From the NCBI RefSeq assembly GCF_015686655.1, contig NZ_JADPMP010000013.1:1-64000 (forward strand): a DNA stretch of 64,000 bases, written 5' to 3'. The position numbers were made by a program, and so were the translations under genes. Position 1 is the first letter of the stretch; every line of letters begins with the position of its first letter. The stretch is from Pontibacter sp. FD36 (GTDB lineage: Bacteria > Bacteroidota > Bacteroidia > Cytophagales > Hymenobacteraceae). This document shows positions 1-64,000 of the stretch, one piece after another. The notes beneath the pieces were generated by a model. It was not told the origin of the DNA and made no database searches. It saw only the letters and a list, made by a program, of their open reading frames with translations.

Positions 1-105
1 CTTGATGAAAAAAGTAAGCAAAAAAATCAAGACGCTCCAAACTCGCTGAACGCTCAAACAGTGGAGCGCCGAAAAACGCACATGGCACTGCTGCTTGTTT
101 CATAG
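1..105 (+). other. Open frame entering from the left edge (possible 3' end of a gene or a repeat)
   Basis: A frame is open from base 1 to a TAG at 103-105 and reads LDEKSKQKNQDAP and onward for 34 codons. It is hydrophilic, with no motif I recognise. It could be the tail of a gene that starts outside the window, or an untranslated dispersed repeat. Nothing here decides between the two. Confidence 0.2.
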
Positions 106-228
106 CTTCCGTGCGAGTTAGTTTTGCTATACCTGCCAATGGTTAGCTACTGGCACTAAAACGTTCACAATTGACAAATGGCAACGGCAAAGGATCCCCT
201 CTGGGGTAGGGCCGTTTCATTCTGCTTT

Positions 229-319
229 TTTGTCATCCCGTAGGGGTCTTGGTGAAGAGGGACCCGCCAGTAGCAGCGGCTTATCACCCATACGACCGAG
301 TTTCTTAACAGAATGACAG
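229..319 (-). repeat. Short dispersed intergenic element, copy 1
   Basis: Read on the minus strand this about 90-base unit begins CTGTCATTCTGTTAAGAAAC and ends GGATGACAAA. A related unit with the same ends lies at 63918-63993 on the plus strand. The ends are conserved while the middle differs in length and sequence, as in small non-autonomous or REP-like intergenic repeats. Its function is unknown. Confidence 0.5.
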
Positions 320-635
320 TGATCTTGGAGCAAGTTTTTGTAGAATAAAACGACTCTACTTCTAAGGGGCAGGGAGATGACAATCTTTACTTATTGTGCT
401 CAGGAGTCAGTGGCCCCCTTTACAGAGAGTGGCAGGGGTGATTGGGTCCGGTAGATCTAGCAGAAACTACATTACTTATACCTGTGAAAAGGCAGTAGCA
501 GATATTCCCCTCGGAGGCAAGGGCCTTCAACAGAAAGGGACAAGAGTCTGATTAATTTAGTGACCCCCGAAAGTTAGGTCCTGTGATGCTATACCTGAAA
601 AGTGGATTAAACGATTACTAGCACCAACTCCTCTC

Positions 636-2561
636 CTACAACACCCGCATCTCAATGCGGCGGTTTTGGCTGCGGTTTTCGTCTGAGGTGTTGGGCTTGA
701 CTGGTTTGCTCTCGCCGTGACCTACGGAGGTGATGCGGTCTTTCGGTACTTTGTTGCTGCGCAGGTAGTCAGCCACAGAACGGGCACGACGCTCAGACAG
801 AACTTTATTGTCAGCATCTGAGCCAATGTCGTCGGTATGGCCCGAGATCTCAATTCGAACGGAAGGGTTTTGCTGCATGAAGGTGATCAGCTTATCCAGC
901 TCGGTCTTCGATTTGCGTTCCAACTTGTATTGCCCCGTATCAAAAAACAGGTTATTTAGCACAATCGCTGCTCCGGACTTGATCGGCTTCAGGTATACGT
1001 CAAGTGCCACCGGGCTCAGTGCTTTTTCAGAGGTATAGTCAAAACTCAGGCTGTTCATCAGGAAGCCGGGAGCTGAAACGTAAAGGCCATACTGCCCTCC
1101 TTCCGAAAGCACGATCGTATAATCACCCGATACCTTATCGGAGTTAACCTGTTGTACCAGCGAGTCGGCACTCACATCATAAAGCTGTACCACGGCAGCA
1201 ATCGGCTTTTTGGTATCGGCATGGAAAACACGGCCTTGCGCATAGGTGCTATTCACTTTGCTGCGCCAGTTCTCTGGCACGTCCAGCTCGTAAAGTTGTA
1301 TAGTAGCAGCACCGGCCTCTGTCATCTCCTGGCGGGAGTAATAGCCTTTCTTATTATCGGCGGTGATGAAGAGCGAACCTTCGTCAGCGTGCGTGTTCAG
1401 GGGATACCCCATGTTTTCGGGTTCACTCCACTTGCTCCTGTTGTCCTGCGTCGTCATAAACACGTCGAGACCGCCCATGCCCAGGTGTCCGTCGCTCACA
1501 AAGTAGAGTGTGCTCCCACTCACGTGTATGAATGGTGCCATGTCACGACCTCTTGAGTTCACAGGCTCACCCATGTTTTCAGGTTTCTGCCACGAGCCAT
1601 CCTCGTTCAGACGTGTTACCCAAATATCTTCTTTGCCAATGCCGCCTGGACGTGTAGAGGTAAAGTATAGGGTACGTCCGTCGGCTGACAGGCTAGGTTG
1701 GGAATCCCATGCTTTGGAATTCACCACTGACCCCATGTTTTTGGGTTTGCTCCACTCATCCCCGCTTCTGAAAGAGATGTACAGATCACAATCGCCTTGG
1801 CTGTCGGAACGGTTGCAGGAGGTAAACACAAGCGTTTTGCCGTCACCGGAAATGGTCGCTGCTCCTTCGTTTGCAGTGGTATTGATGGCAGGAGAAATAG
1901 AGCTGGGTGGGCTCCACTTCTTGTCGCGGTACTGGCTCACAAATATGTTTTCGTCCTGGTCAGGGCGATGGCCTAGTCGTGCCGTAAAAATCAGGTGACG
2001 CTGGTCAGCGGTGGTGGAGGGAAAATACTGCAGCTCGAAGCGATTGACATCTTCAGGTAGCCTGACCGGGTTAAAGCTGACTGGCTTCTTCATGGCCTCC
2101 GCAGCAAAGTCAGCGGACTGGATCTGCTGACGGGCAAAGTCGGCCATACGTCCATTACGCGGCTTACCACGCAGGAAAAGCTCGAAATATTTGCGGGCGT
2201 TTTCGTAGTCACCCCGTTCGAAGTAGAGGTCAGCCAGGTCAAAGTAACTGTTCATCAACCCGGCGTTAAATGGCTTGAGCGCCAGGCCCTTCTGCAGGTT
2301 TTCGAAAACCTCTGGCTTATTGCCCATGGCCCGGTGCAGATGCGCAATTTTCAGGTAAGCATCTGCGTATTTTGGGTCACGCTCTATGGCCTCGTCGAGG
2401 TAGGAAAGCGCCTTGTTAAAATCACGTGCCTGTGCGGCTTCTTCTGCTTTGTAGTAAAGAGTTACTGCTTTCCTGGAATTGGAGGCCGGTCTGCCCTGTG
2501 CCAGACAGGAGGTCGCTATACTAATTGTAATCAGAGTCAGAAGAAGCAGCGGCTTAAGCAT
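636..2561 (-). CDS. TPR / PD40 beta-propeller / OmpA-family outer-membrane protein (PorE-like)
   Basis: 641 residues. A signal peptide (about 1-21, ending SCLAQG) is followed by TPR-like helices (about 30-135), four PD40/WD40-type propeller repeats (about 180-425, with recurrent 'LYFTS' and 'PENMG' strands), a carboxypeptidase-regulatory-like beta domain (about 440-530) and a C-terminal OmpA peptidoglycan-binding domain (about 535-641, with SGHTDDIGS and NRRIEMRV). This domain order is that of PorE, which anchors the type IX secretion system to peptidoglycan, but Bacteroidota carry several paralogues with the same layout. The cysteine near the signal end is not in a strict lipobox, whereas PorE is a lipoprotein. 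The gene lies 6 bases downstream of queE on the same strand, so co-transcription is likely. OmpA-family outer-membrane protein is certain; T9SS function is inference. Confidence 0.85.
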   Translation of the reverse strand: MLKPLLLLTLITISIATSCLAQGRPASNSRKAVTLYYKAEEAAQARDFNKALSYLDEAIERDPKYADAYLKIAHLHRAMGNKPEVFENLQKGLALKPFNAGLMNSYFDLADLYFERGDYENARKYFELFLRGKPRNGRMADFARQQIQSADFAAEAMKKPVSFNPVRLPEDVNRFELQYFPSTTADQRHLIFTARLGHRPDQDENIFVSQYRDKKWSPPSSISPAINTTANEGAATISGDGKTLVFTSCNRSDSQGDCDLYISFRSGDEWSKPKNMGSVVNSKAWDSQPSLSADGRTLYFTSTRPGGIGKEDIWVTRLNEDGSWQKPENMGEPVNSRGRDMAPFIHVSGSTLYFVSDGHLGMGGLDVFMTTQDNRSKWSEPENMGYPLNTHADEGSLFITADNKKGYYSRQEMTEAGAATIQLYELDVPENWRSKVNSTYAQGRVFHADTKKPIAAVVQLYDVSADSLVQQVNSDKVSGDYTIVLSEGGQYGLYVSAPGFLMNSLSFDYTSEKALSPVALDVYLKPIKSGAAIVLNNLFFDTGQYKLERKSKTELDKLITFMQQNPSVRIEISGHTDDIGSDADNKVLSERRARSVADYLRSNKVPKDRITSVGHGESKPVKPNTSDENRSQNRRIEMRVL

Positions 2562-2567
2562 AGCTTT

Positions 2568-3221
2568 TTACGGAATATCCATGTACTTGTGTGTCTGCAA
2601 AGACACACGCCATTGGGGGTTGTTTTTAACGTATTCGACAATAAGTGGCATCAATTGCCCGGCTTTGCTCCACTCTGGCTGCAGGTATAACTTACAGTCA
2701 GCTCCTACCCTTGCCGCGTGCTCTTCGGCCCATGCAAAATCCGATTTGTTAAATATAATGACTTTTAGCTCATCTGCAAAAGGATATACAGAAGCATCAG
2801 GCGCCTTGAACTTCTTAGGAGACAAACACACCCAGTCCCAGTAACCGCTCAAAGGATAAGCCCCGGAGGTTTCGATCATAGTGCGTATACCTGCTTCCTG
2901 CAATCCGGCTGTTAGCGGGTTGAGGTTATAAAGCAGCGGTTCGCCGCCTGTTACTACGACGGTTTTACCCGGAAAGGTTTTAGCGGTCGTCACAATTTCC
3001 CCTACAGGAGTGAGTGGATGTTGTTCGGCGTCCCAGCTCTCTTTTACATCGCACCAGTGACAGCCCACATCACAGCCACCAAGCCTGATAAAGTAAGCTG
3101 CCGTGCCGGTGTTGCCACCTTCGCCCTGTATCGTATAAAATGCCTCCATCAGCGGAAGTTCACTGCCGTCTTTGGGCACTGAATGAATGGAGGCGGTTTT
3201 GTATGCTTTTGTCGTTTCCAA
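2568..3221 (-). CDS. queE: 7-carboxy-7-deazaguanine synthase
   Basis: 217 residues, the usual QueE size. This radical SAM enzyme converts 6-carboxytetrahydropterin to 7-carboxy-7-deazaguanine in the pathway to queuosine tRNA modification. The sequence shows the substrate segment EAFYTIQGEGGNTG near residue 26, the three cluster cysteines C50, C54 and C57 in CDVGCHWC (CX3CX2C, as expected for QueE), and the TGGEP motif of the radical SAM core. No other queuosine gene is adjacent. It is the first gene of a probable two-gene unit with the OmpA-family gene 6 bases downstream. The upstream gap (3222-3799) carries a GCTATACC octamer 16 bases before the start. Confidence 0.93.
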   Translation of the reverse strand: METTKAYKTASIHSVPKDGSELPLMEAFYTIQGEGGNTGTAAYFIRLGGCDVGCHWCDVKESWDAEQHPLTPVGEIVTTAKTFPGKTVVVTGGEPLLYNLNPLTAGLQEAGIRTMIETSGAYPLSGYWDWVCLSPKKFKAPDASVYPFADELKVIIFNKSDFAWAEEHAARVGADCKLYLQPEWSKAGQLMPLIVEYVKNNPQWRVSLQTHKYMDIP

Positions 3222-3531
3222 ATCTGTATTCCAATGGCTATACCTGAAATATCAGGTACAAGCCTTCATTAAATAATGGTGCGGCTTTACCTGTGATAAT
3301 TATAAGCCCGCACCGAACTTGCAAAGTTAGTCAAAAAAGCAACAAGGTAGAGCGCAACTTATGTTCCGTTATACCTGAGCAGATTATAAGTTCGGGTAAT
3401 CAAATGATTTCAGGTATGCGTACTGGCCCGAGACAGTCCGAATCGTGCACAACGGTAATCCTGTCAGGATCTTTATATTGAACCCCTTCCCCAAGGATTT
3501 TCAGGATTAGCAATGTCGGAGGAAAACGTGC

Positions 3532-3719
3532 AGACCTCACAGTGTCTTTCAGACCTGTGAGTGTCTCGTGAACTACGAAGCATCATAAGTTACCATTGTT
3601 GTTAGATGTTATCCAGCACAAAAATTAGCGCTAGTACGATAAATTTAGAATTCGCAGGTATAGGTATAGCAAGGCAGCTGGCACAGACACTCACAGGTCT
3701 GAAAGACACTGTGAGGTCT
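3532..3719. repeat. Perfect 35-bp inverted repeat with 118-bp spacer
   Basis: Bases 3532-3566 are the exact reverse complement of 3685-3719. Each arm contains two half-motifs, AGACCTCACAGTGTCT and AGACCTGTGAGTGTCT, which are partly complementary to each other. Each arm can therefore fold alone, or the two arms can pair into one long stem. The spacer carries a GGTATAGC octamer and no gene. This looks like a REP-type or miniature mobile element; no transposase is present in the window. Confidence 0.75.
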
Positions 3720-3744
3720 TCGAAGGAACTCATTTAAAAAAAAA

Positions 3745-3770
3745 GCCCCTTCCTGTATTCAGGAAGGGGC
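3745..3770 (-). terminator. Rho-independent terminator of folD
   Basis: GCCCCTTCCTG pairs with CAGGAAGGGGC across a 4-base loop. On the minus strand the stem is followed by an uninterrupted run of T. It lies 30 bases past the folD stop. Confidence 0.9.
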
Positions 3771-3799
3771 CTTGGAAAATTTAGGGAGTGCAATAAGAC

Positions 3800-4681
3800 T
3801 TAGGCGTATACCTCTTTTCTTGCAGCTCTCAAAGTATTTTTCAGCAACATGGCGATGGTCAGCGGCCCTACACCACCTGGCACGGGTGTGATATAGCTAC
3901 ACTTAGGAGCCACATTATCGAAATCAACATCTCCACGCAGCCTGTAGCCTGATTTACGGGAAGTGTCGGGTACGCGGGTAGTGCCCACGTCGATCACCAC
4001 AGCACCTTCTTTCACCATGTCGGCGGTTACCAGACCTGGCAGCCCCACAGCCGCGATGATGATATCCGCCTGGCGGGTATAGTAAGGCAGGTCAACTGTG
4101 TTGCGGTGGCAAAGTGTTACGGTAGCGTTGCCCGGGTAAGCGGCTTTGGCCATCAGGATGCTCATAGGCGAACCTACAATGTTGCTGCGGCCAATCACCA
4201 CACAGTGCTTTCCGTTCGTTTCGATGCCGTAGCGTTCGATGAGTTGCAGAATGCCGTAAGGAGTGGCTGGCAGGAAAGACGTCAGGCCAGCAACCATACG
4301 GCCTACGTTAGCCGGATGGAAACCATCCACATCTTTCTTAGGATCAACCGCCTCCAGCACTTTTTGCGTGTTAATATGCTTGGGTAGTGGCAGCTGTACA
4401 ATAAAACCGTCCACTTCCTCGCTCTCGTTCAGCTCCTGTATCTTGTTGAGCAATTCTTCTTCGGTCACATCATCTTCGTAACGCACCAGCGTAGAACCAA
4501 AACCTACTTTTTCGCAGGCCAGCACTTTGTTGTTCACATACGTGACAGAGCCGCCGTCATTGCCTACCAGTATCGCCGCCAGATGCGGCACCTTGCCTCC
4601 ATTGGCTTTAATTTCGGCAACTTCAGCTGCAATTTCTTGCTGAATGGCTTCGGATGTTTTTTTACCGTCGAGCAGAATCAT
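3800..4681 (-). CDS. folD: Bifunctional methylenetetrahydrofolate dehydrogenase / methenyltetrahydrofolate cyclohydrolase
   Basis: 293 residues, the standard FolD length. The enzyme interconverts 5,10-methylene-, 5,10-methenyl- and 10-formyl-tetrahydrofolate in cytoplasmic one-carbon metabolism. It shows the catalytic YVNNK motif (Y48, K52), [11 protein letters not shown], the PATPYGI segment corresponding to the family PCTPxG, the nucleotide-binding GRSNIVGSP and the C-terminal [11 protein letters not shown]. It lies downstream of lepA in the same direction. A hairpin in the 133-base gap may partly separate the two, and a strong terminator follows folD. Confidence 0.96.
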
Positions 4682-4774
4682 GTTTTTAATTAAAAGTTAT
4701 GAGTTAAGAGTTCTGTGTTGATGTATAGGGCCAGGGGCTTTGACACGAAGCCCTCGCCAGGCAACTATAAGCGA

Positions 4775-4808
4775 CAAGCCCCGACGCGCAGGGGCACGTC
4801 GGGGCTTG
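4775..4808 (-). terminator. 12-bp hairpin between lepA and folD
   Basis: CAAGCCCCGACG pairs perfectly with CGTCGGGGCTTG around a 10-base loop, directly after the lepA stop. There is no T-tract on the minus strand, so it is a weak or attenuating terminator or an mRNA-stabilising 3' structure. Confidence 0.55.
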
Positions 4809-4814
4809 GTATTG

Positions 4815-6599
4815 TTAGTCGAGTTTAAGCACGGCTAAGAAGGCTTCTTGCGGGATTTCCACGTTACCTACCTGGCGCATGCGTTTCTTACCTTTCTTCT
4901 GTTTCTCGAGGAGCTTGCGCTTACGCGAAATGTCACCGCCGTAGCACTTGGCCAGTACGTTCTTGCGCAGGGCCTTCACGGTTTCACGGGCGATGATTTT
5001 CTGCCCGATTGCCGCCTGAATGGCGATCTCGAACATCTGACGTGGCAGCAGCTCACGGAGCTTCTCGCAGAGGCGCTTGCCCCAGTCGTAGGCTTTCTCG
5101 CGGTGAACGATGGCTGACAAGGCATCCACAGGTTCACCATTTAGCATTACGTCCAGCTTCACCATATTCGACTGACGGAAACCAATCAGTTCGTAGTCCA
5201 ACGAGGCGTAACCACGGGAAATAGTCTTAAGCTTATCAAAAAAGTCGAATACAATCTCTGCCAGCGGCATTTCAAAGGAAAGCTCTACCCGGTCACTGGT
5301 GAGGTAAGTCTGGTTCTTCAGGATACCGCGCTTCTCCATACACAGCGTGATGATGGGCCCCACGTACTCTGCCTTAGAGATAATCTGCGCCTTGATAAAA
5401 GGCTCCTCAATGTGGTCGATGTAGTTCGGTTCTGGCATCTCAGAAGGTGCACTTACTTTAAGCAGCTCACCTTTGGTAGTATGCACATGAAACTGTACCG
5501 ACGGCACCGTGGTAATCACGGTCATGTCGAACTCTCGCTCCAGACGCTCCTGCACGATTTCCATGTGCAGCATACCGAGGAAGCCGCAACGGAAACCGAA
5601 TCCAAGAGCCGCTGATGTTTCCGGCTCCCAAACAAGCGAAGCATCATTCAACTGCAGCTTCTCCATGGAGGCACGCAATTCTTCATACTCGCTGGTTTCT
5701 ACCGGGTAGATACCGGCAAATACCATGGGCTTCACGTCTTCGAAACCCTGTATACCTACAGCAGGACGATCCACGTGTGTGATTGTATCCCCTACCTTTA
5801 CTTCTTTAGCGTTCTTTATACCTGATATCAGGTAGCCCACGTTACCGGCAGCCATTTCCTTGCGAGGCTCCTGGTTAAGTTTGAGCACGCCAATCTCATC
5901 CGCTTCGTAGGTCTTGCCGGTGTTAATGAACTTAACCTTCTCCCCTTTTTTCAAGGTACCGTTGTAGATACGGAAGTACACCTCGATACCTCTGTATGAG
6001 TTGAATACGGAGTCAAAGATCAAGGCCTGGAGCGGAGCGGCAGGGTCGCCCTTTGGTGCAGGAACCCGGTCACAGATAGCGTTCAGTATTTCTTCTATAC
6101 CTATACCTGCTTTACCGGAGGCATGGATAATGTCTTCTCTGTCGCAGCCGATCAGATCGATGATCTGGTCACTCACCTCTTCTGGCATGGCGTGCGGCAG
6201 GTCAATCTTGTTCAGTACCGGGATGATTTCCAGGTCAGAACCGATGGCCAGGTAGAGGTTCGAAATAGTCTGGGCCTCTATACCTTGCGAAGAATCCACG
6301 ATCAGCAGCGCACCCTCACAGGCAGCAATAGAACGGGACACTTCATAAGAGAAGTCGACGTGGCCTGGCGTATCGATCAGGTTCAACACGTAGTCCTCTC
6401 CTTTATAATGGTAATTCATCTGGATGGCGTGACTCTTAATAGTAATGCCGCGCTCACGCTCCAGATCCATGTTATCGAGCAGCTGGTTTTGCATTTCACG
6501 CTCTGCAACCGTAGAAGTAAATTCCAGCAGGCGGTCAGCCAGCGTGCTTTTACCGTGGTCGATGTGAGCGATGATGCAGAAATTGCGAATGTTCTTCAT
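4815..6599 (-). CDS. lepA: Elongation factor 4 (LepA), ribosome-associated GTPase
   Basis: 594 residues, close to the typical 598. LepA is a translational GTPase that acts on ribosomes during initiation/elongation stress. The G1 motif AHIDHGKST (about 11-19), the switch segment RGITIKSH, the G3 motif DTPGH and the G4 motif NKIDLP are all present. The C-terminal LepA-specific domain ends [17 protein letters not shown], giving full length. An exact TAACTTTG promoter element lies about 20 bases upstream on the minus strand, so the leader is very short. It is divergent from the PAS-LuxR regulator. Confidence 0.97.
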
Positions 6600-6618
6600 A
6601 AATAGTTCTTACGAAAAA

Positions 6619-6626
6619 CAAAGTTA
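6619..6626 (-). promoter_or_regulatory. -7 promoter element of lepA
   Basis: TAACTTTG on the minus strand matches the Bacteroidota -7 consensus TAnnTTTG exactly and lies 20 bases upstream of the lepA ATG. I see no good -33 TTTG at the usual distance. Confidence 0.55.
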
Positions 6627-6781
6627 AGAAGAATGTAGGTTTGTTGCTGTATTCCGGCCTAAATCATTTTATGATTGGCCTCTTTGCCGTCCCCTCCTTA
6701 TTATTCTGCCAACACACATGGAATTTAGCATATAAGTTTTATAACTTTAGAATCTTTTTGCAAACCGAAATCAGATACTGT

Positions 6782-7483
6782 ATGCCAGAACAGACTTCCA
6801 GCGCCGATAAGATTGCCGCTATGGAGCGTGAGATTCAACTTCTGAAGGAGAAATGTGAGTTCCTGGAGAAGGTCATCCACGAAGTGCCTGCCAATATCTA
6901 CATCTCCAACCTGGACCTGGGGGTAGTCTGGTGCAATCGCGCCAATGAGGAAAGCCTTGGCTATACCTTGGCTGAGATACTGGAAATGGGTGGCATGAAG
7001 TACATAGAGACCATTGTGCACCCGGACGACCAGCAAATCCCTGAAGACAGCATCACCCATTACCAGCAGTTCAACGGGGCTGAATTCGGAGGCTTGTTCC
7101 GGGCAAAACACAAAGAGGAAGACCAGTACAAATGGTTTGTAGGCTGGGCCAAGGCTTTCAGCAAAAACCAGCAGGGAGAGGTTAAGGAGGTGGTCTGTGT
7201 GGATGTAGACCTGAGCCCTGCCATGAATACGGAAGCTCAGTTGGTACAGGCACTCAAGGAGAAGCTGAAGCAAAAAAGGAGCCGGGTAGTGAGGAGTTTG
7301 CGAAAGCGCGAAATCGAGATTCTCGAACTGATCTGCAAGGGGTGCAGCACCAAGGAGATCGCCGAGCAACTATTTATCAGCCCGAACACCGTGAGTACCC
7401 ACCGCAAGAGCATCCAAAAGAAACTCCGCACTACCAATGTGGCTGACCTGGTGTCGCTTGGAAAAGAGGCGGGACTAGGCTAA
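6782..7483 (+). CDS. PAS-domain LuxR-family transcriptional regulator
   Basis: 233 residues from the ATG at 6782; the same frame is open further upstream, but the extra 47 residues look non-native. A short coiled coil (about 8-30) leads into a PAS fold (about 32-145, with EVPANIYISNLDLGVVWCNR and HPDD). A linker rich in Lys/Arg then leads to a LuxR/GerE helix-turn-helix (about 172-230, LRKREIEILELICKGCSTKE and ISPNTVSTHRKSIQKKL). The layout is that of a cytoplasmic one-component sensor that binds DNA on ligand or redox signal. A TAACTTTA promoter-like element lies about 40 bases upstream. The target is unknown; neither neighbour suggests one. Confidence 0.85.
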   Translation: MPEQTSSADKIAAMEREIQLLKEKCEFLEKVIHEVPANIYISNLDLGVVWCNRANEESLGYTLAEILEMGGMKYIETIVHPDDQQIPEDSITHYQQFNGAEFGGLFRAKHKEEDQYKWFVGWAKAFSKNQQGEVKEVVCVDVDLSPAMNTEAQLVQALKEKLKQKRSRVVRSLRKREIEILELICKGCSTKEIAEQLFISPNTVSTHRKSIQKKLRTTNVADLVSLGKEAGLG

Positions 7484-7748
7484 ACTACAGCGTTTCCTCA
7501 TACTTTCACGAGTCCTTTGCCTGCTAAACCCCTTCCCTAGAGGCTCGCATAATCGCCCGCTCTTGCCAGCGTATACCTGCTCCTTGGTATTTTCTTGCTT
7601 CTAAGGCTATCCATACCGTATATCCCAGTACGGCTTTGGCGATGGTTGCGCTGTTTCCTGGCTTTTCTGAATCAGGCCCTGCCTGTCAATCCTGCGTAAA
7701 AATGACTATATTCGCATCAAATTTGAAAAAAATCCTTGTTAGTAAATT

Positions 7749-10700
7749 ATGCAACTTACTAAAGTAGAACCATATAAGCCGGTGAACCACATCCGGATCG
7801 TGACGGCTGCCTCCTTGTTTGACGGGCACGACGCTTCGATCAACATCATGCGCCGCATCATCCAGGCATCTGGCGCCGAGGTGATTCACCTGGGCCACAA
7901 CCGCTCTGTACAGGAGATCGTGGATTGCGCGGTGCAGGAAGACGCACAAGCCATCGCCATCACCTCCTACCAGGGCGGTCACCTGGAGTATTTCAAATAC
8001 ATGTACGACCTGCTCAACGAGCGTGGCTGCGGCCATATCCGCATCTTCGGCGGTGGCGGCGGGGTGATCCTGCCGACTGAGATCGAGGAACTGCATGAAT
8101 ACGGCATTGCCCGCATCTACTCCCCGGACGACGGTCGCGCCATGGGGCTGCAGGGTATGATCAACGACATGCTGGAGAAGTGCGACTTCCCGACAGGCAA
8201 AGACCTGAACGGAGAAGCGAAGCACCTGCGTGACAAAGACCCGAAAGCCATCGCCCGGCTGATCTCGGCTGCTGAGAACTTCCCGGAGGAAGCCCGCAGC
8301 ATTCTGAACGAAGTAAGAGAGCAGGCCAAAGAAGTGAAAACACCAGTGCTCGGTATAACCGGTACGGGTGGTGCCGGTAAATCATCATTGGTGGACGAAC
8401 TGGTGCGCCGTTTCCTGCTCGACTTCCCGGAGAAGAAGATCGCTATTATTTCGGTGGACCCATCGAAGCGCAAGACCGGTGGTGCCCTGTTGGGCGACCG
8501 TATCCGTATGAACTCGATCTCGAACGAGCGGGTATACATGCGCTCCCTGGCCACACGCCAGAGCAACCTGGCCCTGAGCAAGTATGTGCAGGACGCGGTA
8601 GACATCGTGAAAGCGGCCGATTTTGACATGATCATCCTGGAGACATCTGGTATAGGCCAGTCTGACACGGAGATCATCGAGCACTCCGATATGAGCCTGT
8701 ATGTGATGACGCCGGAGTACGGTGCCGCCACGCAGCTCGAGAAGATCGATATGCTTGACTTTGCCGACGTGATCGCCCTGAACAAATTTGACAAGCGCGG
8801 TGCCCTCGACGCCCTGCGTGACGTGAAGAAACAGTATAAGCGCAACCACCAGTTGTGGGACGTAAGCGACGACGAGATACCGGTGTTCGGCACCATCGCT
8901 TCGCAGTTCAACGACCCGGGCATGAACCAGCTCTACCGTGCCGTTATGGCCAAGCTGTCGGAGAAAACAGGCGTTGAGTTCGACTCCAACCTGCAGACTT
9001 CAAAGGAAATGTCGGAGAAGGTGTTCATCATCCCTCCTGCCCGCACCCGCTACCTTTCTGAGATCTCTGAGACCATCCGCAACTACGACAAGTGGACGAA
9101 GGATCAGGCCGAAGTAGCGCAGAAGCTTTACGGCATCAAGAAATCAATTGAGGCGGTGCAGGGGATTGAGGTGGAAGACAAGGACCGTCTGATCAAGCAG
9201 CTCGAGCAGGCTTATGCCGAAGTAGAGCTGAGCCTGGACGGACAGAACAAGAAGATACTTGAGAACTGGAAAGACAAGGTTCAAGCCTACAAGAACGAGT
9301 TCTATGTGTTCAAGGTGCGTGACAAAGAACTAAAGATCAAGACGCATACTGAATCGCTCTCGCACCTGCAAATACCAAAGGTTTCTACTCCGCGCTACGA
9401 GGCCTGGGGTGATTTGCTCAAGTGGAACCTGCAGGAGAACGTGCCGGGTGAGTTCCCTTATACAGCGGGTGTTTTCCCGTTCAAGCGCGAAGGCGAAGAC
9501 CCAACCCGTATGTTTGCGGGCGAAGGCGGTCCGGAGCGTACCAACCGTCGCTTCCACTACGTGAGCCTGGGCATGCCAGCAAAGCGCCTCTCCACGGCTT
9601 TCGACTCGGTGACGCTTTACGGTGAAGACCCGGACTTCAGACCAGACATCTACGGCAAGATCGGTAACTCCGGCGTGAGCATCTGCTGCCTGGATGATGC
9701 CAAGAAACTGTACTCCGGCTTCAACCTGGCCGACCCGATGACCTCGGTTTCGATGACCATCAATGGTCCTGCTGCGATTCTGACTGGCTTCTTTATGAAT
9801 GCCGCCATCGACCAGCAGTGTGAACTGTACATCAAAGAGAACGGTCTCGAAGAAGAAATCAACCAGAAGATCGACGCCATCTACAAAGAGAAAGGCACGG
9901 AGCGTCCACGTTATCAGGGCGAACTGCCAAAGGGCAACGACGGCCTTGGCCTGATGCTATTGGGCGTAACCGGTGACCAGGTGCTACCGGCTGAGGTATA
10001 CGAGCCGATAAAGGCACGCACTTTGGCTTCTGTACGTGGCACCGTGCAGGCGGATATCCTGAAAGAAGACCAGGCGCAAAATACCTGTATCTTCTCCACG
10101 GAATTCTCACTGCGATTGATGGGTGACGTGCAGGCCTACTTCATCGACAAGAACGTACGCAACTTCTACTCGGTGTCTATCTCCGGCTATCACATCGCGG
10201 AGGCAGGTGCCAACCCGATTTCGCAGCTGGCCTTCACGTTGGCCAATGGCTTTACGTTTGTGGAATACTATGTGAGCCGCGGTATGGACATCAACAAGTT
10301 TGCGCCAAACCTGAGCTTCTTCTTCTCAAACGGTATCGATCCGGAATATGCGGTGATTGGTCGTGTGGCCCGAAGAATCTGGGCGAAGGCGATGAAGCAC
10401 AAGTATAATGCTGATGCTCGTTCGCAGATGCTGAAGTACCACATCCAGACCTCTGGCCGTTCACTGCACGCGCAGGAGATCGACTTTAACGACATCCGCA
10501 CCACGCTGCAGGCACTGTATGCAATTTACGACAACTGTAACTCACTGCACACGAACGCTTACGACGAGGCGATCACGACCCCAACAGAAGCATCTGTTCG
10601 TCGTGCCATGGCCATCCAGCTGATCATCAACCGTGAGCTGGGTCTGGCCAAGAACGAGAACCCGCTGCAGGGCTCGTTCATTATCGAAGAATTGACTGAC

Positions 10701-11135
10701 CTGGTAGAAGAGGCTGTACTGGCCGAATTTGACCGCATCACGGAACGTGGCGGTGTATTGGGTGCCATGGAGACAATGTACCAGCGCGGTAAGATTCAGG
10801 AGGAAAGCCTGTACTACGAGACACTGAAGCACACCGGAGAGTACCCGATCATCGGCGTGAACACCTTCCTTTCTTCCACAGGTTCGCCAACGGTGCTGCC
10901 TACAGAAGTAATTCGCGCAACGGAAGACGAAAAGCAATACCAGATCTCGATGCTGCAAAGCTTGCACCAGCGCAATGCCGATAAGTCAGAAGAAATGCTG
11001 AAACGCATCCAGCAGGTGGCGATCAACAACGGGAACATCTTTGAGGAGATGATGGAGACCGTGAAGTACTGCTCACTGGGTCAGATTACCAACGCCCTGT
11101 TTGAGGTCGGCGGACAGTACCGCAGAAATATGTAA
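7749..11135 (+). CDS. icmF: Fused isobutyryl-CoA mutase-type enzyme (IcmF): B12 domain, G-protein chaperone, mutase domain
   Basis: 1128 residues, the size of IcmF. An N-terminal cobalamin-binding domain (about 14-140) carries D25-G-H27-D with H27 the expected lower axial cobalt ligand. A MeaB-type GTPase domain follows (P-loop [13 protein letters not shown] near 202, NKFDKRG later), then the TIM-barrel acyl-CoA mutase domain (about 560-1090). IcmF interconverts isobutyryl-CoA and butyryl-CoA using adenosylcobalamin, with the fused GTPase loading and protecting the cofactor. The pocket segment GVFPFKR (574-580) resembles IcmF rather than the methylmalonyl-CoA mutase pocket, but the true substrate cannot be fixed by eye. 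The gene is monocistronic with a clear terminator. It has no copies of the octamer GGTATAGC in 3.4 kb, unlike most long genes here. Confidence 0.92.
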
Positions 11136-11179
11136 GTTTTGATAAAATATGCCGCAAGCAGGCGGCGTTATTAAAAGCA

Positions 11180-11210
11180 AAGGCCGGGCATTTGCCCGGC
11201 CTTCTTTTTT
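11180..11210 (+). terminator. Rho-independent terminator of icmF
   Basis: AAGGCCGGGC pairs with GCCCGGCCTT, followed by CTTTTTT, 45 bases past the icmF stop. Confidence 0.93.
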
Positions 11211-11286
11211 GTATCTGCTGGCAGTCAGCACCTTGACAACATATTGCAGCTTTGAGAGGTATAAAGCAACATAAATAAATCGCACC

Positions 11287-11454
11287 ATGAAAACCAAAAA
11301 TAAAAATAAAGACATTGAGGATTTCCCGTTCGTGCTGGTTGGCTCGGCACTCGTGTTCCTGGGCCTGGCAGCTTACGTATACTTGAGCACCAGGATCGAG
11401 GAAGAAGAGATCGACTTTGACCTTTGGGAAGAAAACATCAGCGATTATGCCTGA
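11287..11454 (+). CDS. Small single-pass membrane protein (55 aa), function unknown
   Basis: ATG at 11287 to TGA at 11452-11454 gives 55 residues. The order is a Lys/Asn-rich start (MKTKNKNKDIEDF), one hydrophobic helix (about 13-33, VLVGSALVFLGLAAYVYL), then an acidic tail (RIEEEEIDFDLWEENISDYA). A positive N-terminus, one membrane span and an acidic tail are features of genuine small membrane proteins rather than chance frames. It sits between the icmF terminator and a strong bidirectional terminator, so it forms its own transcription unit. I do not recognise a family. Confidence 0.6.
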   Translation: MKTKNKNKDIEDFPFVLVGSALVFLGLAAYVYLSTRIEEEEIDFDLWEENISDYA

Positions 11455-11489
11455 TAGAGTACAGGTATGAGCACCTTTTTTAAGAAAGC

Positions 11490-11538
11490 AAAAAGCCAGT
11501 TCGCTATACCTTAGCAGGTTGCGAACTGGCTTTTTTTG
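11490..11538. terminator. Bidirectional terminator
   Basis: AAAAAGCCAGTTCGC pairs perfectly with GCGAACTGGCTTTTT (15 bp), with A- and T-tracts on both sides. It can end both the small membrane protein gene (+) and the GreA/Rnk-like gene (-). The loop contains most of a GCTATACC octamer. Confidence 0.9.
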
Positions 11539-11552
11539 ACTTAATCTTATAC

Positions 11553-11963
11553 CTAAAGCGAGAAGTTACCGGAAGCTTCCGGTTGAAACGTCACCTTTTC
11601 AATTTTATAGTTGATCGTGCCTGATGGAACAGGCCACTCTACCTCGTCTCCTTCTTTACAGCCAATAATGGCTGTACCTACCGGAGCGAGAATGGAAATT
11701 TTACGGGTGTTCACGTCGGCATCCTTCGGGTACACCAGCGTAATCTCCATTTCCTTGCCGCTCTTCAAGTCCTTTAATAAAACACTTGAATTCATCGTCA
11801 CGACTTCTGCTGGAATCTCCTCCGAAGCAACCCGCCTGGCCCGCTTCAGTTCTTCACCAAGCTTAGCAATGTTTGGCTGCATGCCTGCACCCTGTCTTTG
11901 CTGCTGCACCAGATCAACCAGGCGCTTGTAATCCTGCTCGGTCAGATAGATTAAGTTATCCAT
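11553..11963 (-). CDS. GreA/GreB C-terminal-domain protein, Rnk-like
   Basis: 136 residues from the ATG at 11961-11963; an upstream in-frame extension overlaps the neighbouring gene and is not needed. A short N-terminal helical region (about 1-50) precedes a GreA/GreB C-terminal FKBP-like domain (about 52-130) with the typical GTAIIGCKEGDEVEWPVPSG. The N-terminal coiled coil is much shorter than the two-helix finger of GreA, and the length matches Rnk, which binds RNA polymerase without cleavage activity. Its ATG is 1 base after the stop of the glutamate-synthase-like gene, so translation is probably coupled. A second Gre-like protein lies at 22860-23327. Confidence 0.78.
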   Translation of the reverse strand: MDNLIYLTEQDYKRLVDLVQQQRQGAGMQPNIAKLGEELKRARRVASEEIPAEVVTMNSSVLLKDLKSGKEMEITLVYPKDADVNTRKISILAPVGTAIIGCKEGDEVEWPVPSGTINYKIEKVTFQPEASGNFSL

Positions 11964-11964
11964 A

Positions 11965-13521
11965 TCAATTAAGTACGTAGTTTTTGCTGATAGAACTGGG
12001 GGAAGGCTTCTTCGGAAAATAAATGTCCTTGAAACTCTTCGTCTGCCCCTGCTCCACACGCCTGAATATTTTATCCGGCGTGATATCCTGCAGGGATGCA
12101 AAGCCGCAGGCCTCCATCACTTCGATGGTTGACTTGATGGTATTGCCATGGAAGTTGGCCACACGCACCCGCTTATCTGCTACGTCCAGCCCCTTGTACA
12201 GGTTCTTATCCTGTGTGGCTATACCTACCGGGCAGCGGCCGGAGTCACACTGTAAGGCCTGTATACAGCCCAGCGCGAACATCATACCCCTTGCACTGTA
12301 GCATATGTCAGCACCCAGCGAAATAGCCTTGATGATGTCCACCCCGGTGATGATCTTACCCGCCGCTATCAGTTTAATCTCGTCACGCAGCCCGTAGAGT
12401 TCCAGCATGTGCTGCACGTAGGCCAGGGCGTCGTAAAGCGGCATACCCAGGCTATCGGTAAACTCAAGTGGTGCGGCACCTGTACCGCCCTCAGCCCCGT
12501 CTATCGTGATGAAGTCCGGGTAGATGCGGTTGTGCTTCATTTCCTGGCAGAGGCGCTCAAACTCCTGCTTGTTACCAATGCACAGCTTGATACCGATCGG
12601 CTTGCCGTCTGAAAGCACGCGCAATTTGTCTATGTACAGCAGCATGGTAAACTGGTCATTGAAAGCTGAGTGTGCCGGAGGCGAAGCAACTGTGGTATAG
12701 GGCTCCACCTTGCGTATAGCTGCGATCTCCGGTGTATTCTTGGCAGCCGGCAGTATACCACCGTGCCCTGGCTTGGCTCCCTGTGACAACTTGATCTCCA
12801 CCATCTTGATGTGCGGATGCGCTACCTGCTCTTTGAATAGCTTTTCAGAGAAGTTGCCGTCTTTGTCGCGGCAGCCAAAGTAGCCCGTACCGATCTGCCA
12901 GATCAGGTCGCCGCCACCTTCTAGGTGGAAAGGACTCACGCCCCCCTCACCGGTATTGTGCGCAAAGCCGCCCAGTTTGGCACCCGCACTCAGAGCAGTC
13001 ACAGCTGTTTTACTCAGAGAGCCATAACTCATGGCTGAGATATTGTAAATGCTGGCGCTATAAGGCTGCTTACACCGGCTGCCTCCTACTGTCACGCGCA
13101 GGTCCTTGGCCTGTACGTGCACAGGGAACATGGTATGGGCAATCCACTCGAAGCCCGGCTCCTGGCTGTTGGCCTGCATACCGAACGGTACCGTCTCGCG
13201 CACGTTCTTCGCGCGCTGGTACACGATGGAGCGCTGGCGTCGGCTGAATGGCTTGCCATCCAGGTCGGACTCAAAGAAGTATTGACGTAGCTCCGGTCGG
13301 ATGCTCTCGAAGAAATAGCGCAGATAGCCTACCAGCGGGTAGTTGCGCAGAATGGAGTGCCTGCCCTGCCGAACGTTGCGCAGGTATAGCAGGTGCAAGG
13401 GCACAATGACTAAGAGAAGCCACAGGTATGGCCGCTCAAAAATCGATAAAAACAGGGTAAACAGATAAGCTGCTATAAAGACGTATCCCAGGGATTGCCT
13501 CACACTGACCTTACTTGCCAT
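11965..13521 (-). CDS. Membrane-anchored FMN-binding glutamate synthase-family protein
   Basis: 518 residues. Two hydrophobic segments at the N-terminus (about 10-48) precede the FMN/glutamate-synthase central TIM barrel (about 90-500), with NISAMSYGSLSKTAV, HNTGEGGVSPFH, the GAEGGTGAAPLEF phosphate loop and the iron-sulfur cysteine motif CDSGRCPVGIATQ. It lacks the amidotransferase domain of GltB, so it is a stand-alone synthase-domain protein of uncertain substrate rather than a full glutamate synthase. It is translationally close to the Rnk-like gene. A promoter element about 265 bases upstream implies a long leader. Confidence 0.85.
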   Translation of the reverse strand: MASKVSVRQSLGYVFIAAYLFTLFLSIFERPYLWLLLVIVPLHLLYLRNVRQGRHSILRNYPLVGYLRYFFESIRPELRQYFFESDLDGKPFSRRQRSIVYQRAKNVRETVPFGMQANSQEPGFEWIAHTMFPVHVQAKDLRVTVGGSRCKQPYSASIYNISAMSYGSLSKTAVTALSAGAKLGGFAHNTGEGGVSPFHLEGGGDLIWQIGTGYFGCRDKDGNFSEKLFKEQVAHPHIKMVEIKLSQGAKPGHGGILPAAKNTPEIAAIRKVEPYTTVASPPAHSAFNDQFTMLLYIDKLRVLSDGKPIGIKLCIGNKQEFERLCQEMKHNRIYPDFITIDGAEGGTGAAPLEFTDSLGMPLYDALAYVQHMLELYGLRDEIKLIAAGKIITGVDIIKAISLGADICYSARGMMFALGCIQALQCDSGRCPVGIATQDKNLYKGLDVADKRVRVANFHGNTIKSTIEVMEACGFASLQDITPDKIFRRVEQGQTKSFKDIYFPKKPSPSSISKNYVLN

Positions 13522-13991
13522 GTCGTAAAATCTTAGAAAATGAATGAGTGAAAGAAAATTGCTTAACCAGAAATCTGTAATTGCCAGTTATGTTGCGGGG
13601 CGCCAGAGCGTAAGCTCCGGCTTACTTGTTAAAGGCCTTGGGAGAGGAAAAAAAGTTAAGGCAATAGCCATTCAGTTCATCACACATTACCACATGATGA
13701 GAAGCTGCTACCAGACCTGAACCAGGTATGGTAAGCCAGAAAGAAGGATATTTGCCGGTTGGCCTCATGTCTTTTCGGTTGACAGTGCAAAGTTAATTGA
13801 AAGAAAAGAAGAAAACCTAAAAATCATACGCTAATAAGTGGCAGGCTGTTTTTTTTAAGCGCCAATAAGAAGGGGTATATGCTTACTTCATGCTTTTGTA
13901 CTAAAATACAGTGAATGAGGGTGAAAGATGCACAACCTAAATCACTATATAGCGTTAAAAAATTTAAGTTTAACTCTTCAGGCTATATATC
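13522..13991. other. Intergenic region and long leader
   Basis: 470 bases between divergent genes. A TAACTTTG element on the minus strand at 13788-13795 would give the glutamate-synthase-like gene a leader of about 265 bases. This leader contains a small GC-rich hairpin (13602-13621). I find no riboswitch that I recognise. The plus-strand end is AT-rich and may hold the promoter of the 43-codon frame. Confidence 0.4.
13788..13795 (-). promoter_or_regulatory. -7 promoter element for the glutamate-synthase-like gene
   Basis: TAACTTTG on the minus strand is an exact TAnnTTTG match, 265 bases upstream of the gene start. No convincing -33 element is visible. Confidence 0.4.
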
Positions 13992-14123
13992 ATGATGCGC
14001 TTTACGACAATCTCCTCTCTCCTGCTCATCGGCACCACATTTGGCTACCTTATGAAAGGCTGGATGTCGCCCGGGCAATTCCAAATGGACCTTCACGAAG
14101 AAGACATTCACTTATATCTCTAA
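13992..14123 (+). CDS. Candidate 43-aa membrane peptide
   Basis: ATG-ATG at 13992 runs to TAA at 14121-14123. The peptide starts MMRFTTISSLLLIGTTFGYL, a plausible single membrane or signal segment, then KGWMSPGQFQMDLHEEDIHLYL. A 12-bp hairpin lies only 24 bases past the stop, which supports a real transcript. A longer overlapping frame (13928-14146) is less protein-like. No family is recognised, and this could still be a chance frame in a leader of the FKBP gene. Confidence 0.4.
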   Translation: MMRFTTISSLLLIGTTFGYLMKGWMSPGQFQMDLHEEDIHLYL

Positions 14124-14147
14124 GCTTTCGACTGTTGTTTAGGTAAT

Positions 14148-14176
14148 GAGAAAGCAGGCCTCACGCCTGCTTTCTC
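14148..14176 (+). terminator. Hairpin terminator after the 43-codon frame
   Basis: GAGAAAGCAGGC pairs perfectly with GCCTGCTTTCTC around CTCAC. Only a pyrimidine-rich tail follows, so termination may be incomplete. Confidence 0.65.
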
Positions 14177-14262
14177 TCCTGAATGCATTCCTTTTAGGTT
14201 AATCCCCCCTTTAGCCGTACCTTTATCACCGAAAATCAATCCTATCATCTATACCTTTATAC

Positions 14263-14862
14263 ATGACACAAAAGGAAAAAATAAGCTACATCATCGGCCG
14301 CGACATGGCAGCCAACCTCAAAAAACAGGGTATCGAAATCGAAGCGGATGCTTTTGTAAAAGGCCTGAAAGAGGTGATCGCCGGTGAGCCTTCCTCTCTT
14401 TCCCAGCAGGATATCCAGATGGCCATGATGGCGCTACAGCAGGAGATGCAAGAAAAGCAAGGCGCTCAAGGCGGTGAAAACCAGAAAGCCGGTGAAGCTT
14501 TTTTAGCGGAAAATAAAAATAAGGAGGGTGTTAAAACACTGCCGAGCGGTCTGCAGTACCAGGTGCTTCAGGAAGGCACCGGCAAGTCACCGGCAGCCTC
14601 TGACAAAGTAACGACTCACTACCACGGCACTCTGATCGACGGTACGGTGTTCGACTCAAGCTACGAGCGCGGTCAGCCAGCCACGTTCCCTGTTAACGGT
14701 GTAATTGCCGGCTGGACAGAAGCCCTTCAGTTGATGAAGGAAGGTGCTAAATGGAGACTGTTCATTCCGTCCAACCTGGCTTATGGCTCACAGGGCGCCG
14801 GCGACGTGATCGGACCAAACACTACACTGATTTTTGATGTGGAGCTGATCTCAGTTCACTAA
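14263..14862 (+). CDS. FKBP-type peptidyl-prolyl cis-trans isomerase
   Basis: 199 residues. An N-terminal helical dimerisation-type domain (about 1-85, with IIGRDMAANLKKQGIEIEAD and a Gln-rich stretch) precedes an FKBP domain (about 95-199). The FKBP domain shows HYHGTLIDGTVFDSSYERG, VIAGWTEALQLMKEG and the final LIFDVELISV. This is the Mip/FkpA architecture of folding catalysts that act as dimers. I see no signal peptide, so it is either cytoplasmic or starts elsewhere. It is followed directly by a terminator, so probably monocistronic. Confidence 0.92.
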   Translation: MTQKEKISYIIGRDMAANLKKQGIEIEADAFVKGLKEVIAGEPSSLSQQDIQMAMMALQQEMQEKQGAQGGENQKAGEAFLAENKNKEGVKTLPSGLQYQVLQEGTGKSPAASDKVTTHYHGTLIDGTVFDSSYERGQPATFPVNGVIAGWTEALQLMKEGAKWRLFIPSNLAYGSQGAGDVIGPNTTLIFDVELISVH

Positions 14863-14882
14863 TTTATACCAGCGTAATAAAT

Positions 14883-14930
14883 AAAGAGGTCCGGCCAGGT
14901 GATAATCATACCAACCGGACCTCTTTTTAT
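14883..14930 (+). terminator. Terminator of the FKBP gene
   Basis: AAAGAGGTCCGG pairs with CCGGACCTCTTT across a 20-base loop, followed by TTAT. It ends 16 bases before the converging gene stop at 14947. Confidence 0.85.
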
Positions 14931-14946
14931 TCGGAGGTCGCTATAC

Positions 14947-15438
14947 CTAGGCCATCTTCAGGTCAGTTTCGGCCATCTCGTGCAGCCAGCGGCGACTTTC
15001 TTCCTGGTACAGGAAATGGTGGATGATCATAAAGTTATCTCCATCCATCAGTTCATCCCCGTCTATTTCATTTACCAAACTATTGTAAGCGAACACGGGC
15101 ATAACAACCGCTACAAAGACATTCTTATTTACAGCACGCAGCACTTCCGGGAATACATACTTGAACACCCACTGTTGGTCTTCTTTTTCAATGGCAAGTC
15201 TACTCTGCAGGTTCAGTATCCATTTCTGCGGCTTATACATGAACACCATGTCCATGATGTGTGCGTAGCCCTGTCGCAGTTCGTTGGAGCTAACCTCTCC
15301 GTCCCACTTAATATAAAGCGTTTCTTCCTCATGCACGTACTTCAGCCTCAACTGCTCCTGCAGGACACTGCGATGCTGATCCCTTACCGAAAAATGTCTG
15401 CCAAAAGCATGGGCACCCATCAAATTGTCTGTGTACAT
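14947..15438 (-). CDS. STAS/SpoIIAA-like domain protein, paralogue 1 of 3
   Basis: 163 residues, single domain, no signal or membrane segment. The pattern is a beta strand (LYIKWDGEVSSNELRQGY), a helix, a strand (KWILNLQSRLAI), then DQQWVFKYVFPEVL, a strand (VFVAVVMP) and a terminal helix ending EESRRWLHEM. The same alternating pattern and the same landmarks (E/Q-x-W followed by F/Y-P, and a terminal W-L) occur in the genes at 17207 and 19844, so the three are homologous. I infer a STAS-like fold and a cytoplasmic regulatory role. The exact start is uncertain, since an internal Met at residue 7 is also possible. A GCTATACC octamer overlaps the stop codon. Confidence 0.6.
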   Translation of the reverse strand: MYTDNLMGAHAFGRHFSVRDQHRSVLQEQLRLKYVHEEETLYIKWDGEVSSNELRQGYAHIMDMVFMYKPQKWILNLQSRLAIEKEDQQWVFKYVFPEVLRAVNKNVFVAVVMPVFAYNSLVNEIDGDELMDGDNFMIIHHFLYQEESRRWLHEMAETDLKMA

Positions 15439-15756
15439 GGTACGTATCAGTTTATGCGGCTTATGGCCATCAGGTAGAAGATATTTAAACTAAACATAGT
15501 CAACTAAAGAAGAGCGACTTGGATTCTGTATAAACAAAGATGTAATATTTATATATTAATAACAAGAAATAGTTAAATATTTTATTGGTTTCATATAGTT
15601 AACAAACTTAACTGGCTTACTGACAAGTTTCTAAGCTGCTAAAAATTTTTTCTTTAACTTATGTCAGTTTCCGAAACAAAAGCCCTTAAGCAAACAATTT
15701 ACCCCGGCAGACGTTCTAAACTCATTTAATGCATTCACCAAAAAAGATATACTCCT
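15439..15756. other. Divergent AT-rich promoter region
   Basis: 318 bases between the STAS-like gene (-) and gdhA (+). It is strongly AT-rich with long A/T runs and contains no frame. It must hold the promoters of both genes, but I cannot fix either with confidence. Confidence 0.4.
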
Positions 15757-17181
15757 ATGGCAAACACCCCAAATGAAGGCAAAAAATTTCTGGAAAGCGT
15801 GCACCAGTTTTTCGATCACGCTGCCAGTTATTCAAAGCTTGACCCTGGTATTCTGGCACAGATCAAGACCTGCAACAGTGTATATAAAGTGTCTTTTCCG
15901 GTTGAGATCGATGGCCGTGTAGAAGTGATCGAAGGCATCAGAGTGCAGCATAGCCACCACAAACTTCCGTCCAAAGGGGGTATCAGATTCAGCATGCAGG
16001 TAGATGAGGATGAGGTGAAGGCACTTGCAACGCTGATGACGTTTAAATGCGCGGTGGTAGATGTGCCTTTTGGGGGTGCCAAGGGTGGCGTAAAGATTAA
16101 CCCACGCACCAGTTCTGTCAAAACACTCGAAAAAGTAACGCGCCGTTACGCAGCTGAACTTATCAAGAAAAACCTGATTGGGCCAGGTATGGACGTACCA
16201 GCTCCTGACTACGGCACAGGCAGCCGCGAAATGGCCTGGATTGCAGACACGTATCAGGCACTCAAGTATGGCGAAACTAATGCGCTGGGTTGTGTAACGG
16301 GTAAGCCTGTAGGCCAGGGCGGTATCCGGGGCCGTGCAGAAGCTACCGGTCTGGGGGTATTCTATGGCATACGCGAAGCTCTGAGTGACACGGAATACAT
16401 GAAAAAGGCAGGTATAGAAGGCAATACCATGGAGGGCAAGCGTGTTATTGTGCAGGGTCTGGGCAATGTAGGCTACAATGCCGCTCACTTCTGTCAGCAG
16501 GACGGTGCCATCATCATAGGTATAGCAGAGCGCGAAGGCGGTATCTATAACTCCAATGGCATCGATGTGGCGGAGGCTTTCAAGCATCGCAGTGAAACAG
16601 GTTCTATCCTGGATTTCGGGCAGTGCAAGAACTTTGAAAACTCAGTGGAACTGCTGGAAGAAGAGTGTGACATTCTGATCCCGGCCGCTCTGGAAAACCA
16701 GATACATGCCGGCAACGCAGCCCGCATCAAAGCAAAAATAGTTGCGGAAGGTGCCAATGGTCCTGTCACCCGTGATGCTGAAAAGATTTTGCTCGAGAAA
16801 GGAATCATCATTATACCTGACCTCTACATAAATGCAGGCGGTGTGACCGTATCCTATTTCGAATGGCTAAAAAACCTGTCAAATGTACGTTTTGGACGTA
16901 TGGGCAAGCGTGCCGAGGAAGCCAGCCATAGACGCCTCGTTAATGCGATTGAGAGCGCTTCCGGTAAAAGCTTGACCACCCATGAGCGTACTATGCTTAT
17001 ACAGGGTTCTGACGAGATCAGCCTGGTGCGCTCCGGTCTGGAGGACACCATGATCAACGCTTATCACGAGATCAGGGGCGTCATGAACAAAAAGGACATA
17101 CATGATATGCGTGCAGCTGCTTTCCTGACTGCCATCGAAAAGATAGGGGTGAGTTATGAAGCGCTTGGCATTTTCCCTTGA
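15757..17181 (+). CDS. gdhA: Glu/Leu/Phe/Val dehydrogenase family protein, probable glutamate dehydrogenase
   Basis: 474 residues. It catalyses reversible oxidative deamination of glutamate to 2-oxoglutarate and ammonia. The substrate region SKGGIRFSMQVDEDEVKALA (about 68-87), the catalytic Lys in VPFGGAKGGVKINP, the DVPAPDYGTG motif and the dinucleotide fold VIVQGLGNVGYNAA are all present. The length and the compact N-terminus fit the hexameric NAD-type enzymes of about 420-470 residues. It converges on the second STAS-like gene, and its terminator reaches into that gene's 3' end. Confidence 0.92.
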   Translation: MANTPNEGKKFLESVHQFFDHAASYSKLDPGILAQIKTCNSVYKVSFPVEIDGRVEVIEGIRVQHSHHKLPSKGGIRFSMQVDEDEVKALATLMTFKCAVVDVPFGGAKGGVKINPRTSSVKTLEKVTRRYAAELIKKNLIGPGMDVPAPDYGTGSREMAWIADTYQALKYGETNALGCVTGKPVGQGGIRGRAEATGLGVFYGIREALSDTEYMKKAGIEGNTMEGKRVIVQGLGNVGYNAAHFCQQDGAIIIGIAEREGGIYNSNGIDVAEAFKHRSETGSILDFGQCKNFENSVELLEEECDILIPAALENQIHAGNAARIKAKIVAEGANGPVTRDAEKILLEKGIIIIPDLYINAGGVTVSYFEWLKNLSNVRFGRMGKRAEEASHRRLVNAIESASGKSLTTHERTMLIQGSDEISLVRSGLEDTMINAYHEIRGVMNKKDIHDMRAAAFLTAIEKIGVSYEALGIFP

Positions 17182-17204
17182 TGGGTAAGTGAACCAGCAG
17201 GAAG

Positions 17205-17244
17205 GGTCAGGATTTTGCTACCATGGCAAGGTCCTGACCTTTTT
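17205..17244 (+). terminator. Terminator of gdhA inside the 3' end of the opposing gene
   Basis: GGTCAGGA pairs with TCCTGACC and is followed by TTTTT. The whole structure overlaps the last codons of the minus-strand gene that ends at 17207. Confidence 0.75.
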
Positions 17245-17650
17245 GCATGTACAGCAGCCAGTCCATTGCCTCAGCCTTGTCAGTGAAATAGTTGAAGTGA
17301 ATAAAATCGTGCACCGGTAACAGCTGAGAGGCAATGTAGTTGTTGACAAGTGCCTTAAAGTGGCCTTCTGAAAAGATAACTGCCGCGTAAATATCCTCCC
17401 CGATAATATCCGATACCTGTGGGTAATACTCACGGCTCAGCCAGACCTCCTGCTCGGCATCAAAAGGCCCAATGCGTGACATGTCAGTACTGTAATAGCA
17501 GATCTTAGGGCTGGTTTTCACAAACTGCAGCACCTGCCAGTATAAGTTTCTGAACTGATCTGTATCTGGCTTCAATTTCCAGCTAATGGATAGCACACCT
17601 GCTTCCTTCAGATAGGTAACAAGAGCATAGGACGAATCACTGATGACCAT
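17207..17650 (-). CDS. STAS/SpoIIAA-like domain protein, paralogue 2 of 3
   Basis: 147 residues, single soluble domain. It shares the landmarks of the proteins at 14947 and 19844: strand LSISWKLKPDTDQFRNLYW, then QEVWLSREYYPQV, strand IYAAVIFSEG and terminal DFIHFNYFTDKAEAMDWL. It is the most divergent of the three, with Y-Y-P replacing F-P. I infer a small regulatory STAS-like protein of unknown partner. Its stop lies within the gdhA terminator, so the convergent transcripts overlap. Confidence 0.6.
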   Translation of the reverse strand: MVISDSSYALVTYLKEAGVLSISWKLKPDTDQFRNLYWQVLQFVKTSPKICYYSTDMSRIGPFDAEQEVWLSREYYPQVSDIIGEDIYAAVIFSEGHFKALVNNYIASQLLPVHDFIHFNYFTDKAEAMDWLLYMQKGQDLAMVAKS

Positions 17651-17880
17651 ATGGCAAACCGCTTGGTTTCTGGTGTTTATATTCGAAATATAGTATAAAT
17701 TTTATTTTTGCGCAAATACTGGCTGGCAAAAGTTAAAAAACCAATCCAATTGAATACCAGACTTCTGAACAGAAAACAGTCCAATACTAGACACCTATTG
17801 TTTAAGATCAAATTATTGTAAACTTATCACAATTTTGGGGTACAAGCGATTAGATAAACTATATAAGCTTCCCCGTAAGC

Positions 17881-17925
17881 AAAGTAAAAGGCCGGCTCTT
17901 GATGAAAGAGCCGGCCTTTTACTTT
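17881..17925. terminator. 20-bp perfect hairpin, bidirectional terminator
   Basis: Bases 17881-17900 pair perfectly with 17906-17925 around GATGA. On the minus strand the stem ends in TTTTACTTT, which suits termination of the M61 peptidase gene. Confidence 0.9.
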
Positions 17926-17938
17926 ATTTAAACGGTCG

Positions 17939-19741
17939 CTATTGCAGCTTCAGCCATTTCGTATAGATCTTCTGTTGCACTGCGGTTGGTTTTTCTACAC
18001 GCTCAAAACGGTAGCGTACGCTCTTATCTGCCACAATCGGAATCTGCAACTCCAGCAGCTTACCGTCGCGCACAACGGTTACCGATACTTTGTCACCGAT
18101 CGTGCGCCCGCTGATCAGGGGAGAAATGTCGCTTTCTACTCTGTAGCCGTCAATAGCGATGAGCTCGTCATTCACGTTCAGGCCTCCCTCCCAGGTGCTG
18201 CTGCCACGGGCTACAGTTTTTACGATGGTGCGTCCATTCTCCACTGCCGTGCCGGCTCCCCAGTTCAGGTTGAGCACGCCTTCGTTCTGGTTAACGAGCC
18301 GCAGCCCGGCGGCTTCGAAATAGCGGTTGTAGTCCGGCGTCTCTGTGCCGTGCACGTAGCTCTGGAAGAAATCGTCCAGCTTGCGACCGGCGAAACGCTC
18401 CAGCGCCTCCTTGAACTCCTGCTCTGTAAAGCCACGGTTCAGCTTCTTGTAGTAACGGTCATACATGTAGCGCATCACGTCATCCAGGCTTTTATCGCCT
18501 TTGGTGTTCTTCATGATCTCCATGTTCAGCAGGTGCCCGAGTACGCCGCCTTTGGTATAATAGGACACTTCGGCATTGTTTGTGTTCTCGTTGCGGCGAT
18601 AGTACTTGATCCAGGCATCGAAGCTGGACTCAGCTACCGTCTGCACCTGGTTGCCTGGCGTGTTCTCCACTGAGTTGATACTGCCTGCCACTACATCCAG
18701 GTAGCGCTCTGTGCGCATCAGACCGGCTCGCTGGGTGATCAGGTCATCGTAATAGCTCGTGATCCCCTCCGACACCCACAGCAGTCGGGTATAGTTTTCC
18801 TTGTCATAATCAAAGGGACCAAGTGGGGCCGGACGCAGGCGCTTCACGTTCCAAAGGTGGAAGTACTCATGCGCTACCAGCGCCATAAAACCGGTATAGC
18901 CCTGCTCGGTGCCATAATTCCAGCGGCTTGTCTGCAAGGTGGTCGAGTTCAGGTGCTCCAGTCCGCCGCCGCCGCGGTGCAGGTTGTGCACAATGAAAAC
19001 ATAGCGGTCAACAGGCAGCTCGCCCATCAGACTGATGCATTCTTCCACTACCTTTTTCATGTCAGCCAACAGGCGCTCAGGCTGGTAGTTACCTTCCCCG
19101 TACATGGCTATTTCGTGGGGCACGCCACCTGCCTCGAATCGAAGCACTTCGTGGTTGCCGATCTCCAGCGGAGAGTCGGCCAGGATGTCGTAGTCAGGGA
19201 AGGTATAAGTAAAGTTGCCTGTGCTTTTGAGGCCGGTAGACACCGTCTTCCAGTCCTTGAAAGGCTGTATCACCAATGTGCCCTGCTGCTTCTGATAGCC
19301 CTCCGGATACATAAATATACTTGTACCGTTCACATAGCCATGCGAAGCGTCCAGGAAGCTGGTGCGCACGCTCATCTCGTAGGCGTATACCTTGTAGCGC
19401 ACTCGCACGGCCTCAGCCTTGTTGCTATATACACGCCAGGTGTTCTTGTCCACCTTCTCGTGGCGCAGCGCTTTGCCTGATTTGTCAGTGGCATGAAAGC
19501 CTTCCACATTCTTCGCGAACTCGCGTACCAGGTATGAGCCGGGAGCCCATACGGGCATTTTATAGTCAATGTAGTTTTGCCGGGCACCGCTCAACTCCAC
19601 TTCTACCTCAAAATAGTGGGTATGCGGCTCCGACATCGACAAGGTATAGCGCAGGTCAGCAGCCAATGTCGACAGGGTGGTTAGGAAAAAGAAACAGAAG
19701 GATAAGAAAAGGTAAAGAATAGGTTGTTTAGGATGAAACAT
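17939..19741 (-). CDS. M61-family metallopeptidase with PDZ domain
   Basis: 600 residues from the ATG at 19741; an in-frame extension upstream (to 19816) would place a basic stretch before the signal peptide and is rejected. The signal peptide (about 1-28, LYLFLSFCFFFLTTLSTLAA) sends it to the periplasm. An N-terminal beta domain is followed by the thermolysin-like zinc domain with H291-E-Y-F-H295 followed by LWNVKRLRP, then a C-terminal PDZ domain (about 490-575, GGLNVNDELIAIDGYRV). This is the glycyl-aminopeptidase (M61) layout. It sits alone between two STAS-like genes. Confidence 0.92.
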   Translation of the reverse strand: MFHPKQPILYLFLSFCFFFLTTLSTLAADLRYTLSMSEPHTHYFEVEVELSGARQNYIDYKMPVWAPGSYLVREFAKNVEGFHATDKSGKALRHEKVDKNTWRVYSNKAEAVRVRYKVYAYEMSVRTSFLDASHGYVNGTSIFMYPEGYQKQQGTLVIQPFKDWKTVSTGLKSTGNFTYTFPDYDILADSPLEIGNHEVLRFEAGGVPHEIAMYGEGNYQPERLLADMKKVVEECISLMGELPVDRYVFIVHNLHRGGGGLEHLNSTTLQTSRWNYGTEQGYTGFMALVAHEYFHLWNVKRLRPAPLGPFDYDKENYTRLLWVSEGITSYYDDLITQRAGLMRTERYLDVVAGSINSVENTPGNQVQTVAESSFDAWIKYYRRNENTNNAEVSYYTKGGVLGHLLNMEIMKNTKGDKSLDDVMRYMYDRYYKKLNRGFTEQEFKEALERFAGRKLDDFFQSYVHGTETPDYNRYFEAAGLRLVNQNEGVLNLNWGAGTAVENGRTIVKTVARGSSTWEGGLNVNDELIAIDGYRVESDISPLISGRTIGDKVSVTVVRDGKLLELQIPIVADKSVRYRFERVEKPTAVQQKIYTKWLKLQ

Positions 19742-19843
19742 GCGGAATAGATGGGTTGATGATTTAAAAGCTTTCCGGCATTTTACGATAAAAAGCCTGC
19801 TTTTCAAAATCCGCAAGGTTCAGGTATAGCGTAATCCTGGTGC

Positions 19844-20257
19844 TCATGCACACTCTGACTGGCGGTGATCCAGCCAGTTGATCGCATCCTGCATATCACA
19901 AAAGGTGTTTATGATGATAAAGGAATTATAGCTCTTCAGCCCCAGCAGGCCGGATTCTTTGATCATGTCATGGTAGCAATTTTCGTCCACTACCAGCGCT
20001 ACATGATTCCCCGTGCCCAAGTGCATCATGATCTGGGGAAAAAGCTGCACCTGTAACCAGGTTTCCTCCTCCTCACTGAGCTTACCGATATTGCGCAGAT
20101 CGAACAGCCACTGCTTCACATGATGCTTCATAGCAAAACGAAAGGCCTCCAGCAACCCTTCTCTGAACTCATCTGCCTGCATTGTCCGGTTGTACTGTAC
20201 CATCAACCGATCTGCCACATAGTCTACTGCACAGGTGTCCGACTTAAACAATTCCAT
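19844..20257 (-). CDS. STAS/SpoIIAA-like domain protein, paralogue 3 of 3
   Basis: 137 residues, soluble. It aligns by eye with the proteins at 14947 and 17207: strand LMVQYNRTMQADEFREGL, strand QWLFDLRNIGKL, then EETWLQVQLFPQI, strand HVALVVDEN and terminal SFIIINTFCDMQDAINWLDH. The fold is inferred as STAS-like, and no catalytic motif is visible. It lies 102 bases upstream of the M61 start on the same strand and may share its transcript. A GGTATAGC octamer (19823-19830) sits 14 bases past its stop. Confidence 0.6.
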   Translation of the reverse strand: MELFKSDTCAVDYVADRLMVQYNRTMQADEFREGLLEAFRFAMKHHVKQWLFDLRNIGKLSEEEETWLQVQLFPQIMMHLGTGNHVALVVDENCYHDMIKESGLLGLKSYNSFIIINTFCDMQDAINWLDHRQSECA

Positions 20258-20521
20258 CCTATCAAGTTTTAAATCATCTGCAAAATCATAAATTTTATAC
20301 TAAAATATAACACTATTATACCATATTAATTTCATTGTGCTGATAATTTATATGAACAGACATAATACTCTGACGAATGGCCCTGAAAAGCCTGTTAAAA
20401 ATGTCGAGGGTAAGTTTTCCGGGTATAGCAAATCAGGGGTTTTCTGAATTCGCTGGCTGGTAGCAGACAGACTGGCACGATATTTCCATAGTTATTGTTA
20501 CTAAACCTAAACCCTATCGCT

Positions 20522-21145
20522 ATGAAAAAGATGATTGCCTTAATGCTTGCCCCTGTCGTACTGCTGTTGATATTGTTATCAGCGGGTACCGATCAGGCGG
20601 CTTCTCCTGCACAGGAAACGACTTCAGTGCGCTTTGCCAGCCTGAAAACAGATAAAACAGAACCTGCAGCTCAGCAAGCCAACTCGGAAAATCGGGATGC
20701 AATGGCTGAGTCCGATACGGATGACGCTGGCCTGAACTGGGTAGATGCCAGTGGCACAATTGTCACGGACTCCCTGATTGCTTATGCTCTGACTTTGATG
20801 GGAACGCCTTATGTGTACGGCGGTACAAGCAACAATGGCTTTGACTGCTCTGGTTTTACTTCGCATGTATACCAGGAATTCGGAGTGCCGGTGACACGCT
20901 CTTCTACTACACAGTCAGAGGATGGTATACCTGTAACGCGTGACGAGGCCCGCCCGGGTGATTTGGTAGTATTTACGGGTACAAACCCGCAGGTACGCGA
21001 ACCTGGTCACGTTGGCATAGTAATTTCTGAGCCCGGCGATACAATCAGTTTTGTGCACTCTTCCTCTAATGGCGGCGTAAAGATCAGCCAGGTAGAAGGT
21101 ACTGGTTATGACAGACGCTTTTTGGGTATCAGGCGTGTGCTATAA
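20522..21145 (+). CDS. NlpC/P60 family cell-wall hydrolase
   Basis: 207 residues from the ATG at 20522; an upstream in-frame Met at 20495 would put nine residues before the signal peptide. The signal segment (MKKMIALMLAPVVLLLILLS) is followed by a Ser/Gln-rich linker (about 25-82), then the NlpC/P60 domain (about 84-207). C109 is in FDCSG, H163 is in GHVGIV and a third polar residue is H179 in SFVHSS, giving the papain-like triad. It should cleave peptidoglycan stem peptides in the periplasm. Confidence 0.93.
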   Translation: MKKMIALMLAPVVLLLILLSAGTDQAASPAQETTSVRFASLKTDKTEPAAQQANSENRDAMAESDTDDAGLNWVDASGTIVTDSLIAYALTLMGTPYVYGGTSNNGFDCSGFTSHVYQEFGVPVTRSSTTQSEDGIPVTRDEARPGDLVVFTGTNPQVREPGHVGIVISEPGDTISFVHSSSNGGVKISQVEGTGYDRRFLGIRRVL

Positions 21146-21239
21146 GGCATAGGTCAAACATAAATTACCTGTAATTACGTAAGATACACTATATAGCCCG
21201 ACTGGCATTAGCCGGCCGGGCAAATTTCATCTAAAAGAA

Positions 21240-21620
21240 ATGAATATGGTGCATCCCTACATAGCTAACTCCATCAACGCTACTATACTAATCCTGGCCG
21301 GACTAGCCGTTTACTTTCTATCTGCTTCACGGCCGATAGTGGCTCTCGCAGCTCCGATGTTTGGCATCCTGCTGCTGGCTACCACCTACCACCTGAAGCG
21401 CCACAACCGCTTTGTATTTCACACCGTTTCTGCCCTTACCTTGCTGGCAGGCTTTCTGCTCATTCTCCGCATCGACCCAGACAACTTCGTGTGGGACAGC
21501 AAGCACGTGCTGATCCTGCTAATGGGCATCAGCTGTTTTTTAGCGGTACTGTCTTATGTGGCTTCATTTTTAAGGGAACGTCGGCTGCGCGACAACACGA
21601 TTTACAAGGACGATCTGTAG
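21240..21620 (+). CDS. Four-helix membrane protein, function unknown
   Basis: 126 residues with four hydrophobic segments (about 12-30, 33-49, 62-80 and 90-110), a basic loop after the second (HLKRHNRF) and a charged C-terminal tail (RERRLRDNTIYKDDL). I do not recognise a family. It lies 94 bases downstream of the NlpC/P60 gene in the same direction and may be co-transcribed. The hairpin that starts at 21683 could end its transcript, though that hairpin's T-rich tail is on the other strand. Confidence 0.65.
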   Translation: MNMVHPYIANSINATILILAGLAVYFLSASRPIVALAAPMFGILLLATTYHLKRHNRFVFHTVSALTLLAGFLLILRIDPDNFVWDSKHVLILLMGISCFLAVLSYVASFLRERRLRDNTIYKDDL

Positions 21621-21677
21621 GGGAAGATAAGCTATAGGTTTTGGTTTCCTACTCACAGGCATACCTAGGTATAGAAA

Positions 21678-21723
21678 AAGAAAAAGCGCCTGGTGTAGCC
21701 CGTCAAGTTACACCAAGCGCTTT
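21678..21723 (-). terminator. Terminator of the structured RNA unit
   Basis: AAAGCGC/GCGCTTT and TGGTGTA/TACACCA form two stacked 7-bp stems separated by one mismatch. On the minus strand the stem is followed by TTCTTTTTC, a good T-rich tail; on the plus strand the tail is poor. Confidence 0.75.
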
Positions 21724-21987
21724 AAGAATCCTTCAAATCTTAACAAGCGGCGCCCTGTTTTGCAGCAGCACCATCACTCAAGACCAAAGGTAATATTTAC
21801 TGCGCAAGCAGTAGATACTCACTGCTTACTAAGCCAGCTCACCGTTAAGGTGAACACTATTACCAAGGCTTACTAAGACGACTGATGGATTAGACATAGC
21901 ACCTCCTTTCTCTTTAGTCCGACATAAACCATGCGCCGCTGCTCGTGGCAGTCATACGCAAGGCCGCAGCACTCGCCGCTTAACTGA
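21683..21987 (-). ncRNA. Candidate structured RNA (about 300 nt), family unknown
   Basis: The unit starts a few bases downstream of a TAACTTTA promoter element and ends in a terminator. Its ends pair: on the plus strand, bases 21974-21983 (CGCCGCTTAA) complement 21740-21752 (TTAACAAGCGGCG) with one bulge. This closes a domain of about 240 nt. Inside, 21771-21776 pairs with 21883-21888, and 21789-21794 with 21859-21864. Two hairpins lie within those (21806-21812 with 21821-21827, and 21839-21843 with 21849-21853). The 5' part carries AGAAAGGAGGTG, complementary over 12 bases to the 3' end of 16S rRNA. I cannot match it to tmRNA, RNase P, SRP or 6S RNA by eye. Confidence 0.55.
21829..21897 (-). 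CDS. Candidate 22-aa peptide with a near-perfect Shine-Dalgarno
   Basis: ATG at 21895-21897 to TAG at 21829-21831 encodes MSNPSVVLVSLGNSVHLNGE followed by Leu-Ala. The preceding bases on the minus strand read AGAAAGGAGGTGCT before the ATG, so GGAGG is 4 bases from the start. Strong Shine-Dalgarno sites are rare in this phylum, where the anti-Shine-Dalgarno is normally occluded by ribosomal proteins. The site is therefore more notable here than in other bacteria. The peptide could be a leader, a signal or chance within a structured RNA. Confidence 0.4.
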   Translation of the reverse strand: MSNPSVVLVSLGNSVHLNGELA

Positions 21988-21992
21988 TAGTA

Positions 21993-22023
21993 TAAAGTTA
22001 AAATAACGCTGATAAGTTCACAA
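21993..22023 (-). promoter_or_regulatory. Promoter of the structured RNA unit
   Basis: On the minus strand TTG (22021-22023) is followed by 20 bases and TAACTTTA (21993-22000). This is one base from the TAnnTTTG consensus and at the spacing expected for the Bacteroidota primary sigma factor. Transcription would start near 21987, just before the 5' closing stem. Confidence 0.5.
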
Positions 22024-22302
22024 GGTTCAGCACTTATTTTATCACATTTTCTTTCCGGCGCATACATACTGGCCTGTTAGTTGTATACTATATTTTTAAG
22101 TCGCTCAGAATGAACCCGGTGCAAATAAAGAACAGGCTGCGACCAGGTATAGGAATATTTAACACTTGCTATCACTTTACCTTCACATAAACGAAAGCTG
22201 CGCTGCCTTACGTAAAAAAATCGACCGGTATCGCCTTTTAGTTGAAAAATGAATTATTTTGTCTATATTTCGTTACTAATCTTATCAAACAAAACCCAAA
22301 TC

Positions 22303-22734
22303 ATGAAAAAACACCTGCTAACCCTTGTAGCCCTTATGCTCTTTTCCACTGTAGCGTGGGCACAGAAACTTTCTCCTGTTGGCATCTGGACCAATGAAGA
22401 AGGCAAAGCTCGCTTTGAGATTTACCAGTCAGGCGATAAACTGTATGGTAAGATCGTGCAACTGAAAGAGCCACTTAGAAATGGCAAGCCGAAACTGGAC
22501 GATAACAATCCGGACAAAAAAATGCGCAACCGCCCACTGCAAGGCATGGTGTTCATGAAAGACTTCAAGTATGATGGCGATAACAAATGGGATGATGGTA
22601 CGATCTATGACCCGGAGAGCGGCAAAACGTACTCTTGCTACATGAAGATGAAGGGCAAAGACAAAATGGAAGTAAAAGGCTATATCGGTATTTCACTCAT
22701 TGGCAGGACACAAAACTGGACCCGTATAGAGTAA
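22303..22734 (+). CDS. DUF2147-family secreted protein
   Basis: 143 residues from the ATG at 22303; an upstream in-frame Met at 22249 would precede the signal peptide. The signal peptide (MKKHLLTLVALMLFSTVAWA) is followed by a small beta-rich domain: SPVGIWTNEEGKARFEIYQ, LYGKIVQLKEP, VFMKDFKYDGDNKWDDGTIY and the final YIGISLIGRTQNWTR. This is the DUF2147 pattern, a lipocalin-like periplasmic domain without known enzymatic role. A TATATTTC promoter-like element lies about 35 bases upstream. Confidence 0.88.
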   Translation: MKKHLLTLVALMLFSTVAWAQKLSPVGIWTNEEGKARFEIYQSGDKLYGKIVQLKEPLRNGKPKLDDNNPDKKMRNRPLQGMVFMKDFKYDGDNKWDDGTIYDPESGKTYSCYMKMKGKDKMEVKGYIGISLIGRTQNWTRIE

Positions 22735-22760
22735 TCGTTTAGTCAGATCATATAATGCAA

Positions 22761-22788
22761 AAAAGGTTGGCCCTAAAGCCAACCTTTT
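22761..22788 (+). terminator. Terminator of the DUF2147 gene
   Basis: AAAAGGTTGGC pairs with GCCAACCTTTT around a 6-base loop, 27 bases past the stop. Confidence 0.88.
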
Positions 22789-22859
22789 CTGTTTTCAACC
22801 CTTTACTGCTATATTAAACTATTTTTAGCGCAAAAGGTTTGCTATCATACCTAACAGGC

Positions 22860-23327
22860 TTAAAATACCTGCAATACTTTGTAGGTCTTGTCACGGAAAA
22901 CAAACGTTTCACCGCTGGTTTTACCAGCCATCGCCTTATAAAGTGGTGACATACCTGAAATGGCGTAAAACGACTCTCCATCTATTTTCATCTCTCCCAG
23001 GCTTACGCCTATAAAGTAGTTCTGCAGTTCCGTCATCACTACCGCTCCAAATGATACTTCCTTATTCTCTTTCGTTGAATTCACCCGTTTAAGAACTCCC
23101 ATGGTCGTAATCAGTTCGTCAAGTTGACGGGCATACATATCCCGCTGTATCTGACAGGCCTCCCTGAATGATTCAAATTTGTCCTCAATAGCGCCGTGGT
23201 GCTCGTTAGCACTTTCCTGTGCCTCGTCCATGGCCTCTTTCGCTGCCTGTATTTGCATGTTTAACAACCTGGTGGACTCCTGCAGCAGTTTTTTCTTCAG
23301 TTCAAGTTCTTGTGTTAGCGTCATCAT
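22860..23327 (-). CDS. GreA/GreB-like transcription elongation factor family protein
   Basis: 155 residues from the first ATG of a Met-Met pair; an upstream extension of 15 residues (to 23372) is open but unlikely. A long N-terminal helical region rich in Glu/Gln/Lys (about 1-85, a likely coiled coil) precedes a small beta domain with VSFGAVVMTELQNYFIGVSL and GMSPLYKAMAGKTSGETF. The latter corresponds to the SPIGxALIGKxxGD segment of GreA. The two acidic finger-tip residues needed for RNA cleavage cannot be placed with confidence. It is separate in sequence from the Rnk-like protein at 11553. Confidence 0.65.
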   Translation of the reverse strand: MMTLTQELELKKKLLQESTRLLNMQIQAAKEAMDEAQESANEHHGAIEDKFESFREACQIQRDMYARQLDELITTMGVLKRVNSTKENKEVSFGAVVMTELQNYFIGVSLGEMKIDGESFYAISGMSPLYKAMAGKTSGETFVFRDKTYKVLQVF

Positions 23328-23628
23328 GATATATACATTATCCGGTAAACGATCAGTTTTGGAGGGTGTCAAAATATCTGTGTCTGCTTATAACTCCGAT
23401 TGACATGGATTGTTTTGAATACGTATAAACAGTAATATTCTGACTCGTAATTGCAATATTAAGCCGATTCCCAGAAGACCTATAACGCAAAAAGCATGTG
23501 AATGTTGGGTGCAGTTACTATAAAAATCTCAGCCCAGATAGGGAAGTTTCAGGATTTCATGTAACTTATACCGCACTACTGGTTCTGTGTTGCCGGAATT
23601 TACCAGGAATCCCAAAACGCCTCTATTC

Positions 23629-25818
23629 ATGAAACACGCTTTACTTCTTTTGCTATGCCTCTTGATGGTAAGTCTACAGGCCGTTGCCACGCACATAGTA
23701 GGCGGCGAACTGGAAATAGAGCATCGTTCAGGCTATACCTACCGCATCACCATGAACCTCTACTTTGACGATGTGAACGGTACACAGGGCGCACGGGACG
23801 CATCAGCCAATATCCGGATTTTTGACAAGCTGAACAACCGCTTTATGATGGATGTGCAGCTGCCCCTGCGCAGCGACACCTATGTGAACTATACCGATAT
23901 AGCCTGCACGATCGGAGAGCTGCGTACACGGCGCATTGTATATTCCCAGGATGTGGTCTTGTCTCCTAATATGTTTAACAGCCCGCAGGGCTACTATATG
24001 GCCTGGGAGCGTTGCTGCCGTAACCGCACGATCAATAACATTGTGATGCCGGATGCAGCCGGACAGGTGTTCTACATGGAGTTTCCGCCTGTTACGAGAA
24101 ATGGCTCTCAGTTCGTCAACTCTTCTCCCCGCCTGTTTCCTCCGCTTAGCGACTATGCTTGCGCAAACGAGCTGTTCTACTACGACTTCAGCGGCACAGA
24201 TGCTGACGGCGACTCGCTGGTGTATGACATGGTTACCCCACTTAATGGTTTCGCCACTGCAGACCCTACCAATGCAGCTCCTATCGCCAGGCCTGCTCCC
24301 TATCCGGAGGTCAAATGGCTGCCCGGTTATAACCGCGAAAACCAGATACAAGGCACCCCTCCTATTATCATTGAAAAGCAAACGGGTAGATTGACAGTAC
24401 GCCCGGACCGTATTGGCCTCTTTGTATTCGCGGTGCGTGTGCAGGAGTATCGCAATGGCGTGAAGATAGGCGAAGTGCGACGCGACTTCCAGCTCCTCGT
24501 GAAAGATTGTCCCCGCAACGAGAGTCCTGCCGTGCAGGCCAGGGTGAACGGCCAAACTACCAATTACAAGCGAGGAGATGTGATCCGGATCAGCCCGGAA
24601 GATGCCCGCTGCCTTAACGTGGAATTTACCGATCCGGATCCTAATTCCAGAATTACACTTTACGCGCGTCCTGTGAACTTCAGCAGCGACCTATATACCT
24701 TCTCAGGTACTACCAGCGGTGTTGTGAACGGTCCGGGCGGGCAGGAGTCGCTCAATGCGACTGTTTGCTTTGATGAATGCTTTGACACGGAGGGACAGGT
24801 CTTTAAGCTCAACCTCATCGTGAAAGACAATGGCTGCAGTCTGCCAAGGCAGGATACATTGCAAGTGAGCTTTGTCATTGATCCTATACCTAATGAACCG
24901 CCTTCAATCCAGTTATCAAAACCTGATCGCTTATTCACTGTGATGGAAGGCGATGTGATTGACTTTAACGTGCTCGGATTCGATGCCGACAATGACGAGG
25001 TCACTATCTCAGCCAGGGGGCTGAACTTTAATATGAACTCACTGCCAATCAATTTCCAGGGCGGCAGCGGCATTGGGCAGGTGCAGTCGCCCTTCAGTTG
25101 GCAAATAGACTGCGAAACGCTCAGGCAGGACACTTATCAGATCGAATTTACGGCGACCTCCATGGTCTGCGGCGAGGAACTGACAAGAACTGAAATCATT
25201 GAAGTGCGAACGGACTACCCGAACCAGCCACCGGTACTGACGACTGACAAACAGGTATTGGTGTTTGAGGTAGACCTGAATGAGCCCTTCGAGGCTAATT
25301 TTGACGGTACTGACCTGGATGGGCACCTGCTCAGTATGCTGGCACGTGGGGAGAATTTTGACCTAGACAAGATGGGGATGACTTTTACGTCGACAGGCGG
25401 ACCAGGCGCAGCTACGGGCAAGTTTAACTGGGTAGCGAATTGCGACGCTTTCCAGCAGGGCGTTCTGCGGGTTGATTTTATACTGCAGGAAGATGCCTGC
25501 GCACCGTCCCCGCTGCAGCTGATTACGATGGAGTTTAAGGTGAAAGTGCCCGATTACAGGGATTTCACACCGCCCAACATCTTCACGCCAAACGATGACG
25601 GCCTGAACGACTTCTTTGAGATACCCGGTATGCCAGCTGACGCTTGCACGAGCACATTTCAGCACATCCGCATCTACAACCGCTGGGGTAAGGAAGTTTT
25701 CGCCAGCACGGCGCATAACTTCAAATGGGACGGTAAGGACGTGAACGACGGGGTATATTACTATGTGATCGACTATGGTGCCGATAAATTCAGAGGCTCA
25801 GTGACGCTGGTGCGCTAG
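23629..25818 (+). CDS. Secreted repeat protein with gliding-motility-type (T9SS type B) C-terminal domain, copy 1
   Basis: 729 residues from the ATG at 23629; the open extension to 23587 would precede the signal peptide. The signal peptide (MKHALLLLLCLLMVSLQAVA) is followed by THIVGGELE, several immunoglobulin/cadherin-like beta domains (two similar units start NEPPSIQLSKPDRLF and NQPPVLTTDKQVL), and a C-terminal domain of about 85 residues. That domain starts FTPPNIFTPNDDGLNDFFEI, contains IYNRWGKEVF and ends RGSVTLVR. The C-terminal domain is the type B signal used by the type IX secretion system to place proteins on the cell surface. The gene is a tandem duplicate of the next one. Confidence 0.88.
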   Translation: MKHALLLLLCLLMVSLQAVATHIVGGELEIEHRSGYTYRITMNLYFDDVNGTQGARDASANIRIFDKLNNRFMMDVQLPLRSDTYVNYTDIACTIGELRTRRIVYSQDVVLSPNMFNSPQGYYMAWERCCRNRTINNIVMPDAAGQVFYMEFPPVTRNGSQFVNSSPRLFPPLSDYACANELFYYDFSGTDADGDSLVYDMVTPLNGFATADPTNAAPIARPAPYPEVKWLPGYNRENQIQGTPPIIIEKQTGRLTVRPDRIGLFVFAVRVQEYRNGVKIGEVRRDFQLLVKDCPRNESPAVQARVNGQTTNYKRGDVIRISPEDARCLNVEFTDPDPNSRITLYARPVNFSSDLYTFSGTTSGVVNGPGGQESLNATVCFDECFDTEGQVFKLNLIVKDNGCSLPRQDTLQVSFVIDPIPNEPPSIQLSKPDRLFTVMEGDVIDFNVLGFDADNDEVTISARGLNFNMNSLPINFQGGSGIGQVQSPFSWQIDCETLRQDTYQIEFTATSMVCGEELTRTEIIEVRTDYPNQPPVLTTDKQVLVFEVDLNEPFEANFDGTDLDGHLLSMLARGENFDLDKMGMTFTSTGGPGAATGKFNWVANCDAFQQGVLRVDFILQEDACAPSPLQLITMEFKVKVPDYRDFTPPNIFTPNDDGLNDFFEIPGMPADACTSTFQHIRIYNRWGKEVFASTAHNFKWDGKDVNDGVYYYVIDYGADKFRGSVTLVR

Positions 25819-25885
25819 CCAAGCATGATAGGACAGGTATAGCTTTGCCTGCCGCATTCATTCACTATTTCTTAATTGTGAAACA

Positions 25886-28072
25886 ATGAAGCGATGTTTT
25901 CTACTCACAAGCTGTTTGCTGCTGTTGAACGTTCGGGCAATGGCTTCACACATTGTTGGAGGTGAGTTAGAAATGCAACACCTGGAAGGCTATACCTACC
26001 GTATTTCTCTGATCCTGTATTTTGATGCCGTAAACGGGAATCCAGAGGCTCTGGACGCAAGTGTATCCGTTCGCATATTTGATAAGCGTCTCAATACTCC
26101 CATAAGTGACGTGATTTTGCCCTTGCGCGGTGGAACACCCGTCAACTACACTGATGTTTCCTGTGCCATTGGCGAGCTCCGAACCAGACGCCTGGTTTAT
26201 TACCAGGACTTGGTATTTTCTCCCAGCACTTTCAATAGTCCGGATGGCTATTACATGACCTGGGAGCGCTGCTGCCGCAACAACATCATCACAAATATTA
26301 TTAACCCCGAAGGATCAGGGCAAGCATTTTACTTAGAGTTCCCGGCTGTTTCTCTCAACAACACAGCGTTTGTAAACTCGTCGCCCCGGCTATTTCCTCC
26401 CTTAAGCGACTATGCCTGCGCAAACGAATTATTCTACTATGATTTTGGGGGCATTGATGATGACGGTGATTCACTGGTCTATGAATTGGTAACGCCCTTG
26501 AATGGTTTCACCGGTGGGGGAAGTATCTCCAAACCCATTCCGAGTCCTGCGCCATATCCCGAAGTAATGTGGCGACCCGGATATGACAGCGCCAACCAGA
26601 TACTTGGTTCACCCCCTTTAAGAATTGATGCACAGACCGGTCGCCTCACTGTTCGTCCGCGTAACGTAGGTTTGTTCGTCTTTAGTGTTCGCATACAGGA
26701 GTACCGCAACGGCGTGAAGATAGGTGAAGTACGACGTGACTTTCAACTGCTCGTTAAGGACTGCCCCCGCAATGAATCACCTGTTGTGCTAGCCAAAGCG
26801 AAAGCGCAAAAAAGCTATTACAGGCAGGGCGAAATCTTGCGCATCAGGCCCGGCGAGGCCCGCTGTCTCGATGTGGTCTTTACAGATCCTGACCCTAATT
26901 CTACACTCACCCTTTTTGCCCAGGCTGTCAATTTCAGTAATAGCATTTATTCATTTTCCGGCACCACTTCTGGCGTTGTTAATAGTACCGTTGCTTCCGA
27001 TTCGCTACGGGCAACGCTCTGTTTTACTGAGTGTTTTGACACCGCTGGAGAAGTATACAAACTCAACCTGATTGTAAAAGACAATGCCTGCAGTCTGCCG
27101 CGACTGGACACCCTGGAGGTCAGTTTCATCATTGATCCTATACCCAACGAGCCTCCCAGCATCGATCTTTCCAGGCCAGACAGGGTTATCGAGGTAATGG
27201 AGGGAGATCTGATCGATTTTAATGTACTGGGCTTTGACCCTGACAACGACGAGGTCAGCATCGCAGCTATAGGCAAAAACTTTGATTTGCGGTCTGTGCC
27301 CATTGCTTTTGAAAATCGCTCAGGTATAGGGCAGGTATCATCGCCATTCTCCTGGCAAATAGACTGTGCTGCACTCGCTATACCTTCTTACCTGGTAGAG
27401 TTCACGGCTACCTCCCTGATCTGTGGTGAGCCTGTCTCCCGCACCGAATTGGTTGAAATCCGAACCGTATACCCCAACCAGGCACCAGTATTCACAACAA
27501 ATAAAGAGGTGTTGGTATTCGAAGTCGATCTGAATGAGCAATTCGAGGCCTCCTTCCAGGGAGTAGACCTGGACCTGCACCAATTGAGCATGACAGCCTC
27601 AGTGGAGGGCTTTCGACTGGAAGACATGGGCATGACTTTTACGTCGACAAGCGGGGCTGGAACGTCAGAAGGTCTCTTTACCTGGCAGGCAAACTGTAGC
27701 GTATTTGAGCAGGGCGTTGTGCGCGTTAACTTCCAACTCAAAGAAGATGCCTGTGCACCTTCCCCTGATCAGACCATCACAATGGAATTTAGAGTGCGCG
27801 CCTCGGATTATAAGAACTTTTCACCACCCAATATTTTCACACCAAATGGCGATGGTCTGAACGACTTTTTTGAAATACCAGGTATGCCTGCAGACGTGTG
27901 CACCAGCACATTTCAGCACATCCGCATCTACAACCGTTGGGGTAAGGAGGTTTTCGCCAGCACGGCGCATAACTTTAAATGGGACGGTAAGAACGTAAAC
28001 GACGGGGTATATTACTATGTGATCGACTATGGGGTGGATAAATTCAGAGGCTCAGTGACGCTGGTGCGCTAG
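25886..28072 (+). CDS. Secreted repeat protein with gliding-motility-type (T9SS type B) C-terminal domain, copy 2
   Basis: 728 residues. The signal peptide (MKRCFLLTSCLLLLNVRAMA) leads to SHIVGGELEMQHLEGYTYRI, the same set of beta domains as the upstream copy (NEPPSIDLSRPDRVI, NQAPVFTTNKEVL) and the type B C-terminal domain ending RGSVTLVR. Both proteins match along their full length. Over the last 180 bases the nucleotide sequences differ at only about 11 positions, much closer than the rest. The gap between the copies is 67 bases and holds one GGTATAGC octamer. I infer surface exposure by T9SS. Ligand or adhesion function is unknown. Confidence 0.88.
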   Translation: MKRCFLLTSCLLLLNVRAMASHIVGGELEMQHLEGYTYRISLILYFDAVNGNPEALDASVSVRIFDKRLNTPISDVILPLRGGTPVNYTDVSCAIGELRTRRLVYYQDLVFSPSTFNSPDGYYMTWERCCRNNIITNIINPEGSGQAFYLEFPAVSLNNTAFVNSSPRLFPPLSDYACANELFYYDFGGIDDDGDSLVYELVTPLNGFTGGGSISKPIPSPAPYPEVMWRPGYDSANQILGSPPLRIDAQTGRLTVRPRNVGLFVFSVRIQEYRNGVKIGEVRRDFQLLVKDCPRNESPVVLAKAKAQKSYYRQGEILRIRPGEARCLDVVFTDPDPNSTLTLFAQAVNFSNSIYSFSGTTSGVVNSTVASDSLRATLCFTECFDTAGEVYKLNLIVKDNACSLPRLDTLEVSFIIDPIPNEPPSIDLSRPDRVIEVMEGDLIDFNVLGFDPDNDEVSIAAIGKNFDLRSVPIAFENRSGIGQVSSPFSWQIDCAALAIPSYLVEFTATSLICGEPVSRTELVEIRTVYPNQAPVFTTNKEVLVFEVDLNEQFEASFQGVDLDLHQLSMTASVEGFRLEDMGMTFTSTSGAGTSEGLFTWQANCSVFEQGVVRVNFQLKEDACAPSPDQTITMEFRVRASDYKNFSPPNIFTPNGDGLNDFFEIPGMPADVCTSTFQHIRIYNRWGKEVFASTAHNFKWDGKNVNDGVYYYVIDYGVDKFRGSVTLVR

Positions 28073-28077
28073 TGCAA

Positions 28078-28704
28078 TCAGGTCATAAAGAGAATAACCA
28101 GGTATAGCGTGAGCCAGAGCGCGCCCAGGAAGTGCCAGTAGGTGTTGAGCATCGAGAGCTGTAGTCGGCGGTATGGGTCGCGGATGAAGATCAGGCTGCG
28201 TACGCCATCGCTCGCCATATGGGCAGTCTTGATGAGCAGAAAAGCCAGGAAGATCATACCGCCCAACAGGTGCAGCAGGTGCAGTGCTGTGATCAGGTAT
28301 AAGTAACTGCCCGAAGCTTTGCCGGTAAAGTAGGCACCGGAGACGGTCAGCTCCCGCCAGCCCAGTATCTGGGCTCCGATGAAGGCCACTCCAAGCAAAA
28401 AGGTAATGGCCAGGTAACGCGTCATTTTCCGGAGTTTGTCCTTCTTGTAAATGCGGGGAACTTTGCTGATGGTATAACTGCTGAAAAGCAAAAGCAGCGT
28501 GCTGACACTGAAAAACTTAGGAAGAGAGAATTGTTCACTGCCGAAACCACCCGTCCGGACGAAAGCAACAACCAGTACAAAGAACAGCACGCCAATACCA
28601 ACCATACTCAGGTATAGCAACATCCGTATCGGGTGCAGATGCTCTATTTTGCCAAATGCTGAGCCCTGGCGTGCGTCTACCTTATTCTTTCTATCCTGGT
28701 TCAT
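28078..28704 (-). CDS. Cytochrome c oxidase subunit III-family protein (orphan)
   Basis: 208 residues with five membrane helices (about 28-49, 65-83, 97-116, 135-158 and 188-207), as in the short heme-copper oxidase subunit III. Typical segments are FLLGVAFIGAQILGW, ALHLLHLLGGMIFLAF and the terminal TYWHFLGALWLTLYLVI with conserved His. Subunit III supports assembly and turnover of the oxidase in the cytoplasmic membrane. No other oxidase subunit is near, so it either works with a complex encoded elsewhere or is an accessory paralogue. Its stop is 5 bases from the stop of the converging T9SS protein gene. Confidence 0.87.
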   Translation of the reverse strand: MNQDRKNKVDARQGSAFGKIEHLHPIRMLLYLSMVGIGVLFFVLVVAFVRTGGFGSEQFSLPKFFSVSTLLLLFSSYTISKVPRIYKKDKLRKMTRYLAITFLLGVAFIGAQILGWRELTVSGAYFTGKASGSYLYLITALHLLHLLGGMIFLAFLLIKTAHMASDGVRSLIFIRDPYRRLQLSMLNTYWHFLGALWLTLYLVILFMT

Positions 28705-29001
28705 GTCGAGTCATATCCCCCGAGCATTCCCGTCTTATGGCTGCGGGCCTCCTCTTTTCAATTTGGATGAAGGGTAATTTGTCTATTTCTATATACCATC
28801 TAGAGGAGTTTATAGTTTTGAAAATGCTTCACAAAAAATAAGATTTCACGGTGTTATTCGCGATCTAAAGTAAGATTGACCAGTGCAAGAAAATATTTAG
28901 CCTGTTTTCTTGAAAAAATACCTACACTAAACCTTAACTACCGCTTTACCTTTCTCGGCTGTTTTGCGTTAGCAGGAGTACATGCTACATCAAGCTCCTT
29001 T

Positions 29002-29568
29002 ATGACCAAATTTTTACTGACTGTACTTTGCATTTTATCTATTACCGCATCTGCGTGGGCGCAGCAGCACCGTATACCTTATACGGCCAATAACAGCATG
29101 CAAGTGAGTCTGGAAGGAGAGCAGAACACCTACGATTATCAGTCCAATAAAATGCTGGTGCGCTACGATCAGAATACCCGTAAACTCGAGTGCCTCTTGC
29201 CTATCGAGAACCTGCTTCCGGCTAATGATTCCAGCCCGGTAGCCATGGTGCAGGACATCTTTTTTGCATCCCGCTATCCGGATCTGTACATCGAAATAGA
29301 AGCACCGATCGAGCAGATCAATGCCGGCAACCGTAACCGACAGACACTGAACAGTAGAGTCTTTATCAACATACAAGGTATCATCAAAGAGATAGTCATC
29401 CCGGTCACCTTTACACCCGATCGTAACATGATCACCTTCAGTACCAGTTTTGAGCTGATGCTGCAGGACCTGCGCCTGCGGGTGCCTGCACGCTATACCT
29501 CCAGGCTGACGGGCCGCATGCTGTTCACGATACACAGTGCACGCTGGGCCGACATCAGGAACCGCTAA
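29002..29568 (+). CDS. YceI-like secreted protein
   Basis: 188 residues from the ATG at 29002; a TTG-initiated extension to 28876 is rejected because the signal peptide begins at the ATG (MTKFLLTVLCILSITASAWA). The mature part is beta-rich: NSMQVSLEGEQNTYDYQSNK, LECLLPIENLLPAN, DLYIEIEAPIEQI, SRVFINIQGIIKEIVIPVTF and FSTSFELMLQDLRL. This resembles YceI lipocalin-like proteins, which bind isoprenoid or other lipids in the periplasm. Identification is by pattern only. The patatin-like gene starts 12 bases downstream, so they form one operon. Confidence 0.65.
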   Translation: MTKFLLTVLCILSITASAWAQQHRIPYTANNSMQVSLEGEQNTYDYQSNKMLVRYDQNTRKLECLLPIENLLPANDSSPVAMVQDIFFASRYPDLYIEIEAPIEQINAGNRNRQTLNSRVFINIQGIIKEIVIPVTFTPDRNMITFSTSFELMLQDLRLRVPARYTSRLTGRMLFTIHSARWADIRNR

Positions 29569-29580
29569 AAACACATTGCT

Positions 29581-31932
29581 ATGCGCCTATTGCAGGCTGC
29601 CCGCCAATTTACGCTGTTGCAGGTACTCCGAAACACCCTCCCTTACCTGCTGATTTTGGCCCTGCTGACTAGCAGGTCCACAACTGGCTATGCCCAAAAA
29701 GTAGCACTTGTGCTGAGCGGTGGGGGTGCCAAAGGTATAGCTCATGTGGGAGTACTGAAAGCGCTGGAGGAGAACAACATCCCGATCGACTACATCGTGG
29801 GCACTTCCATGGGCGGTATTGTGGGTGCCCTTTATGCGGCAGGCTACTCCCCCGCTGAGATCGAGTACCTGATCCACACTGAGGCTTTTCAGGCCTGGGC
29901 TACCGGCAAGCCGGAGCAGAACTATACCTACAACTTTGCCTCCCCGGACCCAAACCCCTCCCTGCTCAAACTGCACGTAGCACTCGACTCGGCTTTCCAG
30001 GCCAAGCTGACTTCCAATCTGGTAAATGATGCTTCGCTTAATTTTGCCCTGGCCCAGCTTCTCTCACAGCCTGCTGCCCGTGCCGGCTACGACTTTGACA
30101 AACTCATGGTGCCCTACCGCTGCGTAGCCGCAGATATCTTCACCCAGCAACAGGTGATCCTGCGCAAGGGTCAGCTCGCCGATGCGGTGCGGGCCACGCT
30201 TACGGTGCCCTTGTTCTACAAGCCCATCCGGATAGAAAAGCGCCTGCTCTTTGACGGCGGATTGTACAACAACTTTCCCGTAGACGTAGCCCGAAATGAC
30301 TTCAATCCGGATATCATCATTGGGGTGAACGTATCGTCCAAAACCTACAGCGAGTATCCCTACGACAAAGACGACTTTGACCTAGCCTATACCCTGCTCT
30401 ACGCTATGATGTCGAACTCCGACTCTACGGCGCTGCATGAAAAGGACATCTACCTGCAACCTGAGCTGGGCAACCTGACTTCACTTGATTTCAAAAATGT
30501 AGAGGACTTTTTCGCAGCGGGTTACAAGGAGGCGAACACGAACATGGAGCAGATCCTGAAGAAAATAAAACGTAGGGTAGGTCCTGAGGAGCTCAGTGCA
30601 AAGCGGGAAAAATTCAGAAGCGGGTTTCAGCCACACGCCTTCCGCAACGTCGAGATACAGGGTCTGAAAAGAAACCAGCAGGGTTTCGTGGAGCGCTTTT
30701 TCAGAAGCTCCCAGGGGGACGGCTATACCATGCAGGAAGTGAAAACGGGCTATTTCCGTCTGGCTGCCATTGATAACTTCCGCAACCTTTACCCGACCAT
30801 GCGCTATGACAACAAGGCCAAAACCTACGACCTGCTCCTCAATGTGAAAAAGGAGGATGGTTTGAAGATCGCCCTGGGAGGCGTGCTGGCTTCCCGCCCG
30901 ATCGACAATATATATGCCGGTCTGGAGTACAGTGTGCTCGGTCGGCAGCTCTATACCTTTGCCGGAAGTTTTCAGACTGGCAGGTTCTACCAGGGAGCCC
31001 AATTGCGGACGCGCATTGACGTGCCTGCCAGCTTGCCTTATTATGTGGAGCCCGCCTTTACTTACAACCACTGGAATTTTCTGTCAACCACGGGTCTGCT
31101 GCTAGAGCGCAACAACCTGCCACTGCTGGAACAAACCGATCGCAACTTTGCTGTTAATCTGGGTTTTACCAATACCTACAAAGGCAAGCTGGTGCTGAGC
31201 GCAGCCTATGCGCAGCATATAGACAGGTATAGCAACCGCCTTGAGATTCAGCGATCCGACACCCTCGATCGCACGGCTACCAGCGGCATGACGGCAAGCG
31301 CCACTTTCAGGCGTGGCGGGCTCAACCGCAAGCAGTACCCCTCGGGCGGGCGCATGTTCACGGCCACGGGCCGACTGGTCAGCGCTACCGAAAAGTATAG
31401 CCCCGGCTCTACTGCCAATGCCTCACAGGAGCTTTCAGCAGATCATAGCTGGTTCTATGGACGTTTGCTTTTTGAGGACTTTGCAGGCAATGGCAGTCAT
31501 CGTATCGGATACAGACTGGAGGGCGTCATCTCGACCCAGCCTTTCTTCAGCAACTACCGCTCTACCCTGACCATAGCACCGGCCTTCCATCCTTTGGCTG
31601 ACAGCCGCACGCTTTTTCTGGATCGGTTCAGGGCACATGAATTTGTGGCGGGTGGTCTGCAGTATGTATACCTGATCACACCAAGGCTGGAGGCCCGCAC
31701 CGAGGGTTATGTGTTTCAGCCCTACCGGCCTATTCTTCAGGACAGTGACCAACAGGCATACTATGGAAAGAAACTCACAGGTACGGGTGTGGCCGCCACG
31801 GCAGCTGTCGTTTACCATGGCATACTGGGCCCTGCTGCCCTGAGTCTGAATTACTACAACGACCAGACCAAAGAATGGGGCGTGCTGTTTCACCTTGGCT
31901 TTCTGCTGTTTCAAAACAAAGCATTAGAGTAA
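29581..31932 (+). CDS. Patatin-like phospholipase fused to an outer-membrane beta-barrel
   Basis: 783 residues. A signal peptide (about 20-39, LPYLLILALLTSRSTTGYAQ) precedes a patatin domain (about 41-330): the oxyanion loop LSGGGAKGIAH, the nucleophile S76 in GTSMGG and the dyad Asp D225 in DGG. A POTRA-like segment (about 355-425) follows, and then a 16-strand-type BamA/TpsB-like barrel of alternating strands to the end (LFHLGFLLFQN). This is the arrangement of PlpD-type (type Vd) proteins and of Bacteroidota patatin/BamA fusions. It predicts a lipid acyl hydrolase tethered to, or secreted through, its own barrel. Confidence 0.92.
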   Translation: MRLLQAARQFTLLQVLRNTLPYLLILALLTSRSTTGYAQKVALVLSGGGAKGIAHVGVLKALEENNIPIDYIVGTSMGGIVGALYAAGYSPAEIEYLIHTEAFQAWATGKPEQNYTYNFASPDPNPSLLKLHVALDSAFQAKLTSNLVNDASLNFALAQLLSQPAARAGYDFDKLMVPYRCVAADIFTQQQVILRKGQLADAVRATLTVPLFYKPIRIEKRLLFDGGLYNNFPVDVARNDFNPDIIIGVNVSSKTYSEYPYDKDDFDLAYTLLYAMMSNSDSTALHEKDIYLQPELGNLTSLDFKNVEDFFAAGYKEANTNMEQILKKIKRRVGPEELSAKREKFRSGFQPHAFRNVEIQGLKRNQQGFVERFFRSSQGDGYTMQEVKTGYFRLAAIDNFRNLYPTMRYDNKAKTYDLLLNVKKEDGLKIALGGVLASRPIDNIYAGLEYSVLGRQLYTFAGSFQTGRFYQGAQLRTRIDVPASLPYYVEPAFTYNHWNFLSTTGLLLERNNLPLLEQTDRNFAVNLGFTNTYKGKLVLSAAYAQHIDRYSNRLEIQRSDTLDRTATSGMTASATFRRGGLNRKQYPSGGRMFTATGRLVSATEKYSPGSTANASQELSADHSWFYGRLLFEDFAGNGSHRIGYRLEGVISTQPFFSNYRSTLTIAPAFHPLADSRTLFLDRFRAHEFVAGGLQYVYLITPRLEARTEGYVFQPYRPILQDSDQQAYYGKKLTGTGVAATAAVVYHGILGPAALSLNYYNDQTKEWGVLFHLGFLLFQNKALE

Positions 31933-32054
31933 ACTGGGTGATGAGTCTGACCGTTCGGGCAGGTTAATCTGCTTTTTGGGAGGAATGGTCTTCAACTATT
32001 TCCCACTTTCCCAATAATCTCTATATTTGGCAATTACAACCAACCCATACCTGT

Positions 32055-32555
32055 ATGAAAAAACTATTTGCTCTTCTACTTGCAGCTGCCGCACTGCAGT
32101 CCTGCTCACAGACCAACACAACCAACGAAGGTCAGGAAATCACCACAGCTGCTACCGAAACAGAGACAAACACCTACGGCGCATCCTTTACGGAAGACAA
32201 CGTACTCTCTGCGGGTCAACTGCAGCAGGCTGTCGGCGGGAACGACTCCATACAGGCTACCGTTGCCGCTGAAATTGTGCAGAGCTGCCAGTCAAAAGGA
32301 TGCTGGATGGATGTGAAGCTGGAGGATGGCAGCACGATGAAAGTAACTTTCCGCGACTACGGTTTTTTCCTGCCGGTGGAGGACCTCTCAGGCAAAACGG
32401 CTGTATTTACAGGTATGGCCAAGCATGAAGTGATTTCCGTGGAGGACCAGCGCCACTTTGCTGAGGATGCCGGTAAGTCTGCCGAGGAGATTGCCGCCAT
32501 TACCCAACCAAGAGAAGAGCTGCGTTTTGTAGCCGACGGCGTGAAACTGAAGTAG
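32055..32555 (+). CDS. DUF4920-family lipoprotein
   Basis: 166 residues. A lipoprotein signal ends ALQSC with C17 as the lipidated residue, followed by a Thr/Glu-rich linker (about 18-45). The DUF4920 domain follows: IQATVAAEIVQSCQSKGCWM with two Cys, VTFRDYGFFLPVEDLSGKT and GMAKHEVISVEDQRHFAED. The two Cys and the His could bind a metal, but this is inference. The fold resembles OB-type beta barrels. A strong terminator follows. Confidence 0.88.
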   Translation: MKKLFALLLAAAALQSCSQTNTTNEGQEITTAATETETNTYGASFTEDNVLSAGQLQQAVGGNDSIQATVAAEIVQSCQSKGCWMDVKLEDGSTMKVTFRDYGFFLPVEDLSGKTAVFTGMAKHEVISVEDQRHFAEDAGKSAEEIAAITQPREELRFVADGVKLK

Positions 32556-32581
32556 GCGATTGCGCTATACCTATACCTGAG

Positions 32582-32612
32582 CGGCTGTTCTTTCGGAGCA
32601 GCCGTTTTTTTT
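32582..32612 (+). terminator. Terminator of the DUF4920 gene
   Basis: CGGCTG pairs with CAGCCG across an 11-base loop that itself can extend the stem, followed by eight T. Confidence 0.9.
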
Positions 32613-32654
32613 ATACCTGTGCTGTATACTTTATACCAAGGTTTGGCAGTGCCG

Positions 32655-32806
32655 CTAAGCGTTTGCTTAGGCCCTCCGCATCTGTGAGGTATGCAGCTGC
32701 GTCCCGCCAATATGCCGTGAGGCACAGATAGAAGCGGCCAGAGTCCGCCTGATAGCTCACACTCGCGGGACGCGGCCGAGGGCGTTATCAGATAACTTAA
32801 CGCCTC
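32655..32806. repeat. GC-rich block of interlocking inverted repeats
   Basis: CTAAGC/GCTTAG form a 6-bp hairpin (32655-32670). ATCTGTG at 32680-32686 pairs with CACAGAT at 32723-32729. GCTGCGTCCCGC at 32696-32707 pairs with GCGGGACGCGGC at 32765-32776 (12 bp with one wobble). GAGGGCGTTA at 32778-32787 pairs with TAACGCCTC at 32798-32806. Some pairs exclude or cross others, so alternative or knotted folds are possible. It may be a small RNA or an immobilised repeat; strand is undecided. Confidence 0.45.
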
Positions 32807-32821
32807 CAATACCTGGGATAG

Positions 32822-34924
<2,103 letters not shown>

Positions 34925-34943
34925 CCTGATAAGCTTTACAAAA

Positions 34944-34978
34944 AATAAGCGCCGGTCTGAAAAAGACCGGCGCTTATT
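34944..34978. terminator. Terminator of ligA
   Basis: AATAAGCGCCGGTCT pairs perfectly with AGACCGGCGCTTATT (15 bp) around GAAAA, 20 bases past the ligA stop. Confidence 0.92.
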
Positions 34979-35337
34979 AATTACAAACAAACAATAAAAA
35001 CAATTAAACTTTAGTACAGGCCGCTAAGCCCGTCTCCCCAGCACAGCATGTTAGCCGAGGTGATGCTACAAATGGAGGCATTTAATCGGACAAATAAAAA
35101 TGAAATAGACGAACAGCTGAAAAGGATATACAAACAACCATTTCTCGCCTTTTCTGATTTGATCTTTTAAATTGAAGCTTTGATAGGGCTCCTTTGCCCT
35201 TCTGTATAGTATAGGCTCGTAGTTATATGGAAGCAGCGTAATATTGCTTAACTTCAGCATCAGACTTACGTTTAGATTCGCTTTCATCACCCATTAGCAT
35301 TACAGCCTTGAACTTAATAGCCCTACCACCATTTACC
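34979..35337. other. Intergenic region before the two-component genes
   Basis: About 360 AT-rich bases. Two competing short frames overlap here: a 74-codon minus-strand frame (35066-35290) and a 40-codon plus-strand frame (about 35049-35171). Neither has clear gene features and I call neither. The promoter of the kinase gene should lie near 35280-35330. Confidence 0.4.
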
Positions 35338-36351
35338 ATGAAAAAGCGGTACAAATTAACCATACATGTGGCAGCCTGGGCGTTTTTTGGAGCTTGGATC
35401 TTCTACATTCAGTTTCAGCGCGGCCTCACTTTCAACAAGGCCGTTGACTCACTGGTAGGCTTGAGCTTTGCCATGATGATTTTCTACCTCAACTGGTATG
35501 TGCTGATCCCCCGCTTTCTGGCGCGAAACCAGATCTTCGGATACCTGGGAGTTGTCCTGCTTACGCTGACTGCCGTCGCGCTGGTACGCTCGCCTCTCGA
35601 TTTCTACGTGTTCCGGGAGTTTAACCCTGGTATGACAATGCTCTACTCTTCGGATCGCATTCTCAACTATGTGCTGGCAGGCCTGATCGTGGTGTTCATC
35701 AGTTCGGCCCTGAAGGTAACCGGCAACTATATTCGTAATGAGCGGCGCAACAAAGAGCTTGAAAACCAGAAACTGGCCGCCGAGCTGAACTTCCTGAAGT
35801 CGCAGGTGAACCCGCACTTTCTTTTTAACACGCTCAACAACATTTACTCGCTGGCCTACAAGCAGTCACCCGAAACACCGGATGCCATCATGAAGCTCTC
35901 GCTCCTGATGCGCTACATGCTCTATGAAAGCAACGACACGCTGGTGAGTCTGGAGAAGGAAGTAGAACACATTCAGAATTTTATAGACCTGCAGAAGCTG
36001 CGCTTGCGCGAACAGACCAGCATCCGCCTGAACGTGGAAGGTGACACATCCGGCAAACAGATTGCCCCCATGCTGCTGATGACACTAGTGGAGAATGCTT
36101 TCAAGCATGGACTCGTGAGCCGCAACGAGGTGGGTATCACGCTCAACCTGGTGGTGACGGATGGCTGGCTCCAGTTCTCTACCGTGAACAATAGCAGTAC
36201 TCACAAAAAGAAGGACTTTGGCGGCATTGGTTTGCAAAATCTAAAGCAACGCCTTAACTTGCTCTACCCTCATCGACACGAGCTGTATTTAGAAGAAAAA
36301 GACGATACATTTTTTGCTTCGCTGAAACTGTACTTCCAACCAAAAAAATAA
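35338..36351 (+). CDS. LytS/YehU-type membrane sensor histidine kinase
   Basis: 337 residues from the ATG at 35338. Four N-terminal membrane helices (about 9-26, 40-58, 68-84 and 108-126) lead through a short coiled coil to the His_kinase domain. The phospho-accepting H160 is in SQVNPHFLFNTLNNIYSLAY. A degenerate HATPase follows with LVENAFKHGLVS and GGIGLQNLKQRLNLLY. There is no periplasmic sensor domain, so the membrane part or a partner must sense the signal. The response regulator starts 4 bases downstream, making a tight operon. The proximity to dapA is not known to be functional. Confidence 0.93.
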   Translation: MKKRYKLTIHVAAWAFFGAWIFYIQFQRGLTFNKAVDSLVGLSFAMMIFYLNWYVLIPRFLARNQIFGYLGVVLLTLTAVALVRSPLDFYVFREFNPGMTMLYSSDRILNYVLAGLIVVFISSALKVTGNYIRNERRNKELENQKLAAELNFLKSQVNPHFLFNTLNNIYSLAYKQSPETPDAIMKLSLLMRYMLYESNDTLVSLEKEVEHIQNFIDLQKLRLREQTSIRLNVEGDTSGKQIAPMLLMTLVENAFKHGLVSRNEVGITLNLVVTDGWLQFSTVNNSSTHKKKDFGGIGLQNLKQRLNLLYPHRHELYLEEKDDTFFASLKLYFQPKK

Positions 36352-36355
36352 ACCT

Positions 36356-37090
36356 ATGACCATCCGCTGCCTTGCCGTTGACGACGAGCCACTTGCCCTC
36401 GATATCATTGAGAGCTATGTGAGCAAACTGCCTTTCCTCAAACTCGTGAAAACGTGCTCCAGCGCCACGGAGGCCATGCAGGTACTGCAGGAAGAGCAGA
36501 TCGACCTGATGTTTTTGGACATCGAGATGCCCGAACTCACAGGTATACAGTTTCTGAACATTCTCAAGAACCAGCCGCTGATCATTTTCACAACGGCTTA
36601 TCCTAACTATGCGCTTGAGGGCTTCAACCACGATGCCGTGGACTACCTCCTCAAGCCGATCCCCTACGACCGCTTTCTGAAGGCTGTGACCAAAGCACAG
36701 GAACGCCTGCAGCGCAGCCATAAGTCACCAGAGGCCCCGGCAGCCGCCCCTGCCCCACATGCACCCGAGCAGGATTTCATGTTCGTGAAAGCCGACTACA
36801 AAACCGTGCGTGTGGACTTTGCCGACATCCTCTGGATCGAGGGCCTGAAGGACTACATCATCATCCAAACCAAAGACCAGAAGATTATCACACTGCTGAG
36901 CATGAACAAGGCTATGGAAAAGCTGCCTGAGTCAAAGTTCATGCGCGTGCACCGCTCCTTTATCGTGGCCCTTCATAAGATCGACAGCATTGAGAAAAGC
37001 CGCATCCGCATCGGGAATAAGGAAATCCCGATTGGAGAGGTATACAAAGACCATTTTCTGCATTGGGTGGAGGAGAATAATATACAGTAG
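36356..37090 (+). CDS. LytTR-family response regulator
   Basis: 244 residues. A receiver domain (about 3-118) has acidic residues D9-D10, phospho-acceptor D55 in FLDIEMPE, T in FTTAYPNY and K in LKPIPYDRF. An Ala/Pro linker (about 122-137) joins it to a LytTR DNA-binding domain (about 140-240: FVKADYKTVRVDFADILWIE, MRVHRSFIVALHKI). It is the partner of the kinase 4 bases upstream. LytTR proteins bind direct repeats in target promoters; I did not find an obvious pair upstream of the operon itself. Confidence 0.95.
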   Translation: MTIRCLAVDDEPLALDIIESYVSKLPFLKLVKTCSSATEAMQVLQEEQIDLMFLDIEMPELTGIQFLNILKNQPLIIFTTAYPNYALEGFNHDAVDYLLKPIPYDRFLKAVTKAQERLQRSHKSPEAPAAAPAPHAPEQDFMFVKADYKTVRVDFADILWIEGLKDYIIIQTKDQKIITLLSMNKAMEKLPESKFMRVHRSFIVALHKIDSIEKSRIRIGNKEIPIGEVYKDHFLHWVEENNIQ

Positions 37091-37194
37091 GGAGCCCTTG
37101 ATCAGTTAAATGTAGCTGGTATCATCATACGCAAAGGCAAGCACTTGCAGAATCCGCTGGATAGTTCGAACTTCGTGCTTTAGAAAAACAGCGC

Positions 37195-38064
37195 ATGATA
37201 CAAGATAAATTAAAAGGAACGGGTGTTGCTCTTGTAACCCCTTTTGCCAGCAACATGGCCGTAGACTTCGACGGCCTACGCCAGTTGATTGATTTTACCA
37301 TTGACGGTGGAGTGGAGTACCTCGTAGTAAACGGAACTACAGGTGAATCGGTAACCACCACAACTGAGGAGAAAGCTGAGATTCTGGCTTTCGTGAAGAA
37401 GCATGTGAACGGTCGTGTACCGCTGGTATACGGTCTGGGCGGCAACAACACACAGCACGTACTCGACACAATTCAGAAAACAGATCTGGAAGGTATAGCC
37501 GCCGTGCTTTCGGTGAGTCCTTACTACAACAAGCCATCGCAGCAAGGCATCATCCAGCACTATACACAGATCGCCGATGCCTGCCCGGTGCCGGTTATCC
37601 TGTACAACGTACCGGGTCGCACGGGCAGCAACATTGCCCCTGACACGACCGTACGTCTGGCAACTCACCAAAACATCATTGGTATCAAAGAAGCATCCGG
37701 CAACCTGGAACAGTGCATGCACATTGCCAAGCACAAGCCAGAAGATTTCCTGTTGATCAGCGGCGATGACATGCTGACCCTACCGATGATCGCCTTCGGT
37801 GCCTTGGGTGTAATCTCCGTGCTGGCCAATGCCTTCCCTGAGAAGTTCAGCAACATGATCCGCCTGGGCTTGTCAAATAAATTCAAAGAGGCGTCTGACC
37901 TGCTATTCGACTTCGTGGACATCAATCCAATGATGTATGAAGAAGGTAACCCGGTGGGCGTGAAAGCCCTGCTGGAGCGCTTTGGCGTATGCGGCGGAGC
38001 CGTGCGTTTGCCACTGGTGGAGGCTTCTGCTGGTCTGAAAGACAGACTCTACAAGAACCTTTAG
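37195..38064 (+). CDS. dapA: 4-hydroxy-tetrahydrodipicolinate synthase
   Basis: 289 residues, standard length. It condenses pyruvate with aspartate semialdehyde at the first step of lysine and diaminopimelate synthesis. The TIM-barrel enzyme shows the NGTTGES motif (T48, T49), Y137 in ILYNVPGRTG, the Schiff-base K165 in IGIKEASG, and SGDDML. It is preceded by 104 bases without a terminator after the response regulator, so a partial read-through operon is possible. A terminator follows. Confidence 0.96.
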   Translation: MIQDKLKGTGVALVTPFASNMAVDFDGLRQLIDFTIDGGVEYLVVNGTTGESVTTTTEEKAEILAFVKKHVNGRVPLVYGLGGNNTQHVLDTIQKTDLEGIAAVLSVSPYYNKPSQQGIIQHYTQIADACPVPVILYNVPGRTGSNIAPDTTVRLATHQNIIGIKEASGNLEQCMHIAKHKPEDFLLISGDDMLTLPMIAFGALGVISVLANAFPEKFSNMIRLGLSNKFKEASDLLFDFVDINPMMYEEGNPVGVKALLERFGVCGGAVRLPLVEASAGLKDRLYKNL

Positions 38065-38090
38065 GCGCAGGATTAAGGTATAGCATACAG

Positions 38091-38117
38091 AACGGGAAGG
38101 TTGGCAGCAGTCAGCCT
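38091..38117 (+). terminator. Terminator of dapA
   Basis: GGAAGGTTGG pairs imperfectly with TCAGCCTTCC, followed by TGTTTTTTG. A GGTATAGC octamer lies between the stop and the hairpin. Confidence 0.8.
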
Positions 38118-38187
38118 TCCTGTTTTTTGTTTGCCCGAAAGATATTTTCGCTATATTCGTTTTCTTCCATTCTAATTCCTTACCACA

Positions 38188-39081
38188 ATGCGTATACCTG
38201 CGATCCTGTTTTTAGCACTGAGCATGGTGGCCTGCAACAATTCCCCGGACCAGTCGCAGGCCAACCGGACGGATCATACGCACCTCCTCGAAACGGATAC
38301 CAGTCTGGTACAGGCACCTGACTCAGCCAAACTGCCCGCCGATGACGAATTGCAGCACTATACCCCTGACACAACCGATCTGAGTCCCGAGCCCAAAACC
38401 GCTGCTAAGATCATGATCGAAGGGCGCTTCCATAAGCACGAGGTATGGCAGGGCGCGGAGCAGAAACCCTGGATGGCCTTGGTGCAGGATGACAGCGTTT
38501 TCAGGCTGCAGCCCAGCGGTATGCAGGTCACTACTTTTTTTGATCCGGTCTACGACAAGGGCCGGCAGGTACGCTCAGGGCGTGAAGTGCGGGGCGAGCA
38601 CCCGAACACACTCCTTTTCGTAACAGGTATAGCCAAACTACAGGCCAGTGAAGTGGACACAGTAGGCTACCCGGATCAAGTGATTCTGCCGAATACTGCC
38701 ATCGACCTCGGGTACAAAGGCAAGACCTATACCTTGGCAGCCAGCGGTGACAGCATCCAGCAGGAAGGCTCAGAGTCTTACTCGGTCCGGAACTACAGGT
38801 GGACAGTGACGGGTACTAAAAGCGGACGTAAGATCACGCAGGAGTTGGCCTCTGACGAGAATTTCGAGAGTGCCATTTACGTCCTCCTCTGGGTAGGCGA
38901 CTTAGACCGCGATGGCATACCGGATTTACTGGCCGATCTATCCAACCATTTCAACACCTCCAAGGTCACCCTCTTCCTGTCTTCGCTCGCCGAAAAAGGG
39001 AAACTTTATAAGAAAGTAGCTGACTTCAAAACAGAAGCTTACCCCGAGATTGCACCTCCTGACAGTGTAGCAAAACCATAA
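38188..39081 (+). CDS. Lipoprotein with an Asp-rich calcium-loop-like motif, function unknown
   Basis: 297 residues. The lipoprotein signal MRIPAILFLALSMVAC puts C16 as the lipidated residue. A hydrophilic linker rich in Asp/Thr/Pro (about 17-75) is followed by a beta-rich domain (EGRFHKHEVWQGAEQKPWMA, LPNTAIDLGYKGKTYTLAAS). Near the end lies VGDLDRDGIPDLLADLSNH, which matches the DxDxDGxxD calcium loops of FG-GAP/dockerin-like repeats. I do not recognise a named family. It precedes two membrane-protein genes in the same direction and may be transcribed with them. Confidence 0.65.
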   Translation: MRIPAILFLALSMVACNNSPDQSQANRTDHTHLLETDTSLVQAPDSAKLPADDELQHYTPDTTDLSPEPKTAAKIMIEGRFHKHEVWQGAEQKPWMALVQDDSVFRLQPSGMQVTTFFDPVYDKGRQVRSGREVRGEHPNTLLFVTGIAKLQASEVDTVGYPDQVILPNTAIDLGYKGKTYTLAASGDSIQQEGSESYSVRNYRWTVTGTKSGRKITQELASDENFESAIYVLLWVGDLDRDGIPDLLADLSNHFNTSKVTLFLSSLAEKGKLYKKVADFKTEAYPEIAPPDSVAKP

Positions 39082-39129
39082 ATCTGCCTAAGCGTTATAT
39101 ACCTGCGAAAGCAAACGCAAGGTATAGCC

Positions 39130-39633
39130 GTGAGAAAACATAGAGGCGAACTCGACATTGACGAGGATATTCAACTGGAAAGCACCAACTGGAAAGTTCA
39201 GCGGGTAGCATGGGTTGTGATGGCCATTTTTGTACTGGCTGCCTTGCTCGGTTTTACCGGCGATGGTGGCATCGGCAATCTACAAAGCTTAAAGGCTGGC
39301 GACAGTGCTGAAGGACTCGAAGTAGAATATGAACGCTTTATCAGACGCAGTGCCCCTGCCGAAATAAAAGTGAAGCTGCATGCTTCTACCAGTGACTCTC
39401 TCACAGACTTACACCTCAGCAAAGACTTTTACGAGCACCTCAAAATAGACAAGGTGGTGCCTGAACCCGCCGAAGTCTATACCACCGAGCAGGGCATTAC
39501 CTACCGCTTTGCTACGGCCAGGCAACCATTTTCTGTTACCTTCTACCTGACACCCAAAGGAATGGGCTCGCTGCCTCTGCACTTCTCCACAGCCGAAAAA
39601 CAGGTAGCTATCACACAGTTCATTCACCCCTAA
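39130..39633 (+). CDS. Single-pass membrane protein, partner of the DUF421 gene
   Basis: 167 residues from a GTG at 39130; the octamer GGTATAGC ends 2 bases before the start. A charged N-terminus (KHRGELDIDEDIQLE) leads to one helix (about 29-43, WVVMAIFVLAALLGF), then a soluble beta-rich domain outside the membrane (EVEYERFIRRSAPAEIKVKL, YRFATARQPFSVTFYLTPKG). The DUF421 gene follows 9 bases later, so the two are co-expressed and may act together. The function is unknown. Confidence 0.65.
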   Translation: MRKHRGELDIDEDIQLESTNWKVQRVAWVVMAIFVLAALLGFTGDGGIGNLQSLKAGDSAEGLEVEYERFIRRSAPAEIKVKLHASTSDSLTDLHLSKDFYEHLKIDKVVPEPAEVYTTEQGITYRFATARQPFSVTFYLTPKGMGSLPLHFSTAEKQVAITQFIHP

Positions 39634-39642
39634 TCCGACCCT

Positions 39643-40113
39643 ATGGAAACCGTTATCAGAGGATTGATCCTGTATGTTTTCCTGATGCTCATTTTCAGGA
39701 TAAGCGGTAAAAGAACCTTGTACGAAGCCACTGTCTTTGATTTTGTGCTCCTCCTGATCATAGCCGAAACTGCGGAGCAGGCGCTCGTTGGCGAAGACCA
39801 CTCCTTGATGAACAGCTTCGTGTTGATTATCACGCTCCTGCTCACCGACATCAGCCTTTCGCTTCTGAAACAGAAATATAAGGGGTTCGGAAATGTACTG
39901 GATGGGGTGCCGGTGATCCTCCTCGATGACGGCAAACTGCTGCACGAACGGCTGAAAAAAGTGCGGGTGGACGAGGCTGACATCATGGAGTCGGCACGAG
40001 CGCTGCGGGGACTGGAGCGGCTCGACCAGATCAAGTATGCTATCCTGGAAAAGGACGGTAAGATCACCATCATTCCTAAAGAACAGGAACAGAAGGAAAT
40101 AGAAAAGGTATAG
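39643..40113 (+). CDS. DUF421 (YetF-like) membrane protein
   Basis: 156 residues. N-terminal membrane helices (about 5-20, 30-45 and 58-75) contain RISGKRTLYEATVFDFVLLL, close to the YetF/DUF421 signature RxxGKR. A cytoplasmic alpha/beta domain with GVPVILLDDGKLLHERLKKV and a charged tail follows. DUF421 proteins of Bacillus affect spore or stress traits, but the biochemical role is not established. It is the second gene of a pair with the single-pass protein 9 bases upstream. Confidence 0.85.
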   Translation: METVIRGLILYVFLMLIFRISGKRTLYEATVFDFVLLLIIAETAEQALVGEDHSLMNSFVLIITLLLTDISLSLLKQKYKGFGNVLDGVPVILLDDGKLLHERLKKVRVDEADIMESARALRGLERLDQIKYAILEKDGKITIIPKEQEQKEIEKV

Positions 40114-40132
40114 CATTTTCAGGCTATACCTT
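40105..40132. terminator. Hairpin made of two opposed GGTATAGC motifs
   Basis: AAGGTATAGC (40105-40114) pairs perfectly with GCTATACCTT (40123-40132) around ATTTTCAG. It overlaps the last codons and stop of the DUF421 gene. There is no T-tract, so termination is only possible, not certain. Confidence 0.45.
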
Positions 40133-40161
40133 GGGCTTATGGTCTTACAGCAATGCTTGCA

Positions 40162-40707
40162 TTATTTATCGCTCAGCACATACCTGGCTTCCACTTCTTT
40201 CTTGATGTTTTCGAGTCCGTCTTCAAACTCCTCTCCCACTGTGCTGTCGATCAGCAGACCTGAGAACTTACGAACAGGGTTGTCACCCATGTATTTATCA
40301 AAGTGCCAGGTGAGTTTTGTGCCTTCCTCTGTCTCCTCTAGTACAAAAGTGCTATGCGCTCTATCATCTTCTTCAAATTCGAGGTTGGTAACCAGTCGGC
40401 TGGGCGGTTCCGCCGCTACGATTGTCACAATGCCCTGTCCAATACCCCGTCGCTGGCTAGTCCAATTGTAGCGTGCCCCTATTGGTGGGCCGGCGTAGCT
40501 AAGCGACTTACCGGTGTCAATATGATGTCCAGGAAGCCAGTTAGGCCAATTCCGTAAGTCACTGAGCTGCTCATAAGCCACATCGGCAGGCGCATTGATG
40601 ATGATGTCACGCTGCAAATGGATCTGGCGAGGCAGACTGATGGAGATCACGCCTAGTATGGCGATTAAAGTAACGGCTCCTAGCAGGAAAGACTTTAACA
40701 CATGCAT
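40162..40707 (-). CDS. SRPBCC (START/Bet v1-like) family protein with membrane anchor
   Basis: 181 residues. An N-terminal hydrophobic segment (about 5-22, SFLLGAVTLIAILGVISISL) may anchor or export it. The rest is a START-type fold: IIINAPADVAYEQLSDLRNW, LPGHHIDTGKSLSYAG, a Trp-rich turn, EEDDRAHSTFVLEETEEGTK and a long C-terminal helix. SRPBCC domains bind hydrophobic ligands, and no ligand is evident. It converges with the DUF421 gene and is separated from the next minus-strand gene by a terminator. Confidence 0.85.
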   Translation of the reverse strand: MHVLKSFLLGAVTLIAILGVISISLPRQIHLQRDIIINAPADVAYEQLSDLRNWPNWLPGHHIDTGKSLSYAGPPIGARYNWTSQRRGIGQGIVTIVAAEPPSRLVTNLEFEEDDRAHSTFVLEETEEGTKLTWHFDKYMGDNPVRKFSGLLIDSTVGEEFEDGLENIKKEVEARYVLSDK

Positions 40708-40789
40708 ATAAGTGAGTGGTAAACGTAAAATTTTATCAATCCAAAGAAATTAAATACAATTTCAAAAATATCATAGAAAATGAAAAAAA

Positions 40790-40809
40790 CCACAGCTGTT
40801 ACGCTGTGG
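40790..40809 (-). terminator. Left boundary terminator of the disordered-protein locus
   Basis: CCACAGC pairs with GCTGTGG around TGTTAC. On the minus strand it is followed by TTTTTTTC. It ends the transcript of the two minus-strand low-complexity genes. Confidence 0.85.
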
Positions 40810-40910
40810 CCTTTCTCAGATGGAAATTCAATACTAATGTATAGTCACTTATACGCAATGGTGAAAAAAAGTATACAATATAGTATGGGCATTTTTAAAA
40901 CCTCTGTACG

Positions 40911-41441
40911 CTAGTATCTTCCACTCCTGTCAGGGGAGCCATAGTGGTCATCGCCGAAGTCCCTGAACTCGTCTGCGTTTCCATAAGAGGCATCGTGACG
41001 GAAGCCATGGTTGCCGCGGCTGTCGAAGTCACGGTACAGGTCGCCTTCCTCCGGATTGTCGTAGTTCGGGTTGTAGCCTGAGTTGTAACGGTAGCGGGTC
41101 CGCTCAAATCGATCCGGGTCAGCAAACCTCGGGTTGCCCCTGCTGATGCGGTCCAGGTCGTTCTCTGAACCATACGGAAGTCCATACTCATCATGCCGTG
41201 GCACACCGGTATAGTTGCTGGTATCATACATGGTGTTGTAGTAGTCCGCCATGTTGCCACGGTAGTTGCCTTCAAACCTGTCTCGCTCTTCGTGCCGTGC
41301 ACGATACTGACGCCCAGATCCTTCGTCTTCCGGTCTTTGGTCCCAGTCGCGTTGCTCCCTACGGTACTGCTGTTGGCGCGGATGTTCCTCCTGGTATTGG
41401 CGGCTGAAGTCGCCATAATTCTGATCTCTATAGTCTCTCAT
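40911..41441 (-). CDS. Arg/Tyr/Asp/Gly-rich disordered protein 1
   Basis: 176 residues of low complexity with no signal peptide and no predicted helix core. It starts MRDYRDQNYGDFSRQYQEEH and ends DDHYGSPDRSGRY. I count about 28 Arg, no Lys and no Cys, many Tyr, Asp, Gly, Asn and Gln, and very few aliphatic residues. Basic and acidic residues are finely mixed. This composition is that of an intrinsically disordered protein with Arg-Tyr sticker chemistry, as in proteins that form condensates or bind nucleic acid; function here is inference. A frame in another phase over the same DNA is Thr/Ala-rich and is rejected. It is the second gene of a minus-strand pair. Confidence 0.75.
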   Translation of the reverse strand: MRDYRDQNYGDFSRQYQEEHPRQQQYRREQRDWDQRPEDEGSGRQYRARHEERDRFEGNYRGNMADYYNTMYDTSNYTGVPRHDEYGLPYGSENDLDRISRGNPRFADPDRFERTRYRYNSGYNPNYDNPEEGDLYRDFDSRGNHGFRHDASYGNADEFRDFGDDHYGSPDRSGRY

Positions 41442-41461
41442 GTTTTTACTTTTTTAAAATG

Positions 41462-41494
41462 ACAGCCGCAGGGGAGAATGTCCCCTGCGGCTGT
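41462..41494 (-). terminator. 14-bp hairpin between disordered proteins 1 and 2
   Basis: ACAGCCGCAGGGGA pairs perfectly with TCCCCTGCGGCTGT around GAATG. It lies between the two minus-strand genes and has only a short T-rich tail, so it may act as a partial terminator that sets the ratio of the two products. Confidence 0.8.
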
Positions 41495-41507
41495 TTGATT
41501 TTACATA

Positions 41508-42191
41508 TTAATGACGATTGTGCCGGTCTTCGGAGCGGCGCTGGCGGTCGTTCTGTCCCCAGCGGTCCATGTTGCTGTAATAGCTATCTTCGCCAAAGTG
41601 ATCGCGGCCCTCCGTATGGTTGCGGCCTGCAAAGCCTCCGCTGTAGTCGTTGTCGTAGGCCGGGTTGTTCATCTCGTAACGGCGGTATGACTCGTAGTCA
41701 CCCATAGAGGAGTGTCCTTGGAAGCCCTGATCGCCGCGTCTTCTCTGACGGCTTATATCATGCCCGAAGGACTCATCATATCGGCCGGAACGTGTCCACG
41801 AGTTGCCCTGCCGGCGCATGTCATCATAGTCGCGGTCGCTGTAGTCGGCCTGCGGGTCATAGTGTCGGCCTGAGTTATAGTCGTCGTTGGGTACATAGCT
41901 CATGCCGTAGGGGTTATCCTGCCCTCTGCGGTTGCGTGAGGTAAAATCCTCTCCGCTGTACTGTGCACCGCCCGGCTGAAATCGACCCTGACGCGAACCG
42001 TACTCATGATCTATGTTGGTGTTGAAAGTTCTTGTATCATAGTAATCGTCTTCTTGCTCACCATACCCGCTGTTAAAGTGCGAGTCCACGGTGTAATTGC
42101 CGCGGTCTGAGTTCTCGCCGTGGTGATGGCCGTGCGCCCAGCGTGGCTCCATGTTACGATTGTCGCGGTTTTCTTCTCTGTTGTTTCTCAT
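41508..42191 (-). CDS. Arg/Tyr/Asp/Gly-rich disordered protein 2
   Basis: 227 residues of low complexity, starting MRNNREENRDNRNMEPRWAH and ending RRSEDRHNRH. I see no Lys, no Cys and no Leu; Arg, Asp, Tyr, Gly, Asn and Ser dominate, and a His cluster (AHGHHHGE) lies near residue 20. No folded domain, signal or membrane segment is visible. It shares composition and local motifs (GRYDES, SGRHYDP) with proteins 1 and 3, but not a clear residue-by-residue alignment. It faces protein 3 across a 129-base divergent promoter region. The family is not named; annotation elsewhere is likely hypothetical. Confidence 0.75.
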   Translation of the reverse strand: MRNNREENRDNRNMEPRWAHGHHHGENSDRGNYTVDSHFNSGYGEQEDDYYDTRTFNTNIDHEYGSRQGRFQPGGAQYSGEDFTSRNRRGQDNPYGMSYVPNDDYNSGRHYDPQADYSDRDYDDMRRQGNSWTRSGRYDESFGHDISRQRRRGDQGFQGHSSMGDYESYRRYEMNNPAYDNDYSGGFAGRNHTEGRDHFGEDSYYSNMDRWGQNDRQRRSEDRHNRH

Positions 42192-42320
42192 AGCATTGTG
42201 GTTTTAATACATACATTATTGCTACTGTTTACGGGCACGCCCCTGCTTTGGGTTAAGGACGCTGCGTAAACTCCCAACCCAAATGTGCGTTTATAGAGGG
42301 TGTACCAATCAAGATAAAAA
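42192..42320. promoter_or_regulatory. Divergent promoter region of the disordered-protein locus
   Basis: 129 bases separate the starts of proteins 2 and 3. An inverted repeat TTTGGGTT (42247-42254) / AACCCAAA (42276-42283) lies near the middle and is a candidate operator or cruciform. I cannot fix -7 elements with confidence. Confidence 0.4.
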
Positions 42321-42983
42321 ATGGACAGATATAATAACTGGCAGGACCGCCGGGATAAAAACAGACGCGACAATAACCGAAACGACGAATCGCAGTACAG
42401 AGGCGCTTACCGCCTGGATGAAGACAGTCACTACAGCACCTACAACCGCTCTGGTCAGGGCGGCAGAGACCGCGATCGTTACAGCGAAGACCAGGGGGGC
42501 GACTACATATACCGTCGCAGCCGCAACCTACAGGACAACGACGACTATACCCAGCGCCAGTACCAGCAGAGCTACCGCGGCGGCGGCTCCCGCCAGGGAT
42601 CGTACAGCGACTTTGGTGGCCGCTATGGAGGCAGCGCAGGTATGCGCGACAACCGCTCAGGTTACAACGACCCCAGGAGCAGCGAGCGCAGCGGCCGACA
42701 GCAATACGGGGACCATTACGTCAACCGTACTTCCGGCAATTTCGACGGCGATTACCGTCCTGACAATTACCCGCATCGCCGCGACGAGAACTACGGGAAC
42801 ATGGCCGGCTCGCTGAGCTTTGGCTATGACGGCGACCGCAACTCCGACCCGGACTACAACCGCCGCTATAACCCCATGACCGGCGAAATGCGCGAACGTC
42901 AGCGTGACTACGAACAACGACAGCCACGCCGCTATGGCCCGCCTGACCGCACCGGCTCTAACCCCGATTATGACCGCTACTAA
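42321..42983 (+). CDS. Arg/Tyr/Asp/Gly-rich disordered protein 3
   Basis: 220 residues, starting MDRYNNWQDRRDKNRRDNNR and ending GSNPDYDRY. It has one Lys and no Cys, with Arg, Asp, Tyr, Gly, Asn, Ser and Gln dominant; GGGSRQGSYSDFGGRYGGS is a typical stretch. It has the same features as proteins 1 and 2. The region 150-200 (AGSLSFGYDGDRNSDPDYNR) is the least repetitive. It heads the plus-strand unit with protein 4. A competing frame at 42283-42816 is Thr/Ala-rich, an expected shadow of GC-rich repeats. Confidence 0.75.
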   Translation: MDRYNNWQDRRDKNRRDNNRNDESQYRGAYRLDEDSHYSTYNRSGQGGRDRDRYSEDQGGDYIYRRSRNLQDNDDYTQRQYQQSYRGGGSRQGSYSDFGGRYGGSAGMRDNRSGYNDPRSSERSGRQQYGDHYVNRTSGNFDGDYRPDNYPHRRDENYGNMAGSLSFGYDGDRNSDPDYNRRYNPMTGEMRERQRDYEQRQPRRYGPPDRTGSNPDYDRY

Positions 42984-43046
42984 GGTATAGGCATAACCTT
43001 GGGACCAATTCAGAGTAAAACTTAATATAACTAAAACAGATTGAAG

Positions 43047-43292
43047 ATGAACGCAGATAAGAATAAAGACCGGAACAGAGACCAAAATATAAGCAAAATA
43101 AATGAGGGCAACAAAGTGCCTAATATTCACCCAACAGCCAAGAAGGATCCGTCAGAGCAGATTCCACGCTCAGAGGAGAGCGATCAGGCAGGTCGCGCCA
43201 TGGGCAATGAGCCACGCAGCGGCGGCCGTCAGGGTGGCAAAAGCGTAGAAGACGGCGGTCAGGATGTCGGCAGTAGCGCCGGAAGCCGCTAA
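43047..43292 (+). CDS. Small hydrophilic disordered protein 4
   Basis: 81 residues from the ATG at 43047 (a TTG two codons earlier is possible). It starts MNADKNKDRNRDQNISKINE and ends GGRQGGKSVEDGGQDVGSSAGSR. It has no aromatic residue and no Cys, and is rich in Lys, Asp, Gly, Ser and Gln. This resembles small stress-induced hydrophilins more than the Arg/Tyr-rich proteins upstream. It lies 63 bases after protein 3 and is followed by a strong terminator, so the two share a transcript. Confidence 0.65.
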   Translation: MNADKNKDRNRDQNISKINEGNKVPNIHPTAKKDPSEQIPRSEESDQAGRAMGNEPRSGGRQGGKSVEDGGQDVGSSAGSR

Positions 43293-43310
43293 TTCGAGGT
43301 AATTTCATAG

Positions 43311-43348
43311 AAGGAAGGCCGGGAATGTCCCGGCCTTCCTTTTTTTTA
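43311..43348 (+). terminator. Right boundary terminator of the disordered-protein locus
   Basis: AAGGAAGGCCGGGA pairs with TCCCGGCCTTCCTT (14 bp) and is followed by a run of T. Confidence 0.92.
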
Positions 43349-43467
43349 TGCCTGTCCTAATTTCGTATCTTTGGCTATACCTGCCCTGCCGCAGTAATGT
43401 ATCACAGGTATAGCCAGTCATTTCAGGTATACCAGGTATAGCCGCCAGAGAGGTCCAGAATTTTTAC

Positions 43468-44847
43468 ATGAACCAGATCAAAGCACAGGAACACTTAGTT
43501 ATCATCGGTAACGGCATTGCAGGCGTCACCCTGGCGCAGCGTGTGCGGCAGCGGAGCGACTGCCGCATTACCATTGTGTCGGCGGAGTCGCAGCTACACT
43601 TTTCGCGCACTGCGCTGATGTACGTGTACATGGGCCACATGCGCTTCCAGGATATTGTGCCTTACGCTGACTGGTACTGGCAGGAGCAGAAAATAGAGCT
43701 GGTGCACGACTATGTGGAGCGGGTAGAAACAAGTGACAAAAAGCTCGTGCTACGCGAAGGCCCTCCCCTGCACTACGACAAACTGGTACTGGCCACGGGC
43801 TCCAGCGCCGCTTATTACGATTGGCCCGGCCAAACCCTGAAAGGCGTACAAGGCCTCGTGTCGCTACAGGACCTGGAACTGATGGAAGCGAACACGGCAG
43901 GTATACAGCAGGCTGTGATCATAGGCGGAGGATTGATTGGGGTGGAGATGGCCGAGATGCTTCGTAGCCGGGGTATAGCCGTCACCATGCTAATACGGGA
44001 TAAACTGTATTGGCACAATGTGCTGCCCGAAGAAGAGGCCCGGCTTGTGACCGACCACATCCGGCAGCACGGCATTGAGCTGTTGCTGCAGGAAGAACTG
44101 CAGGAAATCCTGGCTGATGACGCTGGCCGGGTACGCGCTATACACACGCGCAGCGGCAAAGAGCTGCCCTGCCAGTTTGTAGGCATCACCACAGGAGTGA
44201 AACCGAATGTCGAATTCCTTAAAGGCGCAGGTATAGAGATAGAAAAGGGTATACTGGTGAACGAGTTTTTTGAAACGAGCCAACCCGATGTATACGCTCT
44301 CAGCGACTGCGCTCAGTTCCGCAATCCCGCTCCGGGCCAGCCGATGATGGAGCAGCTCTGGTACACGGCCCGCCTGCATGCCGAGGCGCTGGCCTCCACC
44401 CTGCTCGGCGACCGAAAGCCTTACCAGCGCGGACCGTGGTTCAACTCCGCCAAGTTTTTTGATATTGAATACCAGACCTACGGCTTTGTGCCTGCACGTT
44501 TTACAGAGCAGCAGGAGTCGCTGTACTGGCAGAACGAGGAGGCAACCAAGGCCATCCGACTACTCTACGACAAGAAGACTGCCAAGCTCCTGGGTATAAA
44601 CCTGCTTGGCGTCCGCTATCGCCATGACCTCTGCCACCACTGGCTGCAGCAGGGCTATACCTTGCACGATGTGATGCAGGAACTGCCTGCGGTGAACTTC
44701 GATCCTGAGTTTTTCCAACGTTACGAAGAGGAGCTCTTAAGCCAGTACTATACCCGTTTCCCAGACCGTCAGCCACCGGTCAAACACAGCAACTGGTGGG
44801 AACTGCGAAAGCGCTTCGGGCTGTTTTCTGACTCTACTTCCTGTTAA
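43468..44847 (+). CDS. NAD(P)/FAD-dependent oxidoreductase (rubredoxin/nitrite reductase type)
   Basis: 459 residues. A first dinucleotide fold (IIGNGIAGVTLAQ, about 12-24) binds FAD. The LVLATGSSAAYYDWPG segment and a second fold (VIIGGGLIGVEMAEML, about 151-166) for NAD(P)H follow, then the FAD motif VYALSDCAQF with Asp. A C-terminal region of about 120 residues includes a Trp/His-rich tail (DLCHHWLQQGYTLHDVMQEL). The upstream DNA carries three octamers GGTATAGC/GCTATACC within 70 bases. The membrane ferredoxin gene starts 15 bases downstream, so this enzyme probably passes electrons from NAD(P)H to that protein or the reverse. The physiological substrate is unknown. Confidence 0.88.
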   Translation: MNQIKAQEHLVIIGNGIAGVTLAQRVRQRSDCRITIVSAESQLHFSRTALMYVYMGHMRFQDIVPYADWYWQEQKIELVHDYVERVETSDKKLVLREGPPLHYDKLVLATGSSAAYYDWPGQTLKGVQGLVSLQDLELMEANTAGIQQAVIIGGGLIGVEMAEMLRSRGIAVTMLIRDKLYWHNVLPEEEARLVTDHIRQHGIELLLQEELQEILADDAGRVRAIHTRSGKELPCQFVGITTGVKPNVEFLKGAGIEIEKGILVNEFFETSQPDVYALSDCAQFRNPAPGQPMMEQLWYTARLHAEALASTLLGDRKPYQRGPWFNSAKFFDIEYQTYGFVPARFTEQQESLYWQNEEATKAIRLLYDKKTAKLLGINLLGVRYRHDLCHHWLQQGYTLHDVMQELPAVNFDPEFFQRYEEELLSQYYTRFPDRQPPVKHSNWWELRKRFGLFSDSTSC

Positions 44848-44862
44848 TTACTGATACTACAG

Positions 44863-46218
44863 ATGCCTACTGCCGTCATTTCCCCTACTGCCACTACCCC
44901 TCCCACCACCTCACAGAATGTGGTGAAAATGGTGGGGCTCGTACTCATCAGCATCGGTCTGCTGGGTATACTGGTAGCTGCTGTGGGAGCTGATTACCTC
45001 TCTCCTGTTTTTACCGGATTGGGAGGCACAGCAGTCTTCACTGTGGGCGCTCTACTTTACATCTGGCAAAGCCGACGACGCAAGTCACCTGCCGAGCAAA
45101 ACCACGGACTCTGGCAACAGGAGGCCACATCACGTGGGGCTTCGGCCTGGGTCATCGGCTTTGTGCTTACTGGTTTTTATGTGCTGCTCTACTGGTTCCC
45201 GGACACCCTGCAAGGCCTTATTCAAGCAATGGAGCCCCTAAGCCAGTGGCTGCGCAACCGTCCCAGCGACCAGTGGTTTCTGTACGGCACTTTTTATACC
45301 CTGGCCGTGCTGATCATGGGGGTATACGCCCTGCTCAAGTACCGCAACAGCCGCTACCACATCATCCGGACTATTTCGGTGATGTTCTTTCAGCTGGGTT
45401 TTGCATTTCTGCTGCCGGGCCTGCTCCTGATGCTCAACCAGCCGGAGTACTACTTCAGCTATTTCTGGCCGCTCAAGTATGACTACCTCTTCCCGAGCAC
45501 CATCGAATACCTGGTGCGGGACGGTGCCGCTTTGGGCGTGTTTATGATTTTCTGGGGAGCGGTGTTTTCCTTTCTGGCCACACCCGTGCTCACCTACTTC
45601 TATGGCAAGCGCTGGTACTGCTCCTGGGTGTGCGGCTGCGGCGGACTGGCCGAAACCGCTGGCGACCCTTACCGACATCTCTCCGACAAAAGCCGCAAGG
45701 CCTGGCGCTGGGAAGTAGCCATCATCTACCCGATTCTGGGCTTTGTCATTCTCACCACGCTTTTCCTTTGGGTCAACTCCTGGAGCGAGGGTCGGTTGCT
45801 CGGTGACCTTTCCGGCGGCTTTGCCCAGACATACGGGTTCTTTATCGGGGCTATGTTTTCGGGCGTGATCGGTGTGGGCTTTTATCCGCTGATGGGCAAC
45901 CGGGTGTGGTGCCGCTTCGGATGTCCGATGGCCGCTTACCTGGGGCTGCTCCAAAAGTACTTCTCCCGCTTCCGCATCACCACCAATGGCGGACAGTGCA
46001 TCTCATGCGGCAACTGCTCCACTTATTGCGAAATGGGTATTGATGTGCGCTGGTATGCGCAGCAGGGCGAGCCGATCATCCGGGCGGCTTGTGTGGGCTG
46101 TGGCATCTGCGCGCATGTTTGTCCGCGGGGTGTGCTAAAACTTGAGAATGGCCCGCGGGAAGGACGCTATGCCGGTACTCCACTGATCAGCCGCGACGAG
46201 CTGCGGATTCTGGATTAG
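44863..46218 (+). CDS. Membrane-bound 4Fe-4S protein (NapH/NosR/CcoG-like)
   Basis: 451 residues. About six membrane helices (including 25-44, 49-66, 93-112, 140-160, 176-192 and 225-243) surround Cys-rich cytoplasmic loops: CSWVCGCGGLAETAGD and CRFGCPMAAYLGL, the polyferredoxin signatures of NapH/NosR/RdxA proteins. Two classical cluster motifs follow near the C-terminus: CISCGNCSTYCEMG and CVGCGICAHVCPRG. It should move electrons across or along the cytoplasmic membrane. It forms an operon with the FAD oxidoreductase. No nap, nos or cco gene is adjacent. Confidence 0.88.
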   Translation: MPTAVISPTATTPPTTSQNVVKMVGLVLISIGLLGILVAAVGADYLSPVFTGLGGTAVFTVGALLYIWQSRRRKSPAEQNHGLWQQEATSRGASAWVIGFVLTGFYVLLYWFPDTLQGLIQAMEPLSQWLRNRPSDQWFLYGTFYTLAVLIMGVYALLKYRNSRYHIIRTISVMFFQLGFAFLLPGLLLMLNQPEYYFSYFWPLKYDYLFPSTIEYLVRDGAALGVFMIFWGAVFSFLATPVLTYFYGKRWYCSWVCGCGGLAETAGDPYRHLSDKSRKAWRWEVAIIYPILGFVILTTLFLWVNSWSEGRLLGDLSGGFAQTYGFFIGAMFSGVIGVGFYPLMGNRVWCRFGCPMAAYLGLLQKYFSRFRITTNGGQCISCGNCSTYCEMGIDVRWYAQQGEPIIRAACVGCGICAHVCPRGVLKLENGPREGRYAGTPLISRDELRILD

Positions 46219-46410
46219 AGCTGTGCGGCAAATACAGTATCTTATTCTGATGAAGGTTATGCTAAAAAAATCCTGAACCTCTGCTTGCTTCAACTGGCAG
46301 TAAGTCGCGCAACAACCTCAATATTTATCAGAATGAAACGACGTTTCCCTTCATGGGAAAATGCCTGTACAGCCAGGGGCAAAGCATTAGCTATACTCAC
46401 CATTAGCCAT

Positions 46411-46457
46411 AAACGCATCGCGGGCACCTGCTTTTGACAAGTGCCCGCGATGCGTTT
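46411..46457. terminator. 17-bp perfect hairpin, bidirectional terminator
   Basis: AAACGCATCGCGGGCAC pairs with GTGCCCGCGATGCGTTT around 13 bases. It lies between the converging ferredoxin gene and the small membrane protein gene. Confidence 0.85.
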
Positions 46458-46493
46458 AAGAAAACAGGTTAGCCGAGGCTATACCTGTGGATA

Positions 46494-46739
46494 CTACTGC
46501 AATTCTTCCTGCTCCATATACTCCCACATGGCATCTTCACTGGCTCCGATCTTAGCAGCGTAAAGCAGCATTGTGGTATACACGGCGATCAACAGAAAAC
46601 TGAGGGGAATGGAAAATACAAAAGATACAACAAGCGTCTTCACCGGATCAGGCTTTGTTTTCATTTTGGTAGATGCATACCAAAAAAAACAGATGTTGAA
46701 GATGCCGGCGAGCGCAATAAAATTGATGATATCTAACAT
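46494..46739 (-). CDS. Small two-helix membrane protein (81 aa)
   Basis: 81 residues with two hydrophobic helices (about 4-20 and 36-63), a basic loop between them (STKMKTKPDPVKT) and an acidic C-terminus (EDAMWEYMEQEELQ). The hydrophobic pattern and clean start support a real gene. No family is recognised. It is isolated between a terminator and a 366-base gap. Confidence 0.6.
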   Translation of the reverse strand: MLDIINFIALAGIFNICFFWYASTKMKTKPDPVKTLVVSFVFSIPLSFLLIAVYTTMLLYAAKIGASEDAMWEYMEQEELQ

Positions 46740-47105
46740 TGGCTAAAAGTTAAACGTTTTTGCTGATTCTTCCCAAGAAGCATGCCATTCGGATTATAAA
46801 TCCCAAAAGCATACACTTTAGTTCAAATCAATGCTTGTGTATTTTGTATAGTAAAGAATTACGTATGCGTTTTCTACTTAAACTGCATAGTGCAATTTAT
46901 GCGACATTATTATAAATCACAATATAACATTACAAAAATTTTAACAATAATTTAATAATGCCCAAAAACAGGCCTTCTGAGGCCTAAACGCACCCCTACG
47001 CAAGTCTAAACACCTAACAGACAGGTTTATAAATTCATACCTACTTAATATCCCTGCGAGTGCATCCTAGAAAAAATCAACGGCATGCAGCGTATCTGTC
47101 TGGGG
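46740..47105. other. AT-rich intergenic region
   Basis: 366 bases with long A/T runs (46840-46970) and no frame worth calling. It lies downstream of the A2M gene and upstream of the small membrane gene. I see no hairpin terminator for the A2M gene. Confidence 0.45.
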
Positions 47106-50100
47106 CTACTCAATGATGACACCTTTTATCCCCGTGCGGCCATAAAACACAGGAAAGTACATCAACTCTGCCTTTGCCGGATTGACGGTAAAGGTGCCGT
47201 TGTAGCGCGGCAGTAGTTGGATAGTATAGGTATGCTTTCCTTTGGGCAAACGGTCAGCAAAGATGGCGACTTTGTTCCGGAAGTATTCGCGGTGCACTTC
47301 GTAGGAACCTCTGCCTTTTTTCCCGTCGTAAGAGCAGCCAGCAGGAATAGGCACTTCGATCAGCACGTAGTCGGCATCGGCTTTGGCCTCCACCTCCACC
47401 ACCAGCTCGACAGGTTTACCCGCCTTCAGGGTGGCCTGGCTGGCTATACCTTTAAAAGAAGTCGACACAACAAAGTCTTTCTGCACTGGCTCCGGGCTGG
47501 CGTTCCAGTGGGTTTGGTAAGCAGTCAGGTATAGTGGGAGCTTACCGGTTTTACTGATAACCAAAGGCTGTCCCGGCAGGAAGGTGGTATCCAGCGGAAA
47601 ATCGGTTGCTTCCAGACGCAAGGGCCCCGTGAGCTGCAGGCTATTCTGCAGCTGTGGCTGACTTCCTTCTTCCTTACTCAACAGGTCAGGCAGCAGTGTC
47701 TCCAGGATGTGGGCCGACTCGTAGGTGTTGCGCCAGCGGCCGTTACGGCGTTCGCTCAGCAGGAAGGCGCGTATGCTGGCCAGGTCCTGCTCGTGCCCAC
47801 CGGCCGCTTTCAGGATGTCGTAGGCCAGCAGGGTGTTGGAAATGTGGTTGTTGAAGAGGCTATACCTGTTCTCACCCCAGTGCAGACCGCCGAGCGTGGT
47901 CACTTGCTTATACTTCTGAAGCGTGTCGAGCGGGGCTTCTAGCTTGAGCAACTGGCGCATGCGGGTAAGGCGCAGCTGTTCTTCCAGCGATAGTCTGTCA
48001 CGCTTAGAAAGCTCCACCACGTAACGGTTATAGTCGACCTTGGCCTGCAGCTTGTGCAGCGTTTCGAGCATCATCAGTTTGTCAATGAAGCGGGCCTGCT
48101 CCAGCCGGTAGACCATAAAGTCCAGTAGCTTCTGCTCGTCATACTTCGGAGCGTAGCCTTCCGCTTTGGCCAGCGACAGGGCCTCTACCACGTGGCTCGT
48201 AATCCAGGTATAGGCCGGACCGGACTGCCACCAGGTCCAGGCACCTTCCGGCAGTTGCGTCTTTTCGAGGTGGCGCACCAGGCGGCGGACCATGCGCTCG
48301 TGCGTGAACTTCTCCCCCAGCTGTTCCCGAATGCGCTTTTCCAGCAGCAGTCCTTTTAGTTTGGAGGCTGCCTGCTCGCTGCACCAGTATTCATATTTGT
48401 GCAGGTAGTCGATCTCTTCCAACATCACCTCCAGCAGATTGCCCTTCGCATGCAGTTTCACGGGACCTTTAACCGGATCGAAATTCAGGGTTACCGTCGT
48501 GTCAGTGTGCAAAGCCAGGAAATGTCCAATGGTTTCTTCGGTGCCTTTAGGGTATACCCGGATGTGTCGTCGTTCGCCATCAGCCATTCCTTCAGCTGAC
48601 CGCAGGGCAAAGAGCACCTCCACGGAGTCAGATGCGACAGACGGGGCCGTGAGGGTAAGCGTGTCGGTGTGTGCCCGCTTGAGCAGAATCTGGCTTTCGC
48701 GCATCGGCTTTCCTGCCACCTCAAAGCGGGTACTGATACTGGACGAGTCCGGCAGGTAGTTGAGCGCCTTGCCGATGACCTGCGTTTTGTCCCCTTCCAC
48801 CAAAAAGCGCGGCATCGCCAGCGTGGCCATCATGGCTTTAAAGGATTTGATGCTGGTGCTGTAGATGCCCGTGCGCTTTTTGCCGTCCATGCCCAATACA
48901 TAGGTGTTCCAGCTGGTAATGTCGCCCGGGAAGGTAACCGGGAAACTCGCCTGCCCCTTGCGGTCGGTTAGCAGGCGCGGCTGCCAGAAAGCAAAGTCGG
49001 AGAAGTTTTCACGGATAGCACCGGCCTCATCCACCGGCAACTCTGCGGTCAGGTTGGCAGGACCGCCTTTGCCGCCGATGATGATCACACCCCCCGCCGC
49101 TACGGAACCATAGAGTGCCATGCCAGCCTCAGCGCTCAGCTTGGTCATGGAAGCGATCAAAGCCGGATCCAGGTCAGATAGTTCGCCGCTGTAGGGTACT
49201 CCGTTCACTATAATAAGTGGCGAACTGGCGCTTTGGATAGTGGCGTTGCCTCGGATGCGTATACCCTGTGCACGCCCTTCTACTACTGTTGCAGTAGCAG
49301 CTGCGTATGTCATTTCACGCTTCTGCTGTACGCCATAACCAACAACGACCACTTCCGAAAGCTGCTGCATATCAGCGCTAAGAGAAGCGTCTACAATCCT
49401 CCTGCCCTCGGTGGCTACTTCTGATGTTACATAACCTATAAAGCGAAACACCAGCACAGCATTGGAAGGCACACCAAGTTGGTAATACCCGTTTGCATCG
49501 GTAGCCGTACCGATGCGCGTGCCTTTCACCAGCACGGCCACACCCGGCAGCGGCGTGCCTGATCCCGCATCGACAACTATACCTGAAACGGTGGTGCTGT
49601 ACTCATGCAGGCCGGAGGTGTAACTGTCGTTGCGCATCTGCCGGATCACTTGCTGCTGCACCTCTATACTCACTCCTCTCTGGGCTTCTCGGATCCTTCT
49701 TTTGATCAACTGCTGCAGCATTTGGCTATACCTGTCTGCCTGCTGTTGCGCATTGGGTTTCAGGTATAGCTGCACCTGTCCGTTTGCCTGCACCTGCAGG
49801 TCGGTGGCCACATAGCTACTATCCGGAAACAGGAGTGCCAGCCGGTACTTGCCAATCGGTATACCTGTCATCAGGATATTACTGCCGCTGTAGAGTCGGG
49901 CAGAATCGGGCTGGCCGGCCTTGTGCAGGACGGCTACGGCAGGCATTTGTGTGAAGGCGCTGTCGAGTCGCCAGCCTACACGGCCTTTGGGCAGGTAGTC
50001 ATCGTAAAGCGGATTGTTGCCGAAGGCTTTCTGCAGCCAGAACTGATGCTGTAGTTCCTCCCACTCCTGTTGCAGTTGCTGCTCAGTTGAGGCTTTGTCG

Positions 50101-52928
50101 TATAACGGCACCGGATTTCGCTCCTTCTTATTCCAGTTGCCAAGGTGAACATGATCCGGCAGGAGCTTGCGCTCGCGCATTTTGAGCAATTCCCGCTCGA
50201 AGGTATAGGTATAGCCGGCCTCCAGTTCAAACGAGGTGTTGAAGCGGTTATACCTGGTGAACTGCAGATAGCCCGGCGAGAAAGGCCCCGCCAGCACGGA
50301 CTTCGTTGCCGAGTAATAATGGTTGTTACGGGCAGGGTTATCCTCAATGCGCAGCACCCGACGGCCCTGCTTCAGATAAGCCAGATCGCTGCCGAAATTA
50401 TGCTCCACCTGCATCAGGTAGCCGTGCAGATTGTTGCGCTCCCGGGTCGAGAGGTAGTCTTTCCTTTCAGCTTCTTTCGCATAAGGCACAGTACCTGGCG
50501 TGAGGTCAGCACTCAGTACCAGTTTGTGGTAAGGCCGCAGGTATACGCTGTCGAGTGTAACCAGCTTGTCTGCCGTGCGCATCACAATGGTGTGGTAGCC
50601 GCTGTCGGCCGCAAAGGAATAGGCCGGCACCACATCCGTCCCTGAAAAATACACCGGCACCCGGTCAAGGTATACCACATGCACCGGCACCACCCGGCCA
50701 GAGTCTACCACAAAGGGCGAGAATTGCGTCAGGCTGTCGCGGGAAAGGCTGTACTCGGTGAAAATGCCCTGCTTCGGGTAGAGGAAGTTGTAATAGGCGA
50801 TGCTGTCGAGCCCCATGCGGCGACTCCATGCGTTCCAGTCCATGAGCTGCGTGGCGGCTTTGGCCTCGTTGTTCAGCCGCAGCTTCTGGTAGGATTTGCG
50901 GCCTTTATACCTGTCCCAGGAAGGCAGGCTGGGCACACCCTGTGCCGTGAACTTTGATGTGATGGCATAGGCGGTAAGATCGGTATTGGGCACTGGTTTT
51001 CCTTTGGCGTCACGCACGGTCACAGTCAGATCGCTCTGCTGCCCCGGGTATACCACCTGCGGTGCCTCTACCTCTACATTCAAGGTATACTTGCGATGCG
51101 GGGCCACTTTTTCATCCGACCGGATCTCGCCGCCCCACATGTAGCGCAGTGTCACAAAATAAGGATCGTCTCCACGCAGCGCACGGGTATAGCTGAAGTC
51201 ACGCTCCTGGCCTTTGCCCTGGTATACCAATTTATCGCCCCGGTACACAAAGTACCAGTAAGGCAGCTTCCGCGGATTGTCCAGCACGAAATAGAGCGAA
51301 TCGTTACTACGATCGGTATAAGCCTGCACTAGCGCATTCTCTGGGTTCAAGGCAAGCGTTTCCTCCTGTTCCGGAGTCTGCAGTATGTAGCGTCGCACAT
51401 AGGGGTTCACTGGCAAACGGTAAGGCAACTGCACCTGCTGCTCCAGTACTTTGTTGCCTTTTGCGTCAACGGCAATCAGCTTTGCCTGGTGCGGCATGGG
51501 CTTGCCGCCTTCCAGGTATTGGGCCAGCAAACTATCCTGCGAGAGCGAAAGTTTCAACTGTCCCGGCAAATAGGTATAGCTAGCTTCGGCCGACTGAAAG
51601 CTGCGCTCATTGCTGCTGTTCAGAAAGTCAGCTCTGACCTGGTAACGCAGGGAAGCTTTCGGGAAAGCCGTAGCAGGTATGGAGATGCTCGTTTCGCCGG
51701 CAGCCTCCAGCGCCTGGCTGTGCTTCCAGAGCGTGTCCGGTACAAACACCTGCTGCTCCCGCGACCCGAAAACCTGCCGGGTAAGTACCACCACCTCTAC
51801 CCGGGCGTCGAGCAGGTTGAGACCGTTGGCATCCGTGCCGCGCACATGCACTTGGTTCTCCACACCCGCCTGGTGCTCTTCATGCGCCAGGCGCAGGGTA
51901 TACTTGTTTTCCTTCAGTTCATAGTCTTCATAAGTGAAAGAGTGCCGCACCAGTTCATCCCCCCGCTTATTGGTCCTTTCCAGCGTTAAGGTATAGCTGG
52001 CATCCAGACGCAGGTTCAGGCTGTCGTGCAGCACAAACCAACCTTCGTATGCTCCCTTGCGGTAAGGTGCGAGCTCCCCCATCTTCTTGCGCCTGATATT
52101 ATAGCCATTTAGCATCAGCTGCGCCTTGTATTGCACTGGTCTGCCGTTTTGGTTCACCACATAGGCTTTATACCTCACCGTGTCGCCAGGCTGGTATAGC
52201 GGTTTGTTCGTAACGAGGTAGCCTTTATACTTTTCAGGTTTGTCAAGACGGTACTCTTCGTCAAAAATTGAAGCTATCCTGCGGATCCACCCTTGCGGCT
52301 CCCCCCACCTAATGGTTCTGTACACATCCCGAAACGGGCGCCATGTGTAGTAAATGGGCCACGTGTTGATCAGCCGCTGCCACCACTTTGGTTTGTAATG
52401 GTACTGATGCTGCGGTGTGAGTTCCTCATAAAAGGTTAGGCCCGAGTGGCTCACGCTGAGGATTCCTTTTTTAGGTCCCTTCTTCAGGCGGTAGGTATTG
52501 GTTTTGCTGTCGAATGGCACACGCTGCTTGCCAGCCATCACCTCTGCATCGGTCACCAGTTGTCCCATACTGTCATGCACCAGCAGCGCGAGCTCCGGCT
52601 GCAGGTGCAGCAGCTTCGCCTGCAGCTTGCTCTTCGTCTCCAGCCAGTATACCAGGTCAGGGCCCTGGGCGTGCATGTACAGGTAGTGGCCTTGCGGCAG
52701 CGGCTTTGTGTAAGTCTTGTTGATGGCAAAGGAATCGACTACCGTGTGAAAAAAGCTGCTCTTTACCACATCCGGCCCCTTCTCATAGATTTTCAGGGCT
52801 TGCTCGTCAGTGATGCGGTAGATGTAGGTATAGGGACTGCGGAGTTGGGATTTAGCCAAGCGTCCTTGCGCGAAGGCCTGTATCGAGAGCAGCAAAAAAA
52901 GCAGTAGCAGTGGTAGTTGTCTTAGCAT
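47106..52928 (-). CDS. Alpha-2-macroglobulin-like protein with embedded SusC-type regulatory and plug segment
   Basis: 1940 residues with a signal peptide (MLRQLPLLLLFLLLSIQAFA). Macroglobulin domains include an MG2-type one near 235-340 (TNKPLYQPGDTVRYKAYVVN). Residues about 1110-1290 hold a carboxypeptidase-regulatory domain (VSGIVVDAGSGTPLPGVAVL), the SusC signature SEVVVVGYGVQQKREMT, and a TonB-plug-like stretch (IRGNATIQSASSPLIIVNG). The A2M domain follows (WQPRLLTDRKGQASFPVTFP). A CxEQ thioester motif then appears, C1516-S-E-Q1519 in YWCSEQAASKL, with the helical thioester domain and a C-terminal receptor-like domain. Bacterial A2Ms trap proteases. The SusC-like insert sits before the A2M domain, near where a bait region is expected. 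No pbpC neighbour is present. Confidence 0.85.
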   Translation of the reverse strand: MLRQLPLLLLFLLLSIQAFAQGRLAKSQLRSPYTYIYRITDEQALKIYEKGPDVVKSSFFHTVVDSFAINKTYTKPLPQGHYLYMHAQGPDLVYWLETKSKLQAKLLHLQPELALLVHDSMGQLVTDAEVMAGKQRVPFDSKTNTYRLKKGPKKGILSVSHSGLTFYEELTPQHQYHYKPKWWQRLINTWPIYYTWRPFRDVYRTIRWGEPQGWIRRIASIFDEEYRLDKPEKYKGYLVTNKPLYQPGDTVRYKAYVVNQNGRPVQYKAQLMLNGYNIRRKKMGELAPYRKGAYEGWFVLHDSLNLRLDASYTLTLERTNKRGDELVRHSFTYEDYELKENKYTLRLAHEEHQAGVENQVHVRGTDANGLNLLDARVEVVVLTRQVFGSREQQVFVPDTLWKHSQALEAAGETSISIPATAFPKASLRYQVRADFLNSSNERSFQSAEASYTYLPGQLKLSLSQDSLLAQYLEGGKPMPHQAKLIAVDAKGNKVLEQQVQLPYRLPVNPYVRRYILQTPEQEETLALNPENALVQAYTDRSNDSLYFVLDNPRKLPYWYFVYRGDKLVYQGKGQERDFSYTRALRGDDPYFVTLRYMWGGEIRSDEKVAPHRKYTLNVEVEAPQVVYPGQQSDLTVTVRDAKGKPVPNTDLTAYAITSKFTAQGVPSLPSWDRYKGRKSYQKLRLNNEAKAATQLMDWNAWSRRMGLDSIAYYNFLYPKQGIFTEYSLSRDSLTQFSPFVVDSGRVVPVHVVYLDRVPVYFSGTDVVPAYSFAADSGYHTIVMRTADKLVTLDSVYLRPYHKLVLSADLTPGTVPYAKEAERKDYLSTRERNNLHGYLMQVEHNFGSDLAYLKQGRRVLRIEDNPARNNHYYSATKSVLAGPFSPGYLQFTRYNRFNTSFELEAGYTYTFERELLKMRERKLLPDHVHLGNWNKKERNPVPLYDKASTEQQLQQEWEELQHQFWLQKAFGNNPLYDDYLPKGRVGWRLDSAFTQMPAVAVLHKAGQPDSARLYSGSNILMTGIPIGKYRLALLFPDSSYVATDLQVQANGQVQLYLKPNAQQQADRYSQMLQQLIKRRIREAQRGVSIEVQQQVIRQMRNDSYTSGLHEYSTTVSGIVVDAGSGTPLPGVAVLVKGTRIGTATDANGYYQLGVPSNAVLVFRFIGYVTSEVATEGRRIVDASLSADMQQLSEVVVVGYGVQQKREMTYAAATATVVEGRAQGIRIRGNATIQSASSPLIIVNGVPYSGELSDLDPALIASMTKLSAEAGMALYGSVAAGGVIIIGGKGGPANLTAELPVDEAGAIRENFSDFAFWQPRLLTDRKGQASFPVTFPGDITSWNTYVLGMDGKKRTGIYSTSIKSFKAMMATLAMPRFLVEGDKTQVIGKALNYLPDSSSISTRFEVAGKPMRESQILLKRAHTDTLTLTAPSVASDSVEVLFALRSAEGMADGERRHIRVYPKGTEETIGHFLALHTDTTVTLNFDPVKGPVKLHAKGNLLEVMLEEIDYLHKYEYWCSEQAASKLKGLLLEKRIREQLGEKFTHERMVRRLVRHLEKTQLPEGAWTWWQSGPAYTWITSHVVEALSLAKAEGYAPKYDEQKLLDFMVYRLEQARFIDKLMMLETLHKLQAKVDYNRYVVELSKRDRLSLEEQLRLTRMRQLLKLEAPLDTLQKYKQVTTLGGLHWGENRYSLFNNHISNTLLAYDILKAAGGHEQDLASIRAFLLSERRNGRWRNTYESAHILETLLPDLLSKEEGSQPQLQNSLQLTGPLRLEATDFPLDTTFLPGQPLVISKTGKLPLYLTAYQTHWNASPEPVQKDFVVSTSFKGIASQATLKAGKPVELVVEVEAKADADYVLIEVPIPAGCSYDGKKGRGSYEVHREYFRNKVAIFADRLPKGKHTYTIQLLPRYNGTFTVNPAKAELMYFPVFYGRTGIKGVIIE

Positions 52929-53348
52929 AGCGGCGGCATCAATTCCTTATCAATATACTAAAAATAATATATTGATTCCCCTGCTTGTCAGGCCCGCCTT
53001 AGAGGTGGCACAAGCAGGCTGCCTGCCATTTCATAATCACCCTAAACAATCCACCTGAGCCCATATTACATTTTAACAACAATAACTTATTTAAACCTTA
53101 TATTGATTTTATACAATAAATAAACAATCAAATTATCAGTAGTTATTTAGGTTTTCAGTAATAAAAATCACCATTTTAAATCATTGACTAAATTTATTAC
53201 AAAGTAAATAACTATATACTAATTACCCCGTACTTTAAAAATACAATACTCACCCAACAATATGTTTTTAATTTTATAGTATTAAATAAAGGACTCCCGC
53301 TGCTAAAGCACCTCCTTTGTATGTTAAATTTTTTTCAGGAACGTCGAC
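52929..53348. other. AT-rich divergent intergenic region
   Basis: 420 bases between the A2M gene (-) and the STAS gene (+), strongly AT-rich at 53060-53330. Apart from the inverted repeat near the A2M start I see no structure and no gene. Confidence 0.45.
52949..52976 (-). promoter_or_regulatory. 9-bp inverted repeat upstream of the A2M gene
   Basis: ATCAATATA (52949-52957) and TATATTGAT (52968-52976) are perfect inverted repeats with a 10-base AT spacer, 20-48 bases upstream of the start. Half-site distance of about two helical turns suits a dimeric regulator; it also overlaps the expected promoter. Confidence 0.4.
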
Positions 53349-53711
53349 ATGGAAATAACCAACCACACCTCGCACCAGAATCGCCATATCTCTTTTGTAA
53401 AAGGCCTTGTGAAAGAACAAGCGCTTGATAAAGTTCACCAGGCAATCGCTAAAGCACCGACGGACAGCACAAAAGAACTTTGGATCGACTGTTCGCACGT
53501 TGACCGCCTGCACCTGACCAACAGCAGCATCTGTTCTTTTGTGAGCGAACTGCTCAAGATCCGGAAACAGAATGTAAAAGTCGTGCTCTATGACATGAAC
53601 GCCACCACTGAGCGCCTGTTCCGATTGCTCCGCCTCGACTCACTGTTTGACAAGGCCAGTTCAGAAGACAGGGCAGCGCTACAAGGCAGTTCACAGTCAA
53701 TCGCCGCCTAA
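53349..53711 (+). CDS. STAS-domain protein (anti-sigma-factor-antagonist type)
   Basis: 120 residues, a single STAS domain: strand RHISFVKGLVKEQALDKVHQ, strand KELWIDCSHVDRLHLTNSSI, then VKVVLYDMNATTERLFRLL and a C-terminal helix. The usual D-S/T phospho-site corresponds to H-L-T-N-S-S around residues 57-62, so phosphorylation control is possible but not certain. It is monocistronic with a strong terminator. It is not an obvious relative of the three STAS-like proteins at 14.9-20.3 kb. Confidence 0.75.
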   Translation: MEITNHTSHQNRHISFVKGLVKEQALDKVHQAIAKAPTDSTKELWIDCSHVDRLHLTNSSICSFVSELLKIRKQNVKVVLYDMNATTERLFRLLRLDSLFDKASSEDRAALQGSSQSIAA

Positions 53712-53725
53712 AACATTACTTACAG

Positions 53726-53765
53726 CAACAGAAAAGCCCCGGAGAAATCCGGGGCTTTTCTGTTG
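53726..53765. terminator. 18-bp perfect hairpin, bidirectional terminator
   Basis: CAACAGAAAAGCCCCGGA pairs with TCCGGGGCTTTTCTGTTG around GAAA, 15 bases past the STAS gene stop. It also serves the converging reductase gene. Confidence 0.93.
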
Positions 53766-53803
53766 CCACTAGTGTCCCGCCAATTGCTTTGAACATGTGT
53801 TGC

Positions 53804-54820
53804 TCAATGGGCGTTAAAATCAGCTACTTTCACAAGTAGCTTGCCTGTGTTCTCCCCCCTGAACAAGCCGAAGAAGGCCTGTGGCAATTGATCAAACCCT
53901 TCTAAAATATGCTCTTCGTACTGTAACTTACCGGCTTTAAGCCAACCCACCATTTCTGTGGCCGCTTCCGGAAAGCGTGCGGCGTAGTCACCCACAATAA
54001 AGCCTTTCATGAGAGCGCTCTTCTTCAACAGGATTGGTTCCACCCGCGGACCTGTCGGAACTGAGGTGGCATTGTACAGCGCGATCTGTCCGCAAACAGC
54101 AATGCGTGCAAATTTATTTAGCAGACCATACACGGCATCCGATATCTCTCCTCCCACATTGTCGAAGTAAACATCCACGCCATCGGGGCAGGCGGCTGCC
54201 AAAGCTTGCTGCATATTGTCTGTAGTTTTGTAATTGATGGCCTCGTCAAAACCAAGGTCGTTTTTGAGGTATGCTGTTTTGTCGTCGGAGCCAGCTATAC
54301 CAACCACGCGGCAACCTTTGAGCCTGGCAATCTGCCCGACCACAGTGCCAACTGCTCCCGCCGCACCCGACACGACCACCGTCTCCCCCTCTTTCGGTTC
54401 CCCGATGTAGAGCAAACCGCAATAGGCTGTCAGGCCGGGCATACCCAGTATACCTAAGTGATAACTCAGCGGCGCCAGATCCGGGTCCAGTTGGTTAAGA
54501 CCTTTGCCGTTGGAGATGCTATAGGTTTGCCAGGGCAGGTTACCCAACACTATTGCCCCTGCTTTATACCTGTCGTTCCGGCTTTCAACGACTTCTGCCA
54601 CCACACCTCCGGTAATGGGCTCGTTCAGGTTATAGGGAGCTACATAGGATTTGGCGTCGCTCATGCGACCGCGCATGTAGGGGTCCACCGATGCGTACAG
54701 CGTCTTGAGCAAAAGCTGCCCTTCCTGCAGTTCTGGTAGCGCTTCCTCCTTAAACTCAAAGTTCTCCTCCGTCGGCATACCCTTCGGACGACTTTTCAAT
54801 AGAATGCTCTTTGTTTTCAT
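53804..54820 (-). CDS. NADPH-dependent oxidoreductase of the MDR superfamily (CurA-like)
   Basis: 338 residues. The N-terminal GroES-like part has LLLKTLYASVDPYMRGRMSD. The nucleotide fold has VVVSGAAGAVGTVVGQIARL, then GIAGSDDK and DVYFDNVGGEISDAV. It lacks the zinc-binding cysteines of true alcohol dehydrogenases. The segments match the E. coli curcumin reductase CurA and the leukotriene B4 dehydrogenase group, which reduce activated double bonds. It is transcribed in the same direction as the TetR gene but separated from it by a terminator. Regulation by that TetR is possible but unproven. Confidence 0.9.
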   Translation of the reverse strand: MKTKSILLKSRPKGMPTEENFEFKEEALPELQEGQLLLKTLYASVDPYMRGRMSDAKSYVAPYNLNEPITGGVVAEVVESRNDRYKAGAIVLGNLPWQTYSISNGKGLNQLDPDLAPLSYHLGILGMPGLTAYCGLLYIGEPKEGETVVVSGAAGAVGTVVGQIARLKGCRVVGIAGSDDKTAYLKNDLGFDEAINYKTTDNMQQALAAACPDGVDVYFDNVGGEISDAVYGLLNKFARIAVCGQIALYNATSVPTGPRVEPILLKKSALMKGFIVGDYAARFPEAATEMVGWLKAGKLQYEEHILEGFDQLPQAFFGLFRGENTGKLLVKVADFNAH

Positions 54821-54903
54821 ACCTTACAGTTTGTTATACCTGTGTTGTAAGTAAAACACATGGCAGAGGTTATGTTTAGCTGTAAACTACCACCTATAAA
54901 ACA

Positions 54904-54943
54904 AAAAGGATGACACCGGCACCAGGGCCAGTGTCATCCTTTT
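54904..54943 (-). terminator. Terminator of the SulP/carbonic anhydrase/TetR operon
   Basis: AAAAGGATGACAC pairs with GTGTCATCCTTTT (13 bp) across a 14-base loop, and the minus-strand side ends in TTTT. Confidence 0.88.
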
Positions 54944-54963
54944 CAAGGATCGTAAATAGTTCG

Positions 54964-55644
54964 TTATCGCTCGAGGGTTTTGAACACCATGTGCGTCAGA
55001 AAATCCTCCAGCTCAGTGCCACCGTCTTCTTGTATGTTCGTGAGCGAAGGCAGGTGCAGCGCAAAGAACTTCTGGTAATGCGCACTCTCCGCTATCGTAG
55101 AGACCAAAGAGGCCGGATGCTTGTACTCCGGGTTGATCTCGCGCACAATGTCAGCTATACGCTTACACAGGCGCTTGTAGCTCAAAAAGAAGCCTTCCTT
55201 ATTGTTGGCATCCACCTCCTTGGTGAGGTAGGCTTTGGCTGACTCGGCTACCACTATGCGCTGCAGGGTTACTTCATCGATGTGCTCAAATTCCATGTCG
55301 TTTTCGATGCGTCCCGACAAAATGCTGATCGCAATGCGCAGGCGGTCTTCAGGTGAATTGATGTTGTTAATAGCAAACACCAACCTGTATTCCAGCCAGT
55401 TCCAGTACCACGAGATCAGGTATGAGAGCAGCATGTGCTTGCTCTCAAAGTACCTGTAGATCGTCGCCTCTGTGCTGCCGATGCGTTCAGCCAACTTCTT
55501 AAAGGTGAAGGCCTCCAAGCCCAGCTCATCGATCAGAAAGATACCGTGTTTGATAATATCACGACCTTTCTCTGATGCTTCGGGGTCTTTGAGGTATACC
55601 TTCTCCTCTACTTTGATCTTAATATTTGCCAGCAAGTTCCTCAT
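54964..55644 (-). CDS. TetR/AcrR-family transcriptional regulator
   Basis: 226 residues. The helix-turn-helix lies at about 27-75 (AFTFKKLAERIGSTEATIYR then YFESKHMLLSYLI), and the helical ligand-binding domain follows (about 80-226). There is no signal or membrane segment. Its start codon lies inside the carbonic anhydrase gene (26-base overlap), so translation is coupled to it and it is the third gene of the SulP operon. This suggests it reports on carbon or ion status, or represses its own operon; neither is shown by the sequence. Confidence 0.9.
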   Translation of the reverse strand: MRNLLANIKIKVEEKVYLKDPEASEKGRDIIKHGIFLIDELGLEAFTFKKLAERIGSTEATIYRYFESKHMLLSYLISWYWNWLEYRLVFAINNINSPEDRLRIAISILSGRIENDMEFEHIDEVTLQRIVVAESAKAYLTKEVDANNKEGFFLSYKRLCKRIADIVREINPEYKHPASLVSTIAESAHYQKFFALHLPSLTNIQEDGGTELEDFLTHMVFKTLER

Positions 55645-56290
55645 GCAGGGTTTCAGTCATATTTTCTACATCGTCATAGAAGGTCACTACGCCGGTCTCT
55701 ACGTCGTACATGCCACCTACGATGCCAATCTCGCCTTTTTCTATCATTTCACGAAGGATTGGGCTGTTTTTCTTGATTTCGCCCACCGTCCACACAACGT
55801 TGGTTTCAGCTACTTTTTCTACAAAATCCGAATTTTTGGAATTTCTTTCGCCATCATACTCCACGGCATTCACAGCAGGCTCTATCTTGTGCAGCAGTGT
55901 GCTCAGGTTGCCCATCTCTACGTGGTCGCAAGCACCCTTGATAGCGCCGCACTTGCTGTGGCCCAGCACCACTACCAACTTAGAGCCAGCCACTTTGCAG
56001 GCAAACTCCATACTACCCAGAATGTCCTCGTTCACGATGTTACCGGCGATGCGGGCACTGAATATGTCGCCAAGGCCCTGGTCAAAAATCAACTCAGCTG
56101 AAGTGCGGGAGTCGATGCAGCTCAGGATAATAGCAAATGGATATTGCCCCTCTGACGTTTCGTTCACCTGCTGCAGCAGGTTACGGTTCGCTTTCAGGTT
56201 GTTTACGAAGCGCTTGTTGCCTTCAACCAATATCTCTTTTGCGTGCTGTGGTGTCAGTTCTGCCTGTGTCTCTCTGTTTTGGGTTCTCAT
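55619..56290 (-). CDS. Beta-class carbonic anhydrase
   Basis: 223 residues. Zinc ligands C58 (in LSCIDSR), H111 and C114 (in GHSKCGAI), with the catalytic dyad D60-R62, identify a beta-carbonic anhydrase, which interconverts CO2 and bicarbonate. No signal peptide is seen, so it acts in the cytoplasm. It lies 41 bases downstream of the SulP transporter and overlaps the TetR gene by 26 bases. Together with the transporter it suggests bicarbonate uptake and balance. Confidence 0.95.
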   Translation of the reverse strand: MRTQNRETQAELTPQHAKEILVEGNKRFVNNLKANRNLLQQVNETSEGQYPFAIILSCIDSRTSAELIFDQGLGDIFSARIAGNIVNEDILGSMEFACKVAGSKLVVVLGHSKCGAIKGACDHVEMGNLSTLLHKIEPAVNAVEYDGERNSKNSDFVEKVAETNVVWTVGEIKKNSPILREMIEKGEIGIVGGMYDVETGVVTFYDDVENMTETLHEELAGKY

Positions 56291-56331
56291 TGGTGTAGTC
56301 TTTTATAGTAGTTTAGTAAAATGATGACTCG

Positions 56332-57897
56332 TTAAAACTTCATACCCTCGTACTCCAGCTTTTCATCTTCAGCCGTCTGTTTTATGGTAAGTTTAATGTT
56401 ATTGCTACGGGCGGTCTCTTTGTAGTTCTCGATCAGTTCGATCACATCCGGGTCTACCACGGCCGAGCGGGACATGTCTATTTCCAGTTCAGCGCCTTCC
56501 GGCACTCTGCGAAGTTCCTCCAGGATATTGCCCTTGTTCAGGAAAGTCACTTCCTCTGCCAGCACAATGCGGTACTTCTCTCTGCCTGCCTGTGATTTCT
56601 CCTTCACTACGGTGTGTGACACGTGGTAGCTGTTTTTGAGGATAAAGAAGATACCCACTACCATACCAATGCCTATACCTGTGAGCAGGTCAGTGAACAC
56701 GATGGCCAGCACGGTTACTACAAATGGCAGAAACTGGCTCAGGCCACCACGGTACATGGCTTTGAACAGGGCCGGCTTGGCCAGCTTATACCCCACCACA
56801 AACAGAATAGCGGCCAGTGAGGCAAGCGGTATCAGGTTGAGCAGACCAGGTATAGCAATTACGCTGGCCAGGATCAGCACACCGTGAATAAGGGCCGAAA
56901 GCTTGGTACGGCCACCTGACTGAATGTTGGCTGAGCTGCGCACGATCACCTGCGTAACAGGCAGACCACCGATCAGCCCCGATACGATGTTACCGACGCC
57001 CTGCGCCTTCAACTCGCGGTTAGCCGGGCTGATACGCTTCTGTGGGTCCAGTTTATCGGTCGCCTCCAGGCAAAGCAGGGTTTCAAGGCTGGCTACGACT
57101 GCAAGTGTGCCCGCCAACATTAACACCTCGTAAGTGAGGATACGGCTGAAGTCAGGCGCGGTAAACTGCTGAAAGAAGCCGCCCACACTCGTTGCCACCG
57201 GTAGTTCTACCAGGTGGTTAGCGCGCAAGGCCATCTCCGGGAAGGCGTTCAGGAACACCAGGTTCAGCACAATACCCAACACCACCACCACGAGCGGACC
57301 CTGTATGATCTGGAAAATTTTGCCTTTCTTAGACAATACCATATCCCAGAAAATCAGGATAGCCAGGGAAAGCGCACTGATGATAACCGCTGCGGGTGAT
57401 ATATAACGTAAAGAGTTAAAGATTAATGAAAAAGTGGTTTCGCCAGATGGCTCCAGGAAGTGCAGACTACCCTCGTAGCTTTCATCATACCCAAAGGCAT
57501 GCGGAATCTGCTTGAGGATAATGATCACACCGATACCCGAAAGCATCCCCTTAATAACCGAGGAAGGGAAATAATACCCAATGCTCCCCGCTTTCAGGAA
57601 TCCGAGTACCAGCTGTATGACACCAGCCAGCACTACGGCAGACAGAAACACTTCAAAACTGCCCAGACCCTCAATGGCATGCAATACAATCACGGCCAGG
57701 CCTGCCGCCGGACCACTTACCCCCAGCTGCGAACCGCTGATAAGTGTTACGACTATACCTCCTACAAAGCCGGCAATGATACCGGAAAACAGTGGAGCGC
57801 CGGACGCCATGGCAATTCCAAGGCAAAGCGGTACTGCGACCAAAAAGACCACAATACCTGCCGGCAGATCATTCTTTAACTCTTTAAAGGTAACCAT
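56332..57897 (-). CDS. SulP-family anion transporter with STAS domain
   Basis: 521 residues. The N-terminal cytoplasmic part leads to 10-14 membrane helices, with the SulP features VAVPLCLGIAMASGAPLFSG, GSQLGVSGPAAGLAVIVLH and GGLPVTQVIVRSSANIQSGG. A STAS domain follows at about 435-510 (FLNKGNILEELRRVPEGAEL, IDMSRSAVVDPDVIELI). SulP proteins carry sulfate, bicarbonate or other anions. The co-encoded carbonic anhydrase makes bicarbonate the most plausible substrate here, as in BicA-type systems, but that is inference. It is the first gene of the operon. Confidence 0.93.
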   Translation of the reverse strand: MVTFKELKNDLPAGIVVFLVAVPLCLGIAMASGAPLFSGIIAGFVGGIVVTLISGSQLGVSGPAAGLAVIVLHAIEGLGSFEVFLSAVVLAGVIQLVLGFLKAGSIGYYFPSSVIKGMLSGIGVIIILKQIPHAFGYDESYEGSLHFLEPSGETTFSLIFNSLRYISPAAVIISALSLAILIFWDMVLSKKGKIFQIIQGPLVVVVLGIVLNLVFLNAFPEMALRANHLVELPVATSVGGFFQQFTAPDFSRILTYEVLMLAGTLAVVASLETLLCLEATDKLDPQKRISPANRELKAQGVGNIVSGLIGGLPVTQVIVRSSANIQSGGRTKLSALIHGVLILASVIAIPGLLNLIPLASLAAILFVVGYKLAKPALFKAMYRGGLSQFLPFVVTVLAIVFTDLLTGIGIGMVVGIFFILKNSYHVSHTVVKEKSQAGREKYRIVLAEEVTFLNKGNILEELRRVPEGAELEIDMSRSAVVDPDVIELIENYKETARSNNIKLTIKQTAEDEKLEYEGMKF

Positions 57898-58197
57898 AGC
57901 GCTTCTTCTTCAATGGATAGGTTTAAAACTTGTTACAATAGTATTACTTTAACGCCACAAAGTAAAGCACTGTTTAGTTCAGTTCCCAACTTTTTTTGAG
58001 TGACTTTTATCAGATTGGCAGTGATCTTCATCATTTTTTTTGATACAAGACGGGTGTAACTCGCAGCTTGAACAGCCAGGGTAGACAGATGTTCGCTTAG
58101 GGCGTGTCTTTTTAATGTCGTAAATTTGCCTTTGAAAAGTATCAGGAAGGCTCTATGGGTTTTGCCTTCTGTTTTAAAATCAATTTCGCTTACAAGT
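57898..58197. other. Divergent promoter region between SulP and the PLP decarboxylase
   Basis: 300 bases. A near-consensus TTACTTTG on the minus strand (57958-57965) would serve SulP. An exact TAAATTTG on the plus strand (58121-58128) would serve the decarboxylase. No gene is visible between. Confidence 0.45.
58121..58128 (+). promoter_or_regulatory. -7 promoter element of the PLP decarboxylase gene
   Basis: TAAATTTG matches TAnnTTTG exactly, 70 bases upstream of the ATG; no good -33 TTTG is visible. Confidence 0.5.
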
Positions 58198-59448
58198 ATG
58201 CAACAGTGGACTAAACTGAATAAAGAGACAATCCGGACCATCGTGTTCAACGCCTTAGAAGAGAACGTAAATTTCTATGACGAGAACATACTGGGTATAC
58301 CGGGTTCCCACCTCGATAATAAGGTGTTTTACCAGGATGCGCCTTTTTTGAAAGATGCCCCCTTCCTGACGGCCCTTATTCATAATCCAAACCACATCGG
58401 CTGTCATACCCTGGGAGCTTCCGAGTCCTTTTTCAGAGGTACGCACCAGATCGAGCGTGAGTTGATTGGTCTCTGCGCCGAGCAAATCCTGAAAGCCGAG
58501 CCGGGTAGCTGCGACGGCTATGTGGCAGCCGGCGGCACCGAGGCCAACCTGCAGGCCATCTGGATCTACCGCAACTACTTCCGCAACATAGACGGTGTGC
58601 GCAACGACAGCATCTGCATCCTCTGCTCCCGCGACAGCCACTACTCCATGAGTAAGGCCGCCAATGTATTTGACCTCGACATCGCCACAGTACAGGTCGA
58701 TGACAACACCCGCGCTATTGATGAGAGGCACCTGCAGGAGGTGATCGCCGCTCAGAAAGCCAAGGGGAAAAGCCACTTTATTGTGGTGGCCAACATGATG
58801 ACAACTATGTTTGGATCAGTGGATAACGCCGATATATATGCAGCTGCACTTGAAGCCAACAACTGCCAGTTTATGATTCATGTGGATGCAGCTTTTGGTG
58901 GCTTCATCTACCCTTTCACTAACCCAAACAATACGCTCAACTTCCAGAATAAATACATCACCTCTGTCACGCTGGATGCCCACAAGATGGTGCAGGCACC
59001 TTACGGTACCGGTATCTTCCTGATCCGGAAAGGCTTGATGCAGCACGCCAATACCAAGGAGGCGAGTTATGTGGAGGGCGAGGACTTTACGCTGATAGGC
59101 AGTCGCTCCGGCGCCAACGCCATTGCTGTCTGGATGATCCTGATGACCTACGGGCGCTACGGCTGGGAGGAGAAAACCACTACCCTGCTCAATCGTGCCG
59201 CCTGGCTTGCTGCTGAGCTCGACAAGGCAGGTATAACCTACTACCGCAACCCTTACTCCAACATCATCACGATCCGCAGTGAGCACCTGAACAAAGGCAT
59301 TGCCGGCAAGTATGGCCTCGTTCCGGACAACCACCAGGATGCCAACTGGTATAAAGTAGTGGTGATGGACCACGTGACCATCGACCGCCTGATCCCGCTG
59401 CTGGAAGACCTGAAGACTTATCAGCATGAAGCTTGCCTGGCGGAGTAG
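58198..59448 (+). CDS. Pyridoxal-phosphate-dependent group II decarboxylase
   Basis: 416 residues from the ATG at 58198; the open extension to 58126 overlaps the promoter element and is rejected. It shows the substrate/PLP region HTLGASESFFRGTHQIEREL, the glycine-rich AAGGTEANLQAIW, HVDAAFGGF (Asp contacting the pyridine nitrogen) and the Schiff-base lysine K263 in LDAHKMVQAPYG. This belongs to the amino-acid decarboxylase group that includes glutamate, tyrosine and aspartate enzymes. Substrate is not assigned by eye. It is monocistronic and divergent from the SulP operon. The CO2 released could feed the carbonic anhydrase, but I have no evidence of coupling. Confidence 0.9.
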   Translation: MQQWTKLNKETIRTIVFNALEENVNFYDENILGIPGSHLDNKVFYQDAPFLKDAPFLTALIHNPNHIGCHTLGASESFFRGTHQIERELIGLCAEQILKAEPGSCDGYVAAGGTEANLQAIWIYRNYFRNIDGVRNDSICILCSRDSHYSMSKAANVFDLDIATVQVDDNTRAIDERHLQEVIAAQKAKGKSHFIVVANMMTTMFGSVDNADIYAAALEANNCQFMIHVDAAFGGFIYPFTNPNNTLNFQNKYITSVTLDAHKMVQAPYGTGIFLIRKGLMQHANTKEASYVEGEDFTLIGSRSGANAIAVWMILMTYGRYGWEEKTTTLLNRAAWLAAELDKAGITYYRNPYSNIITIRSEHLNKGIAGKYGLVPDNHQDANWYKVVVMDHVTIDRLIPLLEDLKTYQHEACLAE

Positions 59449-59470
59449 CTCTATACCTGACAATTATCTT

Positions 59471-59515
59471 ATAAAGCAACAAAGGCTCCTTTAACGGGAG
59501 CCTTTGTTGCTTTAT
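59471..59515. terminator. 19-bp perfect hairpin, bidirectional terminator
   Basis: ATAAAGCAACAAAGGCTCC pairs with GGAGCCTTTGTTGCTTTAT around 7 bases, between converging genes. Confidence 0.9.
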
Positions 59516-59530
59516 AACACTTTGCTATAC

Positions 59531-60778
59531 CTACAGCGCCTCCATAAGCTGCCTCCGGGTAGCTGCGCCTGTGCCTTTATAGTTTTGCAGGAACAAGGCC
59601 AGTTTGTCCATGGTCTGGCTCAGTTCCTGCAGCTCCGGTAGGTATACGATGCGGAAATGGTCTGGCTGCTGCCAGTTAAAGCCAGTTCCCTGCACCAGCA
59701 GTACATGCTGCTCCTGCAGAAAGTCCAGCACAAAAGCCTGGTCATCGGCTATGGCGTACTTCTTCACATCGATCTTCGGAAAGAGATAGAAAGCCCCTTT
59801 TGGCTTTACGCAGGTGATGCCAGGTATAGCGGTCAGTTTTTCGTAACAGATGTCCCGCTGCTGGCGCAGCCTGCCAGTTGGCAATACCAGGTCCTGCATG
59901 TGCTGATAGCCTTCCAGAGCTGCCTGTATAGCAAACTGCGCCGGCACGTTGCTGCATACCCGCAGGCTGGCCATGGTGTTTAGCCCGTCGATGTAGCTTC
60001 TGGCTTTGGCTTTGTTGCCGCTCACCAGCATCCAGCCAGCCCGAAAACCAGCTGCCAGGTAGTTTTTGGAAAGTCCGCTGAAAGTCACTGTCAGCACCTC
60101 GTCCGAAAAAGTGGCCGTGGAACGGTACTCCACCTCATCGTACAGGATCTTATCATAGATCTCGTCTGAGAACAGCACCAGGTTGTGCGCTGCTGCCAGC
60201 TCTACCAGCTCCTGCAGCAGCTCCGGGGCGTATACCGCACCGGTCGGGTTGTTGGGGTTGATGATCACTATGCCTTTGGTGCGGCTGTTGATCTTACTCC
60301 TGATATCGTTCAGATCAGGGTTCCAGTCCGAGGCTTCGTCGCAGAGGTAGTGCACGGCCTTGCCGCCCGAAAAACGCACCGCCGCCGTCCAGAGCGGGTA
60401 ATCCGGTGAAGGCACCAGCACTTCGTCTCCCTCATTAAGCAAACCCTGCACCGCATGCAGGATCAGTTCGCTCACCCCATTGCCAATGGAAATATCGTCG
60501 GTGTGGATGCCGGCTATACCTTTGGCTGCATAGTAGTTTCTGATAGCTTCGCGGGCCTGCAGGATACCCTTATGGTCGGAGTAGCCCTGCGCATGGCGCA
60601 GATTGTCCAGTATGCTTCGGGTTACCTCCTCGGGTGCGTCAAAGCCGAAGGGAGCCGGATTGCCGATATTCAGCTTCGTGATACGATGCCCCTCCAACTC
60701 CAGTTCCTTCGCCTTCTCGTATACAGGGCCACACAGTTCATAGTGAACCGCATCGAGCCGCGTGCTGCGTTGTATCAT
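59531..60778 (-). CDS. alaA: Alanine-type aminotransferase (AlaA-like)
   Basis: 415 residues. It follows E. coli AlaA closely in the segments LNIGNPAPFGFDAPEEVTRS, NGVSELILHAVQGLL, PSPDYPLWTAAVRFSGGKAV, VIINPNNPTGAVY and FSDEIYDKILYD, the Schiff-base K238 in GLSKNYLAAGFRAGWM, and LVQGTGFNWQQPDHFRIV. It interconverts pyruvate/glutamate with alanine/2-oxoglutarate. The GCTATACC octamer (59524-59531) overlaps the last base of the gene. It is a single-gene unit. Confidence 0.92.
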   Translation of the reverse strand: MIQRSTRLDAVHYELCGPVYEKAKELELEGHRITKLNIGNPAPFGFDAPEEVTRSILDNLRHAQGYSDHKGILQAREAIRNYYAAKGIAGIHTDDISIGNGVSELILHAVQGLLNEGDEVLVPSPDYPLWTAAVRFSGGKAVHYLCDEASDWNPDLNDIRSKINSRTKGIVIINPNNPTGAVYAPELLQELVELAAAHNLVLFSDEIYDKILYDEVEYRSTATFSDEVLTVTFSGLSKNYLAAGFRAGWMLVSGNKAKARSYIDGLNTMASLRVCSNVPAQFAIQAALEGYQHMQDLVLPTGRLRQQRDICYEKLTAIPGITCVKPKGAFYLFPKIDVKKYAIADDQAFVLDFLQEQHVLLVQGTGFNWQQPDHFRIVYLPELQELSQTMDKLALFLQNYKGTGAATRRQLMEAL

Positions 60779-60993
60779 ATGGTATTGCGTTTCCTCAAAA
60801 ATAGGAGTTTGCCTTACATCATGTGCTAGTACAGGTATAAAATGTTTCGCCCTGTTCTATAAAGCATATCTGCACCCGGCACTGCTATTGCACACCAACT
60901 AACGCTCAGAAAAACCTGTTGAAAACAGGCACGCCTGATTTAAACTTATTATTGATGCACCGACTTACTATAACCTGAATAACAAATCATTAA

Positions 60994-61024
60994 AAAACCT
61001 CCTGCAGATTAGGCAGGAGGTTTT
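60994..61024 (-). terminator. Terminator of the DUF4142 gene
   Basis: AAAACCTCCTGC pairs with GCAGGAGGTTTT (12 bp) around 7 bases; on the minus strand a T-run follows. It lies 22 bases past the stop. Confidence 0.9.
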
Positions 61025-61045
61025 ACAAATTAACATTAGCAAGCG

Positions 61046-61591
61046 CTACAGTGCATCTGTCATATCATCCAGTTCACGTGCATGTTCTAGGTGCATACGC
61101 AGCGTAGGCAGTATCTTCTGAGCGAAGGCCCGCAATTCGGCATCCTCCAGATCCTCGACAGCCTGCTCGAAGAGTTCTACCGCGTCTTCATGCGCCTCCT
61201 CCTGCACATCCGAAAAGTCTTTGTCGAAGTCTACTCCTGTCTTACCGTTAAGCCGGGTTATAATAGCCTGCTTTTCCTGCGGCAGCGCGGTGGGCACCTG
61301 CAGGTTTTTCTGCTGCGCCAGCGCCATTAGCTCCTGGCTGGAAGCAGTATGGTCAGCCACTATTTCTGTGGCAAAGTCCCGCACCTCCTGCATAGTTGAC
61401 TTCTGAAGCGCCATATTGCCGGTTTCTATTTCAAACATATCGCTGACGGCAGCACGTTGCACAAACTCCTGTGCTGTCAGACGGTCCAGGTTCGGATCAC
61501 TATTATCATCGTCATCATCACAACTCACTAAAAACGCAAGTGGAACAAATAGCAGCAACAACCTCCATCTCAGATCTTTCATTTGTTTCAT
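61046..61591 (-). CDS. DUF4142-family lipoprotein
   Basis: 181 residues. The lipoprotein signal ends FLVSC with C24 lipidated, followed by an Asp run. A four-helix bundle (about 40-180) has AQEFVQRAAVSDMFEIETGN, FATEIVADHTASSQELMALA and the C-terminal LPTLRMHLEHARELDD with two His. This is the DUF4142 pattern, ferritin-like helices that are common in stress- or envelope-associated proteins; no metal-binding set is obvious beyond the His. It is monocistronic. Confidence 0.88.
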   Translation of the reverse strand: MKQMKDLRWRLLLLFVPLAFLVSCDDDDDNSDPNLDRLTAQEFVQRAAVSDMFEIETGNMALQKSTMQEVRDFATEIVADHTASSQELMALAQQKNLQVPTALPQEKQAIITRLNGKTGVDFDKDFSDVQEEAHEDAVELFEQAVEDLEDAELRAFAQKILPTLRMHLEHARELDDMTDAL

Positions 61592-62093
61592 AGTTAAATA
61601 CTTAAGTTAACGGATTTATAAACACGCTGGAAAAGTATAATTCATTCCCACATATTTTTAACGCAGCTATTGCTTCTCCAGCTATTGAATTTGTACTGAA
61701 TCGAATCCGTATAAATACATAATACACACATTGCCATACTTTTGTATTCCAATTATAATATTGAACCACTGCTATATAAATCTGCACGATAGGTATAACT
61801 AAGCTGGTTTCTCAGTTTTCAAGCCCCCTCAGCATTTTAAATTTCTCAGCTAGCCATAACACCAGGTATAGCCTGCCAGCGCCTTTGTTAAATACAAGCT
61901 TAGCCAGACTCCCAGGCGTATATAGCTTGGTATTCATTGAATTGCTTTCTTTCTGCTTTTGCTTTCAGACAATTTGCAAGGTTCTTCTTGAAGCAGAACC
62001 AAAAACTAAATTTTTTAGTATATATTGCCAAATATATTAGCAAAGTCTATATTTGAGGCATGTGTCGCGAAAGAGACCAAAAGAGAAAGTACT
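61592..62093. other. Intergenic region upstream of umuDC
   Basis: 502 AT-rich bases with one GGTATAGC octamer (61865-61872). A 61-codon minus-strand frame (61602-61787) is not protein-like. The umuD promoter and a 7-bp inverted repeat lie at the right end. Confidence 0.45.
62020..62055 (+). promoter_or_regulatory. umuD promoter with overlapping inverted-repeat operator candidate
   Basis: An exact -7 element TATATTTG (62048-62055) is preceded at 20 bases by TTG (62025-62027). The inverted repeat ATATATT-GCCA-AATATAT (62020-62037) overlaps the -33 element, where a repressor would block transcription. In an SOS operon this is a candidate LexA-type or Bacteroidota-specific damage operator; I see no second copy in the window. 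Confidence 0.5.
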
Positions 62094-62564
62094 ATGGAAA
62101 AAACACATACCCTAAACACCCTGCCGGAGAGCCTCGAGTTGCTCCCGCTCCGGGCCACAGAACTACTTGAGTTACCTATCAGCCAGAGCTACGTAGCGGC
62201 AGGCTTCCCCTCCCCGGCCGAAGATTACCTGGAAGACAAGATCAACCTGCAGCAGGTACTCATCCGCAACCCCACCGCCACCTACCTGGTGCGGGTGCGG
62301 GGCGAGTCCATGCGTGATGCCCGCCTGCACGACGGCGACATACTGGTAGTAGACCGCTCCCTGAAGCCCAGTCACGGGCACATCATCATCGGCGTAGTGG
62401 ATGGTGAGTTCACCGTGAAGCGGCTCTTGCAGAAAGGACTTCGGCTATACCTGCAACCGGCCAACGAGCTGTACCCGCCTGTGGAGATCACCGAAGAGAT
62501 GGATTTTAAACCCTGGGGCGTCGTGGTGTGGTCGCTTCACAAGGTAAACGGCGGCCATGACTAG
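62094..62564 (+). CDS. umuD: UmuD-like S24 peptidase, translesion polymerase subunit
   Basis: 156 residues from the ATG at 62094; an open extension to 62025 overlaps the promoter and is rejected. The peptidase S24 domain (about 55-150) has the nucleophile S72 in VRGESMRDA and the general-base K109 in EFTVKRL. The likely self-cleavage site is A36-G37 in YVAAGFPSP. After RecA-stimulated cleavage, UmuD' joins UmuC to form polymerase V. The umuC start overlaps its end by 8 bases. The inverted repeat upstream suggests damage control. Confidence 0.93.
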   Translation: MEKTHTLNTLPESLELLPLRATELLELPISQSYVAAGFPSPAEDYLEDKINLQQVLIRNPTATYLVRVRGESMRDARLHDGDILVVDRSLKPSHGHIIIGVVDGEFTVKRLLQKGLRLYLQPANELYPPVEITEEMDFKPWGVVVWSLHKVNGGHD

Positions 62565-63831
62565 CCTTTTTGCTCTCGTGGACTGCAATAACTTTTATGC
62601 CTCCTGCGAGCGGGTATTCGATCCGAAACTGGAGGGCAAGCCCATTGTGGTACTCTCCAACAACGATGGTTGCATCATCGCACGGTCCAACGAAGCCAAG
62701 GCGCTGGGTATACAAATGGGAGAACCAGCCTTTAAAGCAAAGGATACGATAGAACAGCATAACGTACACGTTTTCAGCAGCAACTACACCTTGTATGGCG
62801 ATATGTCAGCTCGGGTAATGCAGACACTCGGGCAGTTCACTCCCAACCTGGAGGTATACTCTATCGACGAAGCTTTCCTGGACTTGGGCAACTTCTATGG
62901 CCGCGACCTGGACCAGTATGCCGGAGAGATGCGCCATACCGTAAAGACCTGGACAGGTATACCGGTGTCGGTGGGTGTAGCCCCGACCAAGACACTGGCC
63001 AAGCTGGCCAACCGGCTTTCCAAAAAGTCGAAGAAGGCGGATGGCGTGCTGGTGCTGACCGATGAACGGCATATACAGGAAGCTTTGCGACGCACTGAGG
63101 TGGGCGATGTGTGGGGTGTGGGCAGACGCTACGCCCGCAAGCTGGCAGCTTTTGGCATCCATACGGCCCTGGACCTGCGCAACACCTCCGATGCCTTTGC
63201 GAAGAAACACCTGACCGTGGTAGGCCTGCGCACCGTGCGGGAGCTACGCGGCGAACCCTGTCAGGATCTGGAGATGGTAGCGCCTAACAAGCAGCACATC
63301 TGCACCTCCCGCTCTTTTGGTGGTCCTGTGACCGAGCTTTCGCAACTGAAAGAAGCCACCGCTAACTATGCTTCGCGCTGTGCTGCCAAGCTGCGCCGCC
63401 AGCAGAGTTGTGCAGGCGCTATTACAGTATTCCTGGAGACAAACCGCTTCCGGGAGGGTGACGCCCAGTACTTTAACAGCAAGACCATTGCGCTGCCTAC
63501 GGCCACCAACAGCACCCTCGAACTGCTACACTACGCCAGCATAGCCCTGCAGGCGCTCTACCGCGAAGGCTACCGCTACAAAAAGAGCGGAGTGATCGTG
63601 TCGGAGCTGCGGCCCCAGAACCAGGTGCAGACTTCCCTGCTCGACACTGTGGACCGCGACAAGCACCAGCGCCTGATGCAGACCCTCGACAAATTGAACG
63701 GCGCCTTAGGCCGTGACACGGTCACCTGCGCCGCGCAGGGCACCACCCGACCCTGGCAGCTCAAATGCGAGAAGAAATCGCCGTGCTATACCACCCAGCT
63801 AAAAGGCCTGCTATGTATCGGTACAAGCTAA
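62557..63831 (+). CDS. umuC: Y-family DNA polymerase UmuC
   Basis: 424 residues, as expected for UmuC. It starts MTSLFALVDCNNFYASCERV with the catalytic Asp near residue 9. It has the motif YSIDEAFLD (about 106-114) with the other catalytic acidic pair, and helix-hairpin-helix and little-finger domains follow, with GVWGVGRRYARKLAAFGIHT-like DVWGVGRRYARKLAAFG. It performs error-prone synthesis across lesions as part of polymerase V. It overlaps umuD by 8 bases, so translation is coupled. No terminator is visible before the window end. Confidence 0.96.
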   Translation: MTSLFALVDCNNFYASCERVFDPKLEGKPIVVLSNNDGCIIARSNEAKALGIQMGEPAFKAKDTIEQHNVHVFSSNYTLYGDMSARVMQTLGQFTPNLEVYSIDEAFLDLGNFYGRDLDQYAGEMRHTVKTWTGIPVSVGVAPTKTLAKLANRLSKKSKKADGVLVLTDERHIQEALRRTEVGDVWGVGRRYARKLAAFGIHTALDLRNTSDAFAKKHLTVVGLRTVRELRGEPCQDLEMVAPNKQHICTSRSFGGPVTELSQLKEATANYASRCAAKLRRQQSCAGAITVFLETNRFREGDAQYFNSKTIALPTATNSTLELLHYASIALQALYREGYRYKKSGVIVSELRPQNQVQTSLLDTVDRDKHQRLMQTLDKLNGALGRDTVTCAAQGTTRPWQLKCEKKSPCYTTQLKGLLCIGTS

Positions 63832-63917
63832 GATTTAGGTAAAGGCGCTTACAAGTTCAATCACCCTGCTTCTCCTCAAAAAAAGGTTGGCTTACTCAGA
63901 GGAAGAAGTCGAATCCC

Positions 63918-63993
63918 CTGTCACCCTGTAAAGAAACTTGCTTGAAGGGAGGACTGCTTCATCTGTCACCAGGATCCTAGCAGGATGACAAAA
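63918..63993 (+). repeat. Short dispersed intergenic element, copy 2
   Basis: About 76 bases beginning CTGTCACCCTGTAAAGAAAC and ending AGGATGACAAAA. The ends match the element at 229-319 read on its minus strand. It lies about 90 bases past the umuC stop. Confidence 0.45.
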
Positions 63994-64000
63994 TTGAAAT

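Follow-up and report, generated by a model that had tools for sequence, protein, structure and literature searches.

The genus Pontibacter carries a conserved, divergently arranged set of four genes, P1 to P4, of which the first three encode proteins rich in arginine and tyrosine from which lysine has been selectively excluded. We propose, at a probability of roughly 0.45, that this is a stress-type gene set making Arg-Tyr sticker-and-spacer proteins that would act as protectants or condensate formers. The locus lies in a 64,000-nucleotide stretch of Pontibacter sp. FD36 DNA (the window), where its features are:

40781 to 40818, minus strand: terminator-like hairpin after P1 (terminator scan)
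40812 to 40843, minus strand: conserved non-coding element in the P1 3' region, just before the terminator, TACATTAGTATT..ATTTCCATCTGAGAAA
40911 to 41441, minus strand: P1, the second of the two leftward genes; 176 aa, Lys-free, Arg/Tyr-rich, predicted to be disordered
41461 to 41495, no strand assigned: strong hairpin in the gap separating the P2 stop from the P1 start, terminator-like on the plus strand only
41508 to 42191, minus strand: P2, the first of the two leftward genes; 227 aa, Lys-free, Arg/Tyr-rich, predicted to be disordered
42230 to 42256, minus strand: TTAACC-N16-CCGTA, 38 nt upstream of the P2 ATG, putative ECF-type promoter motif for P2-P1
42267 to 42293, plus strand: TAAACT-N15-CGTTTA, 28-29 nt upstream of the P3 ATG, putative ECF-type promoter motif for P3-P4
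42321 to 42983, plus strand: P3, 220 aa, Arg/Tyr-rich, one Lys, with motifs YRGAYR and NYGNMAGSLSxGYDG common to other genera
43047 to 43292, plus strand: P4, 81 aa from the ATG at 43047, small, Gly-rich and hydrophilic, with 7 Lys
43309 to 43343, plus strand: terminator-like hairpin after P4 (terminator scan)

A preliminary description made from the sequence had given the coordinates and lengths of the four genes and the 129-base divergent gap between P2 and P3 correctly, and its observation of a divergent Arg/Tyr-rich, Lys-free locus is confirmed as a whole. It had counted one Lys in total and no Cys in the first three proteins; translated P1, P2 and P3 indeed contain 0, 0 and 1 Lys residues and no Cys, and they are the three lowest in Lys among the 42 window ORFs of at least 150 aa (median 5.7% Lys). 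The exclusion of Lys from P1-P3 is selective: 43, 56 and 56 Lys codons were observed vs 370, 442 and 453 expected from positional base composition, a shortfall of about 8-fold. Fifty copies each of P1, P2 and P3 average ~0.5% Lys and 9-12% Tyr, with Cys totals of 2, 0 and 0, and the window proteins P1-P3 contain 14-18% Arg and 9-12% Tyr, so that the description of an Arg/Tyr-rich composition with Lys excluded is borne out by the codon counts. It had rightly been restricted to the first three proteins, as P4 shows no depletion (448 Lys codons observed vs 330 expected) and belongs to a different, Lys-rich family. All four products are strongly hydrophilic (GRAVY -2.03, -2.02, -2.18 and -1.60 for P1 to P4) and contain 9.7, 11.5, 12.3 and 13.6% Gly, respectively. 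The charged fraction of the window proteins is 0.33-0.38, and P1 and P2 each carry a net charge of -10 (pI 5.1 and 5.7). AlphaFold2 models (mean pLDDT 45.3 for P1 and 43.2 for P2, with zero residues at or above 70) suggest that P1 and P2 are intrinsically disordered; low values obtained with 31-row alignments may partly reflect the shallowness of those alignments.

P1, P2 and P4 are each present in 50/50 Pontibacter genomes searched. P3 was recovered in 48/50 by single-sequence search and in 50/50 by profile A3 (profiles A1-A3 were built from 31/50 Pontibacter proteins each, A4 from 29/50), and tblastn also detected it in all 49 other Pontibacter loci. Gene order and orientation of P1-P4 are identical in 49/49 other genomes, and the flanks vary: the SRPBCC-like and FAD-oxidoreductase matches are both absent from the 11-kb slice in 24 of the 49. 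Third codon positions take 56-68% of substitutions in the claimed frames of P1-P4, and median dN/dS, a check that the preliminary description had called for, is far below 1 in all four (0.079, 0.076, 0.149 and 0.084 for P1 to P4; of the 66 pairs formed by 12 close genomes, the medians use the 13, 38, 51 and 51 with dS 0.05-1.5). Judged by substitution pattern, P1-P4 are real genes under purifying selection and form a core set of Pontibacter; the frames are kept across the genus, and the earlier view of a self-contained conserved unit rather than junk DNA holds. Positions at least 90% identical across the 50 genomes number 51/176 in P1, 72/227 in P2 and 33/220 in P3, residues ~119-165 of P1 form a strongly conserved core, and the best 30 residues of that protein average 89% identity. 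Tyr, Gly, Arg, Asp and Asn make up 36/51, 51/72 and 23/33 of these positions in P1, P2 and P3, respectively.

Outside Pontibacter, relatives of P3 occur as single genes in g2, g3 and g6, three further genera of the family, and P4 has relatives in g3 and g6, located elsewhere in the genome; a search of 291 genomes of the order with the P1 and P2 profiles gave no match beyond Pontibacter. The four-gene neighbourhood, which the preliminary description proposed to seek in other Hymenobacteraceae, is not supported there, where only lone P3-like genes and, elsewhere in the genome, P4-like ones turned up. A further nearly Lys-free gene, P5, lies elsewhere in the genome in at least 10 Pontibacter genomes, and at least 9 others of the same sample gave no P5 match (match search only). 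P5 matches a different part of the longer other-genus proteins than P3 does, and it is only via those proteins that the two are linked (0/550 shuffled copies matched); direct comparison of P3 with P5 showed no homology (probability 2.8%). Conserved blocks are common to the Pontibacter proteins and other genera. Comparisons of P1 with P2, P1 with A5, P2 with A5 and P2 with P5 likewise revealed no homology (hhalign probabilities ~1% or less), and hmmsearch with A1 and A2 matched none of 11 g6/g2 proteins. The P3 relatives, P5 and a P3-type motif common to these loci and genera are described here for the first time.

Database searches led us to reject membership of a known family. P1-P4 had no match in Pfam or NCBIfam at E ≤ 1, LEA profiles included, and no nucleic-acid-binding or helicase domain was found in them; three g6/g2 relatives had no family match in Pfam, and profiles A1 and A2 found no family among PDB sequences. 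The preliminary description had named similarity to a well-described family as evidence that would count against it, and none was matched for P1-P4. Phage or anti-phage defence genes were likewise rejected, with no match at E ≤ 0.01 for P1-P5 in PHROGs or PADLOC and no family in PHROGs for one g6 relative. A phage or plasmid origin is without support: P2 had no tblastn match in 72,556 plasmid records, and no A5 relatives occurred in viral contigs. No paper describing these proteins was found among the top matches of a search of titles and abstract openings, with most subscription journals outside its scope. A gamma-radiation study of P. korlensis reports 73 novel differentially expressed genes, none of which its accessible portion ties to this unit (PMC4460873).

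The divergent gap holds two conserved ECF-sigma-type promoter motifs, new here, which on sequence grounds are probably promoters of an ECF sigma factor. Genes dependent on such factors carry AAC (-35) and CGT (-10) boxes at fixed spacing, as found here, and AAC/CGT is termed a hallmark of ECF promoters in the available text of PMC8103513. On the P3 side, AAC...CGTT is present in 50/50 genomes (spacing 15 in 47, 16 in 3) and is matched in the own genome; the P2-side motif is present in 41/50, 40 of them with equal spacing, and in the scanned loci its strict string turned up 39 times at the cassette and 3 times outside it. Boxes on the P2 side lie 2 nt further apart than on the P3 side, and one factor may therefore not serve both motifs. 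A P3-type motif lies 20-60 nt before the start of 22/23 P5 and P3-like genes vs 6/641 other ORFs, a comparison in which only the P5 and other-genus genes are an independent test, because the motif was derived from the P3 set, and in which the Fisher value is no true probability, because the genomes are related. These counts follow reassignment of two P3-like ORFs (L149 and L156) from the other class (the script's own filing gives 20/21 vs 8/643), and they exclude ORFs below 150 aa and hence the g3 relative in G014 (L154), whose match contains an internal stop. The longest-ORF rule used in the count recovered P1, P2 and P3 in 40, 49 and 48 of 50 genomes. The sole miss among the 23 (L257) has AACG in place of AAC[ACT], with unchanged spacing.

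Strict promoter patterns revealed no larger regulon. The strict P3 motif gave 29 matches in the 50 genomes (23 at the cassette, 6 elsewhere) and its reversed control 7; in genus g6 it gave 19 (13 of them the P3-like gene) vs 33 for the control, and in the own genome 3 vs 2. The motif was found before 0/8 P4-like genes of other genera within 150 nt upstream of the frame's first ATG, which in some of them may not be the real start. No sigma-factor gene was seen at the locus itself. In its -35 AAC and -10 CGTT boxes at similar spacing, the EcfG general-stress promoter (GGAAC-N16-CGTT in the accessible part of PMC7083833) resembles the Pontibacter motifs, which, unlike it, have no GG before AAC. 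As EcfG is described, in the portion of PMC3892343 at hand, as exclusive to Alphaproteobacteria, the Pontibacter factor would have to be another ECF factor. The SM6 motif of Flavobacterium psychrophilum, whose likeness was judged without its -35 box, is induced in low nutrients; among its genes, unlike those of the Pontibacter unit, are type IX secretion components and Band-7 proteins, according to the accessible text of PMC9723704.

Terminator-like hairpins at both ends (40818-40781 on the minus strand, 43309-43343 on the plus strand) agree with the preliminary description of a locus bounded by terminators; the number of terminator-like sites (5 vs 3.2 ± 1.8 in shuffles) is not significant. 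A stem of at least 8 pairs follows P4 in 43/50 genomes and occurs in the P2-P1 gap in 24/50. The hairpin at 41461-41495 is absent from the preliminary description. The exact CATCTGAGAAA of the P1 3' element is found in 33/50 genomes, and Rfam had no match to the element at 40812-40843 at E ≤ 1, its other matches being sub-threshold.

In the mechanism we propose, two divergent transcripts, P2-P1 and P3-P4, would start at the paired ECF-sigma-type promoters, with P5 under a promoter of the P3 type elsewhere in the genome. On a signal, P1, P2, P3 and P5 would be produced together as disordered mixed-charge polypeptides, nearly free of Lys and Cys and poor in aliphatic residues, in which Arg and Tyr act as stickers among Asp, Gly, Asn and Ser spacers. 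The proteins would associate mutually by Arg-Tyr and charge contacts, their short invariant motifs would bind some partner, and the outcome would be a protective cytoplasmic phase resembling a condensate or a gel. In line with this sticker logic, Lys is reported to destabilise interactions in prion-like domains, where Arg-to-Lys changes carry a large scaling constant (accessible text of PMC11820118). Here we infer the disorder of P3 and P5, the cytoplasmic location, the co-induction under stress and the association into a protective phase. Counted against this reading are the net charge of P1 and P2, the lack of a wider regulon, the Lys-rich P4 on the P3 transcript and the long stretches that hardly vary, which point to specific binding and not to bulk properties alone. 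FUS/DDX4-type disordered regions are enriched in Arg and Tyr, with Gly, Ser, Asn, Gln and Asp spacers, and poor in Lys, a composition that P1-P3 match. Unlike those drivers, P1-P4 are stand-alone bacterial proteins without an RNA-binding or helicase domain, their charged fraction and the negative charge of P1 and P2 set them apart, and phase separation is here only putative. The stress or condensate idea of the preliminary description thus stands in part: the low-pLDDT models of P1 and P2, the ECF-type motif and the Arg/Tyr-rich, Lys-excluded composition favour it, whereas nucleic-acid protection, which it had also suggested, is without support, P1 and P2 being acidic and no binding domain having been found in P1-P4.

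We offer a more specific form only tentatively: an ECF-controlled set in which Lys was purged so that Arg-Tyr contacts build an inducible cytoplasmic condensate or glass, an independent prokaryotic counterpart of eukaryotic Arg/Tyr drivers. Its origin would be a single ancestral gene, kept in sister genera, which Pontibacter split into P3 and P5 and supplemented with P1 and P2.

The proteins could instead be plain hydrophilins, Gly-containing disordered shields or solutes that would protect proteins or membranes during water loss without phase separation, their Arg/Tyr bias being incidental. All four window proteins exceed both thresholds that define the class (a hydrophilicity index of 1 and a Gly content of 6%; as excerpted from PMC7448490), P1 and P2 are predicted to be disordered, the promoter motif is of a stress type, and a desert Pontibacter is reported to resist desiccation and radiation (PMC4460873, in part). 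We nevertheless consider this explanation unlikely, as it accounts neither for Lys lying ~8-fold under expectation while Arg reaches 14-18% nor for the long conserved stretches; the near absence of Lys, the very high Arg and Tyr and these stretches set P1-P3 apart from hydrophilins, and P1-P4 also match no LEA profile. The high local identity, with blocks common to other genera, would also suit adaptors, in which a disordered scaffold uses invariant short motifs to bind one particular enzyme or regulator (e.g. a sigma or anti-sigma factor) and to establish a signalling state. Such an adaptor role is improbable, since the conserved positions are mostly Tyr, Gly, Arg, Asp and Asn, as expected of stickers and spacers. 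Lys may also have been avoided for chemical reasons, in Tyr-based radical sinks or a cross-linkable matrix without reactive amines or thiols, against oxidative or radiation damage. The low Lys, near-absent Cys and high Tyr in 50 copies of each protein and the ECF-type motif are compatible with this, but Pfam and NCBIfam yielded no enzyme family for any of the four genes and the scarcity of aliphatic residues is left unexplained, which makes it very doubtful. That the ORFs are a by-product of base composition has a negligible chance despite long overlapping ORFs in other frames (e.g. 40895-41416 on the minus strand and 42283-42816 on the plus strand): junk DNA and frame artefact are rejected by substitution pattern, dN/dS and preserved layout.

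The unit amounts to a natural experiment across the genus, in which one amino acid was removed from several disordered proteins and Arg and Tyr were retained. Should the proteins condense, Arg-to-Lys replacement would allow eukaryotic sticker grammar to be tested in vivo in a small bacterial system, and a compact protectant might also be gained; should they not, they would show another reason for a cell to ban Lys from a protein. In either case a testable common frame is gained for four conserved genes that match no known family, in a genus that includes desiccation- and radiation-tolerant members.

The locus is a four-gene unit in which P1 and P2 run leftward, and P3 and P4 rightward, from the gap between P2 and P3:

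40911–41441 (−): P1
41508–42191 (−): P2
42321–42983 (+): P3
43047–43292 (+): P4

Open reading frames and residue counts bore out the preliminary description of a divergent locus with a 129-base gap whose first three proteins are nearly lysine-free (Lys count: P1 0, P2 0, P3 1; Arg 14–18%, Tyr 9–12%). These three have the lowest Lys content among the window's 42 ORFs of ≥150 aa, and P4 is unlike them (81 aa, 7 Lys, no aromatic residues). A composition filter (Lys ≤1.5%, Arg ≥10%, Tyr ≥7%) applied to 801 ORFs from the fetched loci and the window was passed by 136, all except 2 of which were labelled P1, P2, P3 or P5/P3-like (P5 being a further such gene outside the window); the 2 unlabelled ORFs were P3-like genes of g6, another genus of the family. 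Long ORFs in other frames overlap the P1/P3 region at 40895–41416 (−) and 42283–42816 (+), and are probably by-products of P1 and P3 codon make-up.

Named contigs with a P2 relative were all Pontibacter (9/9), and the genus group g1 was accordingly taken as Pontibacter. P1, P2 and P4 were each present in 50/50 Pontibacter genomes, and P3 in 48/50 by single-sequence query and 50/50 by profile. In ~11 kb around the unit from the 49 other genomes, the order and orientation P1− P2− P3+ P4+ was retained in 49/49 loci while the flanks changed, upholding the proposal of a conserved self-contained unit: the SRPBCC-like gene was matched in 23 loci and the FAD oxidoreductase in 24, with both in 22/49 and neither in 24/49 (absence meaning no tblastn match at 1e-4 inside the slice). 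Frame maintenance, for which a dN/dS check had been proposed, was confirmed by median values among close genomes of 0.079 (P1), 0.076 (P2), 0.149 (P3) and 0.084 (P4), third codon positions taking 56–68% of substitutions. Lys codons fell far below the expectation from positional base composition in P1 (43 observed, 370 expected), P2 (56/442) and P3 (56/453), and not in P4 (448/330); P1, P2 and P3, unlike P4, thus selectively exclude Lys.

Positions at least 90% identical across the 50 genomes numbered 51/176 in P1, 72/227 in P2 and 33/220 in P3, with a strongly conserved core GYNPNYDNPEEGDxYRxFDSRGNHG in P1 and motif NYGNMAGSLSxGYDG in P3. AlphaFold2 models, covering P1 and P2 only (31-row alignments), had mean pLDDT of 45.3 and 43.2 and pTM of 0.12 and 0.14, with no residue at pLDDT ≥70. 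Similarity to a well-described family had been named as a possible refutation; P1–P4 had no match in Pfam or NCBIfam. P1–P5 had none in PHROGs or PADLOC, the P1 and P2 profiles none among PDB sequences, and no paper describing P1–P5 proteins was found among the literature matches listed.

The P1 and P2 profiles matched 6 genomes each and none outside Pontibacter among 291 genomes (115 genera) of the order. Applied to 150 genomes sampled from the family, the P3 profile reached beyond Pontibacter into g6, a sister genus (10 genomes), g2 (1) and g3 (2); one g3 match was interrupted by a stop and the other weak (E 0.005), and an intact 301-aa relative was found in another g3 genome. Each of the first 11 proteins read from g6 and g2 is encoded by one ORF and has 328–356 aa, 0–3 Lys and no Cys. 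A profile built from them (A5) matched 27 genomes in 4/129 genera (390 genomes of the order) and revealed a second locus, P5: of the Pontibacter genomes in this sample, 10 gave a match to it and at least 9 did not. P5 was present in 10/10 contexts fetched for it, and in the window's own genome encodes 257 aa without Lys (L248:8059–8829, contig 8). The C-terminal part of the g6/g2 proteins aligned with P3 (hhalign probability 98.4%) and their middle with P5 (98.5%), and the P3 and P5 profiles matched 11/11 of these proteins and 0/550 shuffled copies. These alignments suggest a single ancestral gene whose parts would now lie in P3 and P5 of Pontibacter, the direction of change being our inference. 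Small P4-like proteins with an EDGG...GSSAGSR-like tail also occur in g3 and g6 (L159–L166); the promoter motif described below was found in 0/8 of their examined upstream regions.

Alignment of the P2–P3 gap over 50 genomes revealed two conserved blocks per side:

~31 nt before the P3 ATG, P3 strand: AAC[CT]-N15-CGTT, 50/50 genomes
~41 nt before the P2 ATG, P2 strand: AACC-N17-CGTA, 40/50 genomes

The P3-side spacing is 15 in 47 genomes and 16 in 3; of the other 10 genomes on the P2 side, 1 has a different spacing and 9 lack a match. The strict P2 string TAACC-N16-CCGTA occurred 39 times at the unit and 3 times elsewhere. A review describes ECF sigma-factor promoters as characterized by AAC (−35) and CGT (−10) (PMC8103513), and the EcfG promoter, stated elsewhere as GGAAC-N16-CGTT (PMC7083833), shares the AAC and CGTT boxes with the P3-side motif. 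After two P3-like ORFs had been reassigned from "other", the P3-type motif stood 20–60 nt upstream of 22/23 genes of the P5 and P3-like kinds, among them the g2, g3 and g6 genes and P5 of the window's own genome, and of 6/641 other ORFs in the same loci.

The strict pattern indicated no larger regulon: of 29 matches in 50 Pontibacter genomes, 23 were at the unit and 6 elsewhere, the reversed pattern used as control giving 7, and the window's own genome gave 3 against 2. In 16 g6 genomes, 13/19 strict matches belonged to the P3-like gene, and the reversed control (33) exceeded the total. The relaxed motif occurred 148 times in the scanned loci against 115 for its control; as 72 of the 148 stand upstream of family genes, the remainder is at or below background. 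No sigma-factor gene was noticed beside the P1–P4 locus, and since the two sides differ in spacing, a single factor serving both is a guess. The relaxed motif also lies 25–26 nt before a small hydrophobic membrane-like protein (METPM...) in two Pontibacter genomes (L251:5562–5795 (−), L255:11191–11427 (+)), which may also belong to the gene set, and 52 nt upstream of a 521-aa ORF, transporter-like by eye (window 56335–57897 (−)), where it may be a chance match.

Two non-coding features accompany P1:

40812–40843 (−): conserved non-coding element on the 3′ side of P1, before the terminator 40818–40781
41461–41495: strong hairpin between P2 and P1

The element, exact as CATCTGAGAAA in 33/50 genomes with near forms in L100, L102, L106, L122 and L124, had no Rfam match and could be a 3′-UTR small RNA. 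In 24/50 genomes the P2–P1 gap contains a stem of 8 pairs or more; the hairpin might lower P1 relative to P2.

The proteins are most likely co-induced disordered protectants that associate via Arg–Tyr contacts, a putative role suggested by the exclusion of Lys but not Arg, the presence of Tyr and Arg among the most conserved positions, the predicted disorder, the stress-type promoter motif and the placement of several such proteins side by side. In prion-like domains, Lys is described as destabilizing interactions, and Arg-to-Lys changes carry a large scaling constant (PMC11820118); the same study calls Arg effects context-specific. Against such association we count the net charge of −10 of P1 and P2 and the charged fraction of 0.33–0.38. 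Because the proteins fall within the compositional definition of hydrophilins (PMC7448490), a class defined by composition alone, the main rival is a simpler, hydrophilin-like protectant role. Other alternatives are that the proteins avoid amines and thiols for chemical reasons, or that they act as adaptors via the conserved motifs. As Arg–Tyr-associating protectants, the proteins would be induced together and would then associate with each other to act as a protectant.
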